From: Singulisphaera sp.
GTDB taxonomy: Bacteria; Planctomycetota; Planctomycetia; Isosphaerales; Isosphaeraceae
Assembly: GCA_027451445.1 (NCBI GenBank)
Contig: DAIDJG010000463.1
Span: 1-64,000, forward strand
Length of the DNA: 64,000 nt
Direction: 5' to 3'
This document shows positions 1 to 64,000 of the stretch, one piece after another; the stretch's first letter is position 1; every line of letters starts with the position of its first letter. The position numbers were made by a program, and so were the translations under genes. Below the pieces are notes generated by a model. It saw only the letters and a program-made list of their open reading frames with translations. It ran no database searches and was not told where the DNA came from.

Positions 1-267
1 GTTGATCGTCCACAGGAACACAGAACCGTGAATCGAGCCAACCTCTGGGTTCGACCAGCGCAGCACAGGCTCTGGGTACCTCCGCATTGGCGGTGCGTCC
101 GTATCGTCGAATCGGATCGTGTAGGCGTCGGCTTCGCGCCGGGCGGCAGTGAGCGCGGTCTCGGCACGGGCTTTCTCATTCTCGGGATCGTCCGCCGGGG
201 CGGCCATGAGGTACGGGCCAGTTGAGAGGAGAACGCCCAATTGTCCCAGGAGTGCGCGGCGATTCAT
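1..267 (-). CDS. Paralog-array protein A (partial, C-terminus outside window)
   Basis: Reading from an ATG at 267 gives 89 codons that stay open to the window edge, so only the N-terminal part is present. It begins with a hydrophobic leader (MNRRALLGQLGVLLSTGPYL), consistent with export. The visible mature part carries the array family's first block: EADAYTIRFD, then PEPVLRWSNP and a FLW motif, as in the gene at 273-1133. The start lies 5 nt after the stop of that gene, so the two are probably co-transcribed. The family is not recognised and no function is assigned. Confidence 0.75.
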   Translation of the reverse strand, partial: MNRRALLGQLGVLLSTGPYLMAAPADDPENEKARAETALTAARREADAYTIRFDDTDAPPMRRYPEPVLRWSNPEVGSIHGSVFLWTIN

Positions 268-272
268 CGGTC

Positions 273-1133
273 TCAGGGCGCTTTTGCACCCTCCTCGGAA
301 CGGAATTGGAAGGTGGTGTGCGGCTCTCGGCGATCGATGACCTGGGCCCAGCGGATGTAGTCGGACGTCCAGACTTCCCGGTCCCGGTAGGTGAAGCGCA
401 AGGCCTGCATGCTGGTCATCCGCACCGGCGCGTATTGCCACTCGTATTTGCCCGCGCGCTTGCGGGCTTCGATCACGAGGAACGCTTCGGGATCCGTTCC
501 GGCCACGAACGCGAACAAGGCGCCGTCCATGATTTCATCCTGGGCCGCCGGATAGCGGTAAACCGGCTGCGTCAAAAGCCGCAAGTTCGTCGGTGTTGAG
601 TTTGGCTTGGCGGCGGTTGGCCGCTCCCTCTCGCTGGCGGAGAAGTTCGATGCCAGATCGCGCATTTGACGAAGACGCAGCCCTCGGTTTGCACTGGGCT
701 CTCCCGCGTCCTCAAACGACCGAAACTCGACACCGGGCCGGTCCGGCTCCCAAACGGTCTCGCCGTCGCGCTCGCCGATCAGGTGGGTCGTCACGAGGGA
801 CTGAAACTCGTTGGCCCGCTGCGTGAAGGGGTGATGCCATTTGTGAATGGAAGCGGCGACGGCGGGGCGACCTCGATCGGTCCAGAGGTAGAGGCTGCCG
901 TGGAGGGAACCGAGCAGTGGGTTTGACCAGCGCAGCACGGGCTCGGGTTCCCGTTTCAGCACGACGGCCCCCGGTGCGTCGAGCCGGAACGTATATGCGT
1001 CGGCCTCTTTTTGAGCGAAGGCCTGGAACGCCTCCGTACGCGCCTTCTCATCAACCGGTTCTTCGCCGTGCGCGGTGGAACCAGCAGTTACGATCGGAAG
1101 CACAACGACAAGAGTCCATGTTGGGCATTTCAT
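273..1133 (-). CDS. Paralog-array secreted protein B (unknown family)
   Basis: This 286-aa protein has a signal-peptide-like N-terminus (MKCPTWTLVVVLPIVTAGST, cleavage near AHG-EE). It shares ordered blocks with the genes at 1-267, 2335-3198, 3326-4207 and 4204-5106: EADAYTFRLD, PEPVLRWSNP, LYLWTDRGRP, an RLRQMRDLA helix, LRLL..PVYRY, then DGALFAF.AGTDPE and a C-terminal VW. No catalytic motif is evident. The start codon overlaps the stop of the caspase-like gene upstream by 4 nt (1130-1133, ATGA type), which implies translational coupling. The family is unrecognised; the leader and repeated aromatic blocks suggest a folded periplasmic or surface domain. Confidence 0.85.
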   Translation of the reverse strand: MKCPTWTLVVVLPIVTAGSTAHGEEPVDEKARTEAFQAFAQKEADAYTFRLDAPGAVVLKREPEPVLRWSNPLLGSLHGSLYLWTDRGRPAVAASIHKWHHPFTQRANEFQSLVTTHLIGERDGETVWEPDRPGVEFRSFEDAGEPSANRGLRLRQMRDLASNFSASERERPTAAKPNSTPTNLRLLTQPVYRYPAAQDEIMDGALFAFVAGTDPEAFLVIEARKRAGKYEWQYAPVRMTSMQALRFTYRDREVWTSDYIRWAQVIDRREPHTTFQFRSEEGAKAP

Positions 1134-2113
1134 GGCTTGGCGCCCTCGTGGGACGTCGCTTCGGTCTTGGGTCCGGCGGGAACGCCAACGCGAACCTGAG
1201 ACGCGAGTGCACCGTCGCGCGAGGGATCCACCGTTGGCTCCGGTCCTTTGCCTGCGGTTCCACCGAGTTCTTCGGGCAGGTAACGGTCCTGCACCTCGCT
1301 GCCGCGGCCGTCGCCGTTGTCGTCGAGCTTGGCGTGCTCGGTCGCGAGCAGCTCGTCGTCGACGTAGCGCTGCATAACGTTGGAGACCACGGCCAGATAG
1401 AGTTCAAGAACCGAAATCGACCCGTCCTTGTCACGGTCGATACCCTCCGGAGGCGCAGCGACGACGTCGGCGAGTGCGATGGGGAAAAGCGTCTCGTTGA
1501 CCTCCTGGTCGGCCTCCGTCGCGGTGATGACGATTCGGCCCGGCGCTGCGAGGGGCCTGAGGAAGAAGCCGCTCGCCGAGGTCGTGACAAAGAACACTTG
1601 CTCGCGCGCCTCGAGGCCTTCGAAGAGTTTGGCGAATCCGCGGTCGTCGATGTCCGGTCCGGGAAGGTTCAGGTAGGCACGCCGGCCGTCGAGGTGCCCG
1701 TGACCGACGACGATTACCCAGAGTGTGTCGTTTGGCCCTAATCGCTTCCTTAGCTCGGCGACATCCGCCTCGATCCCCTCGCGGGTTGACAATCCGCGCG
1801 AGCTCGCGAGCGCCGGTCCGTCCCCGTCCTTGCTGGCCTCGCCGAAGCGCACCAGGACATCGCCGGCCCCGAAGCCATACCGTTCCGTAAGTGCTTTGTG
1901 CAGCTTTTCTACGATCTCCGCGTAGGCCTTGCGATGGGCCTCGTCCCCTGGGAGTCCCCCGATAATGAAGGCGCGGCGAGCACCCGCTTGCGTGGTCGCT
2001 TGCGATTCGCCACCGACAAGAGGACCGCAGAAGATCAGCGCAAAAGCACAAGCGAGAACGCCGATTCTCTGATGAAATGAAGCGAGCGGAAACTCTTGGG
2101 CGCGGTCTATCAT
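1130..2113 (-). CDS. Exported caspase-like (C13/C14-type fold) protein with EF-hand, catalytic Cys replaced
   Basis: This 327-aa protein has a leader with a hydrophobic core at residues about 18-31 (GVLACAFALIFCG). Residues 46-200 resemble a caspase-like p20 domain. A beta strand leads into GHGH at 137-140, with the presumed catalytic His at 138, followed by LNLPGPD. At the position where DxCxSG is expected it reads TTSASG (177-182), so Ser179 stands in for the nucleophilic Cys. A consensus EF-hand loop follows at 226-237 (D226, D228, D230, G231, I233, E237), and a partial second one (DDNGDGRG) near 264-271. It sits inside the array operon and overlaps the next gene by 4 nt. From memory, related planctomycete/proteobacterial proteins share the TEH..LDDNGDG tail; whether they also lack Cys was not checked. 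It may be inactive or use Ser. Confidence 0.75.
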   Translation of the reverse strand: MIDRAQEFPLASFHQRIGVLACAFALIFCGPLVGGESQATTQAGARRAFIIGGLPGDEAHRKAYAEIVEKLHKALTERYGFGAGDVLVRFGEASKDGDGPALASSRGLSTREGIEADVAELRKRLGPNDTLWVIVVGHGHLDGRRAYLNLPGPDIDDRGFAKLFEGLEAREQVFFVTTSASGFFLRPLAAPGRIVITATEADQEVNETLFPIALADVVAAPPEGIDRDKDGSISVLELYLAVVSNVMQRYVDDELLATEHAKLDDNGDGRGSEVQDRYLPEELGGTAGKGPEPTVDPSRDGALASQVRVGVPAGPKTEATSHEGAKP

Positions 2114-2334
2114 AACTTGTTCTCGTTTGAAATGAGGGGAAGATTCCGCATTCGGCGCATGGTGGATGCCTTCACTTGCTGTGGACGAGCCGGCTGGTCA
2201 TCCAACACGGGTACCGGGTCCGTGCATGATCACCGGGATGATTGGTACGTCGAAGTCATGACCACGCCCACGAAGCTATTTCCAACGGACCTTGGCGCCT
2301 GTGCACACGGCCGCTCGGCTGCGGCCCGAGTGCC

Positions 2335-3198
2335 TCAACGCGCACCTTCGTTGTACGACTCGGGAACGAAACGGTCTTGATAGAAGCGGAACCGGTGCTT
2401 CTCGTCGTAGTTGAACGTATTAAGCGGACCGCGAATCGATGTCCAGACTTCCTGGTTCTTGTGGTTGAGCCATAGGCTCATATCCGAAAACCTGGCCGCA
2501 CCGAAGACCCAACGAATACCCGCTCCGGTCTTTCGTGCCTCCAGATCGAGAATGATCTCGGGGTCGGTCCCTGCGTCGGAGACGAGCGCGAACAGCGCGC
2601 CATCGATCACATCGGGATCGCTGCTCTCGAAACGATAGAGCGGCTGGGGAAGGAGGCGAAGCGTCCAGCTCTCCCCGGAGTCGCCGCGGCTGCGACCGGA
2701 GAACTCCCGCGCCAGGGTCCGCATCTGCGCCAGTCGTTTTGAGGCCGAGTCCGCCGGTTCCGGAGCGCCTTCCGCAACCTTCAGTTCGACGCCGGCCGCC
2801 TGAGGCGTCCATTGGTTCACTGAGTCGCGCGTCACGGTGAGCACCGACAGCGACAAAGAGTGGAGCTCATGACACACGCAACGACTTTGGTTTTCCGCCG
2901 GATGCGAGAAGATGCTGCCGACGACATCCGGCCTTCCCCGATACGTCCAGACGTAAACCTCGCCAACCTGGCCTCCGACGCGCGTGGGGTTCGTCCAGCG
3001 ATAGATCGGCTCCGGGCGCAGCACCAGCTTCTGCTGACGCCCCGAATCGCGATAAAAGGTGAAGGAGGCCGCGTCCTCTGTGTGCTGCTTCAAGAGACGC
3101 TCGCTCTTCGACTCCGCAGCGGAAGCCGCCGTGCCGTGGTTCTGTGACGGAAGTGCGAGCGCCATGAGCAAGGCCGTCGCAATGTTCATCTTGAGCAC
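2335..3198 (-). CDS. Paralog-array secreted protein C (unknown family)
   Basis: This 287-aa protein has a leader (MLKMNIATALLMALALPSQ); an alternative ATG three codons in would also keep it. It carries the array blocks PEPIYRWTNP, VYVWTYRGRPDVV, H.LHSLS, RLAQMRTLAREFSG, LRLLPQPLYRFE, DVIDGALFAL, GTDPEIIL.LEAR and EVWTS. It differs from its neighbours by a CVCH insertion near residue 108 and a Tyr/Phe-rich C-terminus (RFRFYQDRF). It lies 221 bp upstream of the caspase-like gene and 127 bp downstream of the next paralog. The duplicates have diverged widely, which points to an old duplication. Function unknown. Confidence 0.85.
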   Translation of the reverse strand: MLKMNIATALLMALALPSQNHGTAASAAESKSERLLKQHTEDAASFTFYRDSGRQQKLVLRPEPIYRWTNPTRVGGQVGEVYVWTYRGRPDVVGSIFSHPAENQSRCVCHELHSLSLSVLTVTRDSVNQWTPQAAGVELKVAEGAPEPADSASKRLAQMRTLAREFSGRSRGDSGESWTLRLLPQPLYRFESSDPDVIDGALFALVSDAGTDPEIILDLEARKTGAGIRWVFGAARFSDMSLWLNHKNQEVWTSIRGPLNTFNYDEKHRFRFYQDRFVPESYNEGAR

Positions 3199-3325
3199 AC
3201 CTTCAAAGGCTCACTGGAAGAATATGAACGCCTGCGTAAATGGGCTAAACAACAAGACGGCTGACTTCGATGATTGCCAGCACGCGCGCGTTTTCAACGA
3301 AATTCTTCGGAATCTGGGTCCTTTG

Positions 3326-4207
3326 TCACTCGAAGTCTGCGGGCGTGTCGGTCGGCTTGCGCTGGACGGTCGTGCTGTAATAAATGTCACGTGGGCCACC
3401 GAGCTCGTTGGGGCCCTCGAATACGACGCGACCCTTGTGCTCGACGATCAGTCGGAGGTCGGTAAATCGGGCCGCGCCGTACTCCCAACGAGCTTCCTTA
3501 CCCTCGCCTCGGCAATCGAGAACCAGGAATGCTTCGGGGTCGGTGCCCTGGGCCAGTGCGAACAGGGCGCCGTCACGACTCGGACCGTTTGTGCCTTCAA
3601 ATCGGTAGAGCGGCGTGTTCAGCGGCCGAAGGGGCCATTTCGAATTCTTGTCATCGATCGTGTGTGCGGAAAACTCTCTGACGATCGCTTGCATCTGTCG
3701 GAGCCTTGCCGCTGGTGTTTCGGCGGGAGAAGGACTCTCTGGGACCGGCTTGAACGTAAGGCCCGGGACTGACGGATTCCACACGTCGTTGTTCCGCCAT
3801 ATGGCCCGGAGCGGATCGCTCGTGAACGAATGACTTTCGTGAACGATAAAGCGATCGCCGTCCGGGAGTTTGAATGTGAAAAACGTGATGGCGGCAACTG
3901 GCCGGCCTTCGCGAATCCAGAGATAAAGCGCCCCATCGTCGCCGCCCCGGACCGGCTGCCACCAGCGCAGAACAGGATCGGGAAGCCTCTTCGCGATCGA
4001 TCCGGCCTGGGCGTCCTTCCCGACGTGGAGGACGTATTCGTTTGCATGGCGCTCGAATAACGGGACCCACTTTCCCTTCTCGTTCTTGGGCGTCTGACGT
4101 GCCGATGTTGATCCGGGACTTGCGGGCTCTTGGCCCACCGCGGCGAATGTAATCGTGAGCCCAAGCGTCGCGGTTAGCAAGGGATTGAATGACTCCGTCT
4201 TCTTCAT
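3326..4207 (-). CDS. Paralog-array secreted protein D (unknown family)
   Basis: This 293-aa protein has a leader (MKKTESFNPLLTATLGLTIT, cleavage near AVG-QE). It is the most divergent member visible: LPDPVLRWWQP replaces PEPVLRWxNP, and SRDGALFALAQGTDPE replaces the DVIDGALFA block. The remaining order is kept: LYLWIREGRPVA, H.SHSFTSDPL, RLRQMQAIVREFS, LRPL.TPLYRFE, W.YGAARFTDL. Its start overlaps the stop of the upstream gene by 4 nt (4204-4207), the same coupling geometry as at 1130-1133. Function unknown. Confidence 0.85.
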   Translation of the reverse strand: MKKTESFNPLLTATLGLTITFAAVGQEPASPGSTSARQTPKNEKGKWVPLFERHANEYVLHVGKDAQAGSIAKRLPDPVLRWWQPVRGGDDGALYLWIREGRPVAAITFFTFKLPDGDRFIVHESHSFTSDPLRAIWRNNDVWNPSVPGLTFKPVPESPSPAETPAARLRQMQAIVREFSAHTIDDKNSKWPLRPLNTPLYRFEGTNGPSRDGALFALAQGTDPEAFLVLDCRGEGKEARWEYGAARFTDLRLIVEHKGRVVFEGPNELGGPRDIYYSTTVQRKPTDTPADFE

Positions 4208-5106
4208 CGCGTGCCATCCTCTTGTGACGAGTCCTTTTCAATTGGCGGCCGAGGGGCAGGGATCGTCAGCGACGGTTTGTCGGGCATAGACGCCTCGGAG
4301 TTCCACGGGACTTGCCAGACCGTTTGGCCTTTGTGATCGACGCGTAAGTTGACCATCGACATCCGGGCGATTCCGTAGTGCCAGGTGACTTTTCCGTCGG
4401 CGGGCTTTGCCTCGAAAAGAAGCAAGACTTCCGGGTCGGTTGTCTGAACAAACGCAAATAGCGCCCCGTCGATCAGGTCACTCCGTTGAGTCTCGTAGCG
4501 ATAGAGCTCCTTTGTGAGCAAACGCAATTCGGTCGGGTCCTTCTTGAAGTCGATGAACGCTCTAAGCTGGGCGGCCAACAGACGCATCTGTCGCAGCCGC
4601 GCGCTCGCCGAAGCGGCCGGCGCGGGTGCATCCGGAAAGGGGGTGAGCGTGATACCGGGCGTCCTGGGGAACCAGACTTCCTGCCCCTCTCGGGTCGCTC
4701 TTAGAGGGCTGAACGCGACGGATTGGAATTCGTGATCCTCGGCTAGGACGCCTTCACGCCGGTACTGATAGAACGACGCGACCACTTCCGGTCGCCCGTC
4801 TGCGACCCAGAGAAAAACCGCGCCGTCGTTGGTCTTTCGCAACGGGTTCGTCCAGTGCAGAACGGGCTCCGGTTTGAGCGCAAGGGGACGCGGCGGATTG
4901 CCGTCCAGAGTCATCCGGTATTCGGCCGCTTCGCGTTTCATCTCGTCGAGTTGCCTCGAGCCCTTTTCGGCGCCGGTGCTGCCGTCCGTTGCCGGTTTCG
5001 GCTCCTGGCAGTAGACGAGCGCTCCCGAACGCGGCGCGACGGAGATAAAGAACACCCCCAACACCGCAATCACGCCACCCCGCTTTATCCATCGTGGAAT
5101 CAGCAT
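4204..5106 (-). CDS. Paralog-array secreted protein E (unknown family), first gene of the operon
   Basis: The frame is open further upstream, but the ATG at 5106 is preferred. It has GAGG about 5 nt upstream and begins a leader (MLIPRWIKRGGVIAVLGVFF), giving 300 aa. The array blocks are KPEPVLHWTNP, VFLWVADGRPEVVASFY, HEFQSVAFSPLRATR, PGITL, PAASASARLRQMRLLA, LRLLTKELYRYE, DLIDGALFAFVQTTDPEVLLLFEAK, W.YGIARMSMVNLRVDHKG and TVWQVPW. The tail is Pro-rich and charged. It opens the minus-strand run that extends past position 1. No known domain is recognised. Confidence 0.85.
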   Translation of the reverse strand: MLIPRWIKRGGVIAVLGVFFISVAPRSGALVYCQEPKPATDGSTGAEKGSRQLDEMKREAAEYRMTLDGNPPRPLALKPEPVLHWTNPLRKTNDGAVFLWVADGRPEVVASFYQYRREGVLAEDHEFQSVAFSPLRATREGQEVWFPRTPGITLTPFPDAPAPAASASARLRQMRLLAAQLRAFIDFKKDPTELRLLTKELYRYETQRSDLIDGALFAFVQTTDPEVLLLFEAKPADGKVTWHYGIARMSMVNLRVDHKGQTVWQVPWNSEASMPDKPSLTIPAPRPPIEKDSSQEDGTR

Positions 5107-5577
5107 GCGAACCTCACTCGTGCAAGGGCCTCGCGGATTGGGAATAGATTGACCTGAAGGGCGAAAGGTCACGACCGGATGTCCGAAAGAATACAAATCG
5201 TACAATGAAACTCGAATCAAAGTGAAGGAAGCCGTCCGGTTTGCGACATTCACGACCGACCGACGGGGCCAGCGTCATTACACTTCTCTTTGGGTGCACC
5301 CGAAATCTTTCTTTCGCCTGTCGTTTCTCGCCAGAACGCATGGATGGAGGATCCGTATATCGAGCCAATCATCGCTGTCTCGAATTCGGCCAGGTGGGAG
5401 TCCGGTTGCCTGAGCGTCTCTTAGAGGCGCGTGAATGCAGGTCCGAACGGCGATACCCGAGCAATGGAATACCCCCGCGTGGTCGCCGCGAGGTTGACTT
5501 TCGCGAGCGGGGTGGTGTCTCATGTCCTGCCTAGAGACGACCGCAACCCTCAATGGAAAACCGGCCCGGGAGGACCG
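5107..5577. other. Divergent intergenic region without a supported gene
   Basis: These 471 bp separate the array operon (minus) from the SpeE-like gene (plus), so promoters for both should lie here. On the minus strand TTGATT is followed after about 19 bp by TGTATT (5185-5220), a weak sigma-70-like pair. The open frames present lack a leader or recognisable motif. I see no RNA gene or repeat. Confidence 0.4.
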
Positions 5578-7845
5578 ATGGCGGACGAAGCGTCCCAAGC
5601 GACTGCTCCGGACTCGATCATAGACCCCATTTCCAAGGATCCGCCGCGCCACGGTCATCTCGATCTGTTGATCATAAGCTTCGCTCTCCTCTTCTTCGAA
5701 CTCGCCTGCATACGCTGGTTCGGCAGCACGGTCGTTTATTTGACGTTCTTTACCAATTTTGTCCTGATGGCGTGCATTCTCGGAATGTCGGTCGGATGCC
5801 TGGCGGCGGGACGCAGGAGAGATTTCGCCGGAGCCGTAATTCCGCTCACGCTTGTATCGGTCTTCCTGGCGTTCCGCTTACTTCGTGCATTCCTGTTCGA
5901 TCACATGTCGATCAATGTTGGGGATCAGTCGAGTCCGCAGCAGGTCTACTTCGGTACCGAAGGGGGGCGAGGCGGGTTCTTGACCGGCGATTTGCCAATC
6001 GAGGTGGTCGCCGGCGGCTGTTTCGCGATGATCACGCTCGTTTTCGTCGGCTTAGGTCAGGTGCTCGGCCGCGCGTTCAACGCGGTTCCAAATCGAGTGG
6101 CGGCGTACACCTGGAACATCTTGGGGAGCCTTGGCGGAATCTTGGCATTTGGCGTCGCGTCGTATTTCCGCACGTCGCCGCAACTCTGGTTCGCGTTGGG
6201 GCTCGCGCCGATCATCTGGTTCGTTCGGCCTTGGTATTGGAAACTGGTTCAGGCGGCTGTACTTGTTTTCGTCCTTGTGCTGATCGGCCGCACGACGGCG
6301 CTGGACGAGGGGCGGGGACGGGAAGTGATCTGGTCCCCGTATTACAAGGTCGTTTATCACTCAGATTCGGGCACGATCGATACCAACAATATCGGGCACC
6401 AGGCAATGGTTGTGCTCGAAAACGGGGGCGCCGCGTATGAACTGCCGTACCTGCTCAACCGGGACGCTGGTGGCAAACATTGGGACGACCTTTTGATCGT
6501 GGGAGCCGGCTCCGGCAACGATGTCCAGGCTGCGCTCCTACAGGGCGCCAAACGCGTCGATGCGGTCGAGATCGACCCCGTGTTGAACGAACTCGGGCGT
6601 GCCCACCATCCCGAGCATCCCTACGACGACTCGCGCGTTCACGTTCATCTCGACGACGGCCGGAGCTTCGTGCGAAACACGAGTCGCCGCTACGACGCCG
6701 CGGTCTATGCGCTCGTGGACTCGCTCGTCTTGCACTCCGGTTACTCAAGCCTGCGCCTGGAAAGCTTCCTGTTTACGGAGCAGGCGTTTGCCGACGTGCG
6801 CGACAAGCTCAAGCCAGACGGAGTTTTCATCGTCTACAACTATTTCCGGCAAGGCTGGGTGATCAGCCGGATCGCGGCGATGGCCGAGCGAGCGTTCGGC
6901 ACCCGTCCGATCGTGATCTCGTTGCCGTATCGCGCGAAGATCACGCCGGGCCAGAATCAGGCCGGCGCGATCACTCTGCTCATGGTCGGTAAGGACGACG
7001 CGGCGCTCGCTCCGATACGCGCCCGCCTCGAGCGCGAAAACTTCTGGCTGCATGTTAGCCCCAAATACAACGCGGGAGTGAACGCCTTTGGTACTGAGCG
7101 GCCCAAGGTTGCGGGCACAAGTCCGGAACATTGGCGCAAGATTGGCCTGTCCAAGGTCGAGGGCGAGAGTGGGACGAGGGTTCCGACCGATAATTGGCCG
7201 TTCCTTTACCTGCGCGGGCGGATCATCCCCTGGCTCAACGTGCGCGGCATGCTGATCGTCGTGGTGATCTCACTTCTCGTACTGCGCCTATTCGCCCCAT
7301 CGCGGACGTTTCGGCCCAATGGGCAGATGTTTTTTCTCGGCGCTGGCTTCATGTTGCTGGAGACCAAGGGCGTGGTCCATCTGGCGCTTTTGTTCGGTTC
7401 GACTTGGGTGGTGAACTCGATCGTCTTTTTCGCGATCCTGGTGATGATCCTGCTGAGTAATCTTTACGTGCTCGCGGTTCGTCCCAGGCGGCTTGGACCC
7501 TATTACGCGTTGCTGATCGCGGGCCTGCTGATCAATATCGCCGTGCCGATGACTCGCTTCCTCGCCTTGCCAGGGGCCGCGAAGGTGGTCGTCTCGTGCG
7601 CCGTGGTGTTCGTCCCGATTTTTTTCGCGGGCGTGGTTTTCGCCACGTCATTTCGCGACAGTGCGCGCCCGGACCTGGACCTCGGTTCCAATATCGCGGG
7701 CGTGATCCTTGGTGGGTTGAGCGAGTATTTTTCGCTTGTCGTCGGATTCAACGGGCTTGTTGTCCTGGCGATCGTTTACTACGTTCTGTCCGCCGTTCTG
7801 GGCTCGCGGCAGCGGGGCAAGCCGCTTCCCACGGTCCCGGCCTGA
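5578..7845 (+). CDS. Membrane-embedded spermidine-synthase-like SAM-binding protein
   Basis: The frame opens earlier, but the ATG at 5578 follows GGGAGG at short spacing and begins a soluble N-terminal stretch before the first TM helix, giving 755 aa. The order is an N-terminal bundle of about six to seven TM helices, then a soluble SpeE-type Rossmann domain with the SAM-binding VGAGSGNDVQ near residue 308, VEIDPVLNELG and the LDDGRSFV segment, then about seven more TM helices. The catalytic domain resembles aminopropyltransferases, but a fused membrane version is usually of unknown substrate, so polyamine synthesis is not claimed. It stands alone, divergent from the array operon. The fold is well supported, the reaction is not. 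Confidence 0.8.
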   Translation: MADEASQATAPDSIIDPISKDPPRHGHLDLLIISFALLFFELACIRWFGSTVVYLTFFTNFVLMACILGMSVGCLAAGRRRDFAGAVIPLTLVSVFLAFRLLRAFLFDHMSINVGDQSSPQQVYFGTEGGRGGFLTGDLPIEVVAGGCFAMITLVFVGLGQVLGRAFNAVPNRVAAYTWNILGSLGGILAFGVASYFRTSPQLWFALGLAPIIWFVRPWYWKLVQAAVLVFVLVLIGRTTALDEGRGREVIWSPYYKVVYHSDSGTIDTNNIGHQAMVVLENGGAAYELPYLLNRDAGGKHWDDLLIVGAGSGNDVQAALLQGAKRVDAVEIDPVLNELGRAHHPEHPYDDSRVHVHLDDGRSFVRNTSRRYDAAVYALVDSLVLHSGYSSLRLESFLFTEQAFADVRDKLKPDGVFIVYNYFRQGWVISRIAAMAERAFGTRPIVISLPYRAKITPGQNQAGAITLLMVGKDDAALAPIRARLERENFWLHVSPKYNAGVNAFGTERPKVAGTSPEHWRKIGLSKVEGESGTRVPTDNWPFLYLRGRIIPWLNVRGMLIVVVISLLVLRLFAPSRTFRPNGQMFFLGAGFMLLETKGVVHLALLFGSTWVVNSIVFFAILVMILLSNLYVLAVRPRRLGPYYALLIAGLLINIAVPMTRFLALPGAAKVVVSCAVVFVPIFFAGVVFATSFRDSARPDLDLGSNIAGVILGGLSEYFSLVVGFNGLVVLAIVYYVLSAVLGSRQRGKPLPTVPA

Positions 7846-7951
7846 TTCCGTTTCGGATCTTGGGAATGCGTGGACGTCCCGTGGGCGCAAACCGATGTCG
7901 GGAATCGTCGGTCCCGCCTTGCGAACCGTGCGGAAGGGCGTCAAACTCTCA

Positions 7952-8124
7952 GAGTCTGCCCCAGAAGTCCCGCGAGCGTGGATATGGGGACTGGCTCCGG
8001 CCGTCTTCGGACGGTGCCTGTCCCCATTTTTCACGCCCGCTCCGCCGGAAAAGGGGGACAGGCACCTCGAAGACTCGGAGCCAGTCCCCCTTTTCCGGCT
8101 CCGCTCCACTTCCGGGACAGACTC
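7952..8124. mobile_element. MITE-like element, copy 1 (TIR plus 3-bp target duplication)
   Basis: A 173-bp non-coding element bounded by imperfect terminal inverted repeats GAGTCTGCCCC and GGGACAGACTC, flanked by TCA on both sides (7949-7951 and 8125-8127). Inside are two long complementary arms at 7986-8025 and 8053-8090 containing GGGGACTGGCTCCG...GGTGCCTGTCCCC and its reverse complement, so the transcript would fold into one long hairpin. A near-identical copy lies at 27518-27684. No transposase is encoded. A TNA duplication with ends starting GAG is reminiscent of the IS1031 subgroup of IS5, but that link is inference. Confidence 0.75.
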
Positions 8125-8186
8125 TCAACCTTGTACTACGTCCCCGCGACTCGAGCGGGTTGGTCTGACTGAGGACTGAGGTTTCC

Positions 8187-8468
8187 ATGATCGAGACACC
8201 GCAAGTACGTCCGGGGCTGGTGACGCACACAGAGCCGATGCCCCGGGTGATCGCCTACTTCTACAACTCCGCGCAGGGCAACCTCGCGATCCAGCTCTTG
8301 ACCTCAATGGGCATTCCGAACGATCGACTGGGTGTGACGCCTCCGGAGCGAATCGAAGGTGGTCAGGGGATGATTCTGTCGATCTCTTGCCCCGATGACA
8401 CGCAGATCGCCCAGGTGGAGAAACTTTGCCGGCAGTTCGGCGCGGAGATCCACCGGCAGCGTCGCTGA
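8187..8468 (+). CDS. Small conserved-looking protein, function unknown
   Basis: This 93-aa cytoplasmic-looking protein has GAGG 6 nt before the ATG. A second ATG at 8238 (MPRVIAYFYNSAQGN) would remove a poorly structured 17-residue N-terminus and is a possible alternative start. The core reads as alternating strand and helix: RVIAYFYN, AIQLLTSMGI, GMILSISCPD, and a helix ending in QFGAEIHR. This is a ferredoxin-like (beta-alpha-beta) pattern. No catalytic motif is visible. It lies between the MITE-like element and the DUF1080 gene. The ORF has coding-like character but no family is recognised. Confidence 0.6.
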   Translation: MIETPQVRPGLVTHTEPMPRVIAYFYNSAQGNLAIQLLTSMGIPNDRLGVTPPERIEGGQGMILSISCPDDTQIAQVEKLCRQFGAEIHRQRR

Positions 8469-8531
8469 TTCGCAAACGTGACGGCATCCCTCCTCTTCCT
8501 CGTCTACACACCCCCAAAGGACGACCGCTCC

Positions 8532-9353
8532 ATGCGTTTCTTCGCCACGGCACTCGTTTTGTCGATCGGTCTCACGCTCACGGCTCGAGCGGAAGGTCCC
8601 GAAATTCCGTCGTTTGCCCGGGACGTGCCGCAGATCAAGACCGGCGATCCCGTGTTCAAGTTCAACGGGAAGGATCTGACGGGGTTTTACACGTACCTCA
8701 AGACTCACAAGTACGAGGATCCGAACAAGGTCTTCACCGTTCAGGACGGCGTGATCCGCGTTTCGGGCGAGGAATTTGGTGGGTTTGCGACGAAGGAAGA
8801 GTATTCGAACTACCACCTGATTGCCGAGTGGAAATGGGGCGAAATCACCTGGGCGCCTCGAAAAGACCGGGCGCGGGACTCGGGCATTCTGCTGCACTGT
8901 GTCGGGCCCGACGGCGCGGCGGGGGGGCAGTGGATGGAGTCGCAGGAGTGCCAGATCATCGAAGGGGGATGCGGCGATTTGCTGATGGTTGGTGGAAAAG
9001 GGAAGCCGAGTCTCACGTGCGAAGTTCGCGTCGGACCTACCGACAAGCAGCTCTATTTTGAGAAGGGTGCCAAGCCGGTCACTCGCGACGGCGGACGTTA
9101 CAACTGGTGGGGCCGGGACCCGGCCTGGAAAGACCAGCTCGGCTTCCGTGGCAAGAACGACGTCGAGAAACCTAGCGGCGAGTGGAACCGCATGGAGGTC
9201 ATCTGCGACAGGGGGACGATCGTCAACATCGTCAACGGCTACGTCGTGAACATCGGCACCGATTCGAGCCTTACCAAAGGGAAGCTTCAATTTCAGTCCG
9301 AAGGGGCGGAGATCTTCTTCCGCAAGATTGAGGTCCGTCCGCTGCTGAAATGA
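8532..9353 (+). CDS. Secreted 3-keto-disaccharide hydrolase family protein (DUF1080)
   Basis: The ATG at 8532 starts a clear signal peptide (MRFFATALVLSIGLTLTARA-EG); the 18 codons upstream in frame are not used in this call. The 273-aa protein has the concanavalin-like DUF1080 layout: FKFNGKDLTGFYTYL near the N-terminus, VQDGVIRVSGEEFGGFATKEEYSNYHL, EWKWGE, DSGILLHCVGPDG, WMESQECQIIEGGCGDLLM, then WNRMEVICDRGTIVNIVNG and a terminal LQFQSEGAEIFFRKIEVRPL. Members of this family act on sugars outside the cytoplasm, and planctomycetes carry many paralogs. It is probably periplasmic; the substrate is unknown. Confidence 0.9.
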   Translation: MRFFATALVLSIGLTLTARAEGPEIPSFARDVPQIKTGDPVFKFNGKDLTGFYTYLKTHKYEDPNKVFTVQDGVIRVSGEEFGGFATKEEYSNYHLIAEWKWGEITWAPRKDRARDSGILLHCVGPDGAAGGQWMESQECQIIEGGCGDLLMVGGKGKPSLTCEVRVGPTDKQLYFEKGAKPVTRDGGRYNWWGRDPAWKDQLGFRGKNDVEKPSGEWNRMEVICDRGTIVNIVNGYVVNIGTDSSLTKGKLQFQSEGAEIFFRKIEVRPLLK

Positions 9354-9689
9354 GCTGTGGGGTGCGCTCAGACCGCTTGGTCGTCAGAACGATGCGTGTG
9401 CATCGGCTTGTGTTGGTTCGCCAGCGGGTGCGCTCCTCCATCGGGTGTTTTGGGGGCGGGTCAGACATTCGGCACACTGATTTCTTTCGAATGCCGAAGT
9501 TCTGTTCTCTGGTGAATGGGTTGCGGCTGGCCTGCGTTCCTCGTGCGTCTTGTGCTTGAACGGAGCGGTCAATCGGATGCCTTGAATCGGGCCTCGGTTG
9601 GAAGCGTGTGCTGTATTTCCTTTTCGCACGCGTGCCGGATAGAATGAATCGTTCAGTAGGCTGGATCCGTGCCGAGAGTCTACCCGGTC
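9354..9689. other. Intergenic region, no gene seen
   Basis: These 336 bp separate the DUF1080 gene from the envelope operon. Short frames on both strands lack leaders, motifs or believable composition. The promoter of the operon at 9690 presumably lies here, but no convincing -35/-10 pair or terminator hairpin with a T-run was found. Confidence 0.4.
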
Positions 9690-11318
9690 ATGCGTCGTTC
9701 GTTCGCAGCGACGATCACGTGGATGTTGGCGGTTGGCGTGGGGCTATCCCATTCAACCGACGCGCGCGCCGACAACGATCCCATTCTGGCGCGCGCGGTG
9801 CAATACCTCCGTGCCAACTGTCGAGGCTTGCCGCCGGGCGACTCGGCGCTGGTTGCGCTCGCGCTGATCAAGGCCGACGTGCGCAAGGACGACGAGGCCT
9901 TACAAGCGTGCGTGGCGAGCGTGATGTCGCATTTTAGCAGCAGCGGCTATACGCCAGTGCACTCGATCGGGATGGAGACTTATGAGATCGGCGTCGTCGC
10001 GGTCATGCTCTCGAATCTCAATCCTGAGGGTTATCGTTCGCAATTGCAGACGCTCGCGGGGATGATCCTCTCGTTGCAAAAGCCCAACGGATCGTGGGAC
10101 TACACCTCGCGCGATCGTGGAGATACGTCGATCTCGCAATACGCCCTCCTGGGTCTCTGGGAAGCCTCGAATGGTGGAGCGAAGGTCCCACCGGCGGTTT
10201 GGGACCGGGCGGCAGAGTGGTATTTGTCGGTGCAGGGACCGGAGGGGAGCTGGAATTATCACCGAGACGAACCGCATCGACCCGAAACGATTTCGATGAC
10301 GGCTGCAGGCGTGGGAAGTTTGCTGATCTGTCAGCGTCAGCTCAAGCTGCATCGCCGGGGTCCGGACGCGACCAATCCACTTCTCCTGGCCGTGGGCTCC
10401 GAGCCGCCGCCTCCGCGTTACGTCGCCACCACGTCCAACGAGCGAATCGACAAGGCGGTCGAACGCGGGATCGCCTGGCTCGGATCGCATTTCAAGCTCT
10501 CGACCACTGATGAAATGATGGGACTCTCCGTTTATTACGGGCTTTACGGTGTCGAGCGCGTTGGAGGTTTGGCGGAAAAAAATGCACTTGGATCGAACGA
10601 TTGGTTCGAAGTGGGCCGGCAATTCCTGGCGACGAATCAGAAGAAGGAAGGGTCATGGAACTGCGGGTTCCAGTCCGATCAGCTCAACACATCCTGGGCC
10701 CTGCTTTTTCTGACCCGATCCACGGCGAAAACCCTTCGTCGAATCGAGATCAAGCGTCTGGGAGCGGGAACGCTTCTCGGAGGTCGAGGGCTGCCCAAGG
10801 ATCTTTCAAGCATGACGGTGGCGGGTGGCCGGGTGGTGAGCCGGCCGATGAACGGCGCCGTCGAGAACATGCTCGCGGTTCTGGAGGATCCGCGCGCGAC
10901 GGAAGATGCCAATTCGGCGGTCGCGGGGATCATTGATCGGTATCAGGTTCAAGGTCCCAAGGCTCTCAAACCGTTCAAGGACCGATTCCGAGCGATGATT
11001 GCGGATCGAGATCCCGGATTGCGCCGGGTGGCGTGCTGGTGCCTCGCACGGATGGGAGAGCTTGACGTCGCCCCGCTGCTCATCGACGCGTTAGCCGACC
11101 CAGACGACGATGTGGTGACGACCGCGGCCCAGGGACTTCAAATCCTGAGCAGGAAGATCGACGGCTTCGGTCCCCCGCCGACCGGGGAGCCGGAGGCGCG
11201 ACGGGCCTGGGCAAAGCGCTGGCGCGACTGGTATCAGGCGATCCGTCCGCTTGACCTGGAAGGCCAGGACGACGATCTTTCCGCGCCTTCGTCGGCACGT
11301 GCGAGGAGTGCGCGGTGA
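9690..11318 (+). CDS. Exported squalene-cyclase/prenyltransferase-fold repeat protein with C-terminal HEAT repeats
   Basis: A GTG at 9669 is possible, but the ATG at 9690 gives a clean signal peptide (MRRSFAATITWMLAVGVGLS, cleavage near ARA-DN) and 542 aa. The first two thirds are alpha/alpha-barrel repeats with QW-like motifs: QKPNGSWDYTSRDRGDTSISQYALLGLW, QGPEGSWNYH, and KKEGSWNCGFQSDQLNTSWALLFL. The last third has HEAT-like helices (DPGLRRVACWCLARMGELD..PLLIDALADPDDDV). The acidic DXDD or DCTAE cyclase motifs are not seen, so this is more likely a binding scaffold than a terpene cyclase. It is the first gene of a five-gene run, with 1 nt between its stop and the next start. Confidence 0.8.
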   Translation: MRRSFAATITWMLAVGVGLSHSTDARADNDPILARAVQYLRANCRGLPPGDSALVALALIKADVRKDDEALQACVASVMSHFSSSGYTPVHSIGMETYEIGVVAVMLSNLNPEGYRSQLQTLAGMILSLQKPNGSWDYTSRDRGDTSISQYALLGLWEASNGGAKVPPAVWDRAAEWYLSVQGPEGSWNYHRDEPHRPETISMTAAGVGSLLICQRQLKLHRRGPDATNPLLLAVGSEPPPPRYVATTSNERIDKAVERGIAWLGSHFKLSTTDEMMGLSVYYGLYGVERVGGLAEKNALGSNDWFEVGRQFLATNQKKEGSWNCGFQSDQLNTSWALLFLTRSTAKTLRRIEIKRLGAGTLLGGRGLPKDLSSMTVAGGRVVSRPMNGAVENMLAVLEDPRATEDANSAVAGIIDRYQVQGPKALKPFKDRFRAMIADRDPGLRRVACWCLARMGELDVAPLLIDALADPDDDVVTTAAQGLQILSRKIDGFGPPPTGEPEARRAWAKRWRDWYQAIRPLDLEGQDDDLSAPSSARARSAR

Positions 11319-11319
11319 A

Positions 11320-12267
11320 ATGAGCGTCACCGAGAATCCGAACAAATCGCCTGGCCCGACCCCAGATGCAAAGGTGCGAGGCGAGTCGCTCTACGATCGG
11401 GTCTCGTCCCTTTTGATGGCGGTTGTGGTGGGTGCAGTGATCGTGGTGGGTTGGCTGTGGCTGGTCTACGTCACAAACCAGGCCTACGCATCCCGCGTGA
11501 CGTCGCCGCTGGAGATCGTCGACGTGTTCGGCGGCGGCGGAGGCAGCCCGGACGGGACGCCTGGGTCGACAGAAAAGATTGACGTCCCCGGTGCTGACGT
11601 GGCCGCACAGGCGTCGAACAATGACGAAGTCTCGGGAGATTTCGAGGAACCTGCCGTCCGCGAAACCCCTGCCGCCATGCTCGACGCCGTGGCCGCCGTC
11701 GGCGAGAACATGGCCGAGGTCGAAATCGATGCGGTCATGCCGCGCGGGGGCGCGGTCTCGAGCGGCGCGAGGGCGAGTAAGCTTGGCACGGGCGGCCCTG
11801 GGCTCGGATTTGGGCCGGGTGACGGTGGCGTCCCTCGCGAACAGCGTTGGAGTATCGTTTACAACCAGGGTCAGACCGCCGAGGAGTACGCCCGACAGCT
11901 CGACGCCCTCGGCGTTGAACTCGCCGTCGTCTCCGGTAAGAACCAGCTAACCTATATATCTCACTTTTCGCAGGCCGTGCCGACCAAGCGGTTCGGCTCG
12001 GGGCAGGGGGATGACCGGCTCTATTTTCTCTGGCAAGGTCGAGGTCGGAAGGCCTCGGACGTGGCGCTTCTGAAAAAAGCGGGCATTGAGGTCGGGGACG
12101 GGGTCGTGATCCAGTTTTACCCCAAGGGCGTTGAGAACATGCTCGCGCAGTTGGAAGTGCGCTACAAAGGGCGGCAGCCCGCGGAAATCCGCATGACGCG
12201 ATTCAACGTCGTCCCCAAAGGAGACAATTACGGGTTTGCCGTCGCGGCACAAGAGACCTTGAGGTGA
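11320..12267 (+). CDS. Single-TM envelope protein of unknown function
   Basis: This 315-aa protein starts 1 nt after the upstream stop. A cytoplasmic N-terminus of about 30 residues is followed by one TM helix (LLMAVVVGAVIVVGWLWLVYV, about 31-51). A Gly/Ala/Asp-rich low-complexity linker comes next, including GGGGGSPDGTPGS and GTGGPGLGFGPGDGG. A C-terminal folded domain of about 120 residues starts at REQRWSIVYNQGQTAEEYARQLDALGVELAV. The TM-linker-domain layout resembles ExbD/TonB-type adaptors, but no family signature is recognised. Its position between exported repeat proteins suggests a structural role in the same envelope assembly. Confidence 0.75.
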   Translation: MSVTENPNKSPGPTPDAKVRGESLYDRVSSLLMAVVVGAVIVVGWLWLVYVTNQAYASRVTSPLEIVDVFGGGGGSPDGTPGSTEKIDVPGADVAAQASNNDEVSGDFEEPAVRETPAAMLDAVAAVGENMAEVEIDAVMPRGGAVSSGARASKLGTGGPGLGFGPGDGGVPREQRWSIVYNQGQTAEEYARQLDALGVELAVVSGKNQLTYISHFSQAVPTKRFGSGQGDDRLYFLWQGRGRKASDVALLKKAGIEVGDGVVIQFYPKGVENMLAQLEVRYKGRQPAEIRMTRFNVVPKGDNYGFAVAAQETLR

Positions 12268-12446
12268 AGTTCGGCGCGAATTTGCCGCGAAGTGATTCGC
12301 GTTCGACATCGACCACGGGGGTTTTTGCCACGCATCTCGTCGTCGAAGCGAGAGCGTCGTGGCATCGAACGAGCGGGAACCCAGCGAAAGTGCCACCATT
12401 TCGACGAACACAGACTCGTCCGATTCGGGGGGATTAAGCTCAGCGC

Positions 12447-15400
12447 ATGGCCACTCTTGAAGTCCACCACAGTCAAGGGCGCGTCGAGCGCATCGAGGTG
12501 TCACGTGAACATCCCATGTTGTTCGGGACAAGCCCGAATTGCGACATTGTCCTGAGCGGCCAGGGGATTTTACCATTCCACGGACGGGTGCGCTGGAAGG
12601 GGAACCGGTACAAGGCGGATGCCTCTCCTGAGGCGGAGTATCTGATCGTTAACGGGCACCGAATGGCCGCGTGCAGCTTCCGCCAGGGCGACGAGATTCA
12701 GGTCGGGCCGTGCCGGATTTTTATGCTCCTGGCGGATGACGACCTGCCGCCTCAGGACGACAAAACGCGTATCCAGGCGCCTCCGGTGGTGGGCGCGAAG
12801 CCCAAGCTGGACGGTGTTGACTGGGCGCGTGACCTGGAGATCGAGCGGCCGGCGCGTCGCACGATTACGGCGGAGCCGGAATTGCGGCGAGGCCATCGCG
12901 GCGTAGCCCCTCGCCCCGAGCCAGCGGAAGCGCCGAAACCGCAAAAGAAGGTCACACTACGTGGCTGGGGCGGTTTCGTTGCGGCGCTCCGGGGTCGGGG
13001 AACGGCACCAGGAGAGGAACGCATTCTTTCCTCGCCAGTCGTCATCGGATTGGGGCTGGCACTCATCGTGCTGACCACACTCGGAATCGGGCTCCGAGGA
13101 GTCATCGCCCGAACGGCGGCGTCACGCCTCTTCAACCAGGCCGTCGATAGCTTCGATGATGGCGATTATCGAACCGCCATGAAGCGGTTCGACGACTTTC
13201 TCGCGGCCAACAAGGGCGACACGCGCGCGGGCAAGGCACGGGTCCTCCGCGCTCTGGCGAACGTCCGCCAGTTCACCGGAGCGACCGGAGCGTCCTGGTC
13301 CAACGCCCTCGAGGCCGAACGCGAAATGGTTGAAACGGTTGGCGGCGAGGAGGCCTATCGCGACTCGAGCCCGGACCTCGACGAACTCGTCATTCGTACG
13401 GGGGAGGAACTCGCCGATCGGGCTCGACTGTCTGCGAACGCGAAGGTTCTCGACGAGGCGGAGTCGACCGTCCCGCTGCACAACCGAATCGCCGGCAAGG
13501 CGGCCGAAGGGCTCCTGTCCAAGTCGCGTCTTCCCGTCAAATTGGCGGAGGCACGCGAGGCGGTTCGCAAAGCGGAGATTCGAACCGCCGCACTGAAAGC
13601 GATGGACACGGCACTGAAGAAAGGTTCGTCCGGCGGGGTCTACGAGGCTCGCGACGCGTTGGTGCGGCTGTACGGCGACCTGGCGGAGGACCGCGAGCTC
13701 GTCGCGAAGCTGACGCAAGCGAACGACTTGATTCGCCGCGCCGTGAAGGTCGATGCCTCGCGGCGGCCTGCTGAGACGGAGCCGCGCGTCCAGCCTTTCG
13801 GACCCCCGACAAGCCTCGTCTTCCGCGCTGCTCCGCCGCCGAACTCCAGGGCCGTGGCCAACGCGGGCACGGTCCTCGCGCTTGCCGACGGCTTTGCGTT
13901 CGGAATCGACGGCGCCACGGGGGCACCGCGTTGGCAGTTGGAAGTCGGGCTCGCGTCGCCGTTTCCCCCTCAGCCCATACCTGGTGGAACGGCGGCTCTC
14001 GTCTTTGACGCGCGGTCGAACGAGTTATTAAAGGTCGATGTGAAAACGGGCGCGCTAATCTGGCGCCAGGAGACCGGAGGTCTGATTGCCGATCCGCCCC
14101 TGATCCTGGGCAATCAGTTGATTCAGCCTACACCCGGAGCGGATGGGAATCTCCTGCTGCTCGACCTCAAATCGGGCGAGCTGCAAGGGACGGTGCAACT
14201 TCACTTGCCGCTGGCGCGAACACCCTCGAGCGATGAGGCTGGACAATACCTCTACGCGCTCGCGGATCAGGATTGCCTGTTTGTGATCAGGCGAGATCCT
14301 CCGGAGTGCGTCGCGGTCGAATACCTGGGTCACAGTGCGGGCTCCATTCCGTGCGCTCCGGTTCGGCTGGGACGGTTCTTCATCGTTTCCGAGAACACTT
14401 CGATCGACGAGCATCGGTGGCGCATCTTCGTTCTGGAGGAGGAGGGAGCGCGCGTTCGCACCGTGCAACACGTGACCCACCCTGGCTGGGCGTGGGGCTC
14501 GCCGCCTTCGGCCGGGACAGTTCTGTGGGCGGTCGGAGATCGCGCGGGGGTCGCGGCGTACGCGCTCGGCGGGTACGAGGAGAAGAACCCGCTGCGCCTG
14601 ATCGCCAAGCTCAATCCGGACCGCGCGAAGTCGGGCCCAGCCTTCGCGTTTACGCGCACGGAACGCGAACTCTGGGTGGCGGGCGGTCGCTCCGGTCGGT
14701 TTGATCTCAGTCCCGAGAAAGGGGCTCTCAAATCCGCCTGGACCTTGCCCGATGCCGGGCCGGCACTCGCGCCATTGCAGATGGCGGGTTCGCTGCTTGT
14801 CTTTACCGAACAAGCCCGCGAAGGGAGCGGCGTCACGCTCTGGGGTGTCGATCAGGCGACCGGCGCCGTCGTTTGGCGCACCCGGGTGGGCGTCGCGTGG
14901 CCAATCCCACTGGCTGAGTCGTCGAACGGGACAGGACTCACGACGCTCTCGGCGGATGGGCGAGCACTTTCGATCGACGAAAGCAAACTCAACGCTGGTG
15001 GGTTTGTGGAAGGCGAATTGCCCCGCCCGGGCCAGTTGCGCTTGCCTGCCGGGAAGCTTGATCGGCTCGATTCCGAAGGGGTCACCATCCTCATCGCGGC
15101 GGAACATGCCGACTACATGCTCGTGCGCTCGGGGAAGGAGGATGCGTTCCATCGCGTTGATCTACCGGCCCCGCTCGCCGCGCGCCCGCTGTTCTGGAAC
15201 CGCGACTTGCTTGTTCCGGGGATCGACAGCCGGGTCTATTTGCTCGATCCCGCGACCGGCGAATCCCGCGCCGAGCCGTACGTCCCAGCATTCGATCGCA
15301 CCCACAAAACCGTCTGGCGAGCCCCCGCTCGGCTTGATGGCGAGACCGTGGTGCTGGCCGACGAGTCGGGCATCGTGCGCCGGATGACCCGGCCCGCGGA

Positions 15401-15911
15401 TCCCCGGCCTCGCCTGGCGATTGCCGGCGAGGTGGATCTGAAGAAAGAGATCGTCGCCGACCCCGTCTCAACGGGTGGCGCGGTCGTACTGGTCACCGGC
15501 GACAACCGGATCCGTTCGCTCGCGGCGCGCGACTTGAGCCCATCGGGCGCCTGGCCACTCGACACAGCGCTCGCGATGCCGCTTGCGGCCGTCGGCGGTC
15601 GTGCATTCATCGCCGACAAGGCTGGCGGCGTTCTGGCGATCGGCCCCGAAGGCCAACGACTCTGGTCCATGCAGTTGCGAGGTGCACCCGCCGCAGGTCC
15701 TCCGGTCCTGAAGGACGAAGAGGCGTGGTTCCTCGCCCGCGACGGTTCGCTGCAACGCGTTGCACTTGCCGACGGCTCGATTCTGGACCATTTCCCGCTC
15801 GGAATCCTCCCCGTTGGCGGCTTGCGACTGGCCGGCAAAGCGCTCGTTGTCCCGGTGGGATTGGGAACGGTGCGGGTCCTTCAAACTCCAACGACAAGCG
15901 AATCCAAATGA
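12447..15911 (+). CDS. FHA - TM - TPR - PQQ beta-propeller protein
   Basis: This 1154-aa protein has an N-terminal FHA-like domain (about 1-95: FGTSPNCDIVLSGQGILPFHGRV..., VNGHRM..CSFRQGDEIQVGPCRI), a basic Pro-rich linker, and one TM helix near 197-220. A TPR-like helical region follows (FNQAVDSFDDGDYRTAMKRFDDFLAANKGD). The rest is a long PQQ/YncE-type propeller with repeats such as AFGIDGATGAPRWQLEVG, LLKVDVKTGALIWRQETG and LWGVDQATGAVVWRTRVG. FHA domains bind phosphothreonine, so a cytoplasmic kinase signal could be relayed to the periplasmic propeller (inference). The stop overlaps the next start by 4 nt (15908-15911). Confidence 0.85.
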   Translation: MATLEVHHSQGRVERIEVSREHPMLFGTSPNCDIVLSGQGILPFHGRVRWKGNRYKADASPEAEYLIVNGHRMAACSFRQGDEIQVGPCRIFMLLADDDLPPQDDKTRIQAPPVVGAKPKLDGVDWARDLEIERPARRTITAEPELRRGHRGVAPRPEPAEAPKPQKKVTLRGWGGFVAALRGRGTAPGEERILSSPVVIGLGLALIVLTTLGIGLRGVIARTAASRLFNQAVDSFDDGDYRTAMKRFDDFLAANKGDTRAGKARVLRALANVRQFTGATGASWSNALEAEREMVETVGGEEAYRDSSPDLDELVIRTGEELADRARLSANAKVLDEAESTVPLHNRIAGKAAEGLLSKSRLPVKLAEAREAVRKAEIRTAALKAMDTALKKGSSGGVYEARDALVRLYGDLAEDRELVAKLTQANDLIRRAVKVDASRRPAETEPRVQPFGPPTSLVFRAAPPPNSRAVANAGTVLALADGFAFGIDGATGAPRWQLEVGLASPFPPQPIPGGTAALVFDARSNELLKVDVKTGALIWRQETGGLIADPPLILGNQLIQPTPGADGNLLLLDLKSGELQGTVQLHLPLARTPSSDEAGQYLYALADQDCLFVIRRDPPECVAVEYLGHSAGSIPCAPVRLGRFFIVSENTSIDEHRWRIFVLEEEGARVRTVQHVTHPGWAWGSPPSAGTVLWAVGDRAGVAAYALGGYEEKNPLRLIAKLNPDRAKSGPAFAFTRTERELWVAGGRSGRFDLSPEKGALKSAWTLPDAGPALAPLQMAGSLLVFTEQAREGSGVTLWGVDQATGAVVWRTRVGVAWPIPLAESSNGTGLTTLSADGRALSIDESKLNAGGFVEGELPRPGQLRLPAGKLDRLDSEGVTILIAAEHADYMLVRSGKEDAFHRVDLPAPLAARPLFWNRDLLVPGIDSRVYLLDPATGESRAEPYVPAFDRTHKTVWRAPARLDGETVVLADESGIVRRMTRPADPRPRLAIAGEVDLKKEIVADPVSTGGAVVLVTGDNRIRSLAARDLSPSGAWPLDTALAMPLAAVGGRAFIADKAGGVLAIGPEGQRLWSMQLRGAPAAGPPVLKDEEAWFLARDGSLQRVALADGSILDHFPLGILPVGGLRLAGKALVVPVGLGTVRVLQTPTTSESK

Positions 15912-18391
15912 AAGCGTCCGCGCTGGATCAGCTCCAAGCGAAGGCCAGCTCTTTGTGCCAGCGCCTCTCGTCCGGCCGTTGGCTCGTGATGATCCTGGTC
16001 GCGGCGACGTTCGTTTCGGAGGACGCCTTCAGTCAGCAACCGCAGCAAGGTGCCGACCTTTTGCGCTCCTCGCCATTCGATCGCATCACTTTGATCGACA
16101 ACACGGTTGTGAACGTCGAACCGCTCAGTCCTCGCCCGTTGCCTGCATACGACCCGGCGAAGGAAAAGAAGAGCCGCGCGAAAGCGTCAGGAAAGAAAGC
16201 GGAAATCCCCGAGGAAGGGAACATCGGACTCCCCGGCGAAAAATCGAAAGTGGTGATGCCGGGGGAGGATGCGGACGAGAAAGTACCGAACGAGCTCGTG
16301 ATCCATTTGCTGGAAGGCGAGGTGCGCGACTATAAAGTCAAGCGTACGAACATTAAGAATATCGAATATTTTGAGGATATGCTGCTTGCTGAAGGGGATC
16401 GCTATCTTGTTGCCCATGATTATGCAAGGGCATTTGAGTGTTACCTTCGTGTTCAGTCCCGGAATCCCCGATGGCAAGGGTTGGCCCAGCATGTGAATCG
16501 GGCGCTTTTCGCCGAAGGGAGCAAGGCGCTGCTCGACGGAGAAGGGGAGCGCGGCCTGCGTCTCCTGGGCGAACTCAGCATTCGCCAGCCGGACTTTCCG
16601 GGACTGGCGGACCGCCTGGCGACGGCCTACGGTTCGCGCATCGACCGCGCATTTGAGCTCGGCCTGTATGCGCGCGGGCGAAAGATCCTGCACGACCTCA
16701 GCAAGGTTGCGCCGGGGCATGATGTCGTGAAAGATGAACGCGACCGGTTTATCAACAAAGCCAAGGAAAAGGTGGCCTCGGCGGAGAAGAGCGAAGGCGC
16801 GGAACGCCTCGATCGCTTGACGGAGGCGCTTCGCGTTTGGCCTGAGCTGGAAGGGGCGAGTGCGCTCTACGCCGAGGCGTTCAAGTCGGTGCCCACCCTG
16901 GATGTGGCCGTCCGCGATTTGCCGAAAAAAGTTGGCCCCTGGGTGCGCTCGCCGGCCGACGAGCGGGTGTCGCGACTCTTGTTCCTGCCGATTCTCGCCC
17001 GCGACGATGAAGACGCGATCGAGGGTAAGGTGCCCGGCCAGCTCTGTCAGGGGCTCGAAACCGCCGACCTCGGCCGGCGCCTCACGCTTCGGGTTCGGTC
17101 CGACGTTCCGTGGTCGGATGGCTCGCGGCCGGTCTCGGCCATTGACGTTGCCCGCGCTTTGACGGATCGGATTGAGCCAACCTCCGCCCTGTACAACGCG
17201 CGTTGGGCCGACTTGCTCGACCGGGTGGACACAGCCGACCAGAATCGACTCGAGATCCGACTGACTCGCCCGTTTCTACGCCCCGGATTGTGGCTCCTTG
17301 GCCCGGTCGGGCCCGCCCACGCGGGTTTTGACGGGCGAGTGGCGACGCTCGAACAGGGCCGAGTGCTCGTTGGCGACGGAGCGTTTCGTTGGGTTGACGC
17401 GTCGGGCCGGGCGGAGCTTCGCGCCGCACGCGATTCCGGAACGCGGACGGGTAACAACATCAAGCGCATTCGGGAGGTCTCGCTGCCGAGCGCCAAAGCG
17501 ACTGTGGGGGCGTTGCTTCGCGGCGAGGTGAGTCTCGTCGAACACATCGCGCCCGATCGCGTTGCGACGCTGGCGTCCGATCCTGAGCTCAAGGTCGGCC
17601 GATACGCGCGACCCAGGCTGCACTGGATCGCGATCGATGGCCGCAACCCCTCGCTCCGGAACCGCGCGTTGCGCCGGGGCATTTCGTATGCGATTGATCG
17701 CAAGACTCTGCTCGAGGAAACGCTGCTTCGGCATTCTGCGGAGAATCCGGACCGTGTTTCCGATGGGCCGTTTCCGTTCGACAGCTACGGCAACGCCCCC
17801 GATGTCAAGCCTTTGGCCTACGATCCGCTCCTCGCGCGGATGCTGGTTGCGGCGGCGCAGAAAGAGCTTGGCGGACAGCCGATCAAGCTAACGTTTCAGT
17901 ATCCCGCGATCCCCGAGGCACAAGCGGTTGTGCCCAAGATCGCGGAAGCGCTCCGTTTGGTGGGCGTCGATGTGACGCCGACCGAACGGCCGGAATCGGA
18001 TCTCGAAATGGAGCTTCGCGCGGGGAAGCCGTTTGATCTCGCCTACCGTGCGTTGCGCTGCACGGAGCCGGTCATGGACGCGGGTCCCCTGATCTGTCCG
18101 GGTTACGATGCCAAGCCCGACGCAGGGACGATTGGCTCGGTCGCAAGTCCTCGGATTTTGCAGCTTCTCTTGTCTCTGGAGCGTGCCTCCGAGTTCCCGA
18201 GCGCGAAGGGCATCGTATTGCAAATCGACCGCGAGTGTCGCGACGAATTGCCCATTGTGCCGCTTTGGCAACTTGTCGATCACTACGCCTGGCGAACGCG
18301 CTTGAAGGGGCCGGCCGAGGTCGCGGAGAATCTGTACGACGGAATTGAGACGTGGGAGATCGAACCATGGTTCGCACGCGACTCCTGGTAG
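15908..18391 (+). CDS. TPR-containing family-5 solute-binding protein (peptide/nickel type)
   Basis: Start chosen at the ATG overlapping the upstream stop, giving 827 aa with a leader (RWLVMILVAATFVSEDAFSQ). Residues about 50-330 are a charged linker and TPR-like helices (LLAEGDRYLVAHDYARAFECYLRVQSRNP). From about 335 it matches SBP_bac_5: LTLRVRSDVPWSDGSRPVSAIDVARAL, RLEIRLTRPFLRPGLWLLGPVGPAH, NRALRRGISYAIDRKTLLEETLL, and PYGNAP-like DSYGNAPDVKPLAYDP. SBP5 proteins normally feed an ABC importer, but no permease or ATPase gene is nearby, so this copy is orphan and may be a sensor or a repurposed binding domain. The next gene starts inside its last 25 nt. Confidence 0.85.
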   Translation: MKASALDQLQAKASSLCQRLSSGRWLVMILVAATFVSEDAFSQQPQQGADLLRSSPFDRITLIDNTVVNVEPLSPRPLPAYDPAKEKKSRAKASGKKAEIPEEGNIGLPGEKSKVVMPGEDADEKVPNELVIHLLEGEVRDYKVKRTNIKNIEYFEDMLLAEGDRYLVAHDYARAFECYLRVQSRNPRWQGLAQHVNRALFAEGSKALLDGEGERGLRLLGELSIRQPDFPGLADRLATAYGSRIDRAFELGLYARGRKILHDLSKVAPGHDVVKDERDRFINKAKEKVASAEKSEGAERLDRLTEALRVWPELEGASALYAEAFKSVPTLDVAVRDLPKKVGPWVRSPADERVSRLLFLPILARDDEDAIEGKVPGQLCQGLETADLGRRLTLRVRSDVPWSDGSRPVSAIDVARALTDRIEPTSALYNARWADLLDRVDTADQNRLEIRLTRPFLRPGLWLLGPVGPAHAGFDGRVATLEQGRVLVGDGAFRWVDASGRAELRAARDSGTRTGNNIKRIREVSLPSAKATVGALLRGEVSLVEHIAPDRVATLASDPELKVGRYARPRLHWIAIDGRNPSLRNRALRRGISYAIDRKTLLEETLLRHSAENPDRVSDGPFPFDSYGNAPDVKPLAYDPLLARMLVAAAQKELGGQPIKLTFQYPAIPEAQAVVPKIAEALRLVGVDVTPTERPESDLEMELRAGKPFDLAYRALRCTEPVMDAGPLICPGYDAKPDAGTIGSVASPRILQLLLSLERASEFPSAKGIVLQIDRECRDELPIVPLWQLVDHYAWRTRLKGPAEVAENLYDGIETWEIEPWFARDSW

Positions 18392-19947
18392 GCACGATCT
18401 TGATGTTAATGGCGGCGGCAGCTTCGACCACCGCGGCTGAGAAACCCGCGCCGGTGACCCCGATCGATCGGCAGCCGTATGCCATCAAGGCTTATCTAGC
18501 GATTGATCCCGACGCCCGGATCGACACCCAGGGACGGGCGGTCCTCGTGCGCCGCTGGGCCAAGCTCGTCGACCGGTTCGTCGGCGCCCCGTGGGACCTG
18601 TCGATCGTGGCGGAGGAAGGACCGCTCACGACGCTGCCGCTCGACGCGCTTTTGCCCGCGACATTCGATGACGCCTCCGAGGGGGGCGATAAAGTCTGGG
18701 CGCTCCGCATCGTGGGCGAAGGGTCCGGTTTGGCGCTTTCGGGACGCGAGTTTGATACCGCGACCGGTCGCCTGGGGCCAATTCACCGCCGAAGTGCGCC
18801 GTACCGGCCGGACCTGCCTCGTGACTTGCTCGAACTGGCCCTGGAGGTGTTCGCCCCTTCGGCGGTCGTCGGTGAGTCGTTCGCCAAGCACGTCTCGATC
18901 ACCGTGCGGGGGGCGTCGCTCGAAACGGCGAGTCCGATTGGTCGCGTGGTGAAACCGGGTTCCGTGTTTCAGCCACTCCGCATGATCCCCGGGAAGGGAA
19001 AAGGGGGTAAGACCCTCGTACTGGAGATTCCGTTCAGCTACCTCCAGGTCGAGACTCTCGAAGGGCCAGTCGCGCGCTGTACGATCTCAAGCATTTATCC
19101 GAATCCGCTGACGAAACAGATGGTGCAAGCGAGTTCGTTCGTTGCGCTCGGTTTGAGTCCTGGAAAGTCGCCGACTCATTTGAGATTCGTATCGAAAGGC
19201 GACAAGGTTCCCGCGGCCGGCTACGTCCTGACAGCGAGGACGGGCGCCGAGGGCATCCCTCGCGAAGTCGGGATGACGGACCGCGACGGTCGAATTGTTG
19301 TCCCCGCCGGCTTCGCCGACAGTCTAGTCATCCTGCGCTTGCTGGCTGGGAACGTGGAACCGATGGTGGAGTTCCCCGCGATGCTCGGCGAATCGTCGAG
19401 GGAACGGACAATCACGATCGATCCCAAGCCGCAGACCGTCGCATTCGAGACCCAGCTCGACTCGATCCGCGACACCGTGATCGACCTCGTCGCGATTCGA
19501 GCGCGTTTCGAAGCCCGTCTGAAAGCCAGACTGGAAGGTGAGGATTGGACGGCGATCGACGCGATCTTGAAGGAAGTGTCAGAATTGCCCGCGAAGGCGA
19601 CGTTTACGGAACAGCTTGCCAAGATGAAGGATGAGGCGGCTCATCTGCAAGCGAAATCGAAGGTGCCGATTCTGACGAAAACCGCACAAGCAGAGTTCAG
19701 CGACGTGCAGAACCTCGTCGACCGTTATCTGGACGACGAAACCTTTAACGCCTATAGGGACGCCGTCGACCGATACCGTCGCGAGGCCGCAGCTCCCAAG
19801 AAGGCGGGTGCGGCTCCCCCGGCACCGAGTAAGCCGGCTTCCGCCGCCACGGCCAAAACGCCAGCGCCGCAGGCTCCCGCGTCCAGCGTACCGGATCCTG
19901 CCAAAACGCCCGCAAAAACACCGCCGGCCGGGTCAATCGCGTTTTAG
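18367..19947 (+). CDS. Exported protein of unknown function, last gene of the envelope operon
   Basis: The ATG at 18367 lies inside the end of the upstream gene and starts a signal peptide (MVRTRLLVGTILMLMAAAAS, cleavage near TAA-EK), giving 526 aa. The middle is predicted beta-rich (LVLEIPFSYLQVETLEGPVARCTI, GREVGMTDRDGRIVVP-like carboxypeptidase-regulatory repeat). The C-terminal third is helical (FEARLKARLEGEDWTAIDAILKEVS), and the tail is Pro/Ala/Lys-rich, which is typical of a flexible surface linker. No enzyme motif is seen. The 25-nt overlap makes coupled translation with the SBP-like gene likely. Confidence 0.8.
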   Translation: MVRTRLLVGTILMLMAAAASTTAAEKPAPVTPIDRQPYAIKAYLAIDPDARIDTQGRAVLVRRWAKLVDRFVGAPWDLSIVAEEGPLTTLPLDALLPATFDDASEGGDKVWALRIVGEGSGLALSGREFDTATGRLGPIHRRSAPYRPDLPRDLLELALEVFAPSAVVGESFAKHVSITVRGASLETASPIGRVVKPGSVFQPLRMIPGKGKGGKTLVLEIPFSYLQVETLEGPVARCTISSIYPNPLTKQMVQASSFVALGLSPGKSPTHLRFVSKGDKVPAAGYVLTARTGAEGIPREVGMTDRDGRIVVPAGFADSLVILRLLAGNVEPMVEFPAMLGESSRERTITIDPKPQTVAFETQLDSIRDTVIDLVAIRARFEARLKARLEGEDWTAIDAILKEVSELPAKATFTEQLAKMKDEAAHLQAKSKVPILTKTAQAEFSDVQNLVDRYLDDETFNAYRDAVDRYRREAAAPKKAGAAPPAPSKPASAATAKTPAPQAPASSVPDPAKTPAKTPPAGSIAF

Positions 19948-19967
19948 ACGCTGCCGGTCGTTTCTCA

Positions 19968-20311
19968 TGCCAGGGCCGGACGGGCGGGTCATGCACGCGG
20001 AAATGCAGATTGGCGACTCGCGGATCATGTTGGCAGCCGAGCACCCCGAGATGAGTGCTTTCGGGCCGAAGACGCTGAAGGCCTCGCCCGTCAGTCTCAT
20101 GCTGTGCGTGGAAGACGTTGACACTCGCTTCAACCAGGCCGTTGCGGCAGGTGCAACCGTGAAGCGGCCACTCCAGGATCAGTTCTACGGCGACCGCTCC
20201 GGCGGCGTGGAAGACCCGTTTGGTCACCACTGGCACATCGCGACGCATAAGGAGGATGTGCCCCCGGATGAACTCGAGCGTCGTATCGCGGCGATGAAAC
20301 CGCGGGGTTGA
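19968..20311 (+). pseudogene. VOC/PhnB-type glyoxalase-fold protein lacking its N-terminal third
   Basis: The reading frame from the ATG at 19968 begins MPGPDGRVMHAEMQIGDSRI and continues through MLAAEHPEMSAFGPKTL, VEDVDTRFNQAVAAGATVKRPLQDQFYGDRSGGVEDPFGHHWHIATH. This is the familiar PhnB/VOC sequence, but intact members have about 35-40 residues before MPGPDG that form the first beta-alpha-beta unit. Upstream the frame runs antisense-like through the tail of the preceding gene and shows no such residues. It begins 20 nt after that gene's stop. It is probably a remnant left by a deletion; a functional short protein is less likely. Confidence 0.6.
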
Positions 20312-20379
20312 TTCCCCATAGCGGCCGAGTCAACGCATTCCTGGCCGGGGCAAGGCGCGCCGACCTACGAAAGAGGTTC

Positions 20380-20958
20380 TCAAACCGCACTCGCCTCGGC
20401 CGGTTCGTTCGCCGACGACGAACCGCCGAACAGCTTCATCAGCTTTGCCCCTCCCTTGAAGAGGCGCTGAAGGGCCGGTGTGGAGAGGTGATCGATCTGG
20501 CTGTACCACTGCGTCACCATGCGCGTGAACTCAAGCATTTTTTCAAGTTGTTCACGCGTGTACTCTTCGGAGGCATCGCCCGATTTCGCTTCTTTGACAC
20601 AGTGCTCGAGCAGCGCGATCGTCGGATCCATCTCCCGTCGTTTCCGCTCCGCCATGATGACGCGGAAGGTCTCCATCACGTCCTTGAGCGCTTCGAACCG
20701 GTCGCGACGGTCGCCAATAATATGGACGCGACGCACGACGCCCCAAGTGATGAGCTCCCGCAGGCTCGTGGAGACGTTCGATCGACTCACGTCGAGCAGC
20801 TTGCTGATCTCCTCCGCATCTAGCGGCTCGGGCGAAACAAACAACAGCGCGTGAACCTGGGCCATCGTACGGTTGATGCCCCACGCCTGGCCCATCTCGC
20901 CCCAGTGGAGAACGAATTTCTGTGCAGCGGGTGTCAGAGTCACGATATGTTCCGCCAC
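20380..20958 (-). CDS. GbsR/MarR-family transcriptional regulator
   Basis: This 192-aa protein starts with GTG. The winged helix-turn-helix occupies about residues 10-85: WGINRTMAQVHALLFVSPEPLDAEEISKLLDVSRSNVSTSLRELITWGVVRRVHIIGDRRDRFEA. This is the GbsR signature, with GINRTMAQVHALL and the SRSNVSTSLREL recognition helix. A long helical C-terminus follows. Family members sense small osmolyte-like ligands or act as repressors. The neighbours do not name its target: it is convergent with the VOC remnant and divergent from the DUF1549 gene at 21289. Palindromes just upstream (20973-21003) could be an autoregulatory operator. Confidence 0.9.
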   Translation of the reverse strand: MAEHIVTLTPAAQKFVLHWGEMGQAWGINRTMAQVHALLFVSPEPLDAEEISKLLDVSRSNVSTSLRELITWGVVRRVHIIGDRRDRFEALKDVMETFRVIMAERKRREMDPTIALLEHCVKEAKSGDASEEYTREQLEKMLEFTRMVTQWYSQIDHLSTPALQRLFKGGAKLMKLFGGSSSANEPAEASAV

Positions 20959-20972
20959 GTCTGCTCAAACAG

Positions 20973-21003
20973 TTTCTACAGAAAGGATACTCCTGCCGGC
21001 AGG
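20973..21003. promoter_or_regulatory. Candidate operator palindromes upstream of the GbsR-type gene
   Basis: TTTCTACAGAAA at 20973-20984 is an inverted repeat with a 2-nt centre. A perfect 12-bp palindrome CCTGCCGGCAGG follows at 20992-21003. Both lie 15-45 nt upstream of the regulator's GTG start, where a dimeric winged-helix repressor would be expected to act. The remaining bases up to 21288 show no gene. Binding is inference. Confidence 0.3.
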
Positions 21004-21288
21004 TGGTCGCAAGAGGCTGACCTCTCTTTCGATCAATCCGACATGGGTTTTCCCCTGTCGCCATATCGTTCATTTTCAGTGCCGGGCGAGGCCAAGACCG
21101 GGCATCCCGGACGAACAAGCTCGTCCGTTGCAACACACGAGTCTGAAAGAATCGATCCTGATGGCGAATGTTTGTCAGAGGGACTTGCAGAATTGGTCCT
21201 AGCGTATTAGGATTAACGACTGGCCGCTGACGTTTGTCATTTCTTCGAACGCGTCGACTTCCGACCGACGGGAACGGGAGTTCCATCG

Positions 21289-23823
21289 ATGGCCCGTCGC
21301 CGACTTCTCCACTCGATTCTGGCTGTTGCAACGCTCCTCAGTTTGTGGGGTTGTGCGCGGAACACGGAACCGACGCCGGCCGTGGGTACCGTACTCGCAC
21401 CAGCGATCAAACCCGCGGCTGCCAAGGTCGATCCGGAGCGCCCGGTTGAAGCGCCGAAGCCGCCGCCGTTGCGAGTGAGTCCGTCTGAGTTGACACTTCT
21501 GCCCGGCGATGAAGGAGCTCAGCTCGTCGCCCACGAAGAAGGCACTCACGGGGGTTTGGTGGACCTGACTGGGAAAGCGGAGTGGTCCGCCGAGCCGAAA
21601 GGTATCGTCGCGATTGAGGAAGGCGGATACGTTCGCGCCCTGGCATCGGGGACGGTGACTGTTCGGGCGAACGTTGAGGAAAGGCAAGGAACCGTCAAGA
21701 TCGAGGTGCCCGGCAAAGTCGAACACAGTTGGAGCTTCGCCGAGGACATCGTGCCGATACTGACCCGCGCCGGGTGTAACACGGGCGGGTGCCACGGGCG
21801 AGCTGACGGTCAGAATAGGTTTCACCTGTCGCTGTTTGGCTACGATCCGGCCGGAGATCACCAGGCGCTGACGCATGACTCGGGGCAGCGCCGTCTTTCC
21901 CGGATGATGCCGGAGCAAAGCCTCCTCCTGGGAAAGGTCACCGGCCGGGTTCCGCACGGCGGCGGTCAGCGCATCATTCCGAATTCTCCCGAATACCGGA
22001 CACTCGCCGACTGGATCAAGGCCGGTGCCCCCGAGTCGCAAGGGTCGACTCACGGCGCCTTGACGAAGCTGAGCGTGGATCCCGGTGATGCCCGGCTCGA
22101 CGCGCCTGGCCCGTTGCAACTGCGGGTGATCGCACGGTTTGCCGATGGTCACGAGCGCGACGTGACCCGGTTGGCGAACTATCGCGTGAACGACGACTCC
22201 GCCGCTTCCATCGATCCCCAAGGGCAGGCCAAGCTCCTTCGACGCGCCGAGACCGACCTGGTGGTGCGCTATCGGTCGCAGGTCGTGAGCACACGGCTCG
22301 CCACCTTGATCAATCCTGATTTGAAGTTCGACTTCGCCCATCTACCCAAGCGCAACTTCATCGACGACGAGCTTTGGAAGCGGCTCGAGTCGCTCAAATT
22401 GCCGCCCAGCCCTCCGGCCAGCGATGCGGCCTTCTTGCGGCGAGTCTCACTCGACCTGACCGGCGAGCAACCGCTACCCGAAGACGTGCGTGAGTACATC
22501 GCCAATGAGGATCCCGATAAGCGGGTCAAACTTGTCGACGGACTGCTCGCGAAACGCGAGTTCATCCTGTTTTGGCGGATCAAGCTCGGCGACATGCTTC
22601 AGATCACGTCCGCACGCTTCGGTAACGGGGCGGCGAAGTATCAGGCCTGGATCGACGAGCAACTGTGGAAGAACACGCCGTGGGACCAGACCGTCCGAAC
22701 GCTCCTCACCGCGCTCGGGAAGCCCGAGGAATTCGACGGCGGGCCGGTCAACTACGCGCTCGACGGCCCCGATCCCAAGATCCAGGCCGAACAGACCGCA
22801 CAACGATTCCTGGGCCTCCGCATTCGCTGTGCGCAGTGTCACGACCACCCCTTTGACGTCTGGACTCAGGACGACTATTTCGGACTTGCCGCGTGTTTCG
22901 CCAAAGTTCAGCGCAGCGGCGGTGGGGGAATGCAAGGCAAGGTCGAAGTGAAGGTCAACCCGAGCGGCGAAGTCGAACATCTTCGCACCAAGAAACCCGC
23001 GGCCCCGCACTTGCTCGACGGTTCCGCCGTGACCGTCGCCAAGGACGAAGACCCTCGCAAGGCGCTCGCGGACTGGATGACCAAACCGGATAATCCTTAC
23101 TTCGCGCGGGCGATGGCCAACCTGGTGTGGGCGCAGTTCTTTGGTAAGGGAATCGCCGACCCACCCGATGACTTGAGCCGGGCCAATCCCCCCGTTCACC
23201 CGGAATTGCTTGACGCTTTGGCCAAACACTTCGTCGCGCACAAGTTCGACCTGCGCGACTTGATCCGGACGATCGTGACCTCCGAAGCATACGGTCTCTC
23301 CTCTGCGACCGTTCCGGGTAACGAGCAGGACACGCGCCTCTTCTCTCATCACATCGCGCGCCCGCTCACAGCGCATCAGATGGCGGACGCCATTGCGCAG
23401 GTCACCGAAGTGAAGAACCGCTACCCCGGCGCGAATCCCAAGCGGCTGGCGATCGAGGTCCCCGACCCGACGACCGCGAGCCAGATTCTCGACACATTCG
23501 GACGCTGTTCGAGGGCCAACGGCTGCTCGAGTGTTGCGACCCCTGCTCTGAGCCTGGGGCAGTCGCTGCTGTTGATGGGCGGCGACATCATCGAGAGCAA
23601 GATCGAGAACTTGAACGGCTACATCTCAAACATGTTGTCGCTGCAGCCCGAACCGGACGAGATCGTGGAAAACCTTTACCTGCGCACGCTCTGCCGGCCC
23701 GCGACGCCCGAAGAAGTTTCGCGCTGGTCCGCGGAGTTGAAGCAGGCGAGTTCGTTGCGGGACGCATCCGAGGATCTTCTCTGGGCTTTGCTCAATTCAC
23801 GCGAGTTCGCGTTCAACCATTAG
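21289..23823 (+). CDS. DUF1549/DUF1553 (PSCyt-type) lipoprotein with Ig-like domain
   Basis: This 844-aa protein starts with a lipoprotein signal ending in a lipobox-like LWGC (Cys22). A Big_2-like Ig domain follows (PSELTLLPGDEGAQLV...LASGTVTVRANVEERQG). Then a cytochrome-like segment carries CNTGGCH (CX4CH), the DUF1549 domain (FIDDELWKRLESLKLPPSP, AFLRRVSLDLTGEQPLPEDV), CAQCHDHPFDVWTQDDYFG with a canonical CXXCH, and DUF1553 (PDNPYFARAMANLVWAQFFGKGIADPPDDL...). Such proteins are abundant in planctomycetes, pair with DUF1501 proteins, and are probably outer-surface or periplasmic haem proteins of unknown reaction. The DUF1501 gene follows after 63 nt. Confidence 0.9.
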   Translation: MARRRLLHSILAVATLLSLWGCARNTEPTPAVGTVLAPAIKPAAAKVDPERPVEAPKPPPLRVSPSELTLLPGDEGAQLVAHEEGTHGGLVDLTGKAEWSAEPKGIVAIEEGGYVRALASGTVTVRANVEERQGTVKIEVPGKVEHSWSFAEDIVPILTRAGCNTGGCHGRADGQNRFHLSLFGYDPAGDHQALTHDSGQRRLSRMMPEQSLLLGKVTGRVPHGGGQRIIPNSPEYRTLADWIKAGAPESQGSTHGALTKLSVDPGDARLDAPGPLQLRVIARFADGHERDVTRLANYRVNDDSAASIDPQGQAKLLRRAETDLVVRYRSQVVSTRLATLINPDLKFDFAHLPKRNFIDDELWKRLESLKLPPSPPASDAAFLRRVSLDLTGEQPLPEDVREYIANEDPDKRVKLVDGLLAKREFILFWRIKLGDMLQITSARFGNGAAKYQAWIDEQLWKNTPWDQTVRTLLTALGKPEEFDGGPVNYALDGPDPKIQAEQTAQRFLGLRIRCAQCHDHPFDVWTQDDYFGLAACFAKVQRSGGGGMQGKVEVKVNPSGEVEHLRTKKPAAPHLLDGSAVTVAKDEDPRKALADWMTKPDNPYFARAMANLVWAQFFGKGIADPPDDLSRANPPVHPELLDALAKHFVAHKFDLRDLIRTIVTSEAYGLSSATVPGNEQDTRLFSHHIARPLTAHQMADAIAQVTEVKNRYPGANPKRLAIEVPDPTTASQILDTFGRCSRANGCSSVATPALSLGQSLLLMGGDIIESKIENLNGYISNMLSLQPEPDEIVENLYLRTLCRPATPEEVSRWSAELKQASSLRDASEDLLWALLNSREFAFNH

Positions 23824-23886
23824 CGTCATCGAACCAAGAGTCATCGTTTCGCGATTATCCGAGCCCCATTTTCCGGGAGCCCTTCG

Positions 23887-25218
23887 ATGCCCACCTCCGC
23901 GAACGTCCGGCCGTGCCGCGGTCCCAGCCGCCGCGAGTTGTTGCGAGTTGGCTTGCTCGGTACGTGGGGTCTCGCACTGGAAGACCTGCTACGACTGCGC
24001 GCGTGGTCTGCGGACACCGGCGCCACGCAGCCTGGAAAAGCGCGCAACTGCATTTTGATCTGGCTCGCCGGCGGACCATCCCATATCGATACATTCGATC
24101 CCAAGCCGGACGCTCCTGCGGACGTCAAGGGAGAGTTCAAGCCGATCGACACTTCCGTCGCTGGCTTGAAGATCAGCGAAGTCTTCCCGACGCTCGCGCA
24201 GTCGATGCACGAGGTGACGCTCATCCGAAGCGTGACGTCCCCCGAGGCCGACCACGACCGGGCGGCCCACCACCTGCTGACGGGGTATCGGCCGTCGCCA
24301 GCGTTGGTGTATCCGAGCTACGGGAGCGTCGTGGCGAAGGCGCGTGAAGGGAAGCGAGGCGTTCTACCGCCCTACGTCGCGGTACCCGATGCACCCTTGT
24401 TCGCGTCGAGCGGATACCTGACCCCGGCGTACGACCCGTTCGCAGTGAATGGCGATCCAAACCAGGCGGGCTTCCGGGTGCGCAACCTGACGCCTCCCGA
24501 CCGGCTGACGCTCGAGCGGCTCCGTCGTCGTCGCGAGATGGTCAAGGCGCTCGACAGCTTCGCCAAGGAAGTCTCGGCGACGCCCTTGACGGCAAGTCGC
24601 GACCAGTTCGCGGAGCAAGCCTACGACCTGCTCACCTCCAGTGCGGCCCAGGCGGCATTCCGCATCGAGGAGGAGTCGGACAAGGTTCGCGAGAACTATG
24701 GCCGGACGCCGTTCGGACAATCGTGTCTTCTTGCCCGCCGCTTGATCGAAGCCGGCGTTTCCTTCGTGACACTGAACGACCGCGGAATGGGCCCGCTCGG
24801 TTGGGATACACACCAGCAGAACTTCCCGACCATCAAGAACACACTCGCTCCTCCGCTCGACAAGGGACTCTCGGCGCTCCTCGCCGACCTCTCCGAACGC
24901 GGACTGCTTGCCAACACGTTGGTCATCATGATGGGAGAGTTTGGTCGTACGCCCACGGTCAACAAGATGGCCGGCCGCGATCATCACGGACGCGCGAACT
25001 GCGCTCTCCTTGCGGGTGCGGGGATGCCGAAGGGGCTCGTCCTGGGTCGTACCGATGCGAAGGCGGATTCGCCCGTGGAGCGGCCCGTCACGCCGGCCGA
25101 CCTTGCGGCCACTCTGTATACGGCTCTCGGCATCGATCCGAACTTCCAGTTCGAGACGCCCGATGGCCGGCCGGTTCGCCTGGTTGACAACGGCAAGACG
25201 CCGAGCGAGTTGCTTTGA
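23887..25218 (+). CDS. DUF1501 (sulfatase-like fold) protein with Tat-type leader
   Basis: This 443-aa protein has a twin-arginine leader (SRRELLRVGLLGTWGLALE). Its DUF1501 landmarks are CILIWLAGGPSHIDTFDPKPDAP near residue 55, LIRSVTSPEADHDRAAHHLLTG, NYGRTPFGQSCLLARRLIEAGVSFVTL, GWDTHQQNFPTIK, MMGEFGRTPTVNKMAGRDHHG and PVTPADLAATLYTALGIDP. The family belongs to the alkaline phosphatase/sulfatase clan, with metal-ligand-like Asp/His in GRDHH. Its role with DUF1549/1553 partners is unknown. Tat export implies folding, and perhaps metal loading, before export. It is co-directional and close to its PSCyt partner, so it is probably in the same operon. Confidence 0.9.
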   Translation: MPTSANVRPCRGPSRRELLRVGLLGTWGLALEDLLRLRAWSADTGATQPGKARNCILIWLAGGPSHIDTFDPKPDAPADVKGEFKPIDTSVAGLKISEVFPTLAQSMHEVTLIRSVTSPEADHDRAAHHLLTGYRPSPALVYPSYGSVVAKAREGKRGVLPPYVAVPDAPLFASSGYLTPAYDPFAVNGDPNQAGFRVRNLTPPDRLTLERLRRRREMVKALDSFAKEVSATPLTASRDQFAEQAYDLLTSSAAQAAFRIEEESDKVRENYGRTPFGQSCLLARRLIEAGVSFVTLNDRGMGPLGWDTHQQNFPTIKNTLAPPLDKGLSALLADLSERGLLANTLVIMMGEFGRTPTVNKMAGRDHHGRANCALLAGAGMPKGLVLGRTDAKADSPVERPVTPADLAATLYTALGIDPNFQFETPDGRPVRLVDNGKTPSELL

Positions 25219-25324
25219 GGTAAGGTCGAGCCCGCGCGGTGGCCATCACGGTTGCGGCCGGTGCGGATTCATGCTCTGATCGGGGAATCACGAGTCCCTT
25301 TTCCCGATTTCGAGTAAGAGAGCC

Positions 25325-27307
25325 ATGGCCACTGTGCGCGATCGTTTCCTGGATCTGGTGGAGTCTACCGATTCCGCGGTGTACGCCGTTCAGACGAAGG
25401 CCGAAGGGCCTGCGGGTTCGCTGCCGCTCAGCGATGAGATGCTTCGCGAGTGGCCGTCCGGCGACCTTTTCGGCCTGAGCCAGAACGCGGGGATGGGGTG
25501 GGATCCGTCGCTGGTCGATCGCGATCCGTTTCTCATCCTGAGCACTCAGGGCGGGTTGCGAGCGCCCGACGGCACACCCATCGCGCTGGGATATCACACT
25601 GGCCACTGGGAGATTGGCCTGCTCGTTCAGGAGGCTGCCGAGGAACTGAAGTCGCTCGGTGTTGCGCCCTTCGCGGGGATGGTTTCGGATCCCTGCGACG
25701 GACGCACACAGGGCACTGCCGGCATGATGGACAGCCTCCCGTATCGCAACGACGCGGCGATCGTCTTCCGCCGGTTGATTCGCTCTCTGCCGACTCGCAA
25801 GGGGGTGCTCGGCGTCGCGACGTGCGACAAGGGGCTCCCGGCCATGATGCTCGCGCTCGCTGGCTCGAAGCACCTTCCCGGAGTGCTCGTACCGGGAGGA
25901 GTCACCCTTCCGCCCAAAGAGGGCGAAGACGCCGGCAAGATCCAATCGATCGGTGCGCGCTATTCGCACGGCGAAATCTCGCTCTTCGAGGCTGCGGAAC
26001 TCGGGTGTCGCGCGTGCGCCAGTCCGGGAGGTGGATGCCAGTTCCTCGGCACTGCGGCCACTTCGCAGGTCGTCGGCGAGGCTCTGGGGTTGTCCCTTCC
26101 CCACTCGGCGCTCGCACCGTCCGGCCAACCCATCTGGCGCGACACCGCCCGGCGCTCCGCCAGGGCGCTCGTCGAACTTGCTCGGAACGGACTGACCACA
26201 GCTCAGATCCTCACAGAGGCCTCGATCCGCAACGCAATGACCGTCCACGCGGCGTTCGGCGGCTCGACGAACCTGCTGTTGCACATTCCCGCGATCGCCT
26301 TCGCCGCAGGCTTGCCGAGGCCCACAGTCGAGGACTGGCATTCGATCAACGTCAAGGTTCCCCGCCTCGTCGACGTGCTGCCCAACGGCCCAACCTATCA
26401 TCCGACCGTCCGCGCATTCCTCGCCGGGGGCGTGCCCGAAGTCATGTTGCATCTGCGCACGTTAAGCCTGCTCGACGAAAGCGTGCTCACCGCGACCGGT
26501 CAGTCTCTGGGACGGGTTCTCGACTGGTGGTCCCAGAGCGATCGGAGAAAACAGCTACGCCAATGCTTGCACGAGCAAGATGGCGTCGACCCCGACGATG
26601 TGATCATGACTCCAGAACGGGCTCGGGAACGAGGATTGACCAGCACGGTCACCTTCCCTCGCGGCAATCTCGCGTCCGAGGGCTCAGTCATCAAGAGCAC
26701 GGCCATCGATCCAACGGTCGTCGATCCCGACGGCGTTTACCGCAAAACCGGACCTGCCCGCGTTTTCACGCGAGAACGCGACGCCATCGCCGCGATCAAG
26801 GGTCAAGGCACTCACCCGCTCAAGCCCGGCGATGTCCTCGTGCTGATTGGGCGGGGCCCATTAGGGGCGGGGATGGAGGAGATCTTCCAGATTACCTCCG
26901 CGCTCAAACATCTGTCGTTCGGCAAGCACATCGCAGTCTTGACCGACGCTCGATTCTCGGGAGTATCGACCGGGGCCTGCATTGGACACATCGGGCCCGA
27001 AGCGCTCGCTGGAGGGCCAATCGGCAAGGTGCGCGATGGCGACCTCGTGCGCATTGTCATCGACCGCGTTCGCCTCGAAGGCTCGGTGGACCTGGTAGGA
27101 GCGGACGGACAGGAGTTCGGTATCGAGAAGGGTACGCAGGTGCTCTCGGCGCGTGAACCCCACCCCATGCTTTCTCCGGACCCCAACCTGCCTGACGACA
27201 CGCGGCTGTGGGCGGCCTTGCAATCCGTAGGCGGCGGAACGTGGGGCGGCTGCGTCTATGATACCGAGGCGATTGTCACGGCTCTTCAGAGAGGCAAACA
27301 GGGCTGA
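25325..27307 (+). CDS. yjhG: YjhG/YagF-type sugar-acid dehydratase (IlvD/Edd family)
   Basis: This 660-aa protein has the length and landmarks of the YjhG/YagF branch rather than IlvD. Fe-S or metal ligands lie in [35 protein letters not shown] and [24 protein letters not shown]. It also has [24 protein letters not shown] and the C-terminal [29 protein letters not shown]. Characterised YjhG/YagF enzymes dehydrate D-xylonate to 2-keto-3-deoxy-xylonate; a sugar-acid substrate is likely here but unproven. It stands alone, 106 nt after the DUF1501 gene, without an aldolase or transporter nearby. Confidence 0.9.
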
Positions 27308-27517
27308 GCGTTCGCGATGGGAATTACGGAGGCACACTTGGACATGATTCTGCCGCCCAGGTACGTTGGGTTTCAACTTACGAGTGTGCCGGAGAAGCTC
27401 CGTGAGGCGGAACCACCAAAGTACGATGTCCTTTCTACGGGCGTTGTGATGAAGCAGGTCGTTTCGTTTTGGCTCGATCACGCTTGCGATCGCTATCTCG
27501 ACGTTCGCGTTCGCTTA

Positions 27518-27684
27518 GAGTCTGTCCCAATAGGGCGGGAAGCGAGAAATGGGGACTGGCTCCGGACGTCTTCGGACGGTGCCTGTCCCCATTTCTCCGC
27601 TCCGCCGGAAAACGGGGACAGGCACCTCGAAGACTCGGAGCCAGTCCCCGTTTTCCGGCTCCGCTCCACTTCCGGGACAGACTC
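27518..27684. mobile_element. MITE-like element, copy 2 (TIR plus 3-bp target duplication)
   Basis: A 167-bp element with perfect 11-bp terminal inverted repeats (GAGTCTGTCCC at the left, GGGACAGACTC at the right). It is flanked by TTA on both sides (27515-27517 and 27685-27687). Its internal arms at 27551-27590 and 27614-27649 are complementary and nearly identical to those at 7986-8090. It fills much of the 514-bp gap between the dehydratase gene and the convergent TPR gene; the rest of that gap holds no supported gene. The different target triplet (TTA here, TCA in copy 1) argues for separate insertions. Confidence 0.8.
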
Positions 27685-27821
27685 TTACTTGAGTCTTGCC
27701 ACCGGGAGTCTATCGCTCCGAGTTCCTTCGCGGCGTGTCTGGAGGAACGGAGTCCGTTCGCGACTCCAGGCGCACGGGAACTCGCCGCAGCCATAAGCAA
27801 AGACTGGTCTCTGGAGCACCT

Positions 27822-29075
27822 TTACCTCGCACGGTCGTCGGGGCGTTGAGCGTCCGTGGACGGGTTTGGGTTTTCCTTTGCGAGCTTGCCTTTGATCCGG
27901 AAGATGCCCTGTTGTGCCTCAGTGTCGAGCGGGTTTCGGGTGATTGCAAGCTGATACCAGGCGCGAGCCTCCAGCAGGCGATCCAGGGATTCGCATGCAG
28001 CCGCGAACTGCTTGGGGAGTTGCGGGTCGCGCTCGCCCGACTCGGCCGAGGCCCGTTGGAGCAAGCTGCCAAGTTTGTCGAGCTTTCGCGACAAGATTAC
28101 ATACGGAGCCGCCTCGTCGTCTCGGCCCAAAAGCTTGAGCGCTCCCAGAATCCCGAAGACGCTGTCACGGTTCCCGGGGTCTGCTTTGTCAGCGATCTTG
28201 AACTGGCGAAGGGCTTCCTCTCCGTCGCCGTGTGAAAGCGCAAATCGGCCCCGAAGCCGTGCCAGTTCGGCATGATGATCGGGGCCGCGCTTCAAAATCT
28301 CTTCGGCCTCGCGGTCGTCGCTGCGGTCGAGCGCGAGTTGAGCCCGCAGGACGCATGCGTCTGGATCGGAATCCGGGAGCGCCGCCAGCACGGATTCGGC
28401 TTCAGTCCGGCGTCCGAGTTGCCGCAGGCACTCGGCCAGTCCAACTCGGGACCAGCGATCCGATGGATCTGCGTTCAAATACTCTTTCAGGGTCTTGCTC
28501 AGTTCGAGCGGCTCCCATTTATTGTTGCGCGTCAAAACCCAGTGCCAGAGATTTTGGAAAGTCAAAGGCTTGAGTTCGGAGAGCGCGGCGAACTCGGCGT
28601 TTAGCTCTCTGCGGCGGAGCTGCATCCCGTAAATCACGATAAGCTCGCTATGGGCCTGGGCGAGCTTGGGATTCAAACGCACGGCCGTTCGGAGAGCGCG
28701 CTCAGCAAATGCAACCCGGTTGCGACGCAACTCGACCTGGCCCTGTAACAATCTGGCGACAGGTGCCAATCGGTCGGTATCGGGCATGCGCTCCAGTATA
28801 GCAATGGCATCGGCTTCATGATGACGCGCCAACGCGACCTGGGCCGCAAGCATTTCGTCTTCGGATGTCGGTTTCCGCAATTGATGCAGCCGTTCGAGTC
28901 CCGCTTCTGCCTCAGAAATTCGGTCGGCTTTGAGGTCCTCTTGGGCCTTGGCCCAAACCTTGTTCGGGTCTTGTTCCAAGGAAGGTTGACGCAGCAAGAT
29001 CATGCCGGCCACGACGATGCCAGCGAGAATCAGCCAGACGATACCACTGGAGGCCGAATTCAGGCGCATCGGCAT
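27822..29075 (-). CDS. Membrane-anchored TPR protein
   Basis: This 417-aa protein has an N-terminal TM helix (SGIVWLILAGIVVAGMILLRQ, about 9-29). Tandem TPR-like helices run to the C-terminus, for example KAQEDLKADRISEAEAGLERLHQL, RLLQGQVELRRNRVAFAERALRTAVRLNPKLAQAHSELIVIYG, and ARLRGRFALSHGDGEEALRQFKIADKADPGNRDSVFGILGALKLLG. The tail is Pro/Asp/Arg-rich. It is a scaffold for protein-protein contacts, probably with the repeats outside the membrane. A second in-frame ATG two codons in cannot be excluded as the start. It is convergent with the dehydratase gene. No specific partner is identifiable. Confidence 0.8.
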   Translation of the reverse strand: MPMRLNSASSGIVWLILAGIVVAGMILLRQPSLEQDPNKVWAKAQEDLKADRISEAEAGLERLHQLRKPTSEDEMLAAQVALARHHEADAIAILERMPDTDRLAPVARLLQGQVELRRNRVAFAERALRTAVRLNPKLAQAHSELIVIYGMQLRRRELNAEFAALSELKPLTFQNLWHWVLTRNNKWEPLELSKTLKEYLNADPSDRWSRVGLAECLRQLGRRTEAESVLAALPDSDPDACVLRAQLALDRSDDREAEEILKRGPDHHAELARLRGRFALSHGDGEEALRQFKIADKADPGNRDSVFGILGALKLLGRDDEAAPYVILSRKLDKLGSLLQRASAESGERDPQLPKQFAAACESLDRLLEARAWYQLAITRNPLDTEAQQGIFRIKGKLAKENPNPSTDAQRPDDRAR

Positions 29076-29196
29076 TCACTCAGGGAAGACGAGACGTTTC
29101 GGAGGGAGAATGGCCCAGGCGGATTGAGCGACGTGAGCGTGGCTGTTCGGTTAGTCACGTCAAAGCTGCGACCACTGTGCAAAAACGCTGTTACGG

Positions 29197-30219
29197 TCAG
29201 AGCCCGCTACGGAAGAAGACGATATCCCCGTCCTTGACGACGTAGTCCTTGCCCTCCAACCGTTGAAGGTTCTGGGCCTTGGCTTCCTTCATCGTCCCCA
29301 CGCGAACGAGGTCATCGTATGCGGTGACTTCTGCCCGGATGAACCCCTTGGCGAGATCGGTATGAATTTTACCGGCAGCGTCAACGGCCGATCCCCCGCG
29401 CTCCAGGTTCCAACCCCGCACCTCGGGTTCGCCCGCAGTGAAGAACGTAATAATGCCGACGGCGTCGTACGCCCGCCGGATAATCCGATCGCGTCCCAGG
29501 TCGGTGATGCCGAGGTCGGCCATGAACGACGCGCGTTCGTCGGCATCGAGCTGGGCAAGTTCTAACTCCAGCTTGGCGTCGATCGCGAGGGCGTTCGGTG
29601 CCATTGCGAGGAGCGACTCCGGGATCGCCTGGTCCTGTGTGACGTTCGCCACGACCACCTCGGGTTTGTCGGTGAGCAGGCCAAACGAGCGCATCGGCTT
29701 CTTTTCTTCCTCCGTGAGTCCGAGCGATGCGATGGTCTGGCCCGCGTCGAGCGCCGCGAGGACACGCTTCACGATATCGAGCTCTTTGAGCTGTTGTTCG
29801 CGGTCCGGCCTGGGCTTTTTCACGCTCGCTTCCAGCCGCTCGGCCCGATTGGTCACGACGCCGAGGTCAGCAAACAAGATTTCGTCTCGAAACGCCGCGA
29901 GGTCGCTAGCCGGGTCGCTTCCGGCGAATGCACCCAGAACGATCAGAAGCGCGTCCCCTTCGCGAATCAGGGCCAAACGTTGCGGGTTGTCACCATGCGT
30001 GCCGGGCATGAGGCCAGGTGTATCGAGCAACTCGACTGTCGCAGGCGTAACTTTCTTCGGTTTGTGCAAGCCTGCCAGGAACTCGAGCCGAGGGTCCGAG
30101 AGTGTGGCGATTCCCACCTGACCTCCATGGACCTTTCCCGGGTCGGGCTTGGCACCTGTGAGCAGCTCGAATAGCGTGCTCTTTCCGCTTCCGGCAAACC
30201 CCACCAATCCCACTCGCAT
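29197..30219 (-). CDS. Divergent YchF/Obg-like P-loop NTPase with TGS domain
   Basis: This 340-aa protein has a G1 loop GFAGSGKST at residues 7-15. Canonical YchF has G.PNVGKST. G3 reads LLDTPGLMPGTHGDN where YchF usually has DIAGLVKGASKGEGLGNKFL. The G4-like segment is VVVANVTQDQA, as in YchF (NxxE rather than NKxD). The C-terminal TGS/DUF933 domain is well kept: GIITFFTAGEPEVRGWNLERGG, AAGKIHTDLAKGFIRAEV and YVVKDGDIVFFRSGL. YchF proteins bind ribosomes and prefer ATP. This copy may be a paralog with altered nucleotide handling. Confidence 0.85.
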   Translation of the reverse strand: MRVGLVGFAGSGKSTLFELLTGAKPDPGKVHGGQVGIATLSDPRLEFLAGLHKPKKVTPATVELLDTPGLMPGTHGDNPQRLALIREGDALLIVLGAFAGSDPASDLAAFRDEILFADLGVVTNRAERLEASVKKPRPDREQQLKELDIVKRVLAALDAGQTIASLGLTEEEKKPMRSFGLLTDKPEVVVANVTQDQAIPESLLAMAPNALAIDAKLELELAQLDADERASFMADLGITDLGRDRIIRRAYDAVGIITFFTAGEPEVRGWNLERGGSAVDAAGKIHTDLAKGFIRAEVTAYDDLVRVGTMKEAKAQNLQRLEGKDYVVKDGDIVFFRSGL

Positions 30220-30353
30220 GTCGCCGCTTTCCTCTCCAACGAATTCTGGGCTATTTCAGAGCCGATCTGTCCGAAAAACCACGAGCCGTCGAACGGTTTT
30301 CACGTTCCACTGAGTATCTAATGCAACGTGCGATGCGTTCGAATAACTCCTAA

Positions 30354-30501
30354 CAAAATGGCAGATGCAAGAAGTCAGTCCGGGCCTAGCGGATTATGGC
30401 GCCAGCCGAGGAATGAGGCTCTCGCCGCTCTTATGGCATTTGTCATTTTGCATCTCGCATCTGCCGGTTTGCATTTGCCATCCGCCATTTTGCATCTGCC
30501 A
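30354..30501. repeat. Degenerate TTTTGCATCTGCC-type repeats with a distant inverted partner
   Basis: In the gap between the YchF-like gene and the transglutaminase gene, the motif CATTTTGCATCTGCC and variants (CATTTGTCATTTTGCATCTCGCATCTGCC, GGTTTGCATTTGCCATCCGCC) recur about five times between 30436 and 30501. The reverse complement CAAAATGGCAGATGCAA stands at 30354-30370, so the 5' part can pair with the last repeat. The composition is AT-richer than the surroundings. There is no coding potential; the origin is unknown. Confidence 0.55.
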
Positions 30502-32751
30502 CTAAGTCTGAATCTTTTCGGGATGTAAGCATGCTTCGAGTGCGTCGAGACTCTTCTCGAGTTGAGCCAGGTCCGAGCTATTGAGTTCTCGGTGTCCGAA
30601 GCGGATGCGGTAAAAGGCGTCGACGATGTGGCTGGGAACCTCAGCGACAACGGCGGTTTCGGAGCCTCGGCCAGTGAGGTAGATCATTGCGCGCCTTGCA
30701 AACTCTTGCTGGGTCTCCGCGGGGGGACGTTCCAGGCCAAATTCCGCGAGCAGCGAGACGAGCCGACGATAGAACACGACGCCCGCCGCCGCAGCCGAGT
30801 CGTTGTTCAGCGGCCCGTGGAGCCACCGGAGAATCCGCACAAACACCCAGCGAGTAACCCGGTACAGCAGGACCAAAAGCACCAGCAGACTGAACGAAAC
30901 GACGAACCCGCGACGACTGAAAAACTGTCCCAGGTCCTTAAACGTCAGCAATTCGGCGATCGTCGCGCGGAGCCATTCGCCCATCACCGAAAAGCCCTTT
31001 CTCGCTTCGGCCGCGAGCTCGCTGATTGGCTGATAAAGGAGGGCCCTTTGCCGTTCCGAATTGAAACCCAGGATATAAAATATCCAGATATAACGGACGA
31101 AGTCGGTCACCTGTCGCCAGTTCTTGTTGATCCCTCCAACTTCAGCGAGCGATGCGGCCCGTGCTGTGGCGGGCGTTGGGTCCAATGTGATCCAGTGCAA
31201 TTTGCCGGTCGTGGCGTCGGGAACCAACGCCTCAACCCAACTGTGTGCATGCTTCTGGCGGACGCTCAACACCTGGCCGAACGAACTCCAGTCTCCTCCC
31301 TTGAATCCATTCACCATACGCGCGGGGATCGACTGCGACCGCAAGAGAAGGGTGAGTGCACTGGCAAAGTACTCGCAGTGGCCCTGCTTGCGGTTTGACA
31401 GGAAGTCGATCACGGGATCGATCGTCCGATCGACGACATCCATGTTCAGCGTGTAGCCGTACTCTCCTGAATCGCGCAGATGATGCTCCAGCGCCTTGGC
31501 ACGACGGTGCGGGTCGTCAGCGCCCGGCGCCTCACGTGCCAGGGCCGACTCGGCAAACGTTGCGAGTTGAGCTCTAATCTCTTCCGGCACCGCAACCAGA
31601 TTTCGGGTCTGCCTCGTGCCCGGCAAGCGCTCGCTAGGCTGCGGCAAGTCGAAATCGGTTGATGACAGCACGGAATAATCGTATGCGCCCGCTGAGACAT
31701 CGTGGCGATATACGGTGCCATCAAGCTCGCTGAAATTCGGAATCGCGGCCCGATGCCAAGCCGCGGAAGCCCCGAACATCGGACGCACGCCGAACAGGAC
31801 GTCCGAGTCGGTGGGTTCAAGCTTGATAATCTGCCGGATCGCGAAGTCGGGCGGATCGAGTTCGGGAAACGTTGCTTGATCTCGGGGCCGAGAACGTCGG
31901 TGCCATCTTCCGTCCTGGTAGGAATCCAGAGTCACCCCCCGCCACAGCAGCGAATCGGCGGTCGGGGTAACTCGATCTCCATCAAGGTCACGAAACTCAA
32001 CGCTCATCACCACGCTGTCGCTTTCGAGGATTTCCCCCATCTTCCCCAGTTGGACTTCATCATCGAAGCCGGTCAAATGCTTGCCGGAGGCTTCAATGCC
32101 TTTGGCTCCCACCGTCGCAGAGGCGCGGGGCATCAGTAGGAAGATGATTCCGCCGAGCGCGAGCGTCGTCGCCATGACCCGTACGGCCGAGAAGATATAG
32201 GAAGCGTTGATGAGGCCAGGGTACGAATCATCCGGACTCGCGACTTTGACGCGAGCGATGCCCGGCTGAAGGTGCGCCCGAAGGGCCTCGCGGTGGAGGT
32301 AAAACAGTCCGAGAACCCATAGCGACATCAAGGCCCAGCAGAAAAGCATCGTGCCTTCACGATCGCTCTGGCTGATGACGGCGCCCACCAGGACCTGCGC
32401 GACCCCCAGGCAGAACAGCAGCCAATCGTCTTCCACGGTCTTGGGAAGGAGCATCTTGACCAGTTGCAGATAGACCAGAAAGTGTGCGAGCGACAGAACC
32501 AGGTTTTCCTCGGAACGGTACTCGAGCACGGCGAGAGCCAAAGAAACCAGGAGAAGGATATAAGCCATCGGCCGCGCCAAACCCAGCCGGGGGTTGCGAT
32601 CGACCGAGAAGTACGCAATCACCGCCGCGATCGCCACGCCGGGAGGGAATAGCCAGGCAACCTTGCTTTCGGACACGTCGACGTCCAGGCTCAGAGTCGC
32701 GAAGAGGAGCATCAAGTAGAAACTCGCGCGGTAGACGCCGGCAAAGTTCAT
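30502..32751 (-). CDS. TgpA-type membrane transglutaminase-like protein (DUF3488 - transglutaminase - DUF4129)
   Basis: This 749-aa protein has an N-terminal bundle of about six TM helices (DUF3488-like). A periplasmic transglutaminase-like domain follows, with Cys in GHCEYFASALTLLLRSQSIPARMVNGF near residue 458, His in KHAHSWVEAL and Asp in WITLDPTPA, which complete the triad. A further TM helix (VVSFSLLVLLVLLYRVTRWVF) precedes a short DUF4129-like C-terminus. Such proteins occur with DUF58 and MoxR genes, exactly as found upstream, and are thought to act on cell-envelope proteins. The start overlaps the DUF58 stop by 4 nt. The natural substrate is not known. Confidence 0.9.
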   Translation of the reverse strand: MNFAGVYRASFYLMLLFATLSLDVDVSESKVAWLFPPGVAIAAVIAYFSVDRNPRLGLARPMAYILLLVSLALAVLEYRSEENLVLSLAHFLVYLQLVKMLLPKTVEDDWLLFCLGVAQVLVGAVISQSDREGTMLFCWALMSLWVLGLFYLHREALRAHLQPGIARVKVASPDDSYPGLINASYIFSAVRVMATTLALGGIIFLLMPRASATVGAKGIEASGKHLTGFDDEVQLGKMGEILESDSVVMSVEFRDLDGDRVTPTADSLLWRGVTLDSYQDGRWHRRSRPRDQATFPELDPPDFAIRQIIKLEPTDSDVLFGVRPMFGASAAWHRAAIPNFSELDGTVYRHDVSAGAYDYSVLSSTDFDLPQPSERLPGTRQTRNLVAVPEEIRAQLATFAESALAREAPGADDPHRRAKALEHHLRDSGEYGYTLNMDVVDRTIDPVIDFLSNRKQGHCEYFASALTLLLRSQSIPARMVNGFKGGDWSSFGQVLSVRQKHAHSWVEALVPDATTGKLHWITLDPTPATARAASLAEVGGINKNWRQVTDFVRYIWIFYILGFNSERQRALLYQPISELAAEARKGFSVMGEWLRATIAELLTFKDLGQFFSRRGFVVSFSLLVLLVLLYRVTRWVFVRILRWLHGPLNNDSAAAAGVVFYRRLVSLLAEFGLERPPAETQQEFARRAMIYLTGRGSETAVVAEVPSHIVDAFYRIRFGHRELNSSDLAQLEKSLDALEACLHPEKIQT

Positions 32752-34130
32752 GACGGTTTCCCTCCCCGATGTGACTCCACGGCCGGGATGGTCGATGTGG
32801 ACTCCCTGGCCGTTCGCGCGGAGAAATGCTCAGCCTCCGGAAGTGACACTGGCTCGCCCTCCATGGGCTCCAGGAGCGTGGCTGAGGGGACTTCTGTAAA
32901 CTGAATCAGATTGTCGAGATCACCTCGGGTTGCGTCGAGCAGGTGGATCCGGCCAACAAGACCGCGGGCTGCGCCGCCGGAGAGTCGTGCAGAGCGTTCC
33001 GCCTCCTCGTTCAGATTGAGCGGCCTGGTCGAAATCACGATGAGGATCGATTCGCGCAGTGTCGCCGGCGGTAGGACGTCAAAAAGCGCGGATAGTGTTC
33101 CTTCGGTTGACGAACGCATCACGGCGAGTTGTTCGAGCAACTCATGGAGAAGTTTGATCGAGGCGGGACCCTGGCGGATTCCGGGCGTTGCTCCGGTCCA
33201 GCCGAGGACAAGGCGGCGCCCCTGATGTCGGCACGTATCAAGACAGACGGTCGCGGCGAATTGAATCGCGTGTTCGAGGGCCTCTCGGAGCGCGGGGGTC
33301 ACCTTGCTCCGGGGGAGCCAGGGATCAAGCAAGATGGCAACGTCCTGCTCGTTCTGCTGCTCGAATTCCTTGATCATCGGCTTGCCGATCCGCGCCGACG
33401 TCCGCCAGTGGATCAGACGCGGACTGTCGCCGGGACGGTAGTCTCGCAAACCGTGATACTCGTCTTGCTGTGCCGAGCGGTCATGGCGTTGACCGCGGCT
33501 CGTTTCCGTCGCCTGTCGGTGCAGTTGCTGCCAGCGTCTCGAGAGCTGGCCGATCGTGGGGTACACCACAAGCTCCGCTGGCGCCTCGAAGGTGACCCGG
33601 CGCTCGACGAGTCCAAACGGAGCCCTGGTGATCAAATCGAGTCTGCGGAAGCGATACTTGCCACGCTGAGGGGTCGGTCCCTCCCAGCGCAGCCGTGCTC
33701 GCTCGCGCGCCGGGACGCGCGCGAAAAACGCACGAGGAGTCGGCACGCTCCCCCCGGCGAGTGCGCGGTCGGCCGCGGTCAGATCGTCCTTCATGAAGAC
33801 GGCGAGAGCGGCCATCCAGCGTTGATCGTTTTCGAGGGTGTAATCCAGCCGAAAGGTGTCACCGGCGAAGACGTACGCCGGCACTCGGCGACTCACTTTG
33901 AGCCTTCGCAACATCGCCGCGCTTGACATGAATGAAGCGACGATGGGACCGGCCGATAGCGCCGCGACCAGGAGGATAAGATTGATCTGCTGCCAGAGTC
34001 CGGTAAGGACGAGCCCGAATGCGAGCACACCGTAAAAGACCCCTTCCCGGGTGGGGCTTAACCCCTCAGTGGGCCAAAGCCCGCGCAAGGCGAGGCGTCC
34101 CAAGCTTCCCAACCCGCCTCGTGATTTCAT
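32748..34130 (-). CDS. DUF58 domain membrane protein
   Basis: The frame is open to a TTG at 34154, but the ATG at 34130 is preferred (MKSRGGLGSLGRL), giving 460 aa. Two TM helices lie near residues 25-75 (VFYGVLAFGLVLTGLW, INLILLVAALSAGPIVASFM). The DUF58 signature is present near residue 240: GLRDYRPGDSPRLIHWRTSARIGKPMIKEFEQQNEQDVAILLDPW. The family has a von Willebrand A-like fold and is regularly encoded next to MoxR AAA ATPases and transglutaminases, as here. A role as MoxR client or adaptor is inferred from that association. Confidence 0.9.
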   Translation of the reverse strand: MKSRGGLGSLGRLALRGLWPTEGLSPTREGVFYGVLAFGLVLTGLWQQINLILLVAALSAGPIVASFMSSAAMLRRLKVSRRVPAYVFAGDTFRLDYTLENDQRWMAALAVFMKDDLTAADRALAGGSVPTPRAFFARVPARERARLRWEGPTPQRGKYRFRRLDLITRAPFGLVERRVTFEAPAELVVYPTIGQLSRRWQQLHRQATETSRGQRHDRSAQQDEYHGLRDYRPGDSPRLIHWRTSARIGKPMIKEFEQQNEQDVAILLDPWLPRSKVTPALREALEHAIQFAATVCLDTCRHQGRRLVLGWTGATPGIRQGPASIKLLHELLEQLAVMRSSTEGTLSALFDVLPPATLRESILIVISTRPLNLNEEAERSARLSGGAARGLVGRIHLLDATRGDLDNLIQFTEVPSATLLEPMEGEPVSLPEAEHFSARTARESTSTIPAVESHRGGKPS

Positions 34131-34283
34131 TGAAGGAACGGCTTCCCTGGGCAAGTGGTTTCGCCTGACGAGTGGACGATACGATCACGCGTTGCGCTGG
34201 TTTCGAAGCTCACGTTTGATCGGTTGGAAACGGTTGACTTGCACGGTCTGGTCGCTCGGGTCGGACGTCCAGGATCTCACGCA

Positions 34284-35276
34284 TCACGACGGGACGCGAA
34301 TCCGATCCACGAGGTCGCGGATAATCGCTTCGGCTGCGCCGAACTCGCCGGCCTGTAGGAAAGATTTGCCGACAACACGATGCGCCAGCACTGGGACGGC
34401 TAACGTCTTGATGTCGTCCGGAACGACGTAGTCACGCCCCGAAGTCAGCGCCAAACTTTGGGCCGCTCGGTAGAGTGTCAGGGCGCCTCGAGTGCTTACG
34501 CCAACGTTGAGGTCATCGCCTTTTCGAGTCGCGTGGACGATATCGAGCAAGTAGTCGGCGATGGAGTCCTCGACCCGCACGTTCCGGACAGCGCGTTGAA
34601 GTTGCAAGACGTCGTCGGCATGGAGGACGGGCGAAAGCGTTTCGACGGGTTCACCCGCTCGGTGGCTCGAAAGGACTTTGCGCTCTTCCGAGCGGAGCGG
34701 GTAGCCCATGTGGAGACGGATCATGAAGCGATCGAGCTGGCTTTCGGGTAGAACGTAGGTGCCTTCGAACTCATAGGGGTTCTGCGTTGCGAGTACGATG
34801 AACGGAGGGTCGAGGGCGAGAGTTTTCCCTTCCACCGAAACCTGGCGGTCGCTCATGGCCTCGAGCAAGGCGCTCTGCGTCCGCGGCGTAGTCCGGTTGA
34901 TCTCGTCGGCCAGGATGACGTTGCTAAAAACCGGTCCTTCCTTGAAGACGAACTCACCAGTGGCGGAGTTGTAGATACTCGACCCGAGAATGTCCGAGGG
35001 GAGAAGGTCGGGCGTGAACTGGATGCGGCGGAACGAGCAGTCGATGCTCGCAGCCAGGGCGCGGGCCAGGAGGGTTTTGCCCACTCCCGGCACATCCTCG
35101 ATCAGGATATGGCCTTCGGCCAGCAGGGCAACCACGGCAAGCTTGATCACCTCGGGCTTTCCCAGGACCACCGAGCCGACATTGTCCAGCAGCTTTTGGA
35201 GCAACGGCATCAGCTCGTCCACGGCGGGCGCGGGCATCTCGACGGTCTGGGGCGAATTCATGCGTTGGGGTTCCAT
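34284..35276 (-). CDS. MoxR-family AAA+ ATPase
   Basis: Start placed at the ATG at 35276 (MEPQRMNSPQ, 330 aa); the ATG five codons later is equally possible and neither has a strong ribosome site. Landmarks: GKPEVIKLAVVALLAEGHILIEDVPGVGKTLLARALA (Walker A), FTPDLLPSDILGS, VILADEINRTTPRTQSALLEAM (Walker B and DEINR), LATQNPYEFEGTYVLPESQLDRFM (sensor and Arg finger region), and C-terminal lid GVSTRGALTLYRAAQSLAL. MoxR ATPases act as chaperones for maturation of metal or membrane complexes. The DUF58 and transglutaminase genes follow, probably as one operon; the promoter should lie in 35277-35468, shared with the divergent lactonase gene. Confidence 0.92.
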   Translation of the reverse strand: MEPQRMNSPQTVEMPAPAVDELMPLLQKLLDNVGSVVLGKPEVIKLAVVALLAEGHILIEDVPGVGKTLLARALAASIDCSFRRIQFTPDLLPSDILGSSIYNSATGEFVFKEGPVFSNVILADEINRTTPRTQSALLEAMSDRQVSVEGKTLALDPPFIVLATQNPYEFEGTYVLPESQLDRFMIRLHMGYPLRSEERKVLSSHRAGEPVETLSPVLHADDVLQLQRAVRNVRVEDSIADYLLDIVHATRKGDDLNVGVSTRGALTLYRAAQSLALTSGRDYVVPDDIKTLAVPVLAHRVVGKSFLQAGEFGAAEAIIRDLVDRIRVPS

Positions 35277-35468
35277 GGGCCGAGGCTTCGGTCCGGCTCG
35301 AAGATTAAGATTATAGACGACGCCCCCACGGATTCCAACCGCCGGGCTCTGGGACCTCGCCAGGGCATTCCTCACCGCTGTTGTCGTGTGTTACTATCCC
35401 GTTGGTTTTGGGTTGCAATCGCCCAAAGTGTCCCGCCTACCCCGCCGCTTCACCGACGAGGTCGCAAC

Positions 35469-36659
35469 ATGCCCTCCTCTCGCTCATGCGTCTGTATCGC
35501 TTTGCTCGCTGGACTGCTCGTCGCGTTGACCACGCCCTCGCCCGGGCAAACTTCGAGGGCCGCGGCGCCGAAGGGGCCGTTCTGGGTCTTCGTGGGGACC
35601 TACACCGGCGGCAAGAGTCAGGGCATTTACCGGTTCAGTCTCGATCCGGCTTCCGGAAAGTTGTCGAGCGCGACGCTCGCCGCCAAGACGGTGAACCCGT
35701 CTTTCCTTGCCATCAACCCCAAGCACAACGCCCTGTTTGCGGTCGGCGAGATCGCCGATTTCGCCGGCAAGAAGGGAGGTGCAGTGAGTGCTTTCGGGCT
35801 CGACCCGAGGACCGGTGAACTCTCGTTCCGCAATAGCGAATCGACAGTCGGCCCGGGGCCTTGCCACCTGATCGTCGATAAGGGAGGGCGTCACGTCCTG
35901 GTGGCAAACTACGGCGGTGGGAGCGCCTGCGTCTTGCCGATAGGAGGTGACGGCCGCGTGGAGTCGTCCAGCAGCTTCGTTCAGCACACCGGATCGAGCG
36001 CGAACCCTCAGCGCCAGGAGGCGCCGCACGCGCACTCGATCAATCTCGATTCTGCGAATCGGTTCGCGGTTGTCGCCGACCTGGGGCTCGACCAGGTTCG
36101 CGTCTACCGGTATGACGCGGCCCGTGGGACGATTACGCCCAACGATCCACCCTTCGTTGCATTGGCTCCGGGTTCGGGCCCACGCCACTTTGCCTTTCAC
36201 CCGAGTGCTTCCTTTGCTTATGTGATTAATGAGCTGAATTCGACAGTGACAGCGTTCGCGTATGATGCGGACAAAGGAGTCTTGTCGACGATACAAAGTG
36301 TCCGGACCATTCCCGACGGTTTCAAGAAACCCAACTACCCCGCAGAGGTGCTGGTTCACCCGTCCGGTAAATTCGTCTACGGGTCCAATCGCGGCCACGA
36401 CAGCATCGCCGTGTTCCTGGTCGACCCTAAAACCGGGCAGCTCACACCTCGGGGTCAGCAGGGCGAGGGAATCAAGGTCCCTCGCGGTTTTGGGATCGAC
36501 CCCAGTGGCGGTTACCTGCTCGTCGCGAATCAGGACGGCGACAGTGTGATCAGCTTCCGCATCGATCAGGAAACCGGCGCTCTCGAACCGACCGGGCAAA
36601 AGGTGGAAGTCCCGAAGCCGGTGTGCGTTAAATTCGTCCCGCAGGCGGGCTCAAACTGA
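35469..36659 (+). CDS. Exported lactonase-type seven-bladed beta-propeller
   Basis: The ATG at 35469 begins a signal peptide (MPSSRSCVCIALLAGLLVAL, cleavage near GQT-SR), giving 396 aa; upstream codons in frame are excluded because they would hide it. The sequence follows the lactonase/6-phosphogluconolactonase (YbhE-like) family: FVGTYTGGKSQGIYRFSLDPASGKL, VNPSFLAINPKHNALFAVGE, HLIVDKGGRHVLVANYGGGSACVLPI, APHAHSINLDSANRFAVVADLGLDQVRVYRYD, GSGPRHFAFHPSASFAYVINELNSTVTAF, and PRGFGIDPSGGYLLVANQDGDSV. Exported members are common in planctomycetes. True lactonase activity is not assured. Confidence 0.88.
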   Translation: MPSSRSCVCIALLAGLLVALTTPSPGQTSRAAAPKGPFWVFVGTYTGGKSQGIYRFSLDPASGKLSSATLAAKTVNPSFLAINPKHNALFAVGEIADFAGKKGGAVSAFGLDPRTGELSFRNSESTVGPGPCHLIVDKGGRHVLVANYGGGSACVLPIGGDGRVESSSSFVQHTGSSANPQRQEAPHAHSINLDSANRFAVVADLGLDQVRVYRYDAARGTITPNDPPFVALAPGSGPRHFAFHPSASFAYVINELNSTVTAFAYDADKGVLSTIQSVRTIPDGFKKPNYPAEVLVHPSGKFVYGSNRGHDSIAVFLVDPKTGQLTPRGQQGEGIKVPRGFGIDPSGGYLLVANQDGDSVISFRIDQETGALEPTGQKVEVPKPVCVKFVPQAGSN

Positions 36660-36703
36660 GCGTTTTGGACCAGGCTGGGCGTACGGGCAGGAAGAGTCAC
36701 ACC

Positions 36704-39700
36704 ATGGAACTCTGGCACATGACCCGCATTCCGATCTCCGCGTGTCTCATCGCATCGGCGCTCGTCGCGATCCCGCGCATCCCTGCTTTTGCCCAGGCTC
36801 CGTCCACGACGAACGCCGCTGCTGCATCGGCTGGCCTCGATGGTCCGCTGTCGCCCGACAAGGCGCCATCGTCCTTTCGGCTGGAGCCTGGGCTCCGACT
36901 TGAGTTGGTCGCCGCGGAACCAATGGTGGTGAGTCCGGTGGCGCTCGCGTTCGACGAACGCGGACGACTGTATGTCGCAGAAAACCGGGGCTATCCGACC
37001 GGACCGGGAGAAGGTAATCCCCCAGTCGGTCGGATCGCACTATTGGAGGACAGCGACGGCGACGGACGGATGGATCGGCGCACCGAATTCGCCGAGGGGC
37101 TCACGTTCCCGAACGGCGTCCTCCCCTGGAAAGGCGGGTGTATTGTCACGTGTGCACCCGACGTGCTTTATCTGAAAGACACAGACGGTGACGGCAAGGC
37201 CGACGAACGCCGTGTGCTCTTTACCGGATTCGCGACCAACGGCAGTACACAACTCCGAGTGAGCCATCCCACGCTTTCGATCGACAACTGGATTTACCTC
37301 ACGAGTGGTTTGACCGGAGGGAAAGTCACCTCTCCCAGTGCGCCCGACCGTGCCCCCGTCGTTCTCGGCCGAACCGATTTCCGCTTCCGCCCGGACGGAA
37401 ATGAATGGGAAGCGGCCGACGGCGGGGCGCAGTTCGGCCAGACATTCGACGACTTCGGCCGGCGCTTCATCTGTTACAACCGCGTGCAGGTTCAGCACGT
37501 CGTGCTGTCCTCGAAAACGCTACGACGGAACCCGAACCTGGCGTTCTCCGAGACGGTGCAGAACTGTCCTGCGGATATGGTCGCCGAGCCGCTGAAGGGA
37601 CACGGCGCCGCGGCAAGACTCTTTCCGATTAGCCGAAACGTCACCACGGCCGATTCCCACGCGGGCACATTCACGGCCGCCTGTGCGGTGTTCGTCTTTC
37701 GAGGAACCGGCCTCCCTCCCTCCTATCGTGGCGGTGCGTTTTCGTGTGACCCGACGGGAAATCTCGTGCACTTCGATCGCCTCGAGCCGAGCGGAAGCAC
37801 ATTCGCGGCGCGTCGCGCTCGCGATGGGATTGAGTTTCTGGCGAGCACGGACAACTGGTTCCGGCCGGTCTTCCTCGCGTCCGGTCCGGACGGGGCCCTT
37901 TATGTTTGCGACATGTACCGCAAGACAATCGAGCACCCCGACTACTTGCCCGCCGAGATCCGAAAGCACACCGATTTCGAAAGCGGCAAGACCATGGGCC
38001 GCATATGGCGCGTCGTGCGCGAAGATGTCCCGGCAGCCGCGTTCAAGAGTCGTCGGTCGCTGAATCTCGCGTCGGCGACCGTTCCCGAACTGTGTCAAGT
38101 ACTCCGGCAGGATGACGGCTGGATGTGCGATACCGCGCATCGTCTCCTCTTGGAGCGTTCGGATAAGGACCTTGATCGAAGCCTCGCTCCGATCGTTACC
38201 GACGCGAAAGCGCCCGCGACAGCGGTCGTCCACGCGCTCTACCTGCTCGAAGCATCGCAACATCTCGGACCATTCTTGCTCCAACCGTGCTTAAAGCATC
38301 CCGCGGCACCGGTTCGCGAGCACGCGCTTCAACTTTTGGGGCGGTTACTCGCTGCGGGCTCTCCTGCGATTGAGCTTGGGACGATTCTCGACCTGGCGCA
38401 CGACGACGACGCCCGCGTGCGGTTCCAGGCCGCGATCGTGCTCGGTTCGTGGCCCGTGGCGGACGGGCCGAGCCGAAAGACGGTTGCGGGTGCGCTCGCG
38501 CGGATCGCTGCCCGTGATGGTGCCGACCGCTGGCTTCGTGCGGCGGTCTTCAGCGGCCTTGCAGGGCGGGAGCGAGATTTCCTGACAGCCCTCAGGGACC
38601 AAACCCGTCCCAAGGATTCGCTACCGCCCGAATTAATCAGCGAGCTGGGTCGCCTTCTCGGAGCGAGCCGCCCGAGTGCGGAGTGGCCCGAGCTCCTGCG
38701 CGAGTGCTTGCTCACGGGAACAGGCTACTCCCCGATCGAGCGAGCGGCGCTTCTGACCGGACTTGCTGAGTCGATTCGTGGCAAGGTGCCGGCCGGGAGC
38801 GATGTGTGGTCTACCGTGCTTGGAAAGAGCGACGAACAGCGAGCGTTGCGTGATGCTGTGACCGATCTCGCAACCGCGATGAATGACGCCGCCCTCGACG
38901 CCAATCGACCGCTAGAGCAGCGTCGGACGGCGGTGGGGCTGCTTGCTTTTACTACACACTCACTCTCGGGTGAGACTCTTCTCCGACTGCTAAGCCCGGG
39001 CGAGCCGAGCGCGCTTCAGATCGCTGCGGTGCGAGCTTTGAGCACGCAATCCGACCCTGGCCTGACCACGGCCTTGCTGTCGCGTGAGCGGTTCGCGGCG
39101 TACACGCCCGCGTTGCGCGGGGAAGTGCTATCGTCGCTGCTCCAACAATCGCAACATCTGAATGGTGTCCTGACTGCTGTGGAATCCGGCACAATCCCCG
39201 CGAGCGCGATTGATGCGCTTCATCGCCGTCAGCTCACGCAGCACCGCGATACGGCGATTCGCGATCGGGCGCAAAAACTCTTTGGCGCGGTTGCTGGTGA
39301 CCGGGCCAAGGTGTACGAGGCGTATAAGGACGTGGTGGCACAGAAAGCCGACGCCGCCCACGGCCGGGTCGTTTTTCGGCGTGAATGCGCTTCGTGCCAC
39401 CGACTCGATCGTGAAGGCTTTCCCGTTGGCCCGGATTTGTTTGGCATCCGAAATCAGCCCAAGGAATCGATCCTGCTTCATGTCCTCGCCCCCGATCACG
39501 AGATCACTCCGGGCTTCGCGTCCTACACAGTCGCGACCAAGGACGGGCGTACTCTGACGGGCCTAATCGCTTCCGAAACGCCAAACAGCATCACGCTGCG
39601 GCAACCGCTCGGCAAGGAAGACACCATCCTGCGCAGCGAGATCGAAGAACTCGCTGCGAGCAAGCAATCCTTGATGCCGCAGGGGCTGGAGAAGAACATC

Positions 39701-39763
39701 ACCCGCCAGGAGTTCACGGATTTGCTGGCCTATCTCAAAGGCGAAGATGCTTCCTCTCCTTGA
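36704..39763 (+). CDS. PVC-type membrane-bound dehydrogenase with HEAT repeats and C-terminal cytochrome c
   Basis: The ATG at 36704 has AGGAAGAG about 7 nt upstream and a leader around residues 5-25 (RIPISACLIASALVAIP), giving 1019 aa. Residues about 50-430 match the PVC putative dehydrogenase domain (FRLEPGLRLELVAAEPMVVSPVALAFDERGRLYVAENRGY, GRIALLEDSDGDGRMDRRTEFAEGLTFPNGVLPWKGG). HEAT-like helices follow. The C-terminal cytochrome domain has the haem motif CASCH in VFRRECASCHRLDREGFPVGPDL, then LTGLIASETPNSITLRQPLG. Such fusions are probably periplasmic oxidoreductases for sugars or related compounds; the substrate is unknown. Confidence 0.92.
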   Translation: MELWHMTRIPISACLIASALVAIPRIPAFAQAPSTTNAAAASAGLDGPLSPDKAPSSFRLEPGLRLELVAAEPMVVSPVALAFDERGRLYVAENRGYPTGPGEGNPPVGRIALLEDSDGDGRMDRRTEFAEGLTFPNGVLPWKGGCIVTCAPDVLYLKDTDGDGKADERRVLFTGFATNGSTQLRVSHPTLSIDNWIYLTSGLTGGKVTSPSAPDRAPVVLGRTDFRFRPDGNEWEAADGGAQFGQTFDDFGRRFICYNRVQVQHVVLSSKTLRRNPNLAFSETVQNCPADMVAEPLKGHGAAARLFPISRNVTTADSHAGTFTAACAVFVFRGTGLPPSYRGGAFSCDPTGNLVHFDRLEPSGSTFAARRARDGIEFLASTDNWFRPVFLASGPDGALYVCDMYRKTIEHPDYLPAEIRKHTDFESGKTMGRIWRVVREDVPAAAFKSRRSLNLASATVPELCQVLRQDDGWMCDTAHRLLLERSDKDLDRSLAPIVTDAKAPATAVVHALYLLEASQHLGPFLLQPCLKHPAAPVREHALQLLGRLLAAGSPAIELGTILDLAHDDDARVRFQAAIVLGSWPVADGPSRKTVAGALARIAARDGADRWLRAAVFSGLAGRERDFLTALRDQTRPKDSLPPELISELGRLLGASRPSAEWPELLRECLLTGTGYSPIERAALLTGLAESIRGKVPAGSDVWSTVLGKSDEQRALRDAVTDLATAMNDAALDANRPLEQRRTAVGLLAFTTHSLSGETLLRLLSPGEPSALQIAAVRALSTQSDPGLTTALLSRERFAAYTPALRGEVLSSLLQQSQHLNGVLTAVESGTIPASAIDALHRRQLTQHRDTAIRDRAQKLFGAVAGDRAKVYEAYKDVVAQKADAAHGRVVFRRECASCHRLDREGFPVGPDLFGIRNQPKESILLHVLAPDHEITPGFASYTVATKDGRTLTGLIASETPNSITLRQPLGKEDTILRSEIEELAASKQSLMPQGLEKNITRQEFTDLLAYLKGEDASSP

Positions 39764-40253
39764 GCTGCATTGACCGTCCAGGCAGTGCATCCAGGAGTTT
39801 TCCTGTGCGTATACAACGTGCCCGATCATGTTTCTGCCACCCGGCCGGTCCAGATGTCCGCGAAACCGGGTTGGCTGATTAAGTCCAGGCTCGCTGGCTT
39901 CACTTGATTCATCACGGTCCAGTAAGATCAGCCGGTACGTAACGCAGAATGTTGCGCAGAACGCACGGATCATGTATTCCAAAAAAACGAGAGGCTCGAC
40001 TTCATATACTGCCCCACCCCGCTATAATTGGGTGTAAGTGGAGCTCGCCCTGCGGCGACGCAGAAACGACATCCATACCCCCCACCAGGACCCTCCTGCT
40101 TCCAACGACGCGTGAACGGTGTCTCGCCGTGCCCCGACTGTGCCCGAGCGGCGCGCTTTGTGGACGGGAAGAGGCAAACCTGAGGCGACGCAGCCCGTTC
40201 CTGAGACGCATTTTCGAGCTCTCCCTCCTGACGGACGATTCAAGGCGCACCCG
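39764..40253. other. Intergenic region with one good -10 box, no gene
   Basis: These 490 bp between the PVC dehydrogenase gene and the LExRxLL gene contain no believable coding frame. An AT-rich patch at 39972-40028 includes AAAAAAA and ends in the promoter candidate listed separately. The stretch after it would be an unusually long leader (about 220 nt) for the gene at 40254. Confidence 0.4.
40001..40028 (+). promoter_or_regulatory. Candidate sigma-70 promoter for the gene at 40254
   Basis: A perfect TATAAT stands at 40023-40028 with TTCATA (4 of 6 to TTGACA) 16 bp upstream at 40001-40006. This is the best -35/-10 match noticed in the window. A second perfect TATAAT at 40992-40997 lies 75 nt before the small gene at 41072 but lacks a good -35. 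Confidence 0.4.
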
Positions 40254-40892
40254 ATGAAGAACGGTCGACAAGCCTTCCACCCTGACCTCTTCGAATGCCA
40301 ACTGGAAACCCGCGTGCTACCCGCAGGCTTCGTTTGGATGCCGATGCCTTTTCAGCCGATCAGCCCAGCGAATAATTCGATCGTGATGCCTGGTTTCTCC
40401 TCCGCCTCCGGTGGTGCAACCGGCGCGTTTGGGGTGAACCCGGGCGCGAACGCGTACTACCTCATGATGGGCATCAACACCAATATCTACGGACTGGTCG
40501 GCCAAGCCTCGGTCGTGATTCCGTCTGGTTACGCTCTAAGTCTCGGTTCTTTCATTGCTTATGGTGCGGGATCGACCGGCGGCGTGAGCCTTACGGTTGG
40601 CTCAGGTGCCAACGCCTCAGGCCAATCCGCGCCTGCGAGCGCACCAATATCAGGCTACGGCGCCAGCTTTAACTCGGGCTACAGTACGTCGCTCAACACC
40701 GCAAACAACTACGGCATGACGACGAGCCCCGTGGGATCTGTGCCGGTTAATACGTATTCCGGCGAAAACAGTGCGCCGGATCCCTCGAATCCGCCTGCCC
40801 CGACTCCTGCACCGGTCATCGAGATTCCCTTGATGCCTGGCCCTGCTGGTCCGTCGATTCCGGCCCCCGGGCCCGTTCCCGTGATTCAGTGA
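40254..40892 (+). CDS. Secreted low-complexity protein with planctomycete LExRxLL-type N-terminus
   Basis: Start at the ATG at 40254 (MKNGRQAFHPDLFECQLETRVLPAG), giving 212 aa. The FECQLETRVLPAG segment matches the LExRxL motif that planctomycetes place at the N-terminus of many exported proteins instead of a classical leader (recalled from the family, not searched). The rest is Gly/Ser/Ala/Asn-rich with few charged residues (GYGASFNSGYSTSLNTANNYG). It ends in a Pro-rich tail (PAPTPAPVIEIPLMPGPAGPS). There is no enzyme motif. It is probably a surface or matrix protein. The gene at 41346-42377 on the other strand carries the same kind of N-terminus. Confidence 0.7.
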   Translation: MKNGRQAFHPDLFECQLETRVLPAGFVWMPMPFQPISPANNSIVMPGFSSASGGATGAFGVNPGANAYYLMMGINTNIYGLVGQASVVIPSGYALSLGSFIAYGAGSTGGVSLTVGSGANASGQSAPASAPISGYGASFNSGYSTSLNTANNYGMTTSPVGSVPVNTYSGENSAPDPSNPPAPTPAPVIEIPLMPGPAGPSIPAPGPVPVIQ

Positions 40893-41071
40893 TCGCGGCG
40901 AGAATCGATTTTCGTGCTCTGGAGGGAACGAATTCGTTCCCGTGATGCAATGTCCGACGAAATTCGGAGCGCATCGTTTGACCGGGGTCGGTATAATCAC
41001 CCTCGATCGGGCCGTCGCTTTTCTCCGCTCCGCGGAGTCGAACGGACCGAAGCCCCGCGAGTCCTGATCTC

Positions 41072-41299
41072 ATGATTCCGCTGCTTCCCCCCCTGTTTGA
41101 TCCCGCCAATCTGGCCCACGCAGTCCGTGAAATTGCCTCCGACGCCCACCGTTTGCTAAACGATCCGAACGCTTCTGATTTCGAGCTGCGCGAGCTTGTA
41201 TCGCGGATCTCGTCTCTCCTGATCGAAGTGCAAGGCCAACCGAACGAGGAACTCTCTCGCTGGTTAGACAGCGCCCGACGTCGCATTGAAGCGGTCTAA
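41072..41299 (+). CDS. Small helical protein, function unknown
   Basis: This 75-aa protein has two amphipathic helices (ANLAHAVREIASDAHRLLN and DFELRELVSRISSLLIEVQG) and a basic C-terminus (WLDSARRRIEAV). No leader or motif is seen. The start has no clear Shine-Dalgarno; a TATAAT 75 nt upstream could serve as promoter. It is convergent with the secreted protein at 41346. Coding status is supported by ordinary composition and the amphipathic pattern only. Confidence 0.5.
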   Translation: MIPLLPPLFDPANLAHAVREIASDAHRLLNDPNASDFELRELVSRISSLLIEVQGQPNEELSRWLDSARRRIEAV

Positions 41300-41345
41300 G
41301 GTCGGGCGATTGCCTGACTCTGCCGACGTGCCTTGCTGCGATCCG

Positions 41346-42377
41346 TCACGAGATCTGAATCTTGAACGGATTCGGGGGCGCGGCTCCGCCGGCTGCCACC
41401 AATGCGGCGACGTCGCCGACGACCGTACGAATCGCCGCGACCGATGCGCCTGAAGCACTGTAAAACGATGTCGCGTCGCTAAGGAGCCGGCCGGCCTCAT
41501 TTCGCGTGGCTGCGTCGGCTCTCGTGTTAAGGACGCTGTTGAATTCTTGTCGGAGCTGTGCCAGGTCGGAAACTGTCGGGGCGCCGTGGGAGAACGCGGC
41601 GACGTAGGCGTCGCTCAACTGCTGGTCCTGCTCGGTCGTAAGGGCCGCGCCAATTTTCTCGAGGGAGATGGCGTCGCGCTTCAGGATGTTCGCTTGGGCT
41701 GCCGAGTCGCCTGCGCCGCTCTCTGTGGTCTGGAGTGCTTTGTCGAGGTCTGCGCTCTCTTGCTTGCGCTGGGAGATATCGCCGCGGAAAAACCGTCGCA
41801 GGTGCTGGGTGTAGTAGATGCGGGGGTCGGGAAAGTGGGAGTCGTAACTGGGTAGCCGCAATCGAGCATCTTGCAACGCGTCCATGTCGTTTTGCAGATG
41901 CTGCTCCTCGACCGCGGAAACACCGGCCGATTCGGCGATTGACCGCATATCGGTGATGGTTTGATCGATGAGCGCGGGCGGGACATTGAGACCATCCAGA
42001 TCGGAGGTCAGCCTTGACTCGATCGTCGCCCAGCCCTTGTTTCCCACCCATCCGTTGAGCGGACATTCGTCAAGTTGAAGCGAAGCGGCAAGTGCTTTCG
42101 ATTGTGCGGATTGTCGGCCAAGGGTCGTTTTTGAGGCGTCCTGGCTGATGGCCAGGGCGTCGTTCCGGAGTGCCTGGTATTCGGCCGTCGTTGCATGTGA
42201 CCTCAACTCGAGGCCCTTCAAATCCCCAACGAACACGTCGTTTGCATGCTGAGCCCTACCCATCAGGTAGGCAAGGTTCGACGATGTTGTTGTCAAGAGC
42301 AGCCGGCATTCCAGGTCCTGAACGCGAGGTATGAACCCCCGATTACCGCGCGCGGCGGTCGACCCGTCGATGGCCAT
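41346..42377 (-). CDS. Helical exported protein with LExRxLL-type N-terminus
   Basis: The ATG at 42377 is preferred over the upstream ATG at 42443 because it puts VQDLECRLLLTTT about 20 residues from the N-terminus, as usual for this planctomycete motif; it gives 343 aa. After the motif the protein is almost entirely helical and charged (AEYQALRNDALAISQDASK, LQNDMDALQDARLRLPSYDS, ISQRKQESADLDKALQTTESG, ATRNEAGRLLSDATSFYSA). It has no TM segment or catalytic signature. Function unknown; export is inferred from the motif. Confidence 0.7.
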   Translation of the reverse strand: MAIDGSTAARGNRGFIPRVQDLECRLLLTTTSSNLAYLMGRAQHANDVFVGDLKGLELRSHATTAEYQALRNDALAISQDASKTTLGRQSAQSKALAASLQLDECPLNGWVGNKGWATIESRLTSDLDGLNVPPALIDQTITDMRSIAESAGVSAVEEQHLQNDMDALQDARLRLPSYDSHFPDPRIYYTQHLRRFFRGDISQRKQESADLDKALQTTESGAGDSAAQANILKRDAISLEKIGAALTTEQDQQLSDAYVAAFSHGAPTVSDLAQLRQEFNSVLNTRADAATRNEAGRLLSDATSFYSASGASVAAIRTVVGDVAALVAAGGAAPPNPFKIQIS

Positions 42378-42803
42378 ATCCGAGATTCCAGCGTTGGCGC
42401 CAGACCCGAGGACAAAGGATCGTCGTCGGGTCGGAGCGCCCAAGGTAGGGACTGTGTTCCCGTGCGACGTCAGTCATCTGAAGCAGGGCGAGGTTGCGAG
42501 GCTGCGACTCCGCGCGTCGCGCACAAAGGAGGGGACCTTGGTTGAACTACGAGCAACGAAACGGTTTGGTTCGAAGGTCTGACGAGTCGCGCCGAGTGAC
42601 TCATCGGGACTTGTCCGCCAGCCCATCGCGACTTGCCGGATTCAAGGTGGTCTGGAGATCACTTTCGGCAACTCGGTCACGCAGCTTGCGAAACAAGATC
42701 GGGACTGTTGGAATCGTCGTTCCGAACAAGCGAGCGAAACGGCTCAACGCGTGGTTCTCCGTACAGAAGCGGTTGATAGGCAAAGCGAATTGGGGAGGTT
42801 TGA
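42378..42803. other. Divergent intergenic region, no supported gene
   Basis: These 426 bp lie between the divergently transcribed LExRxLL gene (minus) and the metallopeptidase gene (plus). Several short frames cross it on both strands, for example one at 42331-42582, but none has a leader, motif, or composition unlike a shadow frame. Promoters for both flanking genes are expected here; none stands out. Confidence 0.4.
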
Positions 42804-43901
42804 ATGCAACATCTCATGGTTTCTATCGTTCTGATGCTCACTTTGGGCCAAGGCGACTCCAGCCCTGAGACGCCAAAAGCGAAACTGGTCGAGCCACCAG
42901 TGTCGATCACGGTCGAATCGACCCTTCCGTCCGCGCGGGGGATGATCCGGCAGTTCGCGTTTGACGGCGATCCCGCGACGCTTTTCGTCTCCGATGAGCC
43001 CATTCGGGAAAGCGATCATTTCACAATGTCGTTCGATCGACCCGTCGCGTTGAAGTCCGTCGCGGTTGTGACAGGAAGGCCGGACAGCAGCGGCGCCCTG
43101 GGCTCCGGAACGCTCGAGGTTTCTGAAGACGGCAAGGCGTTTTGCGAGGTGGCCAAGTTCGCGAGCGGTGAGGCTCATGCCAAAGGGAATCCCCACGAGA
43201 TCTGCGCGATCAGGGTCAAGTCAGAGAAAAGTCTGGAAATCCCACTGATTATTCGTGAATTCACGATCGAGTCGGAACCCTCGCTGGTCCCCTTCAAATA
43301 TCCAGTTGAAATTCAGACTGATGTCAGCGACGCGCCAGAGATGAAGGAATGGCTGGAGAAGGTCGCGCGACTTTGCGAGCGAAACTACCGCATGATCAAT
43401 GAGGAGTTGAAAACCGAGGGATACACCCCCGCGCGCGAGATCAACATGACCTTGAAAAAGGACTACCGTGGCGTGGCCGCCGCCGGCGGCACTCGGATCA
43501 CGGGCTCGGCGAAGTTCTTCAAGGAACATCCCGATGATGTCGGAGCGATGATCCACGAGACGACGCACGTCGTCCAGCACTACCGGTCGCGCAATAACCC
43601 GGGCTGGCTTGTGGAAGGAGTCGCCGATTATGTACGCTTCTTCAAGTTTGAGCCGGGGAAGATCGGACCCATCAATACCGCACGTGCTCACTACAATAGC
43701 AGCTACCGCGTGACGGCGGCGTTCCTGGCGTACCTGACGGAGAAATATGACAAGGAGATCGTCCTCAAGCTGAACAAGCTGATGCGCGAGGGGAACTACA
43801 AGGAAGACGCGTTCAAAGAGTACACGGGTAAGACGGTCCAGGAACTCGACGAAGAGTGGCGGAGTGTGCTGAGCGAAGGCGCGAAAGAAGCGGATGATTG
43901 A
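42804..43901 (+). CDS. Basic-secretory-protein-type metallopeptidase with discoidin-like domain
   Basis: This 365-aa protein has a short leader (MQHLMVSIVLMLTLGQG). Residues about 30-160 look like an F5/8 type C (discoidin) beta-sandwich (ITVESTLPSARGMIRQFAFDGDPATLFVSDEP, ...REFTIESEP). The C-terminal half matches the plant and bacterial basic secretory protein family: a zinc motif HETTH at 251-255, HVVQHY, then NPGWLVEGVADYVRFFKFEPG and YRVTAAFLAYLTEKYDKEIV. The family is M-type zinc peptidase-like, with Glu252 as presumed base. It is likely secreted, with the sandwich domain binding carbohydrate; the targets are unknown. Confidence 0.85.
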   Translation: MQHLMVSIVLMLTLGQGDSSPETPKAKLVEPPVSITVESTLPSARGMIRQFAFDGDPATLFVSDEPIRESDHFTMSFDRPVALKSVAVVTGRPDSSGALGSGTLEVSEDGKAFCEVAKFASGEAHAKGNPHEICAIRVKSEKSLEIPLIIREFTIESEPSLVPFKYPVEIQTDVSDAPEMKEWLEKVARLCERNYRMINEELKTEGYTPAREINMTLKKDYRGVAAAGGTRITGSAKFFKEHPDDVGAMIHETTHVVQHYRSRNNPGWLVEGVADYVRFFKFEPGKIGPINTARAHYNSSYRVTAAFLAYLTEKYDKEIVLKLNKLMREGNYKEDAFKEYTGKTVQELDEEWRSVLSEGAKEADD

Positions 43902-44147
43902 GCAGCGGCTTGGTCAATCGTGACGCCGAAAACTGCCGGGAAGCCGAATGTAACGGCCCGGTTGGGCCGCGGTGTCCAATGAGAGCGCTAGGGGTGATCT
44001 TGATGCGCCGGGACGTATGATTTACGCTGGCCAGGCCCAGTTTGAGGGTGCCGTGATCGTAGGTCGGGGCGTCTGGTCAGCGACTCAGCTCCGGATGCGA
44101 CCACCGTGCGAAAGGGCCGGGCGAGCTCAGCGGTTGGCAGGAAAACC

Positions 44148-44693
44148 ATGTACGTACCGAAACAGCTCTTCTTCACCAAAGGAGTGGGCACTCACCGCGA
44201 GAAACTGACCAGTTTCGAGCTGGCGTTGCGCGACGCCCAGATTGCGTGCTACAACCTGGTCCGCGTCTCGAGCATTTTCCCCCCGAAGTGCGAGGAAGTG
44301 TCGGTCCAGGAGGGGTTGAAGCAACTGCAGCCGGGTCAGATTGTCCACGTCGTGATGAGTGAGAGCGCAACGGCGGAGCCGAACCGCCTGGTCGCCGCGA
44401 GCGTTGGAGTGGCCAAGCCACGCGACCGGAACACGTTTGGGTATCTCTCGGAACACCACGCCTACGGCCAGACGGCCAAGGTCGCGGCCGACTACGCGGA
44501 AGACCTTGCTGCGGAAATGCTCGCCACCGTACTGGGAGTGGAGTTCAACCCTGACAGCTCGTGGGACGAAAAACGCGAAATCTGGCGGATCGCCGACGTG
44601 ATCTACGAAACCAAGGAAGTCACACAGACAGCCGTCGGCGACCGGGAGGGACGCTGGACGACGGTGGTAGCGGCCGCGATTCTCCTCCCCTGA
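44148..44693 (+). CDS. pdaD: Pyruvoyl-dependent arginine decarboxylase
   Basis: The ATG at 44148 follows AGGA at 5-6 nt; codons upstream in frame do not match the family. This 181-aa proenzyme has the self-cleavage site RVSSIFPPKCEE, with processing expected between Ser41 and Ser42 so that Ser42 becomes the pyruvoyl group. Other landmarks are HVVMSESATAEPNRLVAASVGVA, YGYLSEHHAYGQ-like FGYLSEHHAYGQTAKVAADYAEDLAAEMLATVLG, and a final VVAAAILLP. It converts arginine to agmatine without PLP. Together with the deoxyhypusine-synthase-like gene 0.5 kb downstream it indicates polyamine synthesis. Confidence 0.93.
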   Translation: MYVPKQLFFTKGVGTHREKLTSFELALRDAQIACYNLVRVSSIFPPKCEEVSVQEGLKQLQPGQIVHVVMSESATAEPNRLVAASVGVAKPRDRNTFGYLSEHHAYGQTAKVAADYAEDLAAEMLATVLGVEFNPDSSWDEKREIWRIADVIYETKEVTQTAVGDREGRWTTVVAAAILLP

Positions 44694-44791
44694 GTGTGGG
44701 CTGCCTCGTTCCTTCTCAGGGACCCTTCCCTTATGATTCATCCTCGCAGTGACGCCGGCCCATGTCCGCCTCACTCCGAGGAGTCCCCACG

Positions 44792-45187
44792 ATGGCTGAA
44801 TTGCCTGATTTGATTCGGCAGTACGCCGCGCTGCTCGAAGAGGAATCGCGGTTGAAGGAACGAAAGGCACGCATTCGAGTCGAAGTTCTCGCCGAGATGG
44901 CGCGGCACAACATCAAGGACGTCAACTACGCTCAAGGGAGCGCTCAGCGAATCGCCCGGTTCAAACTCCTCCCGAGGCGGGAGGAAGTGCTTTCGCTGCT
45001 CGGTCCCGAAGACTTGCTCGACTTTGCCCATTTCCCGGCCGAGAAAGTCAAGGAACTTCTGGTACCTCGCTACGGCCGCGAACGCCTACTCCCGTTGTTT
45101 GATATCGAAAAGACCGAAACACTGGTGATTCGCCGACCCCAGGGAAGCCCGAGAGAGTCCCAACCCCATTTTACCGACGACGAGTGA
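44792..45187 (+). CDS. Small helical protein within the polyamine cluster, function unknown
   Basis: The ATG at 44792 is favoured by GAGGAG about 8 nt upstream; an ATG at 44762 is in frame. The protein is 131 aa and soluble. A coiled-coil-like N-terminus (LPDLIRQYAALLEEESRLKERKARIRVEVLAEMARHN) is followed by DVNYAQGSAQRIARFKLLPRREEVLSLLGPEDLLDF and a C-terminal FDIEKTETLVIRRP. There is no catalytic motif. It ends 12 nt before the deoxyhypusine-synthase-like gene, so it is probably co-transcribed, but no functional link is known to me. Confidence 0.75.
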   Translation: MAELPDLIRQYAALLEEESRLKERKARIRVEVLAEMARHNIKDVNYAQGSAQRIARFKLLPRREEVLSLLGPEDLLDFAHFPAEKVKELLVPRYGRERLLPLFDIEKTETLVIRRPQGSPRESQPHFTDDE

Positions 45188-45199
45188 GACCGAACGGCC

Positions 45200-46333
45200 A
45201 TGGACTACCTGCACCGGTTAAGTCAGAAACGCATCGAACCCCCCGCTATTTCGGGGGAAGAGTCCGCGGCCGACCTGGTCGATGGCACCTTTCTGAGCTA
45301 CAACGCGGGCCGCTTGCGCGAGGTCTGCCAGGTTTTTTGTACCAAACTGCTGGAACCCGATTGCACGGTGGGCCTGACCGTTTCCGGTGCGCTTACCCCC
45401 GCCGGACTCGGGATGAGCAGCCTCATCCCGTTGATCCGCGCAGGCTTCGTGGACTGGATCGTGTCGACGGGCGCAAATCTTTATCACGACACCCACTTTG
45501 CCCTGGGATTACCGCTCCACCAGAGCCGTCCGAACCTCAACGATTTCGAGCTCAGGGAACACGATATCATTCGAATCTATGATATCGTGTTCGAATACTC
45601 CACTCTGCTCAATACCGACAGCTTCTATCGTGAATTGATTCAGAGCGATGTTTTTGCGCGGCGGATGGGGACTGCCGAGTTCCATTATGAAGTGGGGCGT
45701 TATTTGCACGCGCGGGCTGCTGCACTGGGCGGCAAGTCGAACAGTCTGCTCGCCGTGGCGTTTGAGGCCGGCGTGCCGATTTACACGTCGAGTCCCGGTG
45801 ACAGTTCCATCGGCATGAACCTGGCTGCGCTTGCGTTGCAGGAAGGGACGCTCCAGCTCGACCCGTTGCGCGACGTCAACGAGACGGCCTCCATCGTCTA
45901 TCGCGCGAAGCGCGACGGGGGAAAGTCCGGCGTTCTCATCCTTGGCGGTGGAAGCCCCAAAAACTTTATCCTTCAGACGGAGCCACAGATCCAGGAGGTT
46001 CTGGGGCTCGAAGAGAGCGGACACGACTATTTCCTCCAAGTCACGGACGCGCGTCCCGACACGGGAGGCCTCTCTGGAGCGACGGCCAGCGAAGCGATGA
46101 CCTGGGGAAAGGTCGATCCCGACCGCTTGCCGGACTCGGTGACTTGCTACACCGACAGCACCATCGCGCTCCCTCTCTTGACCGCATACGCCCTCGCCCG
46201 TCACGCGCCTCGGCCGCTGCGACGGCTGTACGATCACCGCGTTGAAAGCTACGATGCCTTGAGGAGCGAATATCTGAGGCGACACGAGGCAGGGGCTCGC
46301 CCCGACCCGTCGGCGCGAAAGCGATCGAGCTAG
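45200..46333 (+). CDS. Deoxyhypusine-synthase-like protein (possible homospermidine or related polyamine synthase)
   Basis: This 377-aa protein matches the DHS family: [42 protein letters not shown] (NAD-binding part), [53 protein letters not shown], and [12 protein letters not shown] with the catalytic lysine at 304. DHS moves the aminobutyl group of spermidine to eIF5A in eukaryotes and archaea. Bacteria lack eIF5A, and DHS-like enzymes can instead make homospermidine-type polyamines. It lies 12 nt after an unknown small gene, with pdaD upstream. The exact acceptor is unknown. Confidence 0.88.
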
Positions 46334-46468
46334 CGCTCTCTTCGAGCCTACTTGGCAATCGTGGTCAGGTCTTTCTCCGACCGAAGCTGTGCGGTCAGGG
46401 ACGTGCTCGCTCTTGCCATTCTCGAATGGCACCACGCTCGTTGTGACTTCTTCGAAAGCGGTGACACC

Positions 46469-47560
46469 ATGTCCCGTCCTACCGAGGTGATCTCGGTCGA
46501 TCCGAAACAGCCCGACCCGTCCGTGATCGAGCATGCCGCCAGTATCCTGCGACGCGGAGGGCTCGTCGCATTCGCGACGGAGACCGTGTACGGGCTGGGG
46601 GCTGACGCCACGAATCCCGATGCGGTGATGGCGATTTTTGAGGCCAAGGGGCGCCCGTCCCAAAACCCACTCATTGTCCACGTGGATTCGACGGAGATGG
46701 CGAAGTCGTGCGTTGCCGAGTGGCCTGACGTCGCCGATCTTCTGGCGTTGCACTACTGGCCCGGGCCATTGAGTCTCGTACTTCCGCGCACATCCCGGAT
46801 CCCCGATGCGGTGACCGCTGGACTCCCCACCGTCGGCATTCGTAATCCTCGGCCTCTCGTCGCGCAGGATTTGATTGAACGCGTCGGCCGCCCGATCGCC
46901 GCACCCAGTGCGAACCGCTCGAACCGCGTTTCACCGACGCTGGCTAGTCACGTATTCAAGGATCTCGAAGGACGGATCGACCTGATCCTCGACAGCGGCC
47001 AGACAGATCTCGGTCTGGAGTCGACGGTCGTCGATCTCACGACGCGACAGCCCCGAGTGCTGCGTCCGGGACCCGTCTCGGCGTCGGAGCTCGAGTCCCT
47101 GATTGGGCCGCTACGCGTGGTCGAAATTGCGAATCCCGGTGCCGTAGACTTGGGTGTTTTGACGAGTCCCGGCCAACTGCCCGTCCACTACGCGCCGCAA
47201 GCGCGGACCCTCCGAGTGGAAACGCCCGAAGACCTCGCCCGTCTGCCGTGGACGACCGATGAGTTTGTTCGCGTTTTCGGCAGCGTTGGCACTCCCGAAG
47301 AATTTGGACTGCTCGATCGGCCCGAGCGCGTTGCACTCGTGATTATTGGCACCCCGGAGCTACCCTCGCTGCCGGCGGCCTTGACGCATCGTTTCCATCT
47401 GCCCGATCCTGAGACTGCCGGTCGCGACCTCTACGTCGTGCTGCACCAGTGCGATGCTCTCGGTGTCTCGTTGATCGTGATCGTTCCCCCACCGGACCGC
47501 CGGGAATGGCACACGATCCGCGATCGACTCTGGCGGGCGTCTCGACCTTGGCGTGAATAG
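46469..47560 (+). CDS. sua5: Threonylcarbamoyl-AMP synthase, long (Sua5) form
   Basis: The ATG at 46469 (MSRPTEVISVDPKQPDPSV) gives 363 aa; 39 extra codons upstream in frame are atypical and rejected. The N-terminal YrdC domain has AASILRRGGLVAFATETVYGLGADATN, IFEAKGRPSQNPLIVHV, YWPGPLSLVLPRTSRIPDAVTAGLPTVGIRNP and PIAAPSANRSNRVSPT. The linker LTSPGQLPVHYAPQA leads into a Sua5 C-terminal domain. It makes threonylcarbamoyl-AMP for the tRNA t6A37 modification. It is convergent with ruvB, 40 nt apart. Confidence 0.93.
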   Translation: MSRPTEVISVDPKQPDPSVIEHAASILRRGGLVAFATETVYGLGADATNPDAVMAIFEAKGRPSQNPLIVHVDSTEMAKSCVAEWPDVADLLALHYWPGPLSLVLPRTSRIPDAVTAGLPTVGIRNPRPLVAQDLIERVGRPIAAPSANRSNRVSPTLASHVFKDLEGRIDLILDSGQTDLGLESTVVDLTTRQPRVLRPGPVSASELESLIGPLRVVEIANPGAVDLGVLTSPGQLPVHYAPQARTLRVETPEDLARLPWTTDEFVRVFGSVGTPEEFGLLDRPERVALVIIGTPELPSLPAALTHRFHLPDPETAGRDLYVVLHQCDALGVSLIVIVPPPDRREWHTIRDRLWRASRPWRE

Positions 47561-47600
47561 CGCTTCGTGGATGGGCCCAGCATTCGATCGGGGCGACGCG

Positions 47601-48689
47601 TCAATCGAACAGCCTACGCTGGGGATCAAGTAGATTCAGCTCCGGTTCCGGCAGCGGTTCGGGGAATCCGAGGTGCCGGTACGCCTCAACCGTCGCGCGC
47701 CGGCCCCGGGGCGTGCGGACGATGTAGTGCTTGCGCAGCAGGTACGGCTCGACCTCGTCGGTCAGCGTGTCCACCGCGACGTTCATGGTTGCCGAGAGCG
47801 CTTCAGCGCCCGTCGGGCCGCCTCGAAAGACCTTGATCAAGGTCTCGAGGTAGCGGCGATCCTGCCTGTCCATGCCTTGCTCATCCACCTCTTGCATTTC
47901 GAGCGCCTCGCGCGCCAGCGGGAGGGTGATCTGACCATCCGCGCGCGCGGTTGCAAAGTCGCGGACCCAGCGCAGCCGGGCGTTTGCCAGGCGAGGTGTT
48001 CCCCGGCTGCGCCTGGCGAGCTCCCAGGCCGCTTCCTCGGAGATCGTGGTTCGCAGTTTACCCGCATTGATCACCACGATTCGCGCGAGTTCATCATTCT
48101 CGTAGAACTCGAGGTGCTCGTGCATGTGGAACCGATCGCGCAGCGGGCTCGAGAGCATCCCACTCCTCGTGGTCGCGCCGATGATCGTGAACCGTTTCAA
48201 CGGTAAATTGATCGTCCGAGCCGACATCCCCTCGCCGAGCACGACGTCGACGCGGAAATCTTCCATCACCGGATAAATGAACTCCTCGACGGTCTTGGGG
48301 AGCCGGTGGATCTCGTCAATGAAGAGAATCGAACCTTCCGATGCGTTCGTCAGGAACGGCATCACGTCCATTTTCTTGTCGAGCGCCGGTCCGCTCGTGA
48401 TGTTGAGCTCCACGCCGAGCTCGTTGTGCAGGACCGTTGCGAACGTTGTCTTGCCCAGTCCCGGCGGTCCATCGAACAGAATATGCGGTAGTGGCTCATT
48501 GCGCTTGGCGGCGGCCGCTAGCGCGATGGCGAGGCGCTGCGCAACGCTCTTTTGACCGATCACTTCCGACAGCTTCTGAGGACGCAACTTCTCCTCAACG
48601 GGATCGGCCTGGCGTTTTTCTTCCCCTTTCTTCCTCGAGTCGGGCGAGTCGTGCTCATTGGGTTCGCCCTTGATGACCGGCTCTCGCAT
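47601..48689 (-). CDS. ruvB: Holliday junction branch migration helicase RuvB
   Basis: This 362-aa AAA+ motor has Walker A GPPGLGKTT near residue 78, Walker B ILFIDEIHRLPKTVEEFIYPVMEDF, sensor IGATTRSGMLSSPLRDRF with the Arg finger, and the C-terminal winged helix GPTGAEALSATMNVAVDTLTDEVEPYLLRKHYIVRTPRGR. The N-terminal 30 residues are charged and longer than usual. The ATG at 48689 is used; RPQKLSEVIGQKSV marks the start of the conserved part. With RuvA it drives branch migration of recombination junctions. ruvA lies 97 nt upstream. No ruvC is in the window. Confidence 0.96.
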   Translation of the reverse strand: MREPVIKGEPNEHDSPDSRKKGEEKRQADPVEEKLRPQKLSEVIGQKSVAQRLAIALAAAAKRNEPLPHILFDGPPGLGKTTFATVLHNELGVELNITSGPALDKKMDVMPFLTNASEGSILFIDEIHRLPKTVEEFIYPVMEDFRVDVVLGEGMSARTINLPLKRFTIIGATTRSGMLSSPLRDRFHMHEHLEFYENDELARIVVINAGKLRTTISEEAAWELARRSRGTPRLANARLRWVRDFATARADGQITLPLAREALEMQEVDEQGMDRQDRRYLETLIKVFRGGPTGAEALSATMNVAVDTLTDEVEPYLLRKHYIVRTPRGRRATVEAYRHLGFPEPLPEPELNLLDPQRRLFD

Positions 48690-48786
48690 GACGTCGCGCT
48701 CCTGGAACTGAGAGTAGATGTTTCACGGAAAAAAGGGGTGACGACCACCTGTCCGCTATTCGTTAGTTCGGCCTTCATTCCGTTCT

Positions 48787-49440
48787 TCAGCGATTTTGCT
48801 GGTAGATCGCATCGATCATGTCGGCGACCGTTCTGAACTTTTTCTTCCCCGTGAGGACCCGGTCAATCGCTTCGCGTGCCTGGCTCTCTGTATGGCCGAC
48901 CGAGAGGAGAGCGGCGAAGGTGTCGCGAATTACGTCGGGTTCCGCATTCGCCGGAGCGCCGTTCGCTTCCACTGGAGGACCATCACCTTCGGTCCCTGCT
49001 GCGCCCTGGATGAGAGTAAACTTGCCGACCTTCCGCCGCAGCTTCGCCACGATCCGTTCGGCCGTCGCCTCACCAATCCCGGGATACGTGGCGAGCATCT
49101 TCACGTCCTGGTCCTGGATCGTGCGCGCGAGCTCGCGGACTGGACGTACCATGGCCCGCAGTGCTTTGCGCACGCCGACGCCGTCGACCGAGCAGAAGAT
49201 CTCAAAGAATTCACGGTCGATCGCGGTGAGGAAACCCGCGAGGCGGGGCGTCATCCGTGCGCCCATCGCGTTTCCTTCGATGTAGAAGATCGTGTGCAGC
49301 TCAACGGGTTCCCCCACGCGCGACTGGACCTGTCGCCGCGTGTATTCGGGGATCAGGATTTCGAGCTCCATCGGCTCAACCGCCAAGGTCAATTCTTCCT
49401 CGGCGACATGACGCAAGATACCGCGGATGTGTGTGATCAA
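48787..49440 (-). CDS. ruvA: Holliday junction DNA-binding protein RuvA (TTG start)
   Basis: This 217-aa protein has the family opening MITHIRGILRHVAEEELTL, encoded from a TTG at 49440; GGGAG lies about 11 nt before it. No ATG would keep the conserved N-terminal OB strand. The OB-fold domain is followed by two helix-hairpin-helix motifs (DGVGVRKALRAM and YPGIGEATAERIVAKLRRKVG). An acidic and Ala-rich linker and the C-terminal RuvB-binding domain (FAALLSVGHTESQAREAIDRVL) follow. It assembles as a tetramer on four-way junctions. It is upstream of ruvB on the same strand. Confidence 0.93.
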   Translation of the reverse strand: MITHIRGILRHVAEEELTLAVEPMELEILIPEYTRRQVQSRVGEPVELHTIFYIEGNAMGARMTPRLAGFLTAIDREFFEIFCSVDGVGVRKALRAMVRPVRELARTIQDQDVKMLATYPGIGEATAERIVAKLRRKVGKFTLIQGAAGTEGDGPPVEANGAPANAEPDVIRDTFAALLSVGHTESQAREAIDRVLTGKKKFRTVADMIDAIYQQNR

Positions 49441-49538
49441 GGCGAGCGCCGCTCCCTCTCTGGGCCCGTCTGTGTGTCGTTTTGTTCAGATATTGTGCGC
49501 GACATTCCCTGCCGACGCAAGGGCGATCTGCCAAAGAT

Positions 49539-50906
49539 TCAGGCGAACAACGACAGGATGGGGCTGCCGTAGGAAACGGGGATGGGGCGGTCGAGCTGAT
49601 CGCGCAGCTCTGTGGCGGGGTCGATGCCGAGCGCGTGAAACATCGTCGCCGACAGATCGTCGGGAGTGCAGGGAGAGTCCTTTGGGTATGCTCCCGAGGC
49701 ATCCGAGGCGCCGTGGATGTGGCCGCGCTTGAGTCCACCGCCGGCCATCAGCACGGTGTAGCACTGCGGCCAGTGGTCCCGTCCCGCGTCGCCGTTAATC
49801 TTGGGCGACCGACCAAACTCGCCGGTCCACACGACCATCGTCTCGTCGAGCAGACCGCGGGAGTCGAGGTCTTCCAAGAGCGCGGAGACGGTCTGGTCGG
49901 TGATCGGAAGCCGCGATTCTCGCAGGGTGCGGAAGTTGTCTTTATGCGTGTCCCAACCGCTAATACCCGGCGAGTAATAGACCGTTACGAAACGGACGCC
50001 AGCCTCCACAAGGCGCCGCGCGAGCAGTACGCTTTGGCCGTAAGTCGTACGGCCGTAGCGATCTCGGAGACGCGGATCTTCGCGGTGGATGTCGAACGCC
50101 CGTTGGGTTTCGGTGGCCGTCAAAAGCGAGTACGCGCGTTGCTGGTAAGCGTCCATGCCACGAACCGCGGCGATGGTCTCATTCAGCTTGGCGTGCGCTG
50201 CGAGTCCGCTCAGGAGGCTGCGCCGATCGCCGGCGCGGCTCATGGGAATCTCGAGCGGCAAGGAGAGTTCGGTAACCTGAAAAGCCGGATCATTGGGGTT
50301 TTTGGTGATGAAGAGCGGGTCATGACGTTTGCCGAGGAACCCCGCGAATTCACCTGGAGTCCGGAACGGCCCGTCAGCGATCATCGTGGGCAGGGAGACT
50401 GCGGAAGGAACCCGGGGATTACCCGGGGCCAGCTTGTCCACAATCGCGCCGTAACAAGGGAAATCCGTCGCGGTTGCGTTGGCCGTCACGATGTCGATCA
50501 GCGGCTTGTGGCCGGTCAGCGAGTAATACGCGGCCGAGTTGTGCGCTCCGGTTGTGTGATTCACGGAGCGCACCAGGCAGAACTTGTCCGCCTGGCGTGC
50601 AAGCCTGGGAAGGAGCTCGCAGACGTCCAGACCGGCCAGTTTCGACGCGATGGGCCGAAACTCTCCGCGTATCTTGCTGGGCGCGTTCGGCTTCATGTCG
50701 AACGTATCGTGATGACTTGCGCCGCCGAACTGGTGCAAAAAGATGACGGATTTTGCCTTCCCTCCGCCCGCTCTCTTACCGGATTGGTCCGCGCGCAGCG
50801 CTTGCGGCAAAGCCAGTCCAAGGGTGCCTAAAGCGCCGACCTGGATCCAGTTCCGGCGCGTCACAGCCATTTGGCGAAAGCCGGCACAACCGGTATTCTC
50901 ACTCAT
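49539..50906 (-). CDS. DUF1501 protein with Tat-type leader, second copy
   Basis: This 455-aa protein has a twin-arginine leader (TRRNWIQVGALGTLGLALPQA) after a 15-residue extension. It shares with the copy at 23887 the order VIFLHQFGGASHHDTFDMKPNAPSKIRGEF, LVRSVNHTTGAHNSAAYYSLTGHKP, RYGRTTYGQSVLLARRLVEAGVRFVTV, GWDTHKDNFRTLRESRLP, VVWTGEFGRSPKINGDAGRDHWP and PCTPDDLSATMFHALGIDP. The substrate and role with its PSCyt partner are unknown. Unlike the first pair it is divergent from its DUF1549/1553 partner at 51100, so expression would be from a shared 193-bp promoter region. Confidence 0.9.
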   Translation of the reverse strand: MSENTGCAGFRQMAVTRRNWIQVGALGTLGLALPQALRADQSGKRAGGGKAKSVIFLHQFGGASHHDTFDMKPNAPSKIRGEFRPIASKLAGLDVCELLPRLARQADKFCLVRSVNHTTGAHNSAAYYSLTGHKPLIDIVTANATATDFPCYGAIVDKLAPGNPRVPSAVSLPTMIADGPFRTPGEFAGFLGKRHDPLFITKNPNDPAFQVTELSLPLEIPMSRAGDRRSLLSGLAAHAKLNETIAAVRGMDAYQQRAYSLLTATETQRAFDIHREDPRLRDRYGRTTYGQSVLLARRLVEAGVRFVTVYYSPGISGWDTHKDNFRTLRESRLPITDQTVSALLEDLDSRGLLDETMVVWTGEFGRSPKINGDAGRDHWPQCYTVLMAGGGLKRGHIHGASDASGAYPKDSPCTPDDLSATMFHALGIDPATELRDQLDRPIPVSYGSPILSLFA

Positions 50907-51099
50907 AGTCGGCCCGGTCTGTTATCTAAGTGGCCTTGGAATGATTGTGATCGCTATCGGTTTGCACCGGAAGTCGATTAAACTCTTTATAAACAATCCG
51001 CGCGGAAATCGCCAGCGGTGATGAATTCAGACTAGTGCATGGCGAGAGTCCGTGTGAGGATCGAACGAGATCGGATTAGCAGCAGTGGAGGGATGGCGC

Positions 51100-53553
51100 A
51101 TGATTTTTGGCCTGACGCTTCGGACCGCAGTCTTCCTTGCTCTGCTGCCAACCAGTTCGGCGAACGGCGAATCCGCGTTGGTTCGTCTGGCGATTGAACC
51201 AGAGACGACGGTCCTTCGAGGAAGTCGGTCCGCCAGTCAGGTCGTCGTCACCGGACACTACGCCGATGGCTCAACGCGCGATTTGACCCACGTGGCGAAA
51301 TGGGCGAGTGAGCATCCCGATGTCCTGGGTGTCGAGCCCGGTGGCGACCTTCGACCGAGGGGTGACGGACACGATGAGGTTGTTGCACAGGTTGGCTCCC
51401 TGGAGGCGCGGCTTTTGGTCGAGGTCCGCGATACTGCGACGGCGTTTCCCACTCAGTTTGAGCACGAGGTCCTCCCCGCGCTGACCAAGGCCGGCTGCAA
51501 CCAGGGGGCGTGTCACGGCACTCCGACGGGCAAAAACGGATTCCGACTCAGCCTGCGCGGTTATGACCCGTCGCTCGACTATCGAACGCTGGCGCGGGAA
51601 GCCGATGCAAGGCGTACGAATCGTCTCGCCCCGGACCAGAGTTTGATCTTGCTCAAGGGCTCGGGCGCCATCCCTCACCAAGGCGGCCAGCGGTTTACTC
51701 CCTCCAGCTTACCCTACCAAATTCTCCGAAGCTGGGTGATCGAGGGTTTGCAACCCGAGCCGCAAAACAGCCCCGCGCTCGATCGGATCGAGGTTACGCC
51801 GACGTCGCGTGTCCTGCGAGCTCCGGCTGCATCGCAACAAATTGTCGTCAGGGCGCACTTTACCGACGGTTCCGTCCGCGACGTCACTCGTCTGGCACGG
51901 TACGCGGCTTCGGATGAGACGCTCGTCGATGTCGACTCGTTTGGGGTTGCCCGGCGCAAACGGAGAGGCGAGGTCACGGTCCTGGTCCATTTCGAAACGC
52001 AAGTGGCCACCAGCCGGCTCGTCTTCGTCGACCCCGCCACTGGCTTCGTGTGGGTGGATCCTCCGACGAACAATTTCATTGACTCGTGTCTTTTTGAGAA
52101 GCATAAACTCCTGCAAATCAATCCCTCGGGACTGGCGGATGATGCCATGTTTGCGAGGCGCGTTTATCTCGACGTGATTGGTATTCCGCCGACTCCCGAC
52201 GAGTTGCGGGCGTTTCTTGCCGACACTCACGCCGATCGACGAGCCAGGCTGATCGACTCGCTGCTCGCCCGCCCGGAATACGTCGACTTCTGGACACTGA
52301 AGTGGTCGGATCGGCTCGGCTGCAACCAACGCTTCACCGGGCTGAAGGGGGCGTACAGCTATCATCGGTGGATTCACGACCAGGTCGCGTCGAATGCGCC
52401 CTTCGACCAATTCGTCCGCGCGCTCGTGACGTCGAAAGGCTCCAACTACACCAACCCTCCGGCGAGCTTCTATCGGCGAATTCGCTCACCGGACGAAGCG
52501 GCCGAGAGCGTGAGTCAGCTCTTCCTGGGCGTTCGGCTCCAGTGTGCGAAGTGCCACAATCATGTGGCCGAGCGGTGGACGCAGAACGACTACTACGGTT
52601 TTGCCGCGTTCTTCAGCCAGGTGCGCTACAAAAAAGGGCCTCAGTACTTTGCGCTCTACGACAAGGAGGAGACCGTCTTCATCGACCCGAGTGGCGAGGT
52701 CGTACAGCCCCGAACCGGCGAGAAGATGGCCGCGAAGGCACTCTTGAGTCCTGCGGCGCCAGTGGCAGAAGGCGAGGACCGTCGCGAAGCACTTGCCGAC
52801 TGGCTCGTGTCGCCGGTCAACCCCTTCTTCGCCAAAGCCGCGGTCAACCGGATTTGGTTCCATCTGTTCGGACGAGGGATCGTCGATCCCGTAGACGATA
52901 TGCGTGAGTCGAACCCTCCGGCATCGGCCGAACTTTTGCAGGCCCTTGCGGACGACTTTGTGTCCCATAAGTTCGACGTGAAGCATACGATCAAGACGAT
53001 CTTGAATAGTCGTGTCTACCAACTCTCGTCGGAGCCCAACGCGACCAACGCCGACGATGCCCGCTACTTCTCTCACGCGACGGTACGACTCCTGTCCGCT
53101 GAACAACTGCTCGACGCGGTATCAGGTGTGACGGAAGTCAATGAACGACTCTTTCATCTTCCTGCCGGTACGCGTGCGGCACAGATTCCTGACGGTGAAC
53201 TGTCTATGCCGTTTCTGCGCACGTTCGGCCAGCCGCTCAGGTCGGTGGCGTGCGAGTGTGAACGCGGTAATGACACTACGCTCGAACAAGCACTCCAACT
53301 CGTCGGCGGCCGAACAATCCATGACAAGATCAACGCGCAGGAGAACTGCATTGGTCGGCTGCTGAAGGCGGGGGCGGATAACTCTCGGGTGATCGAGGAA
53401 CTTTTTCTCGCCACCTTGGGACGTTATCCAAGTCATGACGAACGCGCCCTGGCACTTGCCCGATTCAGCGATCCTCAGGTCACCCGGAGGGGGGCTGCCG
53501 AGGACCTCCTCTGGTCGCTCTTCAATCATCCCGAGTTTTTGTTTCAACATTGA
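51100..53553 (+). CDS. DUF1549/DUF1553 (PSCyt-type) exported protein, second copy
   Basis: The ATG at 51100 has GGAGGG about 7 nt upstream and a leader (MIFGLTLRTAVFLALLPTSS, cleavage near ANG-ES), giving 817 aa. Domains run: Ig-like repeats (PETTVLRGSRSASQVVVTGHYADGS; a second at DRIEVTPTSRVLRAPAASQQ), CNQGACHGTPTGKNGFRLSLRGYDP (CX4CH), DUF1549 (NNFIDSCLFEKHKLLQINPSGLADDAMFARRVYLDVIGIPPTPDEL), CAKCHNHVAERWTQNDYYGFAAFFSQV (CXXCH), and DUF1553 (NPFFAKAAVNRIWFHLFGRGIVDPVDDM). No lipobox is seen, unlike the first copy. It is probably a periplasmic haem protein working with the adjacent DUF1501 protein. Confidence 0.9.
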   Translation: MIFGLTLRTAVFLALLPTSSANGESALVRLAIEPETTVLRGSRSASQVVVTGHYADGSTRDLTHVAKWASEHPDVLGVEPGGDLRPRGDGHDEVVAQVGSLEARLLVEVRDTATAFPTQFEHEVLPALTKAGCNQGACHGTPTGKNGFRLSLRGYDPSLDYRTLAREADARRTNRLAPDQSLILLKGSGAIPHQGGQRFTPSSLPYQILRSWVIEGLQPEPQNSPALDRIEVTPTSRVLRAPAASQQIVVRAHFTDGSVRDVTRLARYAASDETLVDVDSFGVARRKRRGEVTVLVHFETQVATSRLVFVDPATGFVWVDPPTNNFIDSCLFEKHKLLQINPSGLADDAMFARRVYLDVIGIPPTPDELRAFLADTHADRRARLIDSLLARPEYVDFWTLKWSDRLGCNQRFTGLKGAYSYHRWIHDQVASNAPFDQFVRALVTSKGSNYTNPPASFYRRIRSPDEAAESVSQLFLGVRLQCAKCHNHVAERWTQNDYYGFAAFFSQVRYKKGPQYFALYDKEETVFIDPSGEVVQPRTGEKMAAKALLSPAAPVAEGEDRREALADWLVSPVNPFFAKAAVNRIWFHLFGRGIVDPVDDMRESNPPASAELLQALADDFVSHKFDVKHTIKTILNSRVYQLSSEPNATNADDARYFSHATVRLLSAEQLLDAVSGVTEVNERLFHLPAGTRAAQIPDGELSMPFLRTFGQPLRSVACECERGNDTTLEQALQLVGGRTIHDKINAQENCIGRLLKAGADNSRVIEELFLATLGRYPSHDERALALARFSDPQVTRRGAAEDLLWSLFNHPEFLFQH

Positions 53554-53747
53554 TTCATTTTTATATTAATTGGATTATAATACAAAGGTATATTATTACT
53601 TTATTTGATTCTGGATATTTGCAACTTAAATGGTCGACTCGCTGTGTTTTCCTTGCAAAAGGGGCTTGCAATCTCCGTGTCGCATCCGATATATAGAGTG
53701 TTTAATGATAGCCGCCAGTTGGTGGCAGGTTGGCGAATTCTCTGAGG

Positions 53748-54116
53748 GTGAACTTGTCGACCCTTCGGACATTCTTATCGCTGTTCTTGACCGCTGCGGT
53801 GCTCCTCAATGGCGCGGGGCAATCGGTTCTCGTTTGTTCCGCGAAGATTCAAAAGGTCAACGCAGTAGCGCACGCGCGGCATGGCCATACATCTCTCCGG
53901 GTGCCTGGCAGAGTACCTTCCCGGCATGACCCGTTTCGGGCGAGCTTCCGGGAACCCGCTCTTGGCGAGGAAGATCTGACCCAGCACATCGTTGGTTACG
54001 TATCGATGTGGACGCGAAGTGAGGGCGGACGAAGCGCAATGAGAGCGCTTGCGCCGCGTTCGGCTCACTGTGGTCTCGCGCAGTCCTGCTTGTCTACATT
54101 ACCCCTGCGTTGTTGA
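53748..54116 (+). CDS. Possible small exported protein or remnant
   Basis: From a GTG at 53748 the frame begins with a signal-peptide-like stretch (NLSTLRTFLSLFLTAAVLLNGAG, about 2-24). It continues QSVLVCSAKIQKVNAVAHARHGHTS and then loses believable composition (MRALAPRSAHCGLAQSCLST). There is no strong ribosome site; a TTG at 53730 is in frame. It follows the AT-rich patch, which could carry its promoter. This may be a decayed exported gene or chance. Confidence 0.25.
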   Translation: MNLSTLRTFLSLFLTAAVLLNGAGQSVLVCSAKIQKVNAVAHARHGHTSLRVPGRVPSRHDPFRASFREPALGEEDLTQHIVGYVSMWTRSEGGRSAMRALAPRSAHCGLAQSCLSTLPLRC

Positions 54117-54361
54117 TCGTTGCGGTGGGCTGAAGTCGCCGTCAGCTCGTCGAGGCTCAGGGTTCCTACCGCAGGAATGGGTTCCCAGTCGACGAGCCAG
54201 AAAGAACCGTGACTGGTTCTCCGACTCGTTGCGTTCGGGCACAGAGGGGATTGCCGAGGTGGATCGCGATGCCGAGCGATCTGCGGCTCTACTGTTGGAA
54301 CCCGAAAAGCCTGGCGTTTGTAAGGATCATTGTTGCGCGACAGTTGGTCGTGCGGTCCGGC

Positions 54362-54680
54362 GACCCCGGCCTGTGAAGATGGCCTTGCGTCCCCGGGGGG
54401 GAAGGCGTGAGGTTGTTTGCAGGTCGGGATCCTCGGGCCGCACGCTGACGAGGAGAAGAGTGAGTGATGACGGTCTGGCGGTCCCGACCTGTGAAAGCGT
54501 CTCGTGTTCCCGGGGGGGAAGGCACGGGGCGGTTTGCAGGTCGGGATCCCCGGGCCGTCCCGAAGACTCATGAGATTGCTGAGTCGCTTGACGGCTCGGG
54601 GACCCCGGCCTGTGAAAGCGTCTCGTGTTCCCGGGGGGGAAGGCACGGGGCGGTTTGCAGGTCGGGATCCCCGGGCCGTC
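54362..54680. repeat. Three REP-like palindromic repeats at about 120-bp spacing
   Basis: Units at 54362-54440, 54481-54559 and 54601-54680 share the frame GACC.CGGCCTGTGAA...TTCCCGGGGGGGAA...GGTTTGCAGGTCGGGATCC. Each has complementary ends (TCCCGACCTG near the left, CAGGTCGGGA at the right), so each can form a hairpin of about 70 nt. Units 2 and 3 are nearly identical, unit 1 more diverged. The spacers of about 40 nt differ from each other. They lie just past the 3' end of the minus-strand gene at 54699. This is REP-like and is not a CRISPR array. Confidence 0.75.
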
Positions 54681-54698
54681 GGTGCATTCGATGAGCGG

Positions 54699-55520
54699 TC
54701 ACTGATCTTGCTGTGCCTCGAGCGATTGGACGATTTGGCGGAGATCGTCATCATGAGGCTGGAGCTTCAGTGAGCGCCGCAAGGTCTTGACGACTTCAGC
54801 AGGTCGTTTGAGCTGCGCTTGGCACTGCGCTAAGCCGCCCAGTGCACCTATGTGGAAGGGATTCAATTCCAGGACGCGTTCGCAATCAGCGGCACTCTCT
54901 TCGAATTGCCCTGCCTGGAAATGAGCGATGGCGCGCTGGTTGTAAGCTTCGGCGAATCGCGGTGCACGCTGCGTGAGCTTTGTGGCGAGTTCGATCGCCT
55001 GTTGGTTGCGGTCTTGCTTGATAAGCATATTCACCTGCCGGAGAGTTTCGTTGTTCTCCGGCGAGTCGGCGCGGAACCAAATCGACCACAGCGCGCCTCG
55101 CGCAAGCGCCCGTACCGTGTCGTCGCTATCACGGAGAGCACGCCCGACGGCCGCATTGCTGGTCTCGAAACCGCCGAGGATTCCCAGAGACAGAACGGCT
55201 GCGCGCCGAGCCTGAACGTCTCCGGACTCGAGCAGCCGAGCCAAACTACCTTCGGTGTAGCGCGAAGAGACCTGACGTCGGAAACGTTCGACGTCTTGAT
55301 CGCGCACGAATTCTTCGTAGTAGCCCACAAGAACCAGGGCGGACTGGGAGCCTAACGAACCGGAAGATCCCGCGCGCGGTGAATCGGCGGAGACTGCCTC
55401 GCGTGTGAGCGATGCGCAAGCACCCCAAAGCAGACTCAAAGCCAACGCGCCGCGAACAGCCCGAAATGGCAGCGGTGCGGCAGCCGAAGCCCGTAGCGTT
55501 TTGGAAGATGCACAGGTCAT
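54699..55520 (-). CDS. Exported HEAT plus TPR protein
   Basis: The ATG at 55520 (MTCASSKTLRASAAAPLPF) gives 273 aa with a hydrophobic leader segment (GALALSLLWGACASL). The frame upstream to 55622 lacks this logic and is not used. A HEAT-like pair (LARLLESGDVQARRAAVLSLGILGGFETSNAAVGRALRDSDDTVRALARGALWSIWF) is followed by TPR units (QAIELATKLTQRAPRFAEAYNQRAIAHFQAGQFEESAADCERVLELNPFHIGALGGLAQCQAQL). It acts as a scaffold; LWGAC could be a lipobox-like site. It lies 102 nt downstream of birA on the same strand. Confidence 0.75.
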   Translation of the reverse strand: MTCASSKTLRASAAAPLPFRAVRGALALSLLWGACASLTREAVSADSPRAGSSGSLGSQSALVLVGYYEEFVRDQDVERFRRQVSSRYTEGSLARLLESGDVQARRAAVLSLGILGGFETSNAAVGRALRDSDDTVRALARGALWSIWFRADSPENNETLRQVNMLIKQDRNQQAIELATKLTQRAPRFAEAYNQRAIAHFQAGQFEESAADCERVLELNPFHIGALGGLAQCQAQLKRPAEVVKTLRRSLKLQPHDDDLRQIVQSLEAQQDQ

Positions 55521-55622
55521 GCGCAAAGACTCCAACGCGAGTGAATGATCGAACTTCGCCTCAGGTCGAAACGGTAACGACGGCTGGCTGCTCAGACTCC
55601 ATTCCAATGTCAAGTTTAGCAA

Positions 55623-56630
55623 TCAAAGTCCCAGGCTTCCATGAGAATCCCGCCTGTTTCCCGAACCAGCGGACCCATGAAGGTCCACAGCTTTCAAATC
55701 GAGAATCTCGGCTGAGGGCAACTGGACGGAACGGCGCTCGTCGAGCGCGAGCGTCAATCCGGCGATCAAGTCGTGATCCGCAACCACGCCTTCCCACTCG
55801 CGGTCGCGCGTGATCACGTGAACCCGATTCCCGACGTGCTCGCTCAGGCTGCGCCAGCGGGGGCTGAGCGACTCCGCACCTCGAGCGCGGCCGAGCAGGT
55901 ACCAGTAATCGAGCCGTTGAATGATCGCTTTTGCAAGCTCCGAACGGTCGAGCTCCCGGTCCAGCAGCGCTCGCAGCGACGTCGTCGACGCTTGGAGTTC
56001 GTCCGGCAAGTCGCTCATCAAGAGGTTGGCATTCAGGCCGATGCCGATGACCGCTCCGGCTCCGCGTTCCACAAGCACTCCGGCGATCTTGCGCTGATCG
56101 ACACGGACATCGTTCGGCCACTTGATTTTCGGTTCGCGTCCCGTGCACTCGGCCACAACGTCTGCGACAGCCACCGCCCCCAACGCCGTGAGCCAACGAA
56201 CCTCGTCGAGCTCCGCAGGGGGGAAAAGCAGCACCGACATGAGAACACACGCGCGAGGAGGCGCCGTCCAGACGCGGCCCCGTCGCCCTCGCCCCGCCGT
56301 CTGCTCTTCGGCCAGTACCACGAGGCCATCGTTTGCAGGCGACGCCGACGCACCGGCCGCCAGGTCATTCGTGCTCGAAACGCGGTTCCACACCGCGATT
56401 CTGCGCCCCACGCGCTCGGTGTTCAGCTCGTATTCGATTTGATCGGGGCAGAGCCGCCCGGAGTGGCCCCGGTACGCAACGCCGCGATACGGATGATGCT
56501 CGATCGAGAAACCGAACGATTCCAGTTCATCAATGGCGCGCCGCACTCCGTCGATGTCGGAACCCAAGTCCACGAGCGGAACGAATTGATCGGGGTTCGC
56601 CCGCAGTCGGTGGAGCAGGGGAATGTTCAC
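55623..56630 (-). CDS. birA: Biotin--[acetyl-CoA-carboxylase] ligase BirA
   Basis: This 335-aa protein starts with GTG at 56630, overlapping the nadC stop by 4 nt. Residues about 1-65 form a degenerate winged-helix-like domain (FVPLVDLGSDIDGVRRAIDELESFGFSIEHHPYRGVAYRG), so repressor activity is possible. The ligase domain has the biotin loop EEQTAGRGRRGRVWTAPPR near 108-124, IKWPNDVRVDQRKIAGVLVE and GIGLNANL. A C-terminal SH3-like cap (NRVHVITRDREWEGVVADHD) follows. It adenylates biotin and attaches it to carboxylase carrier proteins. Confidence 0.94.
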   Translation of the reverse strand: MNIPLLHRLRANPDQFVPLVDLGSDIDGVRRAIDELESFGFSIEHHPYRGVAYRGHSGRLCPDQIEYELNTERVGRRIAVWNRVSSTNDLAAGASASPANDGLVVLAEEQTAGRGRRGRVWTAPPRACVLMSVLLFPPAELDEVRWLTALGAVAVADVVAECTGREPKIKWPNDVRVDQRKIAGVLVERGAGAVIGIGLNANLLMSDLPDELQASTTSLRALLDRELDRSELAKAIIQRLDYWYLLGRARGAESLSPRWRSLSEHVGNRVHVITRDREWEGVVADHDLIAGLTLALDERRSVQLPSAEILDLKAVDLHGSAGSGNRRDSHGSLGL

Positions 56631-57586
56631 GACGGCAGCGCCTCATCGAAATCAAGCCCGATGTCCAGCGCAGGGGCAGAGTGGGTTAACGCACCGACGC
56701 TGATTCGGTCGACGCCGGTTTCTGCCAGTGCTCGGACCGTGTTGAGATTGATCCCACCGGACGCCTCGAGCAGAACACGAGGCGCCTTCGTGTCGCGTCG
56801 GCGCAGTGCCTCTGCGAGATCGGCAGGGCCGAGGTTATCGATGAGGATGATATCGGGCTCACCTTCCAGCGCACGATCAAATTGGTCGAGCGAATCGACT
56901 TCGATTTCGATGACGGTGCCGGCAGGGGCGCCTCGACGTGCGGATGTCAATGCTCGGGAAATCGTTGCGCCGTCGGGAGAAAGGCGATTCGAATCGAGGA
57001 CCGGGTCATGCGTGTCAGCCGCGAGCCAGGCGAGATGGTTGTCCTTGATCAAGACCGCATCGTAAAGTCCGAAACGATGATTCTTACCGCCTCCGCACCG
57101 CACCGCATATTTTTCGAGGGCTCGCCAACCTGGCGTCGTTTTCCGAGTGTCGAGGATCACCGCGCGAGTTCCCGCCACCTCAGCGACGAATCGCGCCGTG
57201 AGGCTTGCAATCCCACTGAGTCGTTGAATGAAGTTTAGTGCCGTGCGCTCAAACGCAAGTAGCGCTCGCATCGAACCCTCAACGCGAGCGATTTCCAGAC
57301 CGGGTTCCAGGCGCGCTCCGTCGTCCAACGTCGGTTTCCAACCGGCTTCGATCTCGAACCGAGTGGCCAGAAGGGCTAAGACAGGTAAACCCGAAAGCCT
57401 TCCTTGCGTGCGGGAGACGAAGCGCGCAGACCCACGCGAGCTTTCCGGAATCGTCAGGTTCGCCGTAAGGTCCCCGGTCGTGTTCAAGTCCTCGGCCAGA
57501 GCCAGCGCGATTAGCGTGAGCGCATTGTCACGCTCCTTTGCCCCAAAGCCGAAATCGACGCGTTCTCCCATAGAAAGAATTCCCAT
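56627..57586 (-). CDS. nadC: Nicotinate-nucleotide pyrophosphorylase NadC
   Basis: An ATG at 57586, or the one at 57571, begins the protein; the frame also reads from a TTG at 57595. With 57586 it is 319 aa. Landmarks: LALAEDLNTTGDLTANLTIPESSRGSARFVSR, ALLAFERTALNFIQRLSGIASLTARFV, ILDTRKTTPGWRALEKYAVRCGGGKNHRFGLYDAVLIKDNHLAW (PRPP and quinolinate site), and SGGINLNTVRALAETGVDRISVGALTHSAPALDIGLDF. It makes nicotinate mononucleotide from quinolinate in NAD synthesis. It starts 5 nt after the uvrB stop and overlaps birA, so the three genes form one unit. Confidence 0.95.
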   Translation of the reverse strand: MGILSMGERVDFGFGAKERDNALTLIALALAEDLNTTGDLTANLTIPESSRGSARFVSRTQGRLSGLPVLALLATRFEIEAGWKPTLDDGARLEPGLEIARVEGSMRALLAFERTALNFIQRLSGIASLTARFVAEVAGTRAVILDTRKTTPGWRALEKYAVRCGGGKNHRFGLYDAVLIKDNHLAWLAADTHDPVLDSNRLSPDGATISRALTSARRGAPAGTVIEIEVDSLDQFDRALEGEPDIILIDNLGPADLAEALRRRDTKAPRVLLEASGGINLNTVRALAETGVDRISVGALTHSAPALDIGLDFDEALPS

Positions 57587-57591
57587 GAGGC

Positions 57592-59661
57592 TCAAGTTGG
57601 CTTTGGCCGGCTCCCTCGGCGTTTGCCTCCGGACTTGGCTTTCGTGCGGGCACTGGTCGCTTGCGGTGTTGCCGCGGGCTTGCCGGGATGCCCTCCCTCG
57701 GAACTGCGGAGCTGGATGATCCGGTCCCGAAGGGCGGCCGCACGTTCGAACTCCAGGCTTTCCGCCGCCTTGAGCATCTCTGCTTCGAGCTCGTTCAGAT
57801 ACTCTTCCGTGGCATCGGTTTTCTCGTCGCGCCCGACTGCCTTGCGAGCCTCGGCCCGGGCCTGCACCTCCTCCTCGATGCCGCGCTTGATGGCCTTCAC
57901 GATGGTCTCTGGCGTGATGCCGTGCTCAGCGTTGTAAGCCAACTGAAGGGCGCGCCGACGATTCGTTTCGTCGATCGCACGCTGCATCGAGTCGGTAACT
58001 TTGTCAGCATAGAGAACCACCTCGGCGTTCACGTGCCGCGCCGAGCGGCCGATCGTCTGGATGAGCGACGTTTCGCTCCGAAGAAAGCCTTCCTTGTCCG
58101 CATCCAGGATACAGACCATCGAGACTTCCGGAAGATCAAGTCCTTCGCGTAACAAATTCACGCCGACCAGCGCGTCGAACGCACCTTCGCGCAACTCCCG
58201 CAGGATCGTGACCCGTTCGAACGCGTCCAGTTCGGAGTGAAGCCACTTGCAGCGCAGCCCTTGTTCCTTGAGGAACCGGGAAAGGTCCTCGGCGAGGCGT
58301 TTGGTGAGCGTGGTGATGAGGACGCGTTCGCCTTTCTCGGCTCGCTTCTTGACCTCGGTCAGGAGCGCAGGAACCTGGCCGCGGGCGGGTTCGATCCTCA
58401 CGACAGGGTCAATCAAACCCGTCGGTCGAATCACCTGTTCGACAACCTCGCCGCCCGACATTGTCACTTCGTAATCACCGGGCGTTGCCGAAACGTAGAG
58501 CCGAGGGCCGAGCTTAGTTTCCCACTCGTCGAATCGTAGTGGCCGGTTGTCGAGCGCACTGGGAAGACGGAAGCCGTGTTCAACGAGGGTACTCTTGCGG
58601 CTAAAGTCGCCCGCAAACATACCGCGGATCTGGGGCACGCTGACGTGCGACTCGTCAATGAGCAGGAGACTATCCGGCGGGAAGAAGTCGAGCAGTGTGT
58701 TGGGGGTCTCGCCCGGCTTCCGGCCCGAGAGCGGTCGGCTGTAGTTTTCGATCCCGGAGCAGTAGCCGACCTCCAGGAGCATTTCGATATCGTAGCGCGT
58801 TCGTGCGGCCAGCCGTTGCGCCTCGAGGAGCTTCCCCTGATCCTTGAGGATCTTCAGGCGTTCCTCGAGCTCTTGTTGAATGGCTTCAACAGCGCCCTGG
58901 ATGCGTTCTTCCGGCAACACGAAGTGCTTCGCCGGGTAAATGTACATTTCTTTCTTCTTTTCGAGCACGGTCCCCGTAAGGGGATCGATGACCGAAAGGG
59001 TCTCGATTTCGTCGCCGAACAACTCGATGCGGAAAGCAACTTCCTCGTACGCGGGCCAGCATTCGACGACATCACCGCGGACGCGGAACTTTCCGCGCTC
59101 GAAGTTGATGTCGTTGCGATCGTACTGAATGTCGACAAGTTTCAGGAGCATTTCGTCCCGGTCGATGAACTCACCCAGTTTGAGTTGCACCATCATTTTG
59201 CGGTAGTCTTCGGGCGAGCCCAAGCCGTAAATGCATGACACGCTGGCGACGACGATCACGTCGTTGCGGCTGACCAGCGCGCTCGTCGAGGCGAGCCGTA
59301 AACGTTCGATTTCTTCGTTGATCGACGCGTCTTTCTCGATGTAAATGTCGCGCTGGGGGATGTAGGCCTCAGGCTGGTAGTAATCGTAGTAACTGACGAA
59401 GTAGCGGACGGCGTTGTGGGGGAAGAATTCCTTGAACTCGCCGTAAAGCTGCGCCGCGAGCGTCTTATTGTGCGACATCACGAGGGCAGGGCGGCCGATC
59501 TGGGCGATGACGTTGGCCATCGTGAAGGTCTTGCCCGATCCCGTGACCCCGAGCAGCGTTTGGTGACGCTTGTTGCTCCGCAAGCCCTGCACCAGGGCTT
59601 CAATGGCCTTCGGTTGGTCGCCGGCAGGCTGGTAAGGCGAAACCAATTGAAAATCAGGCAT
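57592..59661 (-). CDS. uvrB: Excinuclease ABC subunit B (UvrB)
   Basis: The frame extends upstream to 60015, but the family begins at the ATG at 59661 ([20 protein letters not shown]), giving 689 aa of normal length. Landmarks: [20 protein letters not shown] (Walker A), the beta-hairpin region [81 protein letters not shown] (DESH), helicase motifs [44 protein letters not shown], and a C-terminal UVR domain ([27 protein letters not shown]). It is the damage-verifying subunit of nucleotide excision repair. The tail is basic ([14 protein letters not shown]). Confidence 0.97.
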
Positions 59662-59677
59662 ATCGGGAGCACCTGGT

Positions 59678-60082
59678 TCAATAACTCGCGCGCCTGCCGA
59701 GAATGGTAGGGCGGGATGTCGCGTGGGACGAAGTAGACGGCTCAGAATTGCGGTCAACCGAAACGAACGGGCGAAGGGCAGTGATCGTCGCTGGGCCGAT
59801 ACCTTTGACGCGTGCATCCAGATCTTCGAGCGAACGAAACGGAGCTTCCTGTCGTGCGGTGACGATCCGTTCGACGAGGACGGGTCCGAGTCGCGGCAAC
59901 GCCCCCAGAACCTCGGGTGGCGCCGAATTGAGGTCAACCGATAAACGAAGCGAGGACGGTGCGGATCCTTTGCTGGGCGCTCTCGCGAACAAGTACAGCG
60001 ACCCCAGCAGGGCACACACCGTCAGGAGGACGCGTACTCCTCGGGTCCAACCCCAGAGAGGACGTTTGATCGAGAGTGACAT
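59678..60082 (-). CDS. ComEA-like helix-hairpin-helix protein with one TM helix
   Basis: The ATG at 60082 ([12 protein letters not shown]) gives 134 aa; the frame opens 11 codons earlier. One TM helix ([19 protein letters not shown], about 13-31) precedes a helix-hairpin-helix domain: [59 protein letters not shown]. This is the ComEA/topoisomerase-type HhH repeat that binds DNA without sequence preference. Membrane anchoring suggests a DNA-uptake or surface DNA-binding role, but no other competence gene is here. It ends 16 nt before the uvrB start. Confidence 0.85.
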
Positions 60083-60203
60083 CCCGGTCGTGCGCTCCCC
60101 GGCCCCGGAAACCAATTGGGTTCAATCCGTACAGTATAGGGTCGGGACCCGACAAACTCAACGCGCAACGTCTCGCATTCGAGACTCGGCGGCTTTGGCC
60201 CGT

Positions 60204-61352
60204 TCAGAGTACTCCCGCTGTGATGTCCGTCAAAGCATGCAGGAGTGTTTCGATGTGTTCGGGCGTGTTGAACGGACCCGGACTTATGCGGACTGTCCCG
60301 TCGGGGAATGTGCCGAGCGCTTTGTGGATGTAAGGCGCACAGTGCAAACCGGGACGAATGGCGATTTCGAATGCCGAATCGAGTGCGAGTCCCAGGTCCA
60401 AGGGATGGAACCCCTCGGGGACGATCAAGGAGAGCGCGCCTGCATGCCGGGCTGCGTCCCAGCGACCGGCGACCTTCCAACCCTCGGTCGCTTCCGCCCA
60501 ATCGACCACGCGCTGTAACAGCGAGACTTCATGGTTTCGGAGCACATCGGGCTTCTGCTCGGACACCCACGCGATGCCCGCGACAAGGCCGGCAACCCCC
60601 AGGACGTTTGGCGTCCCTCCTTCGAGCACGAACGGCAATTGAACTGGCTGTGTCTCACTTGCCGAATCGCCACCCGTTCCGCCCTCGCGCCAGGGCCGAA
60701 GGTTGGCCCGCGGGCCGACGTATAGCGCTCCAGTGCCCGTGGGACCATAGAGTGATTTGTGACCGGGGAACGCCAGAAGATCGATCGGAGTCGCGCGCAG
60801 ATCGATTGGCACGACGCCCGCCGACTGCGCGGCATCGACGAGCAAAAGCGCGTCGGCTTCACGAACGATGGGCGCGATGGCTTCGATCGGCTGAATCGTG
60901 CCCAGCACGTTTGAGGTATGGGTCAGGGCGACCAGTTTCGTCTTCGGCGTGAGCGCCTTCCGAACCGCATCGGGATCGATGTATCCCTGCTCCGATGCAA
61001 TTCTGGTCAGCGAGATGACCCCGGCCTTCTCGAGGGCGCGAAGCGGACGGCTGATCGAATTGTGTTCCAGGTCGGACGTGATGACGTGATCGCCCGGATT
61101 CACGCTACCTTTGATCGCTATGTTCAAGGCATCGGTACAATTCAGGGTGAAAATCCAGCGATCCGGATCCTCGCCGCGGAAGAACTGGTTCAGGGCGTGC
61201 CGTCCGTCATCGAGCATCCGGTCGCTACGAACGGCCATGCGGTGTCCGGAACGTCCTGGATTGGCGAGCGACGTGCGGGCGAATCGATCGAGTGCCTGGT
61301 AGACCGGTTCGGGTTTGGGAAAGCTCGTGGCGGCGTTATCGAGGTAGATCAT
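60204..61352 (-). CDS. Cysteine desulfurase family protein (class V aminotransferase)
   Basis: This 382-aa PLP enzyme has MIYLDNAATSFPKPEPVYQAL at the N-terminus and the internal landmarks NCTDALNIAIKG, DLEHNSISRPLRAL, LTHTSNVLGTIQPI and VDAAQSAGVVPIDL. FPGHKSLYGPTGTGALYV carries the PLP lysine, and RPGLHCAPYIHKALGTFPDGTVRISPGPFNTPEHI carries the active Cys. It resembles the EF2568-type branch of SufS-like proteins. It would release sulfur from cysteine, plausibly for the E1-like and carrier proteins encoded just upstream on the same strand (inference). Confidence 0.88.
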   Translation of the reverse strand: MIYLDNAATSFPKPEPVYQALDRFARTSLANPGRSGHRMAVRSDRMLDDGRHALNQFFRGEDPDRWIFTLNCTDALNIAIKGSVNPGDHVITSDLEHNSISRPLRALEKAGVISLTRIASEQGYIDPDAVRKALTPKTKLVALTHTSNVLGTIQPIEAIAPIVREADALLLVDAAQSAGVVPIDLRATPIDLLAFPGHKSLYGPTGTGALYVGPRANLRPWREGGTGGDSASETQPVQLPFVLEGGTPNVLGVAGLVAGIAWVSEQKPDVLRNHEVSLLQRVVDWAEATEGWKVAGRWDAARHAGALSLIVPEGFHPLDLGLALDSAFEIAIRPGLHCAPYIHKALGTFPDGTVRISPGPFNTPEHIETLLHALTDITAGVL

Positions 61353-61431
61353 GATGAAGGACTCGGAAGAGAAACCGCGTTCGTTTCACTGAGCGGTTCA
61401 CTCGATGGATTCTCAAGAGCGAACCCGCTTC

Positions 61432-62478
61432 TCAGTTTCCCACGAACTGGGCGTAAAGCGTGCGCGCTTTGGCGATGTCGTTCGTACCCTTGATGATGGC
61501 TCGGCCATCCGGGAAAACGGTGAATTCATGACCTTCGGTCGCGAACCGAAGCATATATGCATTATGACGAACGTCGCTCAACGAGGCGAGCCGCGCCGCC
61601 ATCTCGGGGAAATTCAGCGGCTCGGTGCGACGCGTCGCAACCTGCACGGCGTTTCGGCCGCAAAGCGCCGTCGTGTGAGAACCAAGGGCGCCGTCAAGCC
61701 ACTCGAACTTATGATGCTTGCAACACGGGCAATCCACTTTTCCGAGCAGGCCCGCGACCTTGAGCCGGCGGAACGTCCAATCCCAGATGTCGACCATGAT
61801 GAGCTCCTTGTTCAACGCGTCGAACGCGCCCGACAGAAGCTTGATCGCTTCGACGGCCTCGAAGGAGGCAATGATGGCGACGGCCGGACCAAGCACCCCC
61901 GCGGTTTCGCAGGTGGGCGTCATCCCCGGCGGGGGGCTGTCTTCGATCAAACAACGCAGGCAAGGCGTGCTTCCCGGACGGATGGTCATCGTCTGGCCTT
62001 CGCTGCCAATCACACCGCCGAAGATCCACGGCTTGTTGAGTTTGACGGCCGCGTCGTTGATCAGGTAGCGGGTCTCGAAGTTGTCGGTCCCATCGAGAAT
62101 CAAATCGGCGTCGGCCACAAGATCGAGGATATTGGTGTGGTCGATGTCCGTAACCACCGGTTCGATCGTAATCGTGCTGTTGATCTGCCGAAGCTTGCGA
62201 GCCGCCGCCTCGGCCTTGGGAAGGTTTTCGGCGACGTCGTTTTCGTCGAACAGGATTTGACGTTGAAGATTGTGCGTCTCGATGAAGTCGCGGTCGACAA
62301 TCCGTAGGAAGCCGACCCCCGCCCGTGCCAGATGGTTAGCGAGCACGGTCCCGAGGGCGCCACATCCGCAGATCGTGACGCGGCTGTTCAACAACTTGCG
62401 CTGGCCTGTCTCGCCGAAGAAGGGGAAACGAATCTGGCGACTGTAGCGATCGAGAGGGTCGGAGGGATCAAAAGGCAT
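61432..62478 (-). CDS. ThiF/MoeB-type E1-like adenylyltransferase
   Basis: The ATG at 62478 (MPFDPSDPLDRYSRQIRFP) is preferred over a TTG four codons up; 348 aa. The ThiF fold has GETGQRKLLNSRVTICGCGALGTVLANHLARAGVGFLRIVDRDFIETHNLQRQILF (ATP site), LILDGTDNFETRYLIND, GSTPCLRCLIEDSPPPG and DCPCCKH (two zinc Cys pairs), and the active-Cys segment TPTCETAGVLGP. The C-terminal 90 residues form an extra domain ending in EGHEFTVFPDGRAIIKGTNDIAKARTLYAQFVG. It activates the C-terminus of a ubiquitin-like sulfur carrier, here presumably the product of 62635-62904. Confidence 0.92.
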   Translation of the reverse strand: MPFDPSDPLDRYSRQIRFPFFGETGQRKLLNSRVTICGCGALGTVLANHLARAGVGFLRIVDRDFIETHNLQRQILFDENDVAENLPKAEAAARKLRQINSTITIEPVVTDIDHTNILDLVADADLILDGTDNFETRYLINDAAVKLNKPWIFGGVIGSEGQTMTIRPGSTPCLRCLIEDSPPPGMTPTCETAGVLGPAVAIIASFEAVEAIKLLSGAFDALNKELIMVDIWDWTFRRLKVAGLLGKVDCPCCKHHKFEWLDGALGSHTTALCGRNAVQVATRRTEPLNFPEMAARLASLSDVRHNAYMLRFATEGHEFTVFPDGRAIIKGTNDIAKARTLYAQFVGN

Positions 62479-62634
62479 GATGCTTTCCAATCACAATGGA
62501 ATCAACGAGCGGAGCGGCGGACCGTTGGCAGAAACCCTGGAAATGACTCAACGCGCGGTGTTACGTATTTACAAGACACGGGACTTCATCAATGCCTAAG
62601 ACAGGCGGAGCCGATAGGGAGCTCCGCGTCACGT

Positions 62635-62904
62635 TCAGCCGCCCGCAACGGCCGGAATAATGCTCACTTCATCTTTCTCGCCCACGGCCGTATCGAGATC
62701 ATCCAGATAGCGGATGTCCTCGTTATTGACGTAGACGTTGACGAATCGGCGGAGTTCGGCGCCGTCGAAGATGCGCTCGCGGAGGGCCGGGTATTTCTCA
62801 CCGACCTGGCCAAGAACGGCGCCAACCGTGGCGCCTTCGGCTTCGACCGTGTCATTGCCGCCAGTGTGGGGTCGGAGCGGGGTGGGGATTCGTACTTGGG
62901 GCAT
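62635..62904 (-). CDS. ThiS/MoaD-type ubiquitin-like sulfur carrier
   Basis: This 89-aa protein (MPQVRIPTPLRPHTGGNDTV) has the beta-grasp pattern VEAEGATVGAVLGQVGEKYPALRERIFDGAELRRFVNVYVNNEDIRYLDDLDTAVGEKDEVSIIPAVAGG. It ends in Gly-Gly, the site that is adenylated and thiocarboxylated. NVYVNNEDIRYL and the IIPAVAGG end are shared with CysO/MoaD-type carriers. It sits between the E1-like gene and threonine synthase, and this association with amino-acid genes is more suggestive of a CysO/HcyS-like role than of molybdopterin synthesis. Confidence 0.9.
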   Translation of the reverse strand: MPQVRIPTPLRPHTGGNDTVEAEGATVGAVLGQVGEKYPALRERIFDGAELRRFVNVYVNNEDIRYLDDLDTAVGEKDEVSIIPAVAGG

Positions 62905-62931
62905 GAGACGATCCTGAAGAAAGTTGGAGAT

Positions 62932-62951
62932 GGGCCGGCCATTGCCGGCCC
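62932..62951 (-). terminator. Intercistronic GC-rich hairpin after thrC
   Basis: GGGCCGGC and GCCGGCCC form a perfect 8-bp stem with a 4-nt loop (CATT) located about 30 nt after the thrC stop and 28 nt before the sulfur-carrier start. No T-run follows on the minus strand, so it is more likely a weak or partial terminator or RNA-processing hairpin than a full intrinsic terminator. Confidence 0.3.
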
Positions 62952-62981
62952 TTCGCGTGGTGGAATTCTAAGGCGTTCGCG

Positions 62982-64000
62982 TCAAACCGCGCTCGCGACC
63001 AATTCGGGTGCGCCGATTTCGACGAGTGCTTCGAAGTCCTCGAGCTTCGGCTTGATGACGATCGGCTTGGCGATCCTCTCGATCAACGCTTCCTGGGTCT
63101 TCAGGCCGTTGCCCGTGATACAAAGAACCGTCGAACCGTCACGAGACAGGCGACCCTGGGCGAGAAGCTTCTGCGCGACCGCGACGGTCACACCGCCGGC
63201 AGTCTCAGCCCAGATGCCCTCGGTTTCGGCCAGGAGGCGCATACCGGCAACGATCGCCTCGTCGTCGACGTCTTCGCTCCAGCCGCCGGTTTCGCGAATC
63301 AGTTGTGATGCGAAGTAACCGTCTGCGGGATCGCCGATGGCGAGGCTTTTCGCGATGGTGTTCGGGTTCCGGACCGGCTTGACCTTCAACGCATCCGTCT
63401 TCACGGTATTCGAGATCGGGTTGCAGCCCGTGGCCTGGGCGCCGAACATCTTGGTCGAAACCGGCCCGTCGATGATCCCGAGCTGCTCGAACTCCTTGAA
63501 CGCCTTGTAGAGCTTGCCGATCAGACTGCCTCCGGCCATGGGGGCGACGACGTTATCGGGCGCCCGCCAGCCGAGGTCTTCGGCGATCTCGAAGCCCATG
63601 GACTTCGACCCTTCGGCGTAGAACGGACGCAGGTTCACGTTGACGAACCCCCATCCGAACTTGAACGCGATCTGCGAGCAGAGGCGGTTGACGTGGTCGT
63701 AGTTTCCTTCGACCGCGATCACTCTCGCGCCGTAGATCGTCGCGCCGAGCACCTTACCTTGTTCGAGTCCATCGGGGATGAGGATATACGCGTCAAGGCC
63801 GGCGGCCGCGGCATTGGCGGCGACGCTTCCGGCGAGATTTCCCGTCGAAGCGCAGCCAACCGTCCGGAAGCCCAGTTCGACGGCTTTCGATAGCGCGACG
63901 GCGACCACGCGATCCTTGAACGACAGCGACGGGTGATTCACTGCGTCGTTTTTGACGTACAACTCCTCAACGCCCAGGGCCTTCGCCAACCGATCCGCAC
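62982..64000 (-). CDS. thrC: Threonine synthase (N-terminus outside window)
   Basis: The frame is open to the window end, so the first part of the gene is missing; about 338 residues are visible. Landmarks: LYVKNDAVNHPSLSFKDRVVAVALSKAVELG with the PLP lysine in SFKDR, GCASTGNLAGSVAANAAAAGLDAYILIPDGLEQGKVLGATIYGARVIAVEGNYDHVNRLC, NVNLRPFYAEGSKSMGFEIAEDLGW, PMAGGSLIGKLYKAFKEF, ETGGWSEDVDDEAIVAGMRLLAETEGIWAETAGGVTVA and CITGNGLKTQEA. It converts phosphohomoserine to threonine. In this family the same phosphohomoserine intermediate can be used by sulfur enzymes, which makes the neighbouring carrier system noteworthy. Confidence 0.94.
   Translation of the reverse strand, partial: ADRLAKALGVEELYVKNDAVNHPSLSFKDRVVAVALSKAVELGFRTVGCASTGNLAGSVAANAAAAGLDAYILIPDGLEQGKVLGATIYGARVIAVEGNYDHVNRLCSQIAFKFGWGFVNVNLRPFYAEGSKSMGFEIAEDLGWRAPDNVVAPMAGGSLIGKLYKAFKEFEQLGIIDGPVSTKMFGAQATGCNPISNTVKTDALKVKPVRNPNTIAKSLAIGDPADGYFASQLIRETGGWSEDVDDEAIVAGMRLLAETEGIWAETAGGVTVAVAQKLLAQGRLSRDGSTVLCITGNGLKTQEALIERIAKPIVIKPKLEDFEALVEIGAPELVASAV

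Follow-up and report, generated by a model that had tools for sequence, protein, structure and literature searches.

What are the tandem paralogous genes at the start of this stretch of planctomycete DNA, and why does a caspase-like gene lie in their midst? The stretch analysed here (the window; 64,000 nucleotides, contig C463 of a 10.9-Mb draft genome) opens with a run of genes on the minus strand, for which an initial annotation had proposed five copies of an unrecognised secreted family, interrupted by a protease-like partner and together forming a possible recognition or processing system.

The tandem paralogs and their predicted products

Working from the first operon gene as seen towards the contig edge, the run begins with copy F of the tandem paralog family, named FAM here (4204–5106, minus strand; 300 amino acids, the start at 5106 being preferred over a longer GTG open reading frame), followed by copy E (3326–4207, minus; built from two repeats, residues ~45–150 and ~163–286) and copy D (2335–3198, minus), whose ortholog occupies the same slot of a sister genome at 69% identity. 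The caspase-like gene comes next (1130–2113, minus), encoding a legumain/caspase-fold protein of 327 amino acids with an N-terminal hydrophobic leader; beyond it lie copy B (273–1133, minus; 286 amino acids) and the first 89 amino acids of copy A (1–267, minus), which is cut by the edge of both window and contig and is completed on contig C206. All five proposed copies are thus where they were said to be. The ‘several’ 4-nt overlaps reduce to two, between F and E and between the stop of the caspase-like gene and the start of B; the remaining junctions are gapped by 5, ~220 and ~130 nt.

The complete copies share 32–39% identity with B and 45 invariant alignment columns, and a whole-genome search with B recovers the window paralogs at E-values of 1e-18 to 1e-42, so that these are true paralogs and not chance resemblances. 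The invariant columns of the complete window copies include PxP..W, GRP, RLxQM, LR.L...YR, DGALFA and TDPE; the shared blocks originally listed stand in the main, save that ‘GTDPE’ reads TTDPE in F.

The proposal that the family is both exported and unrecognised has held up. Searches with 82 members gave no consistent Pfam match, no relative was returned from NCBIfam, PHROGs, PADLOC or PDB sequences, and a strong match to a described domain, the outcome named beforehand as counting against novelty, was not found above curated cut-offs. An N-terminal hydrophobic stretch is present in 146 of 167 FAM proteins, as judged by a hydrophobicity scan rather than by a trained signal-peptide predictor, and a later transmembrane-like stretch in only 5 of the 167. 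Judged from sequence, FAM is an undescribed family of predicted exported proteins.

We see that FAM is internally duplicated, its two halves being homologous to one another (hhalign E 1.9e-14), with the near-invariant residues falling mostly in the second half (R168, Q171, R194, D212, P224, E225 and E231). One FAM protein (copy E) and one caspase-like protein were modelled. The FAM model is confident (pLDDT 89.5, pTM 0.83), and Foldseek returned nothing below E 1e-3 for it against the PDB or viral models. A structural comparison with the PDB places it nearest, consistently, to supersandwich beta domains: GH36/GH65 enzymes and their N-domains, heparinases, galactose mutarotase, OpgG and the P1 domain of YidC. 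These neighbours could mean that FAM proteins, with a beta fold of supersandwich type, act on or bind carbohydrates or polymers in an accessory capacity, and that they depend on the MoxR machine described below to mature. The resemblance is weak and at most suggestive, however, with a best Z of 6.6 across ~100 of ~245 residues, below the tool's meaningful level; FAM, unlike the supersandwich domains, is a clear two-repeat protein, lacks any sequence relation to them and carries no recognised conserved catalytic set, and we regard the carbohydrate reading as distinctly unlikely.

The operon beyond the contig edge

The five-gene run does not end at base 1. The left end of the window, reverse complemented, matches the beginning of contig C206 (locus L017) without a difference across exactly 141 nt, as two contigs adjacent in an assembly graph would. 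This join is based on a k-mer-length overlap and synteny rather than on reads; independent support for it comes from the sister genome G001 (an Isosphaeraceae MAG, JARLIH010000273) and from G018, since both show the matching gene order, with the caspase-like gene, FAM and MoxR contiguous on one contig. Locus L017 continues with the rest of copy A, a further FAM, MoxR, DUF58, FAM, BatA/VWA, a 1189-amino-acid membrane protein, a VWA/GATase/MG2 protein and a last FAM, after which the opposite strand carries an EF-hand protein and then DUF1501. The full order in the window genome thereby becomes FAM-FAM-FAM-pseudolegumain-FAM-FAM-FAM-MoxR-DUF58-FAM-BatA/VWA-1189-aa membrane protein-VWA/GATase/MG2-FAM, and it is well supported that the window cluster forms the 5' half of a larger operon of Planctomycetia, a specialised version of the MoxR-DUF58-VWA (Bat) type into which FAM genes are interleaved.

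The MoxR of L017 matches PF07726 (AAA_3; 3.6e-61, 205 bits) and carries both Walker A (GVPGVGKT) and Walker B (FLLADEIN) motifs; it also exceeds the Pfam cut-off for bpMoxR (42 against 27 bits), AAA_3 being by far the better fit. The adjoining gene is DUF58 (PF01882, 1.6e-47), and the BatA-like VWA protein (PF07584, 8.4e-16) has a DRSAS motif and two N-terminal transmembrane segments. MIDAS DxSxS motifs are intact in all three of DUF58, BatA and VWA/GATase, the last identified by Pfam, and in a simple scan the positive-inside charge pattern of BatA and VWA/GATase predicts that their VWA domains lie outside the cytoplasm. The 1189-amino-acid membrane protein has no Pfam match, and no TPR gene was seen among the L017 core operon genes scanned with Pfam. 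Gene maps drawn with our own gene caller and labelled by phmmer place MoxR-operon genes on one stretch with FAM clusters in about 18 different genomes or contigs.

This layout shares with the Bat (Bacteroides aerotolerance) operons the MoxR AAA+ protein, DUF58, the BatA-N plus VWA architecture with MIDAS, and membrane-anchored VWA proteins with predicted extracytoplasmic domains (PMC3557215). Unlike them, it includes the 1189-amino-acid membrane protein, VWA/GATase/MG2, a legumain-fold gene and from one to more than ten interleaved FAM genes, often with BlaI/M56 and DUF1583 genes as further neighbours, as seen at many FAM loci. For the Bat proteins a periplasmic complex has been proposed, with their function left open, and Leptospira biflexa showed no oxidative-stress phenotype when the Bat genes were deleted (PMC3557215). 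A second comparison is with the vWA-MoxR ternary conflict systems (Kaur et al. 2020, PMC7159879), which have in common with the present operon a MoxR plus vWA core, caspase-like components and planctomycete hosts. Here, in contrast, we see a DUF58/BatA architecture, exported partners and a MoxR of the AAA_3 type; a third ternary component (VMAP, iSTAND, FtsH or beta-propeller) was seen neither by Pfam among the L017 core operon genes nor by PADLOC, and DUF58 and BatA go unmentioned in PMC7159879. Our literature search returned no paper joining MoxR, DUF58 and Planctomycetes, nor one joining Planctomycetes, caspase and legumain.

Several smaller features of these loci were also recorded. Three parallel MoxR-DUF58-type operons occur in the window genome: an ordinary type with a Cys-bearing legumain-fold gene at its 3' end, an intermediate type that lacks FAM, and the FAM type (L095 on C275, L094 on C310 and L017 on C206). 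A ~1900-amino-acid DUF1583/DUF1581 protein lies within the FAM arrays of L066, L068, L070, L071 and L072, those of L066 and L071 also including an EF-hand protein whose C-terminal half is TolB/WD-like. BlaI/M56 (BlaR-like) regulator pairs adjoin the caspase-like gene in many FAM operons (L072:11814–14456, L083, L089 and L118), the M56 protein of L072 bearing WD40 repeats, and a secreted multi-EF-hand protein recurs together with a DUF1501 protein beside FAM-type MoxR operons (L017:14499–17548, L049, L050, L104, L118 and L122). The idea that FAM arose from a partner-protein domain was rejected, profile comparisons with eight partner families giving probabilities of 2.5% or less.

The legumain-fold protein and its catalytic site

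The gene lying between copies B and D encodes a protein whose AlphaFold model (mean pLDDT 72, about 90 in the core) superposes on legumain with a Z of 18.7 over 211 residues (Foldseek E 9e-9) and on metacaspase 4 with a Z of 18.0. Its sequence match to Pfam C13 is sub-threshold, it is not among the 12 matches to PF00656 in its own genome, and PADLOC does not match it. The protein thus shares fold and GH motif with legumain and metacaspase (clan CD, C13/C14), but belongs to an array-related clade that lacks the catalytic Cys: in the window copy the GHGHxDG His is kept and the catalytic-Cys site is replaced (TTSASG). The EF-hand ascribed to this gene scores 18.1 bits, below the Pfam cut-off of 25.9, although EF-hand-like D-x-[DN]-x-DG motifs are there; the protein might bind Ca2+.

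Relatives of the gene fall into three score classes, an array type (at least 320 bits at gene level), an intermediate type (225–267) and a common type (116–144), the dividing threshold having been set after the gap was seen. The common type is found at about one gene per genome in roughly 160 genomes, and all five of the common-type neighbourhoods that we read (L095–L099) are ordinary MoxR-DUF58-BatA-membrane protein-VWA/GATase operons that lack FAM and end with the legumain-fold gene, which therefore looks to be an ordinary part of planctomycete Bat-type operons. Barely seen by Pfam, this terminal gene may represent an undescribed family of clan CD peptidases.

The non-canonical sequences (array type plus intermediate) track the FAM arrays closely. 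Genes of this kind occur in 25 of the 28 multi-copy FAM genomes against 8 of 320 others (Fisher 5e-28, a value that overstates independence, the genomes being related and their kinship uncorrected), and the array type alone in 19 of 28 against 1 of 320; conversely, the non-canonical gene occurs in 8 genomes that lack FAM, and 10 genomes have just one FAM. The association suspected from the window thus extends across genomes, and the opposite outcome, absence of the caspase-like neighbour from every other array genome, which had been set down beforehand as evidence against it, was not what we found.

A Cys five residues before the SG motif is present in 28 of 33 common-type sequences but in none of 21 array-type and none of 11 intermediate sequences, whilst the GH-motif His is kept in all 65. 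We prefer the 28/33 count as those sequences were mostly taken by bit-score rank, the 20 ordinary-operon relatives of A4 having been hand-picked and including Cys-bearing members. The position equivalent to the legumain Cys may be off by one or two; saying this, Cys is also missing at all neighbouring positions save in one array-type and three intermediate sequences. The array-type exception (L111:9529–10446) has its Cys one residue off the usual site (TCPVSG), and three FAM-less relatives have theirs three residues off. Since the non-canonical sequences form one clade (support 1.0), a single loss of Cys is suggested, and the array-associated branch is probably, to judge by its residues, a pseudoprotease; we propose that the array-type gene derives from an ancestral relative ending an ordinary planctomycete MoxR operon.

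These results bear directly on the notion of an active, processing partner. The legumain fold, the invariant GH motif and the tight genetic linkage to FAM would all suit a protease that uses an alternative nucleophile (Thr or Ser, for example) and processes the exported FAM proteins. The residues found at the Cys site, however, vary freely (T, S, G, A, I, V, M and P), leaving no conserved alternative nucleophile; with Cys at 0 of 32 in the array branch, we hold such activity to be improbable, and the processing role suggested at the outset finds little favour. The pair of operon types, ordinary (usually with Cys and His) and derived (Cys lost), offers a natural comparison of putative protease and pseudoenzyme within the same genome.

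Distribution, slot conservation and possible role

By profile search, FAM is present in 38 of the 348 genomes sampled from the class, and in a broader phylum sample of 294 genomes matches are confined to the window genome and two others of the same class. A scan of 84,980 species representatives, made with short peptide patterns and thus not exhaustive, returned only records titled as planctomycetes, among them one MAG labelled Kuenenia, whose array has almost the same gene order as that in a Planctomyces MAG (L071/L066). On present sampling, FAM is found only in planctomycete bacteria. The window genome itself holds about 20 copies, several of them dispersed, the sites elsewhere in the genome numbering about 12.

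In a tree of 169 FAM proteins, orthologs share an operon slot across genera; this is seen for the slot between DUF58 and BatA in L017, L048 and L081, and again when copies D, E and F of the window are set beside their counterparts in G001. Slot changes on the tree number 74, compared with 92.9 ± 2.6 for labels permuted within genomes (0 of 2000 permutations), although some lineages (L089 and L115) show recent tandem expansion instead. Between the window genome and G001, FAM orthologs are 49–69% identical, BatA 67%, the caspase-like protein 73% and MoxR 91%. FAM orthologs are under purifying selection (dN/dS 0.12–0.41, similar to their operon partners), which, taken with the slot conservation, points to a division of labour rather than to a hypervariable repertoire.

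Two further readings turn on these figures. FAM might be a surface or periplasmic recognition repertoire, for ligands or for self/non-self, diversified by duplication and with the MoxR-VWA module as its signal transducer; its copy number is indeed expanded and variable between genomes, and MoxR-VWA modules feature in conflict systems predicted for multicellular bacteria, planctomycetes among them (PMC7159879). But the dN/dS values reveal no diversifying selection, the slots are conserved, PADLOC matches neither FAM nor the caspase-like gene, and the architecture is that of an ordinary envelope-facing Bat operon and not a ternary conflict layout; a recognition system, as first suggested, is not indicated and seems to us unlikely. 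Alternatively, a selfish or neutral tandem expansion may have landed in a MoxR operon by accident, as the lineage-specific expansions and the dispersed copies and fragments might imply. The recurrence of the same partners and slots in several families, and purifying selection on FAM, make this reading highly improbable, and we disfavour it.

On the reading that we prefer, and to which we give roughly even credence, the FAM family would supply exported subunits or clients to a specialised envelope machine of the MoxR-VWA kind, in which a dead legumain-fold protein acts as scaffold. Hexamers of MoxR in the cytoplasm, together with DUF58, would link ATP hydrolysis to the VWA proteins anchored in the membrane, the large domains of which are predicted to face the periplasm. 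These proteins would in turn assemble or remodel a complex in the periplasm. FAM, as exported two-repeat beta proteins, would serve as slot-specific structural or adaptor subunits (clients) of this complex, and the caspase-like protein, EF-hand-bearing but catalytically dead, as a scaffold of legumain fold that descends from the ordinary-operon member. A fixed-stoichiometry complex is argued against by the range of FAM copy number per operon and by the many dispersed copies. In a bolder and rather doubtful form, FAM would be a new kind of exported subunit, set in defined slots by the MoxR-VWA machine, with the dead legumain-fold EF-hand protein as gatekeeper, to give a heteromeric periplasmic or cell-surface structure; if true, this would be an envelope assembly system that lacks a described counterpart. 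Envelope-facing MoxR-VWA (Bat) machines have no known clients, and the published phenotypes conflict; a MoxR-VWA operon with its own dedicated, expanded exported set in conserved slots makes candidate clients directly testable.

FAM copies that are broken or fragmentary, and look like pseudogenes in decay, were seen at L061 and L062 (G001 contigs C328 and C257) and at G000:C152:18500–18652.
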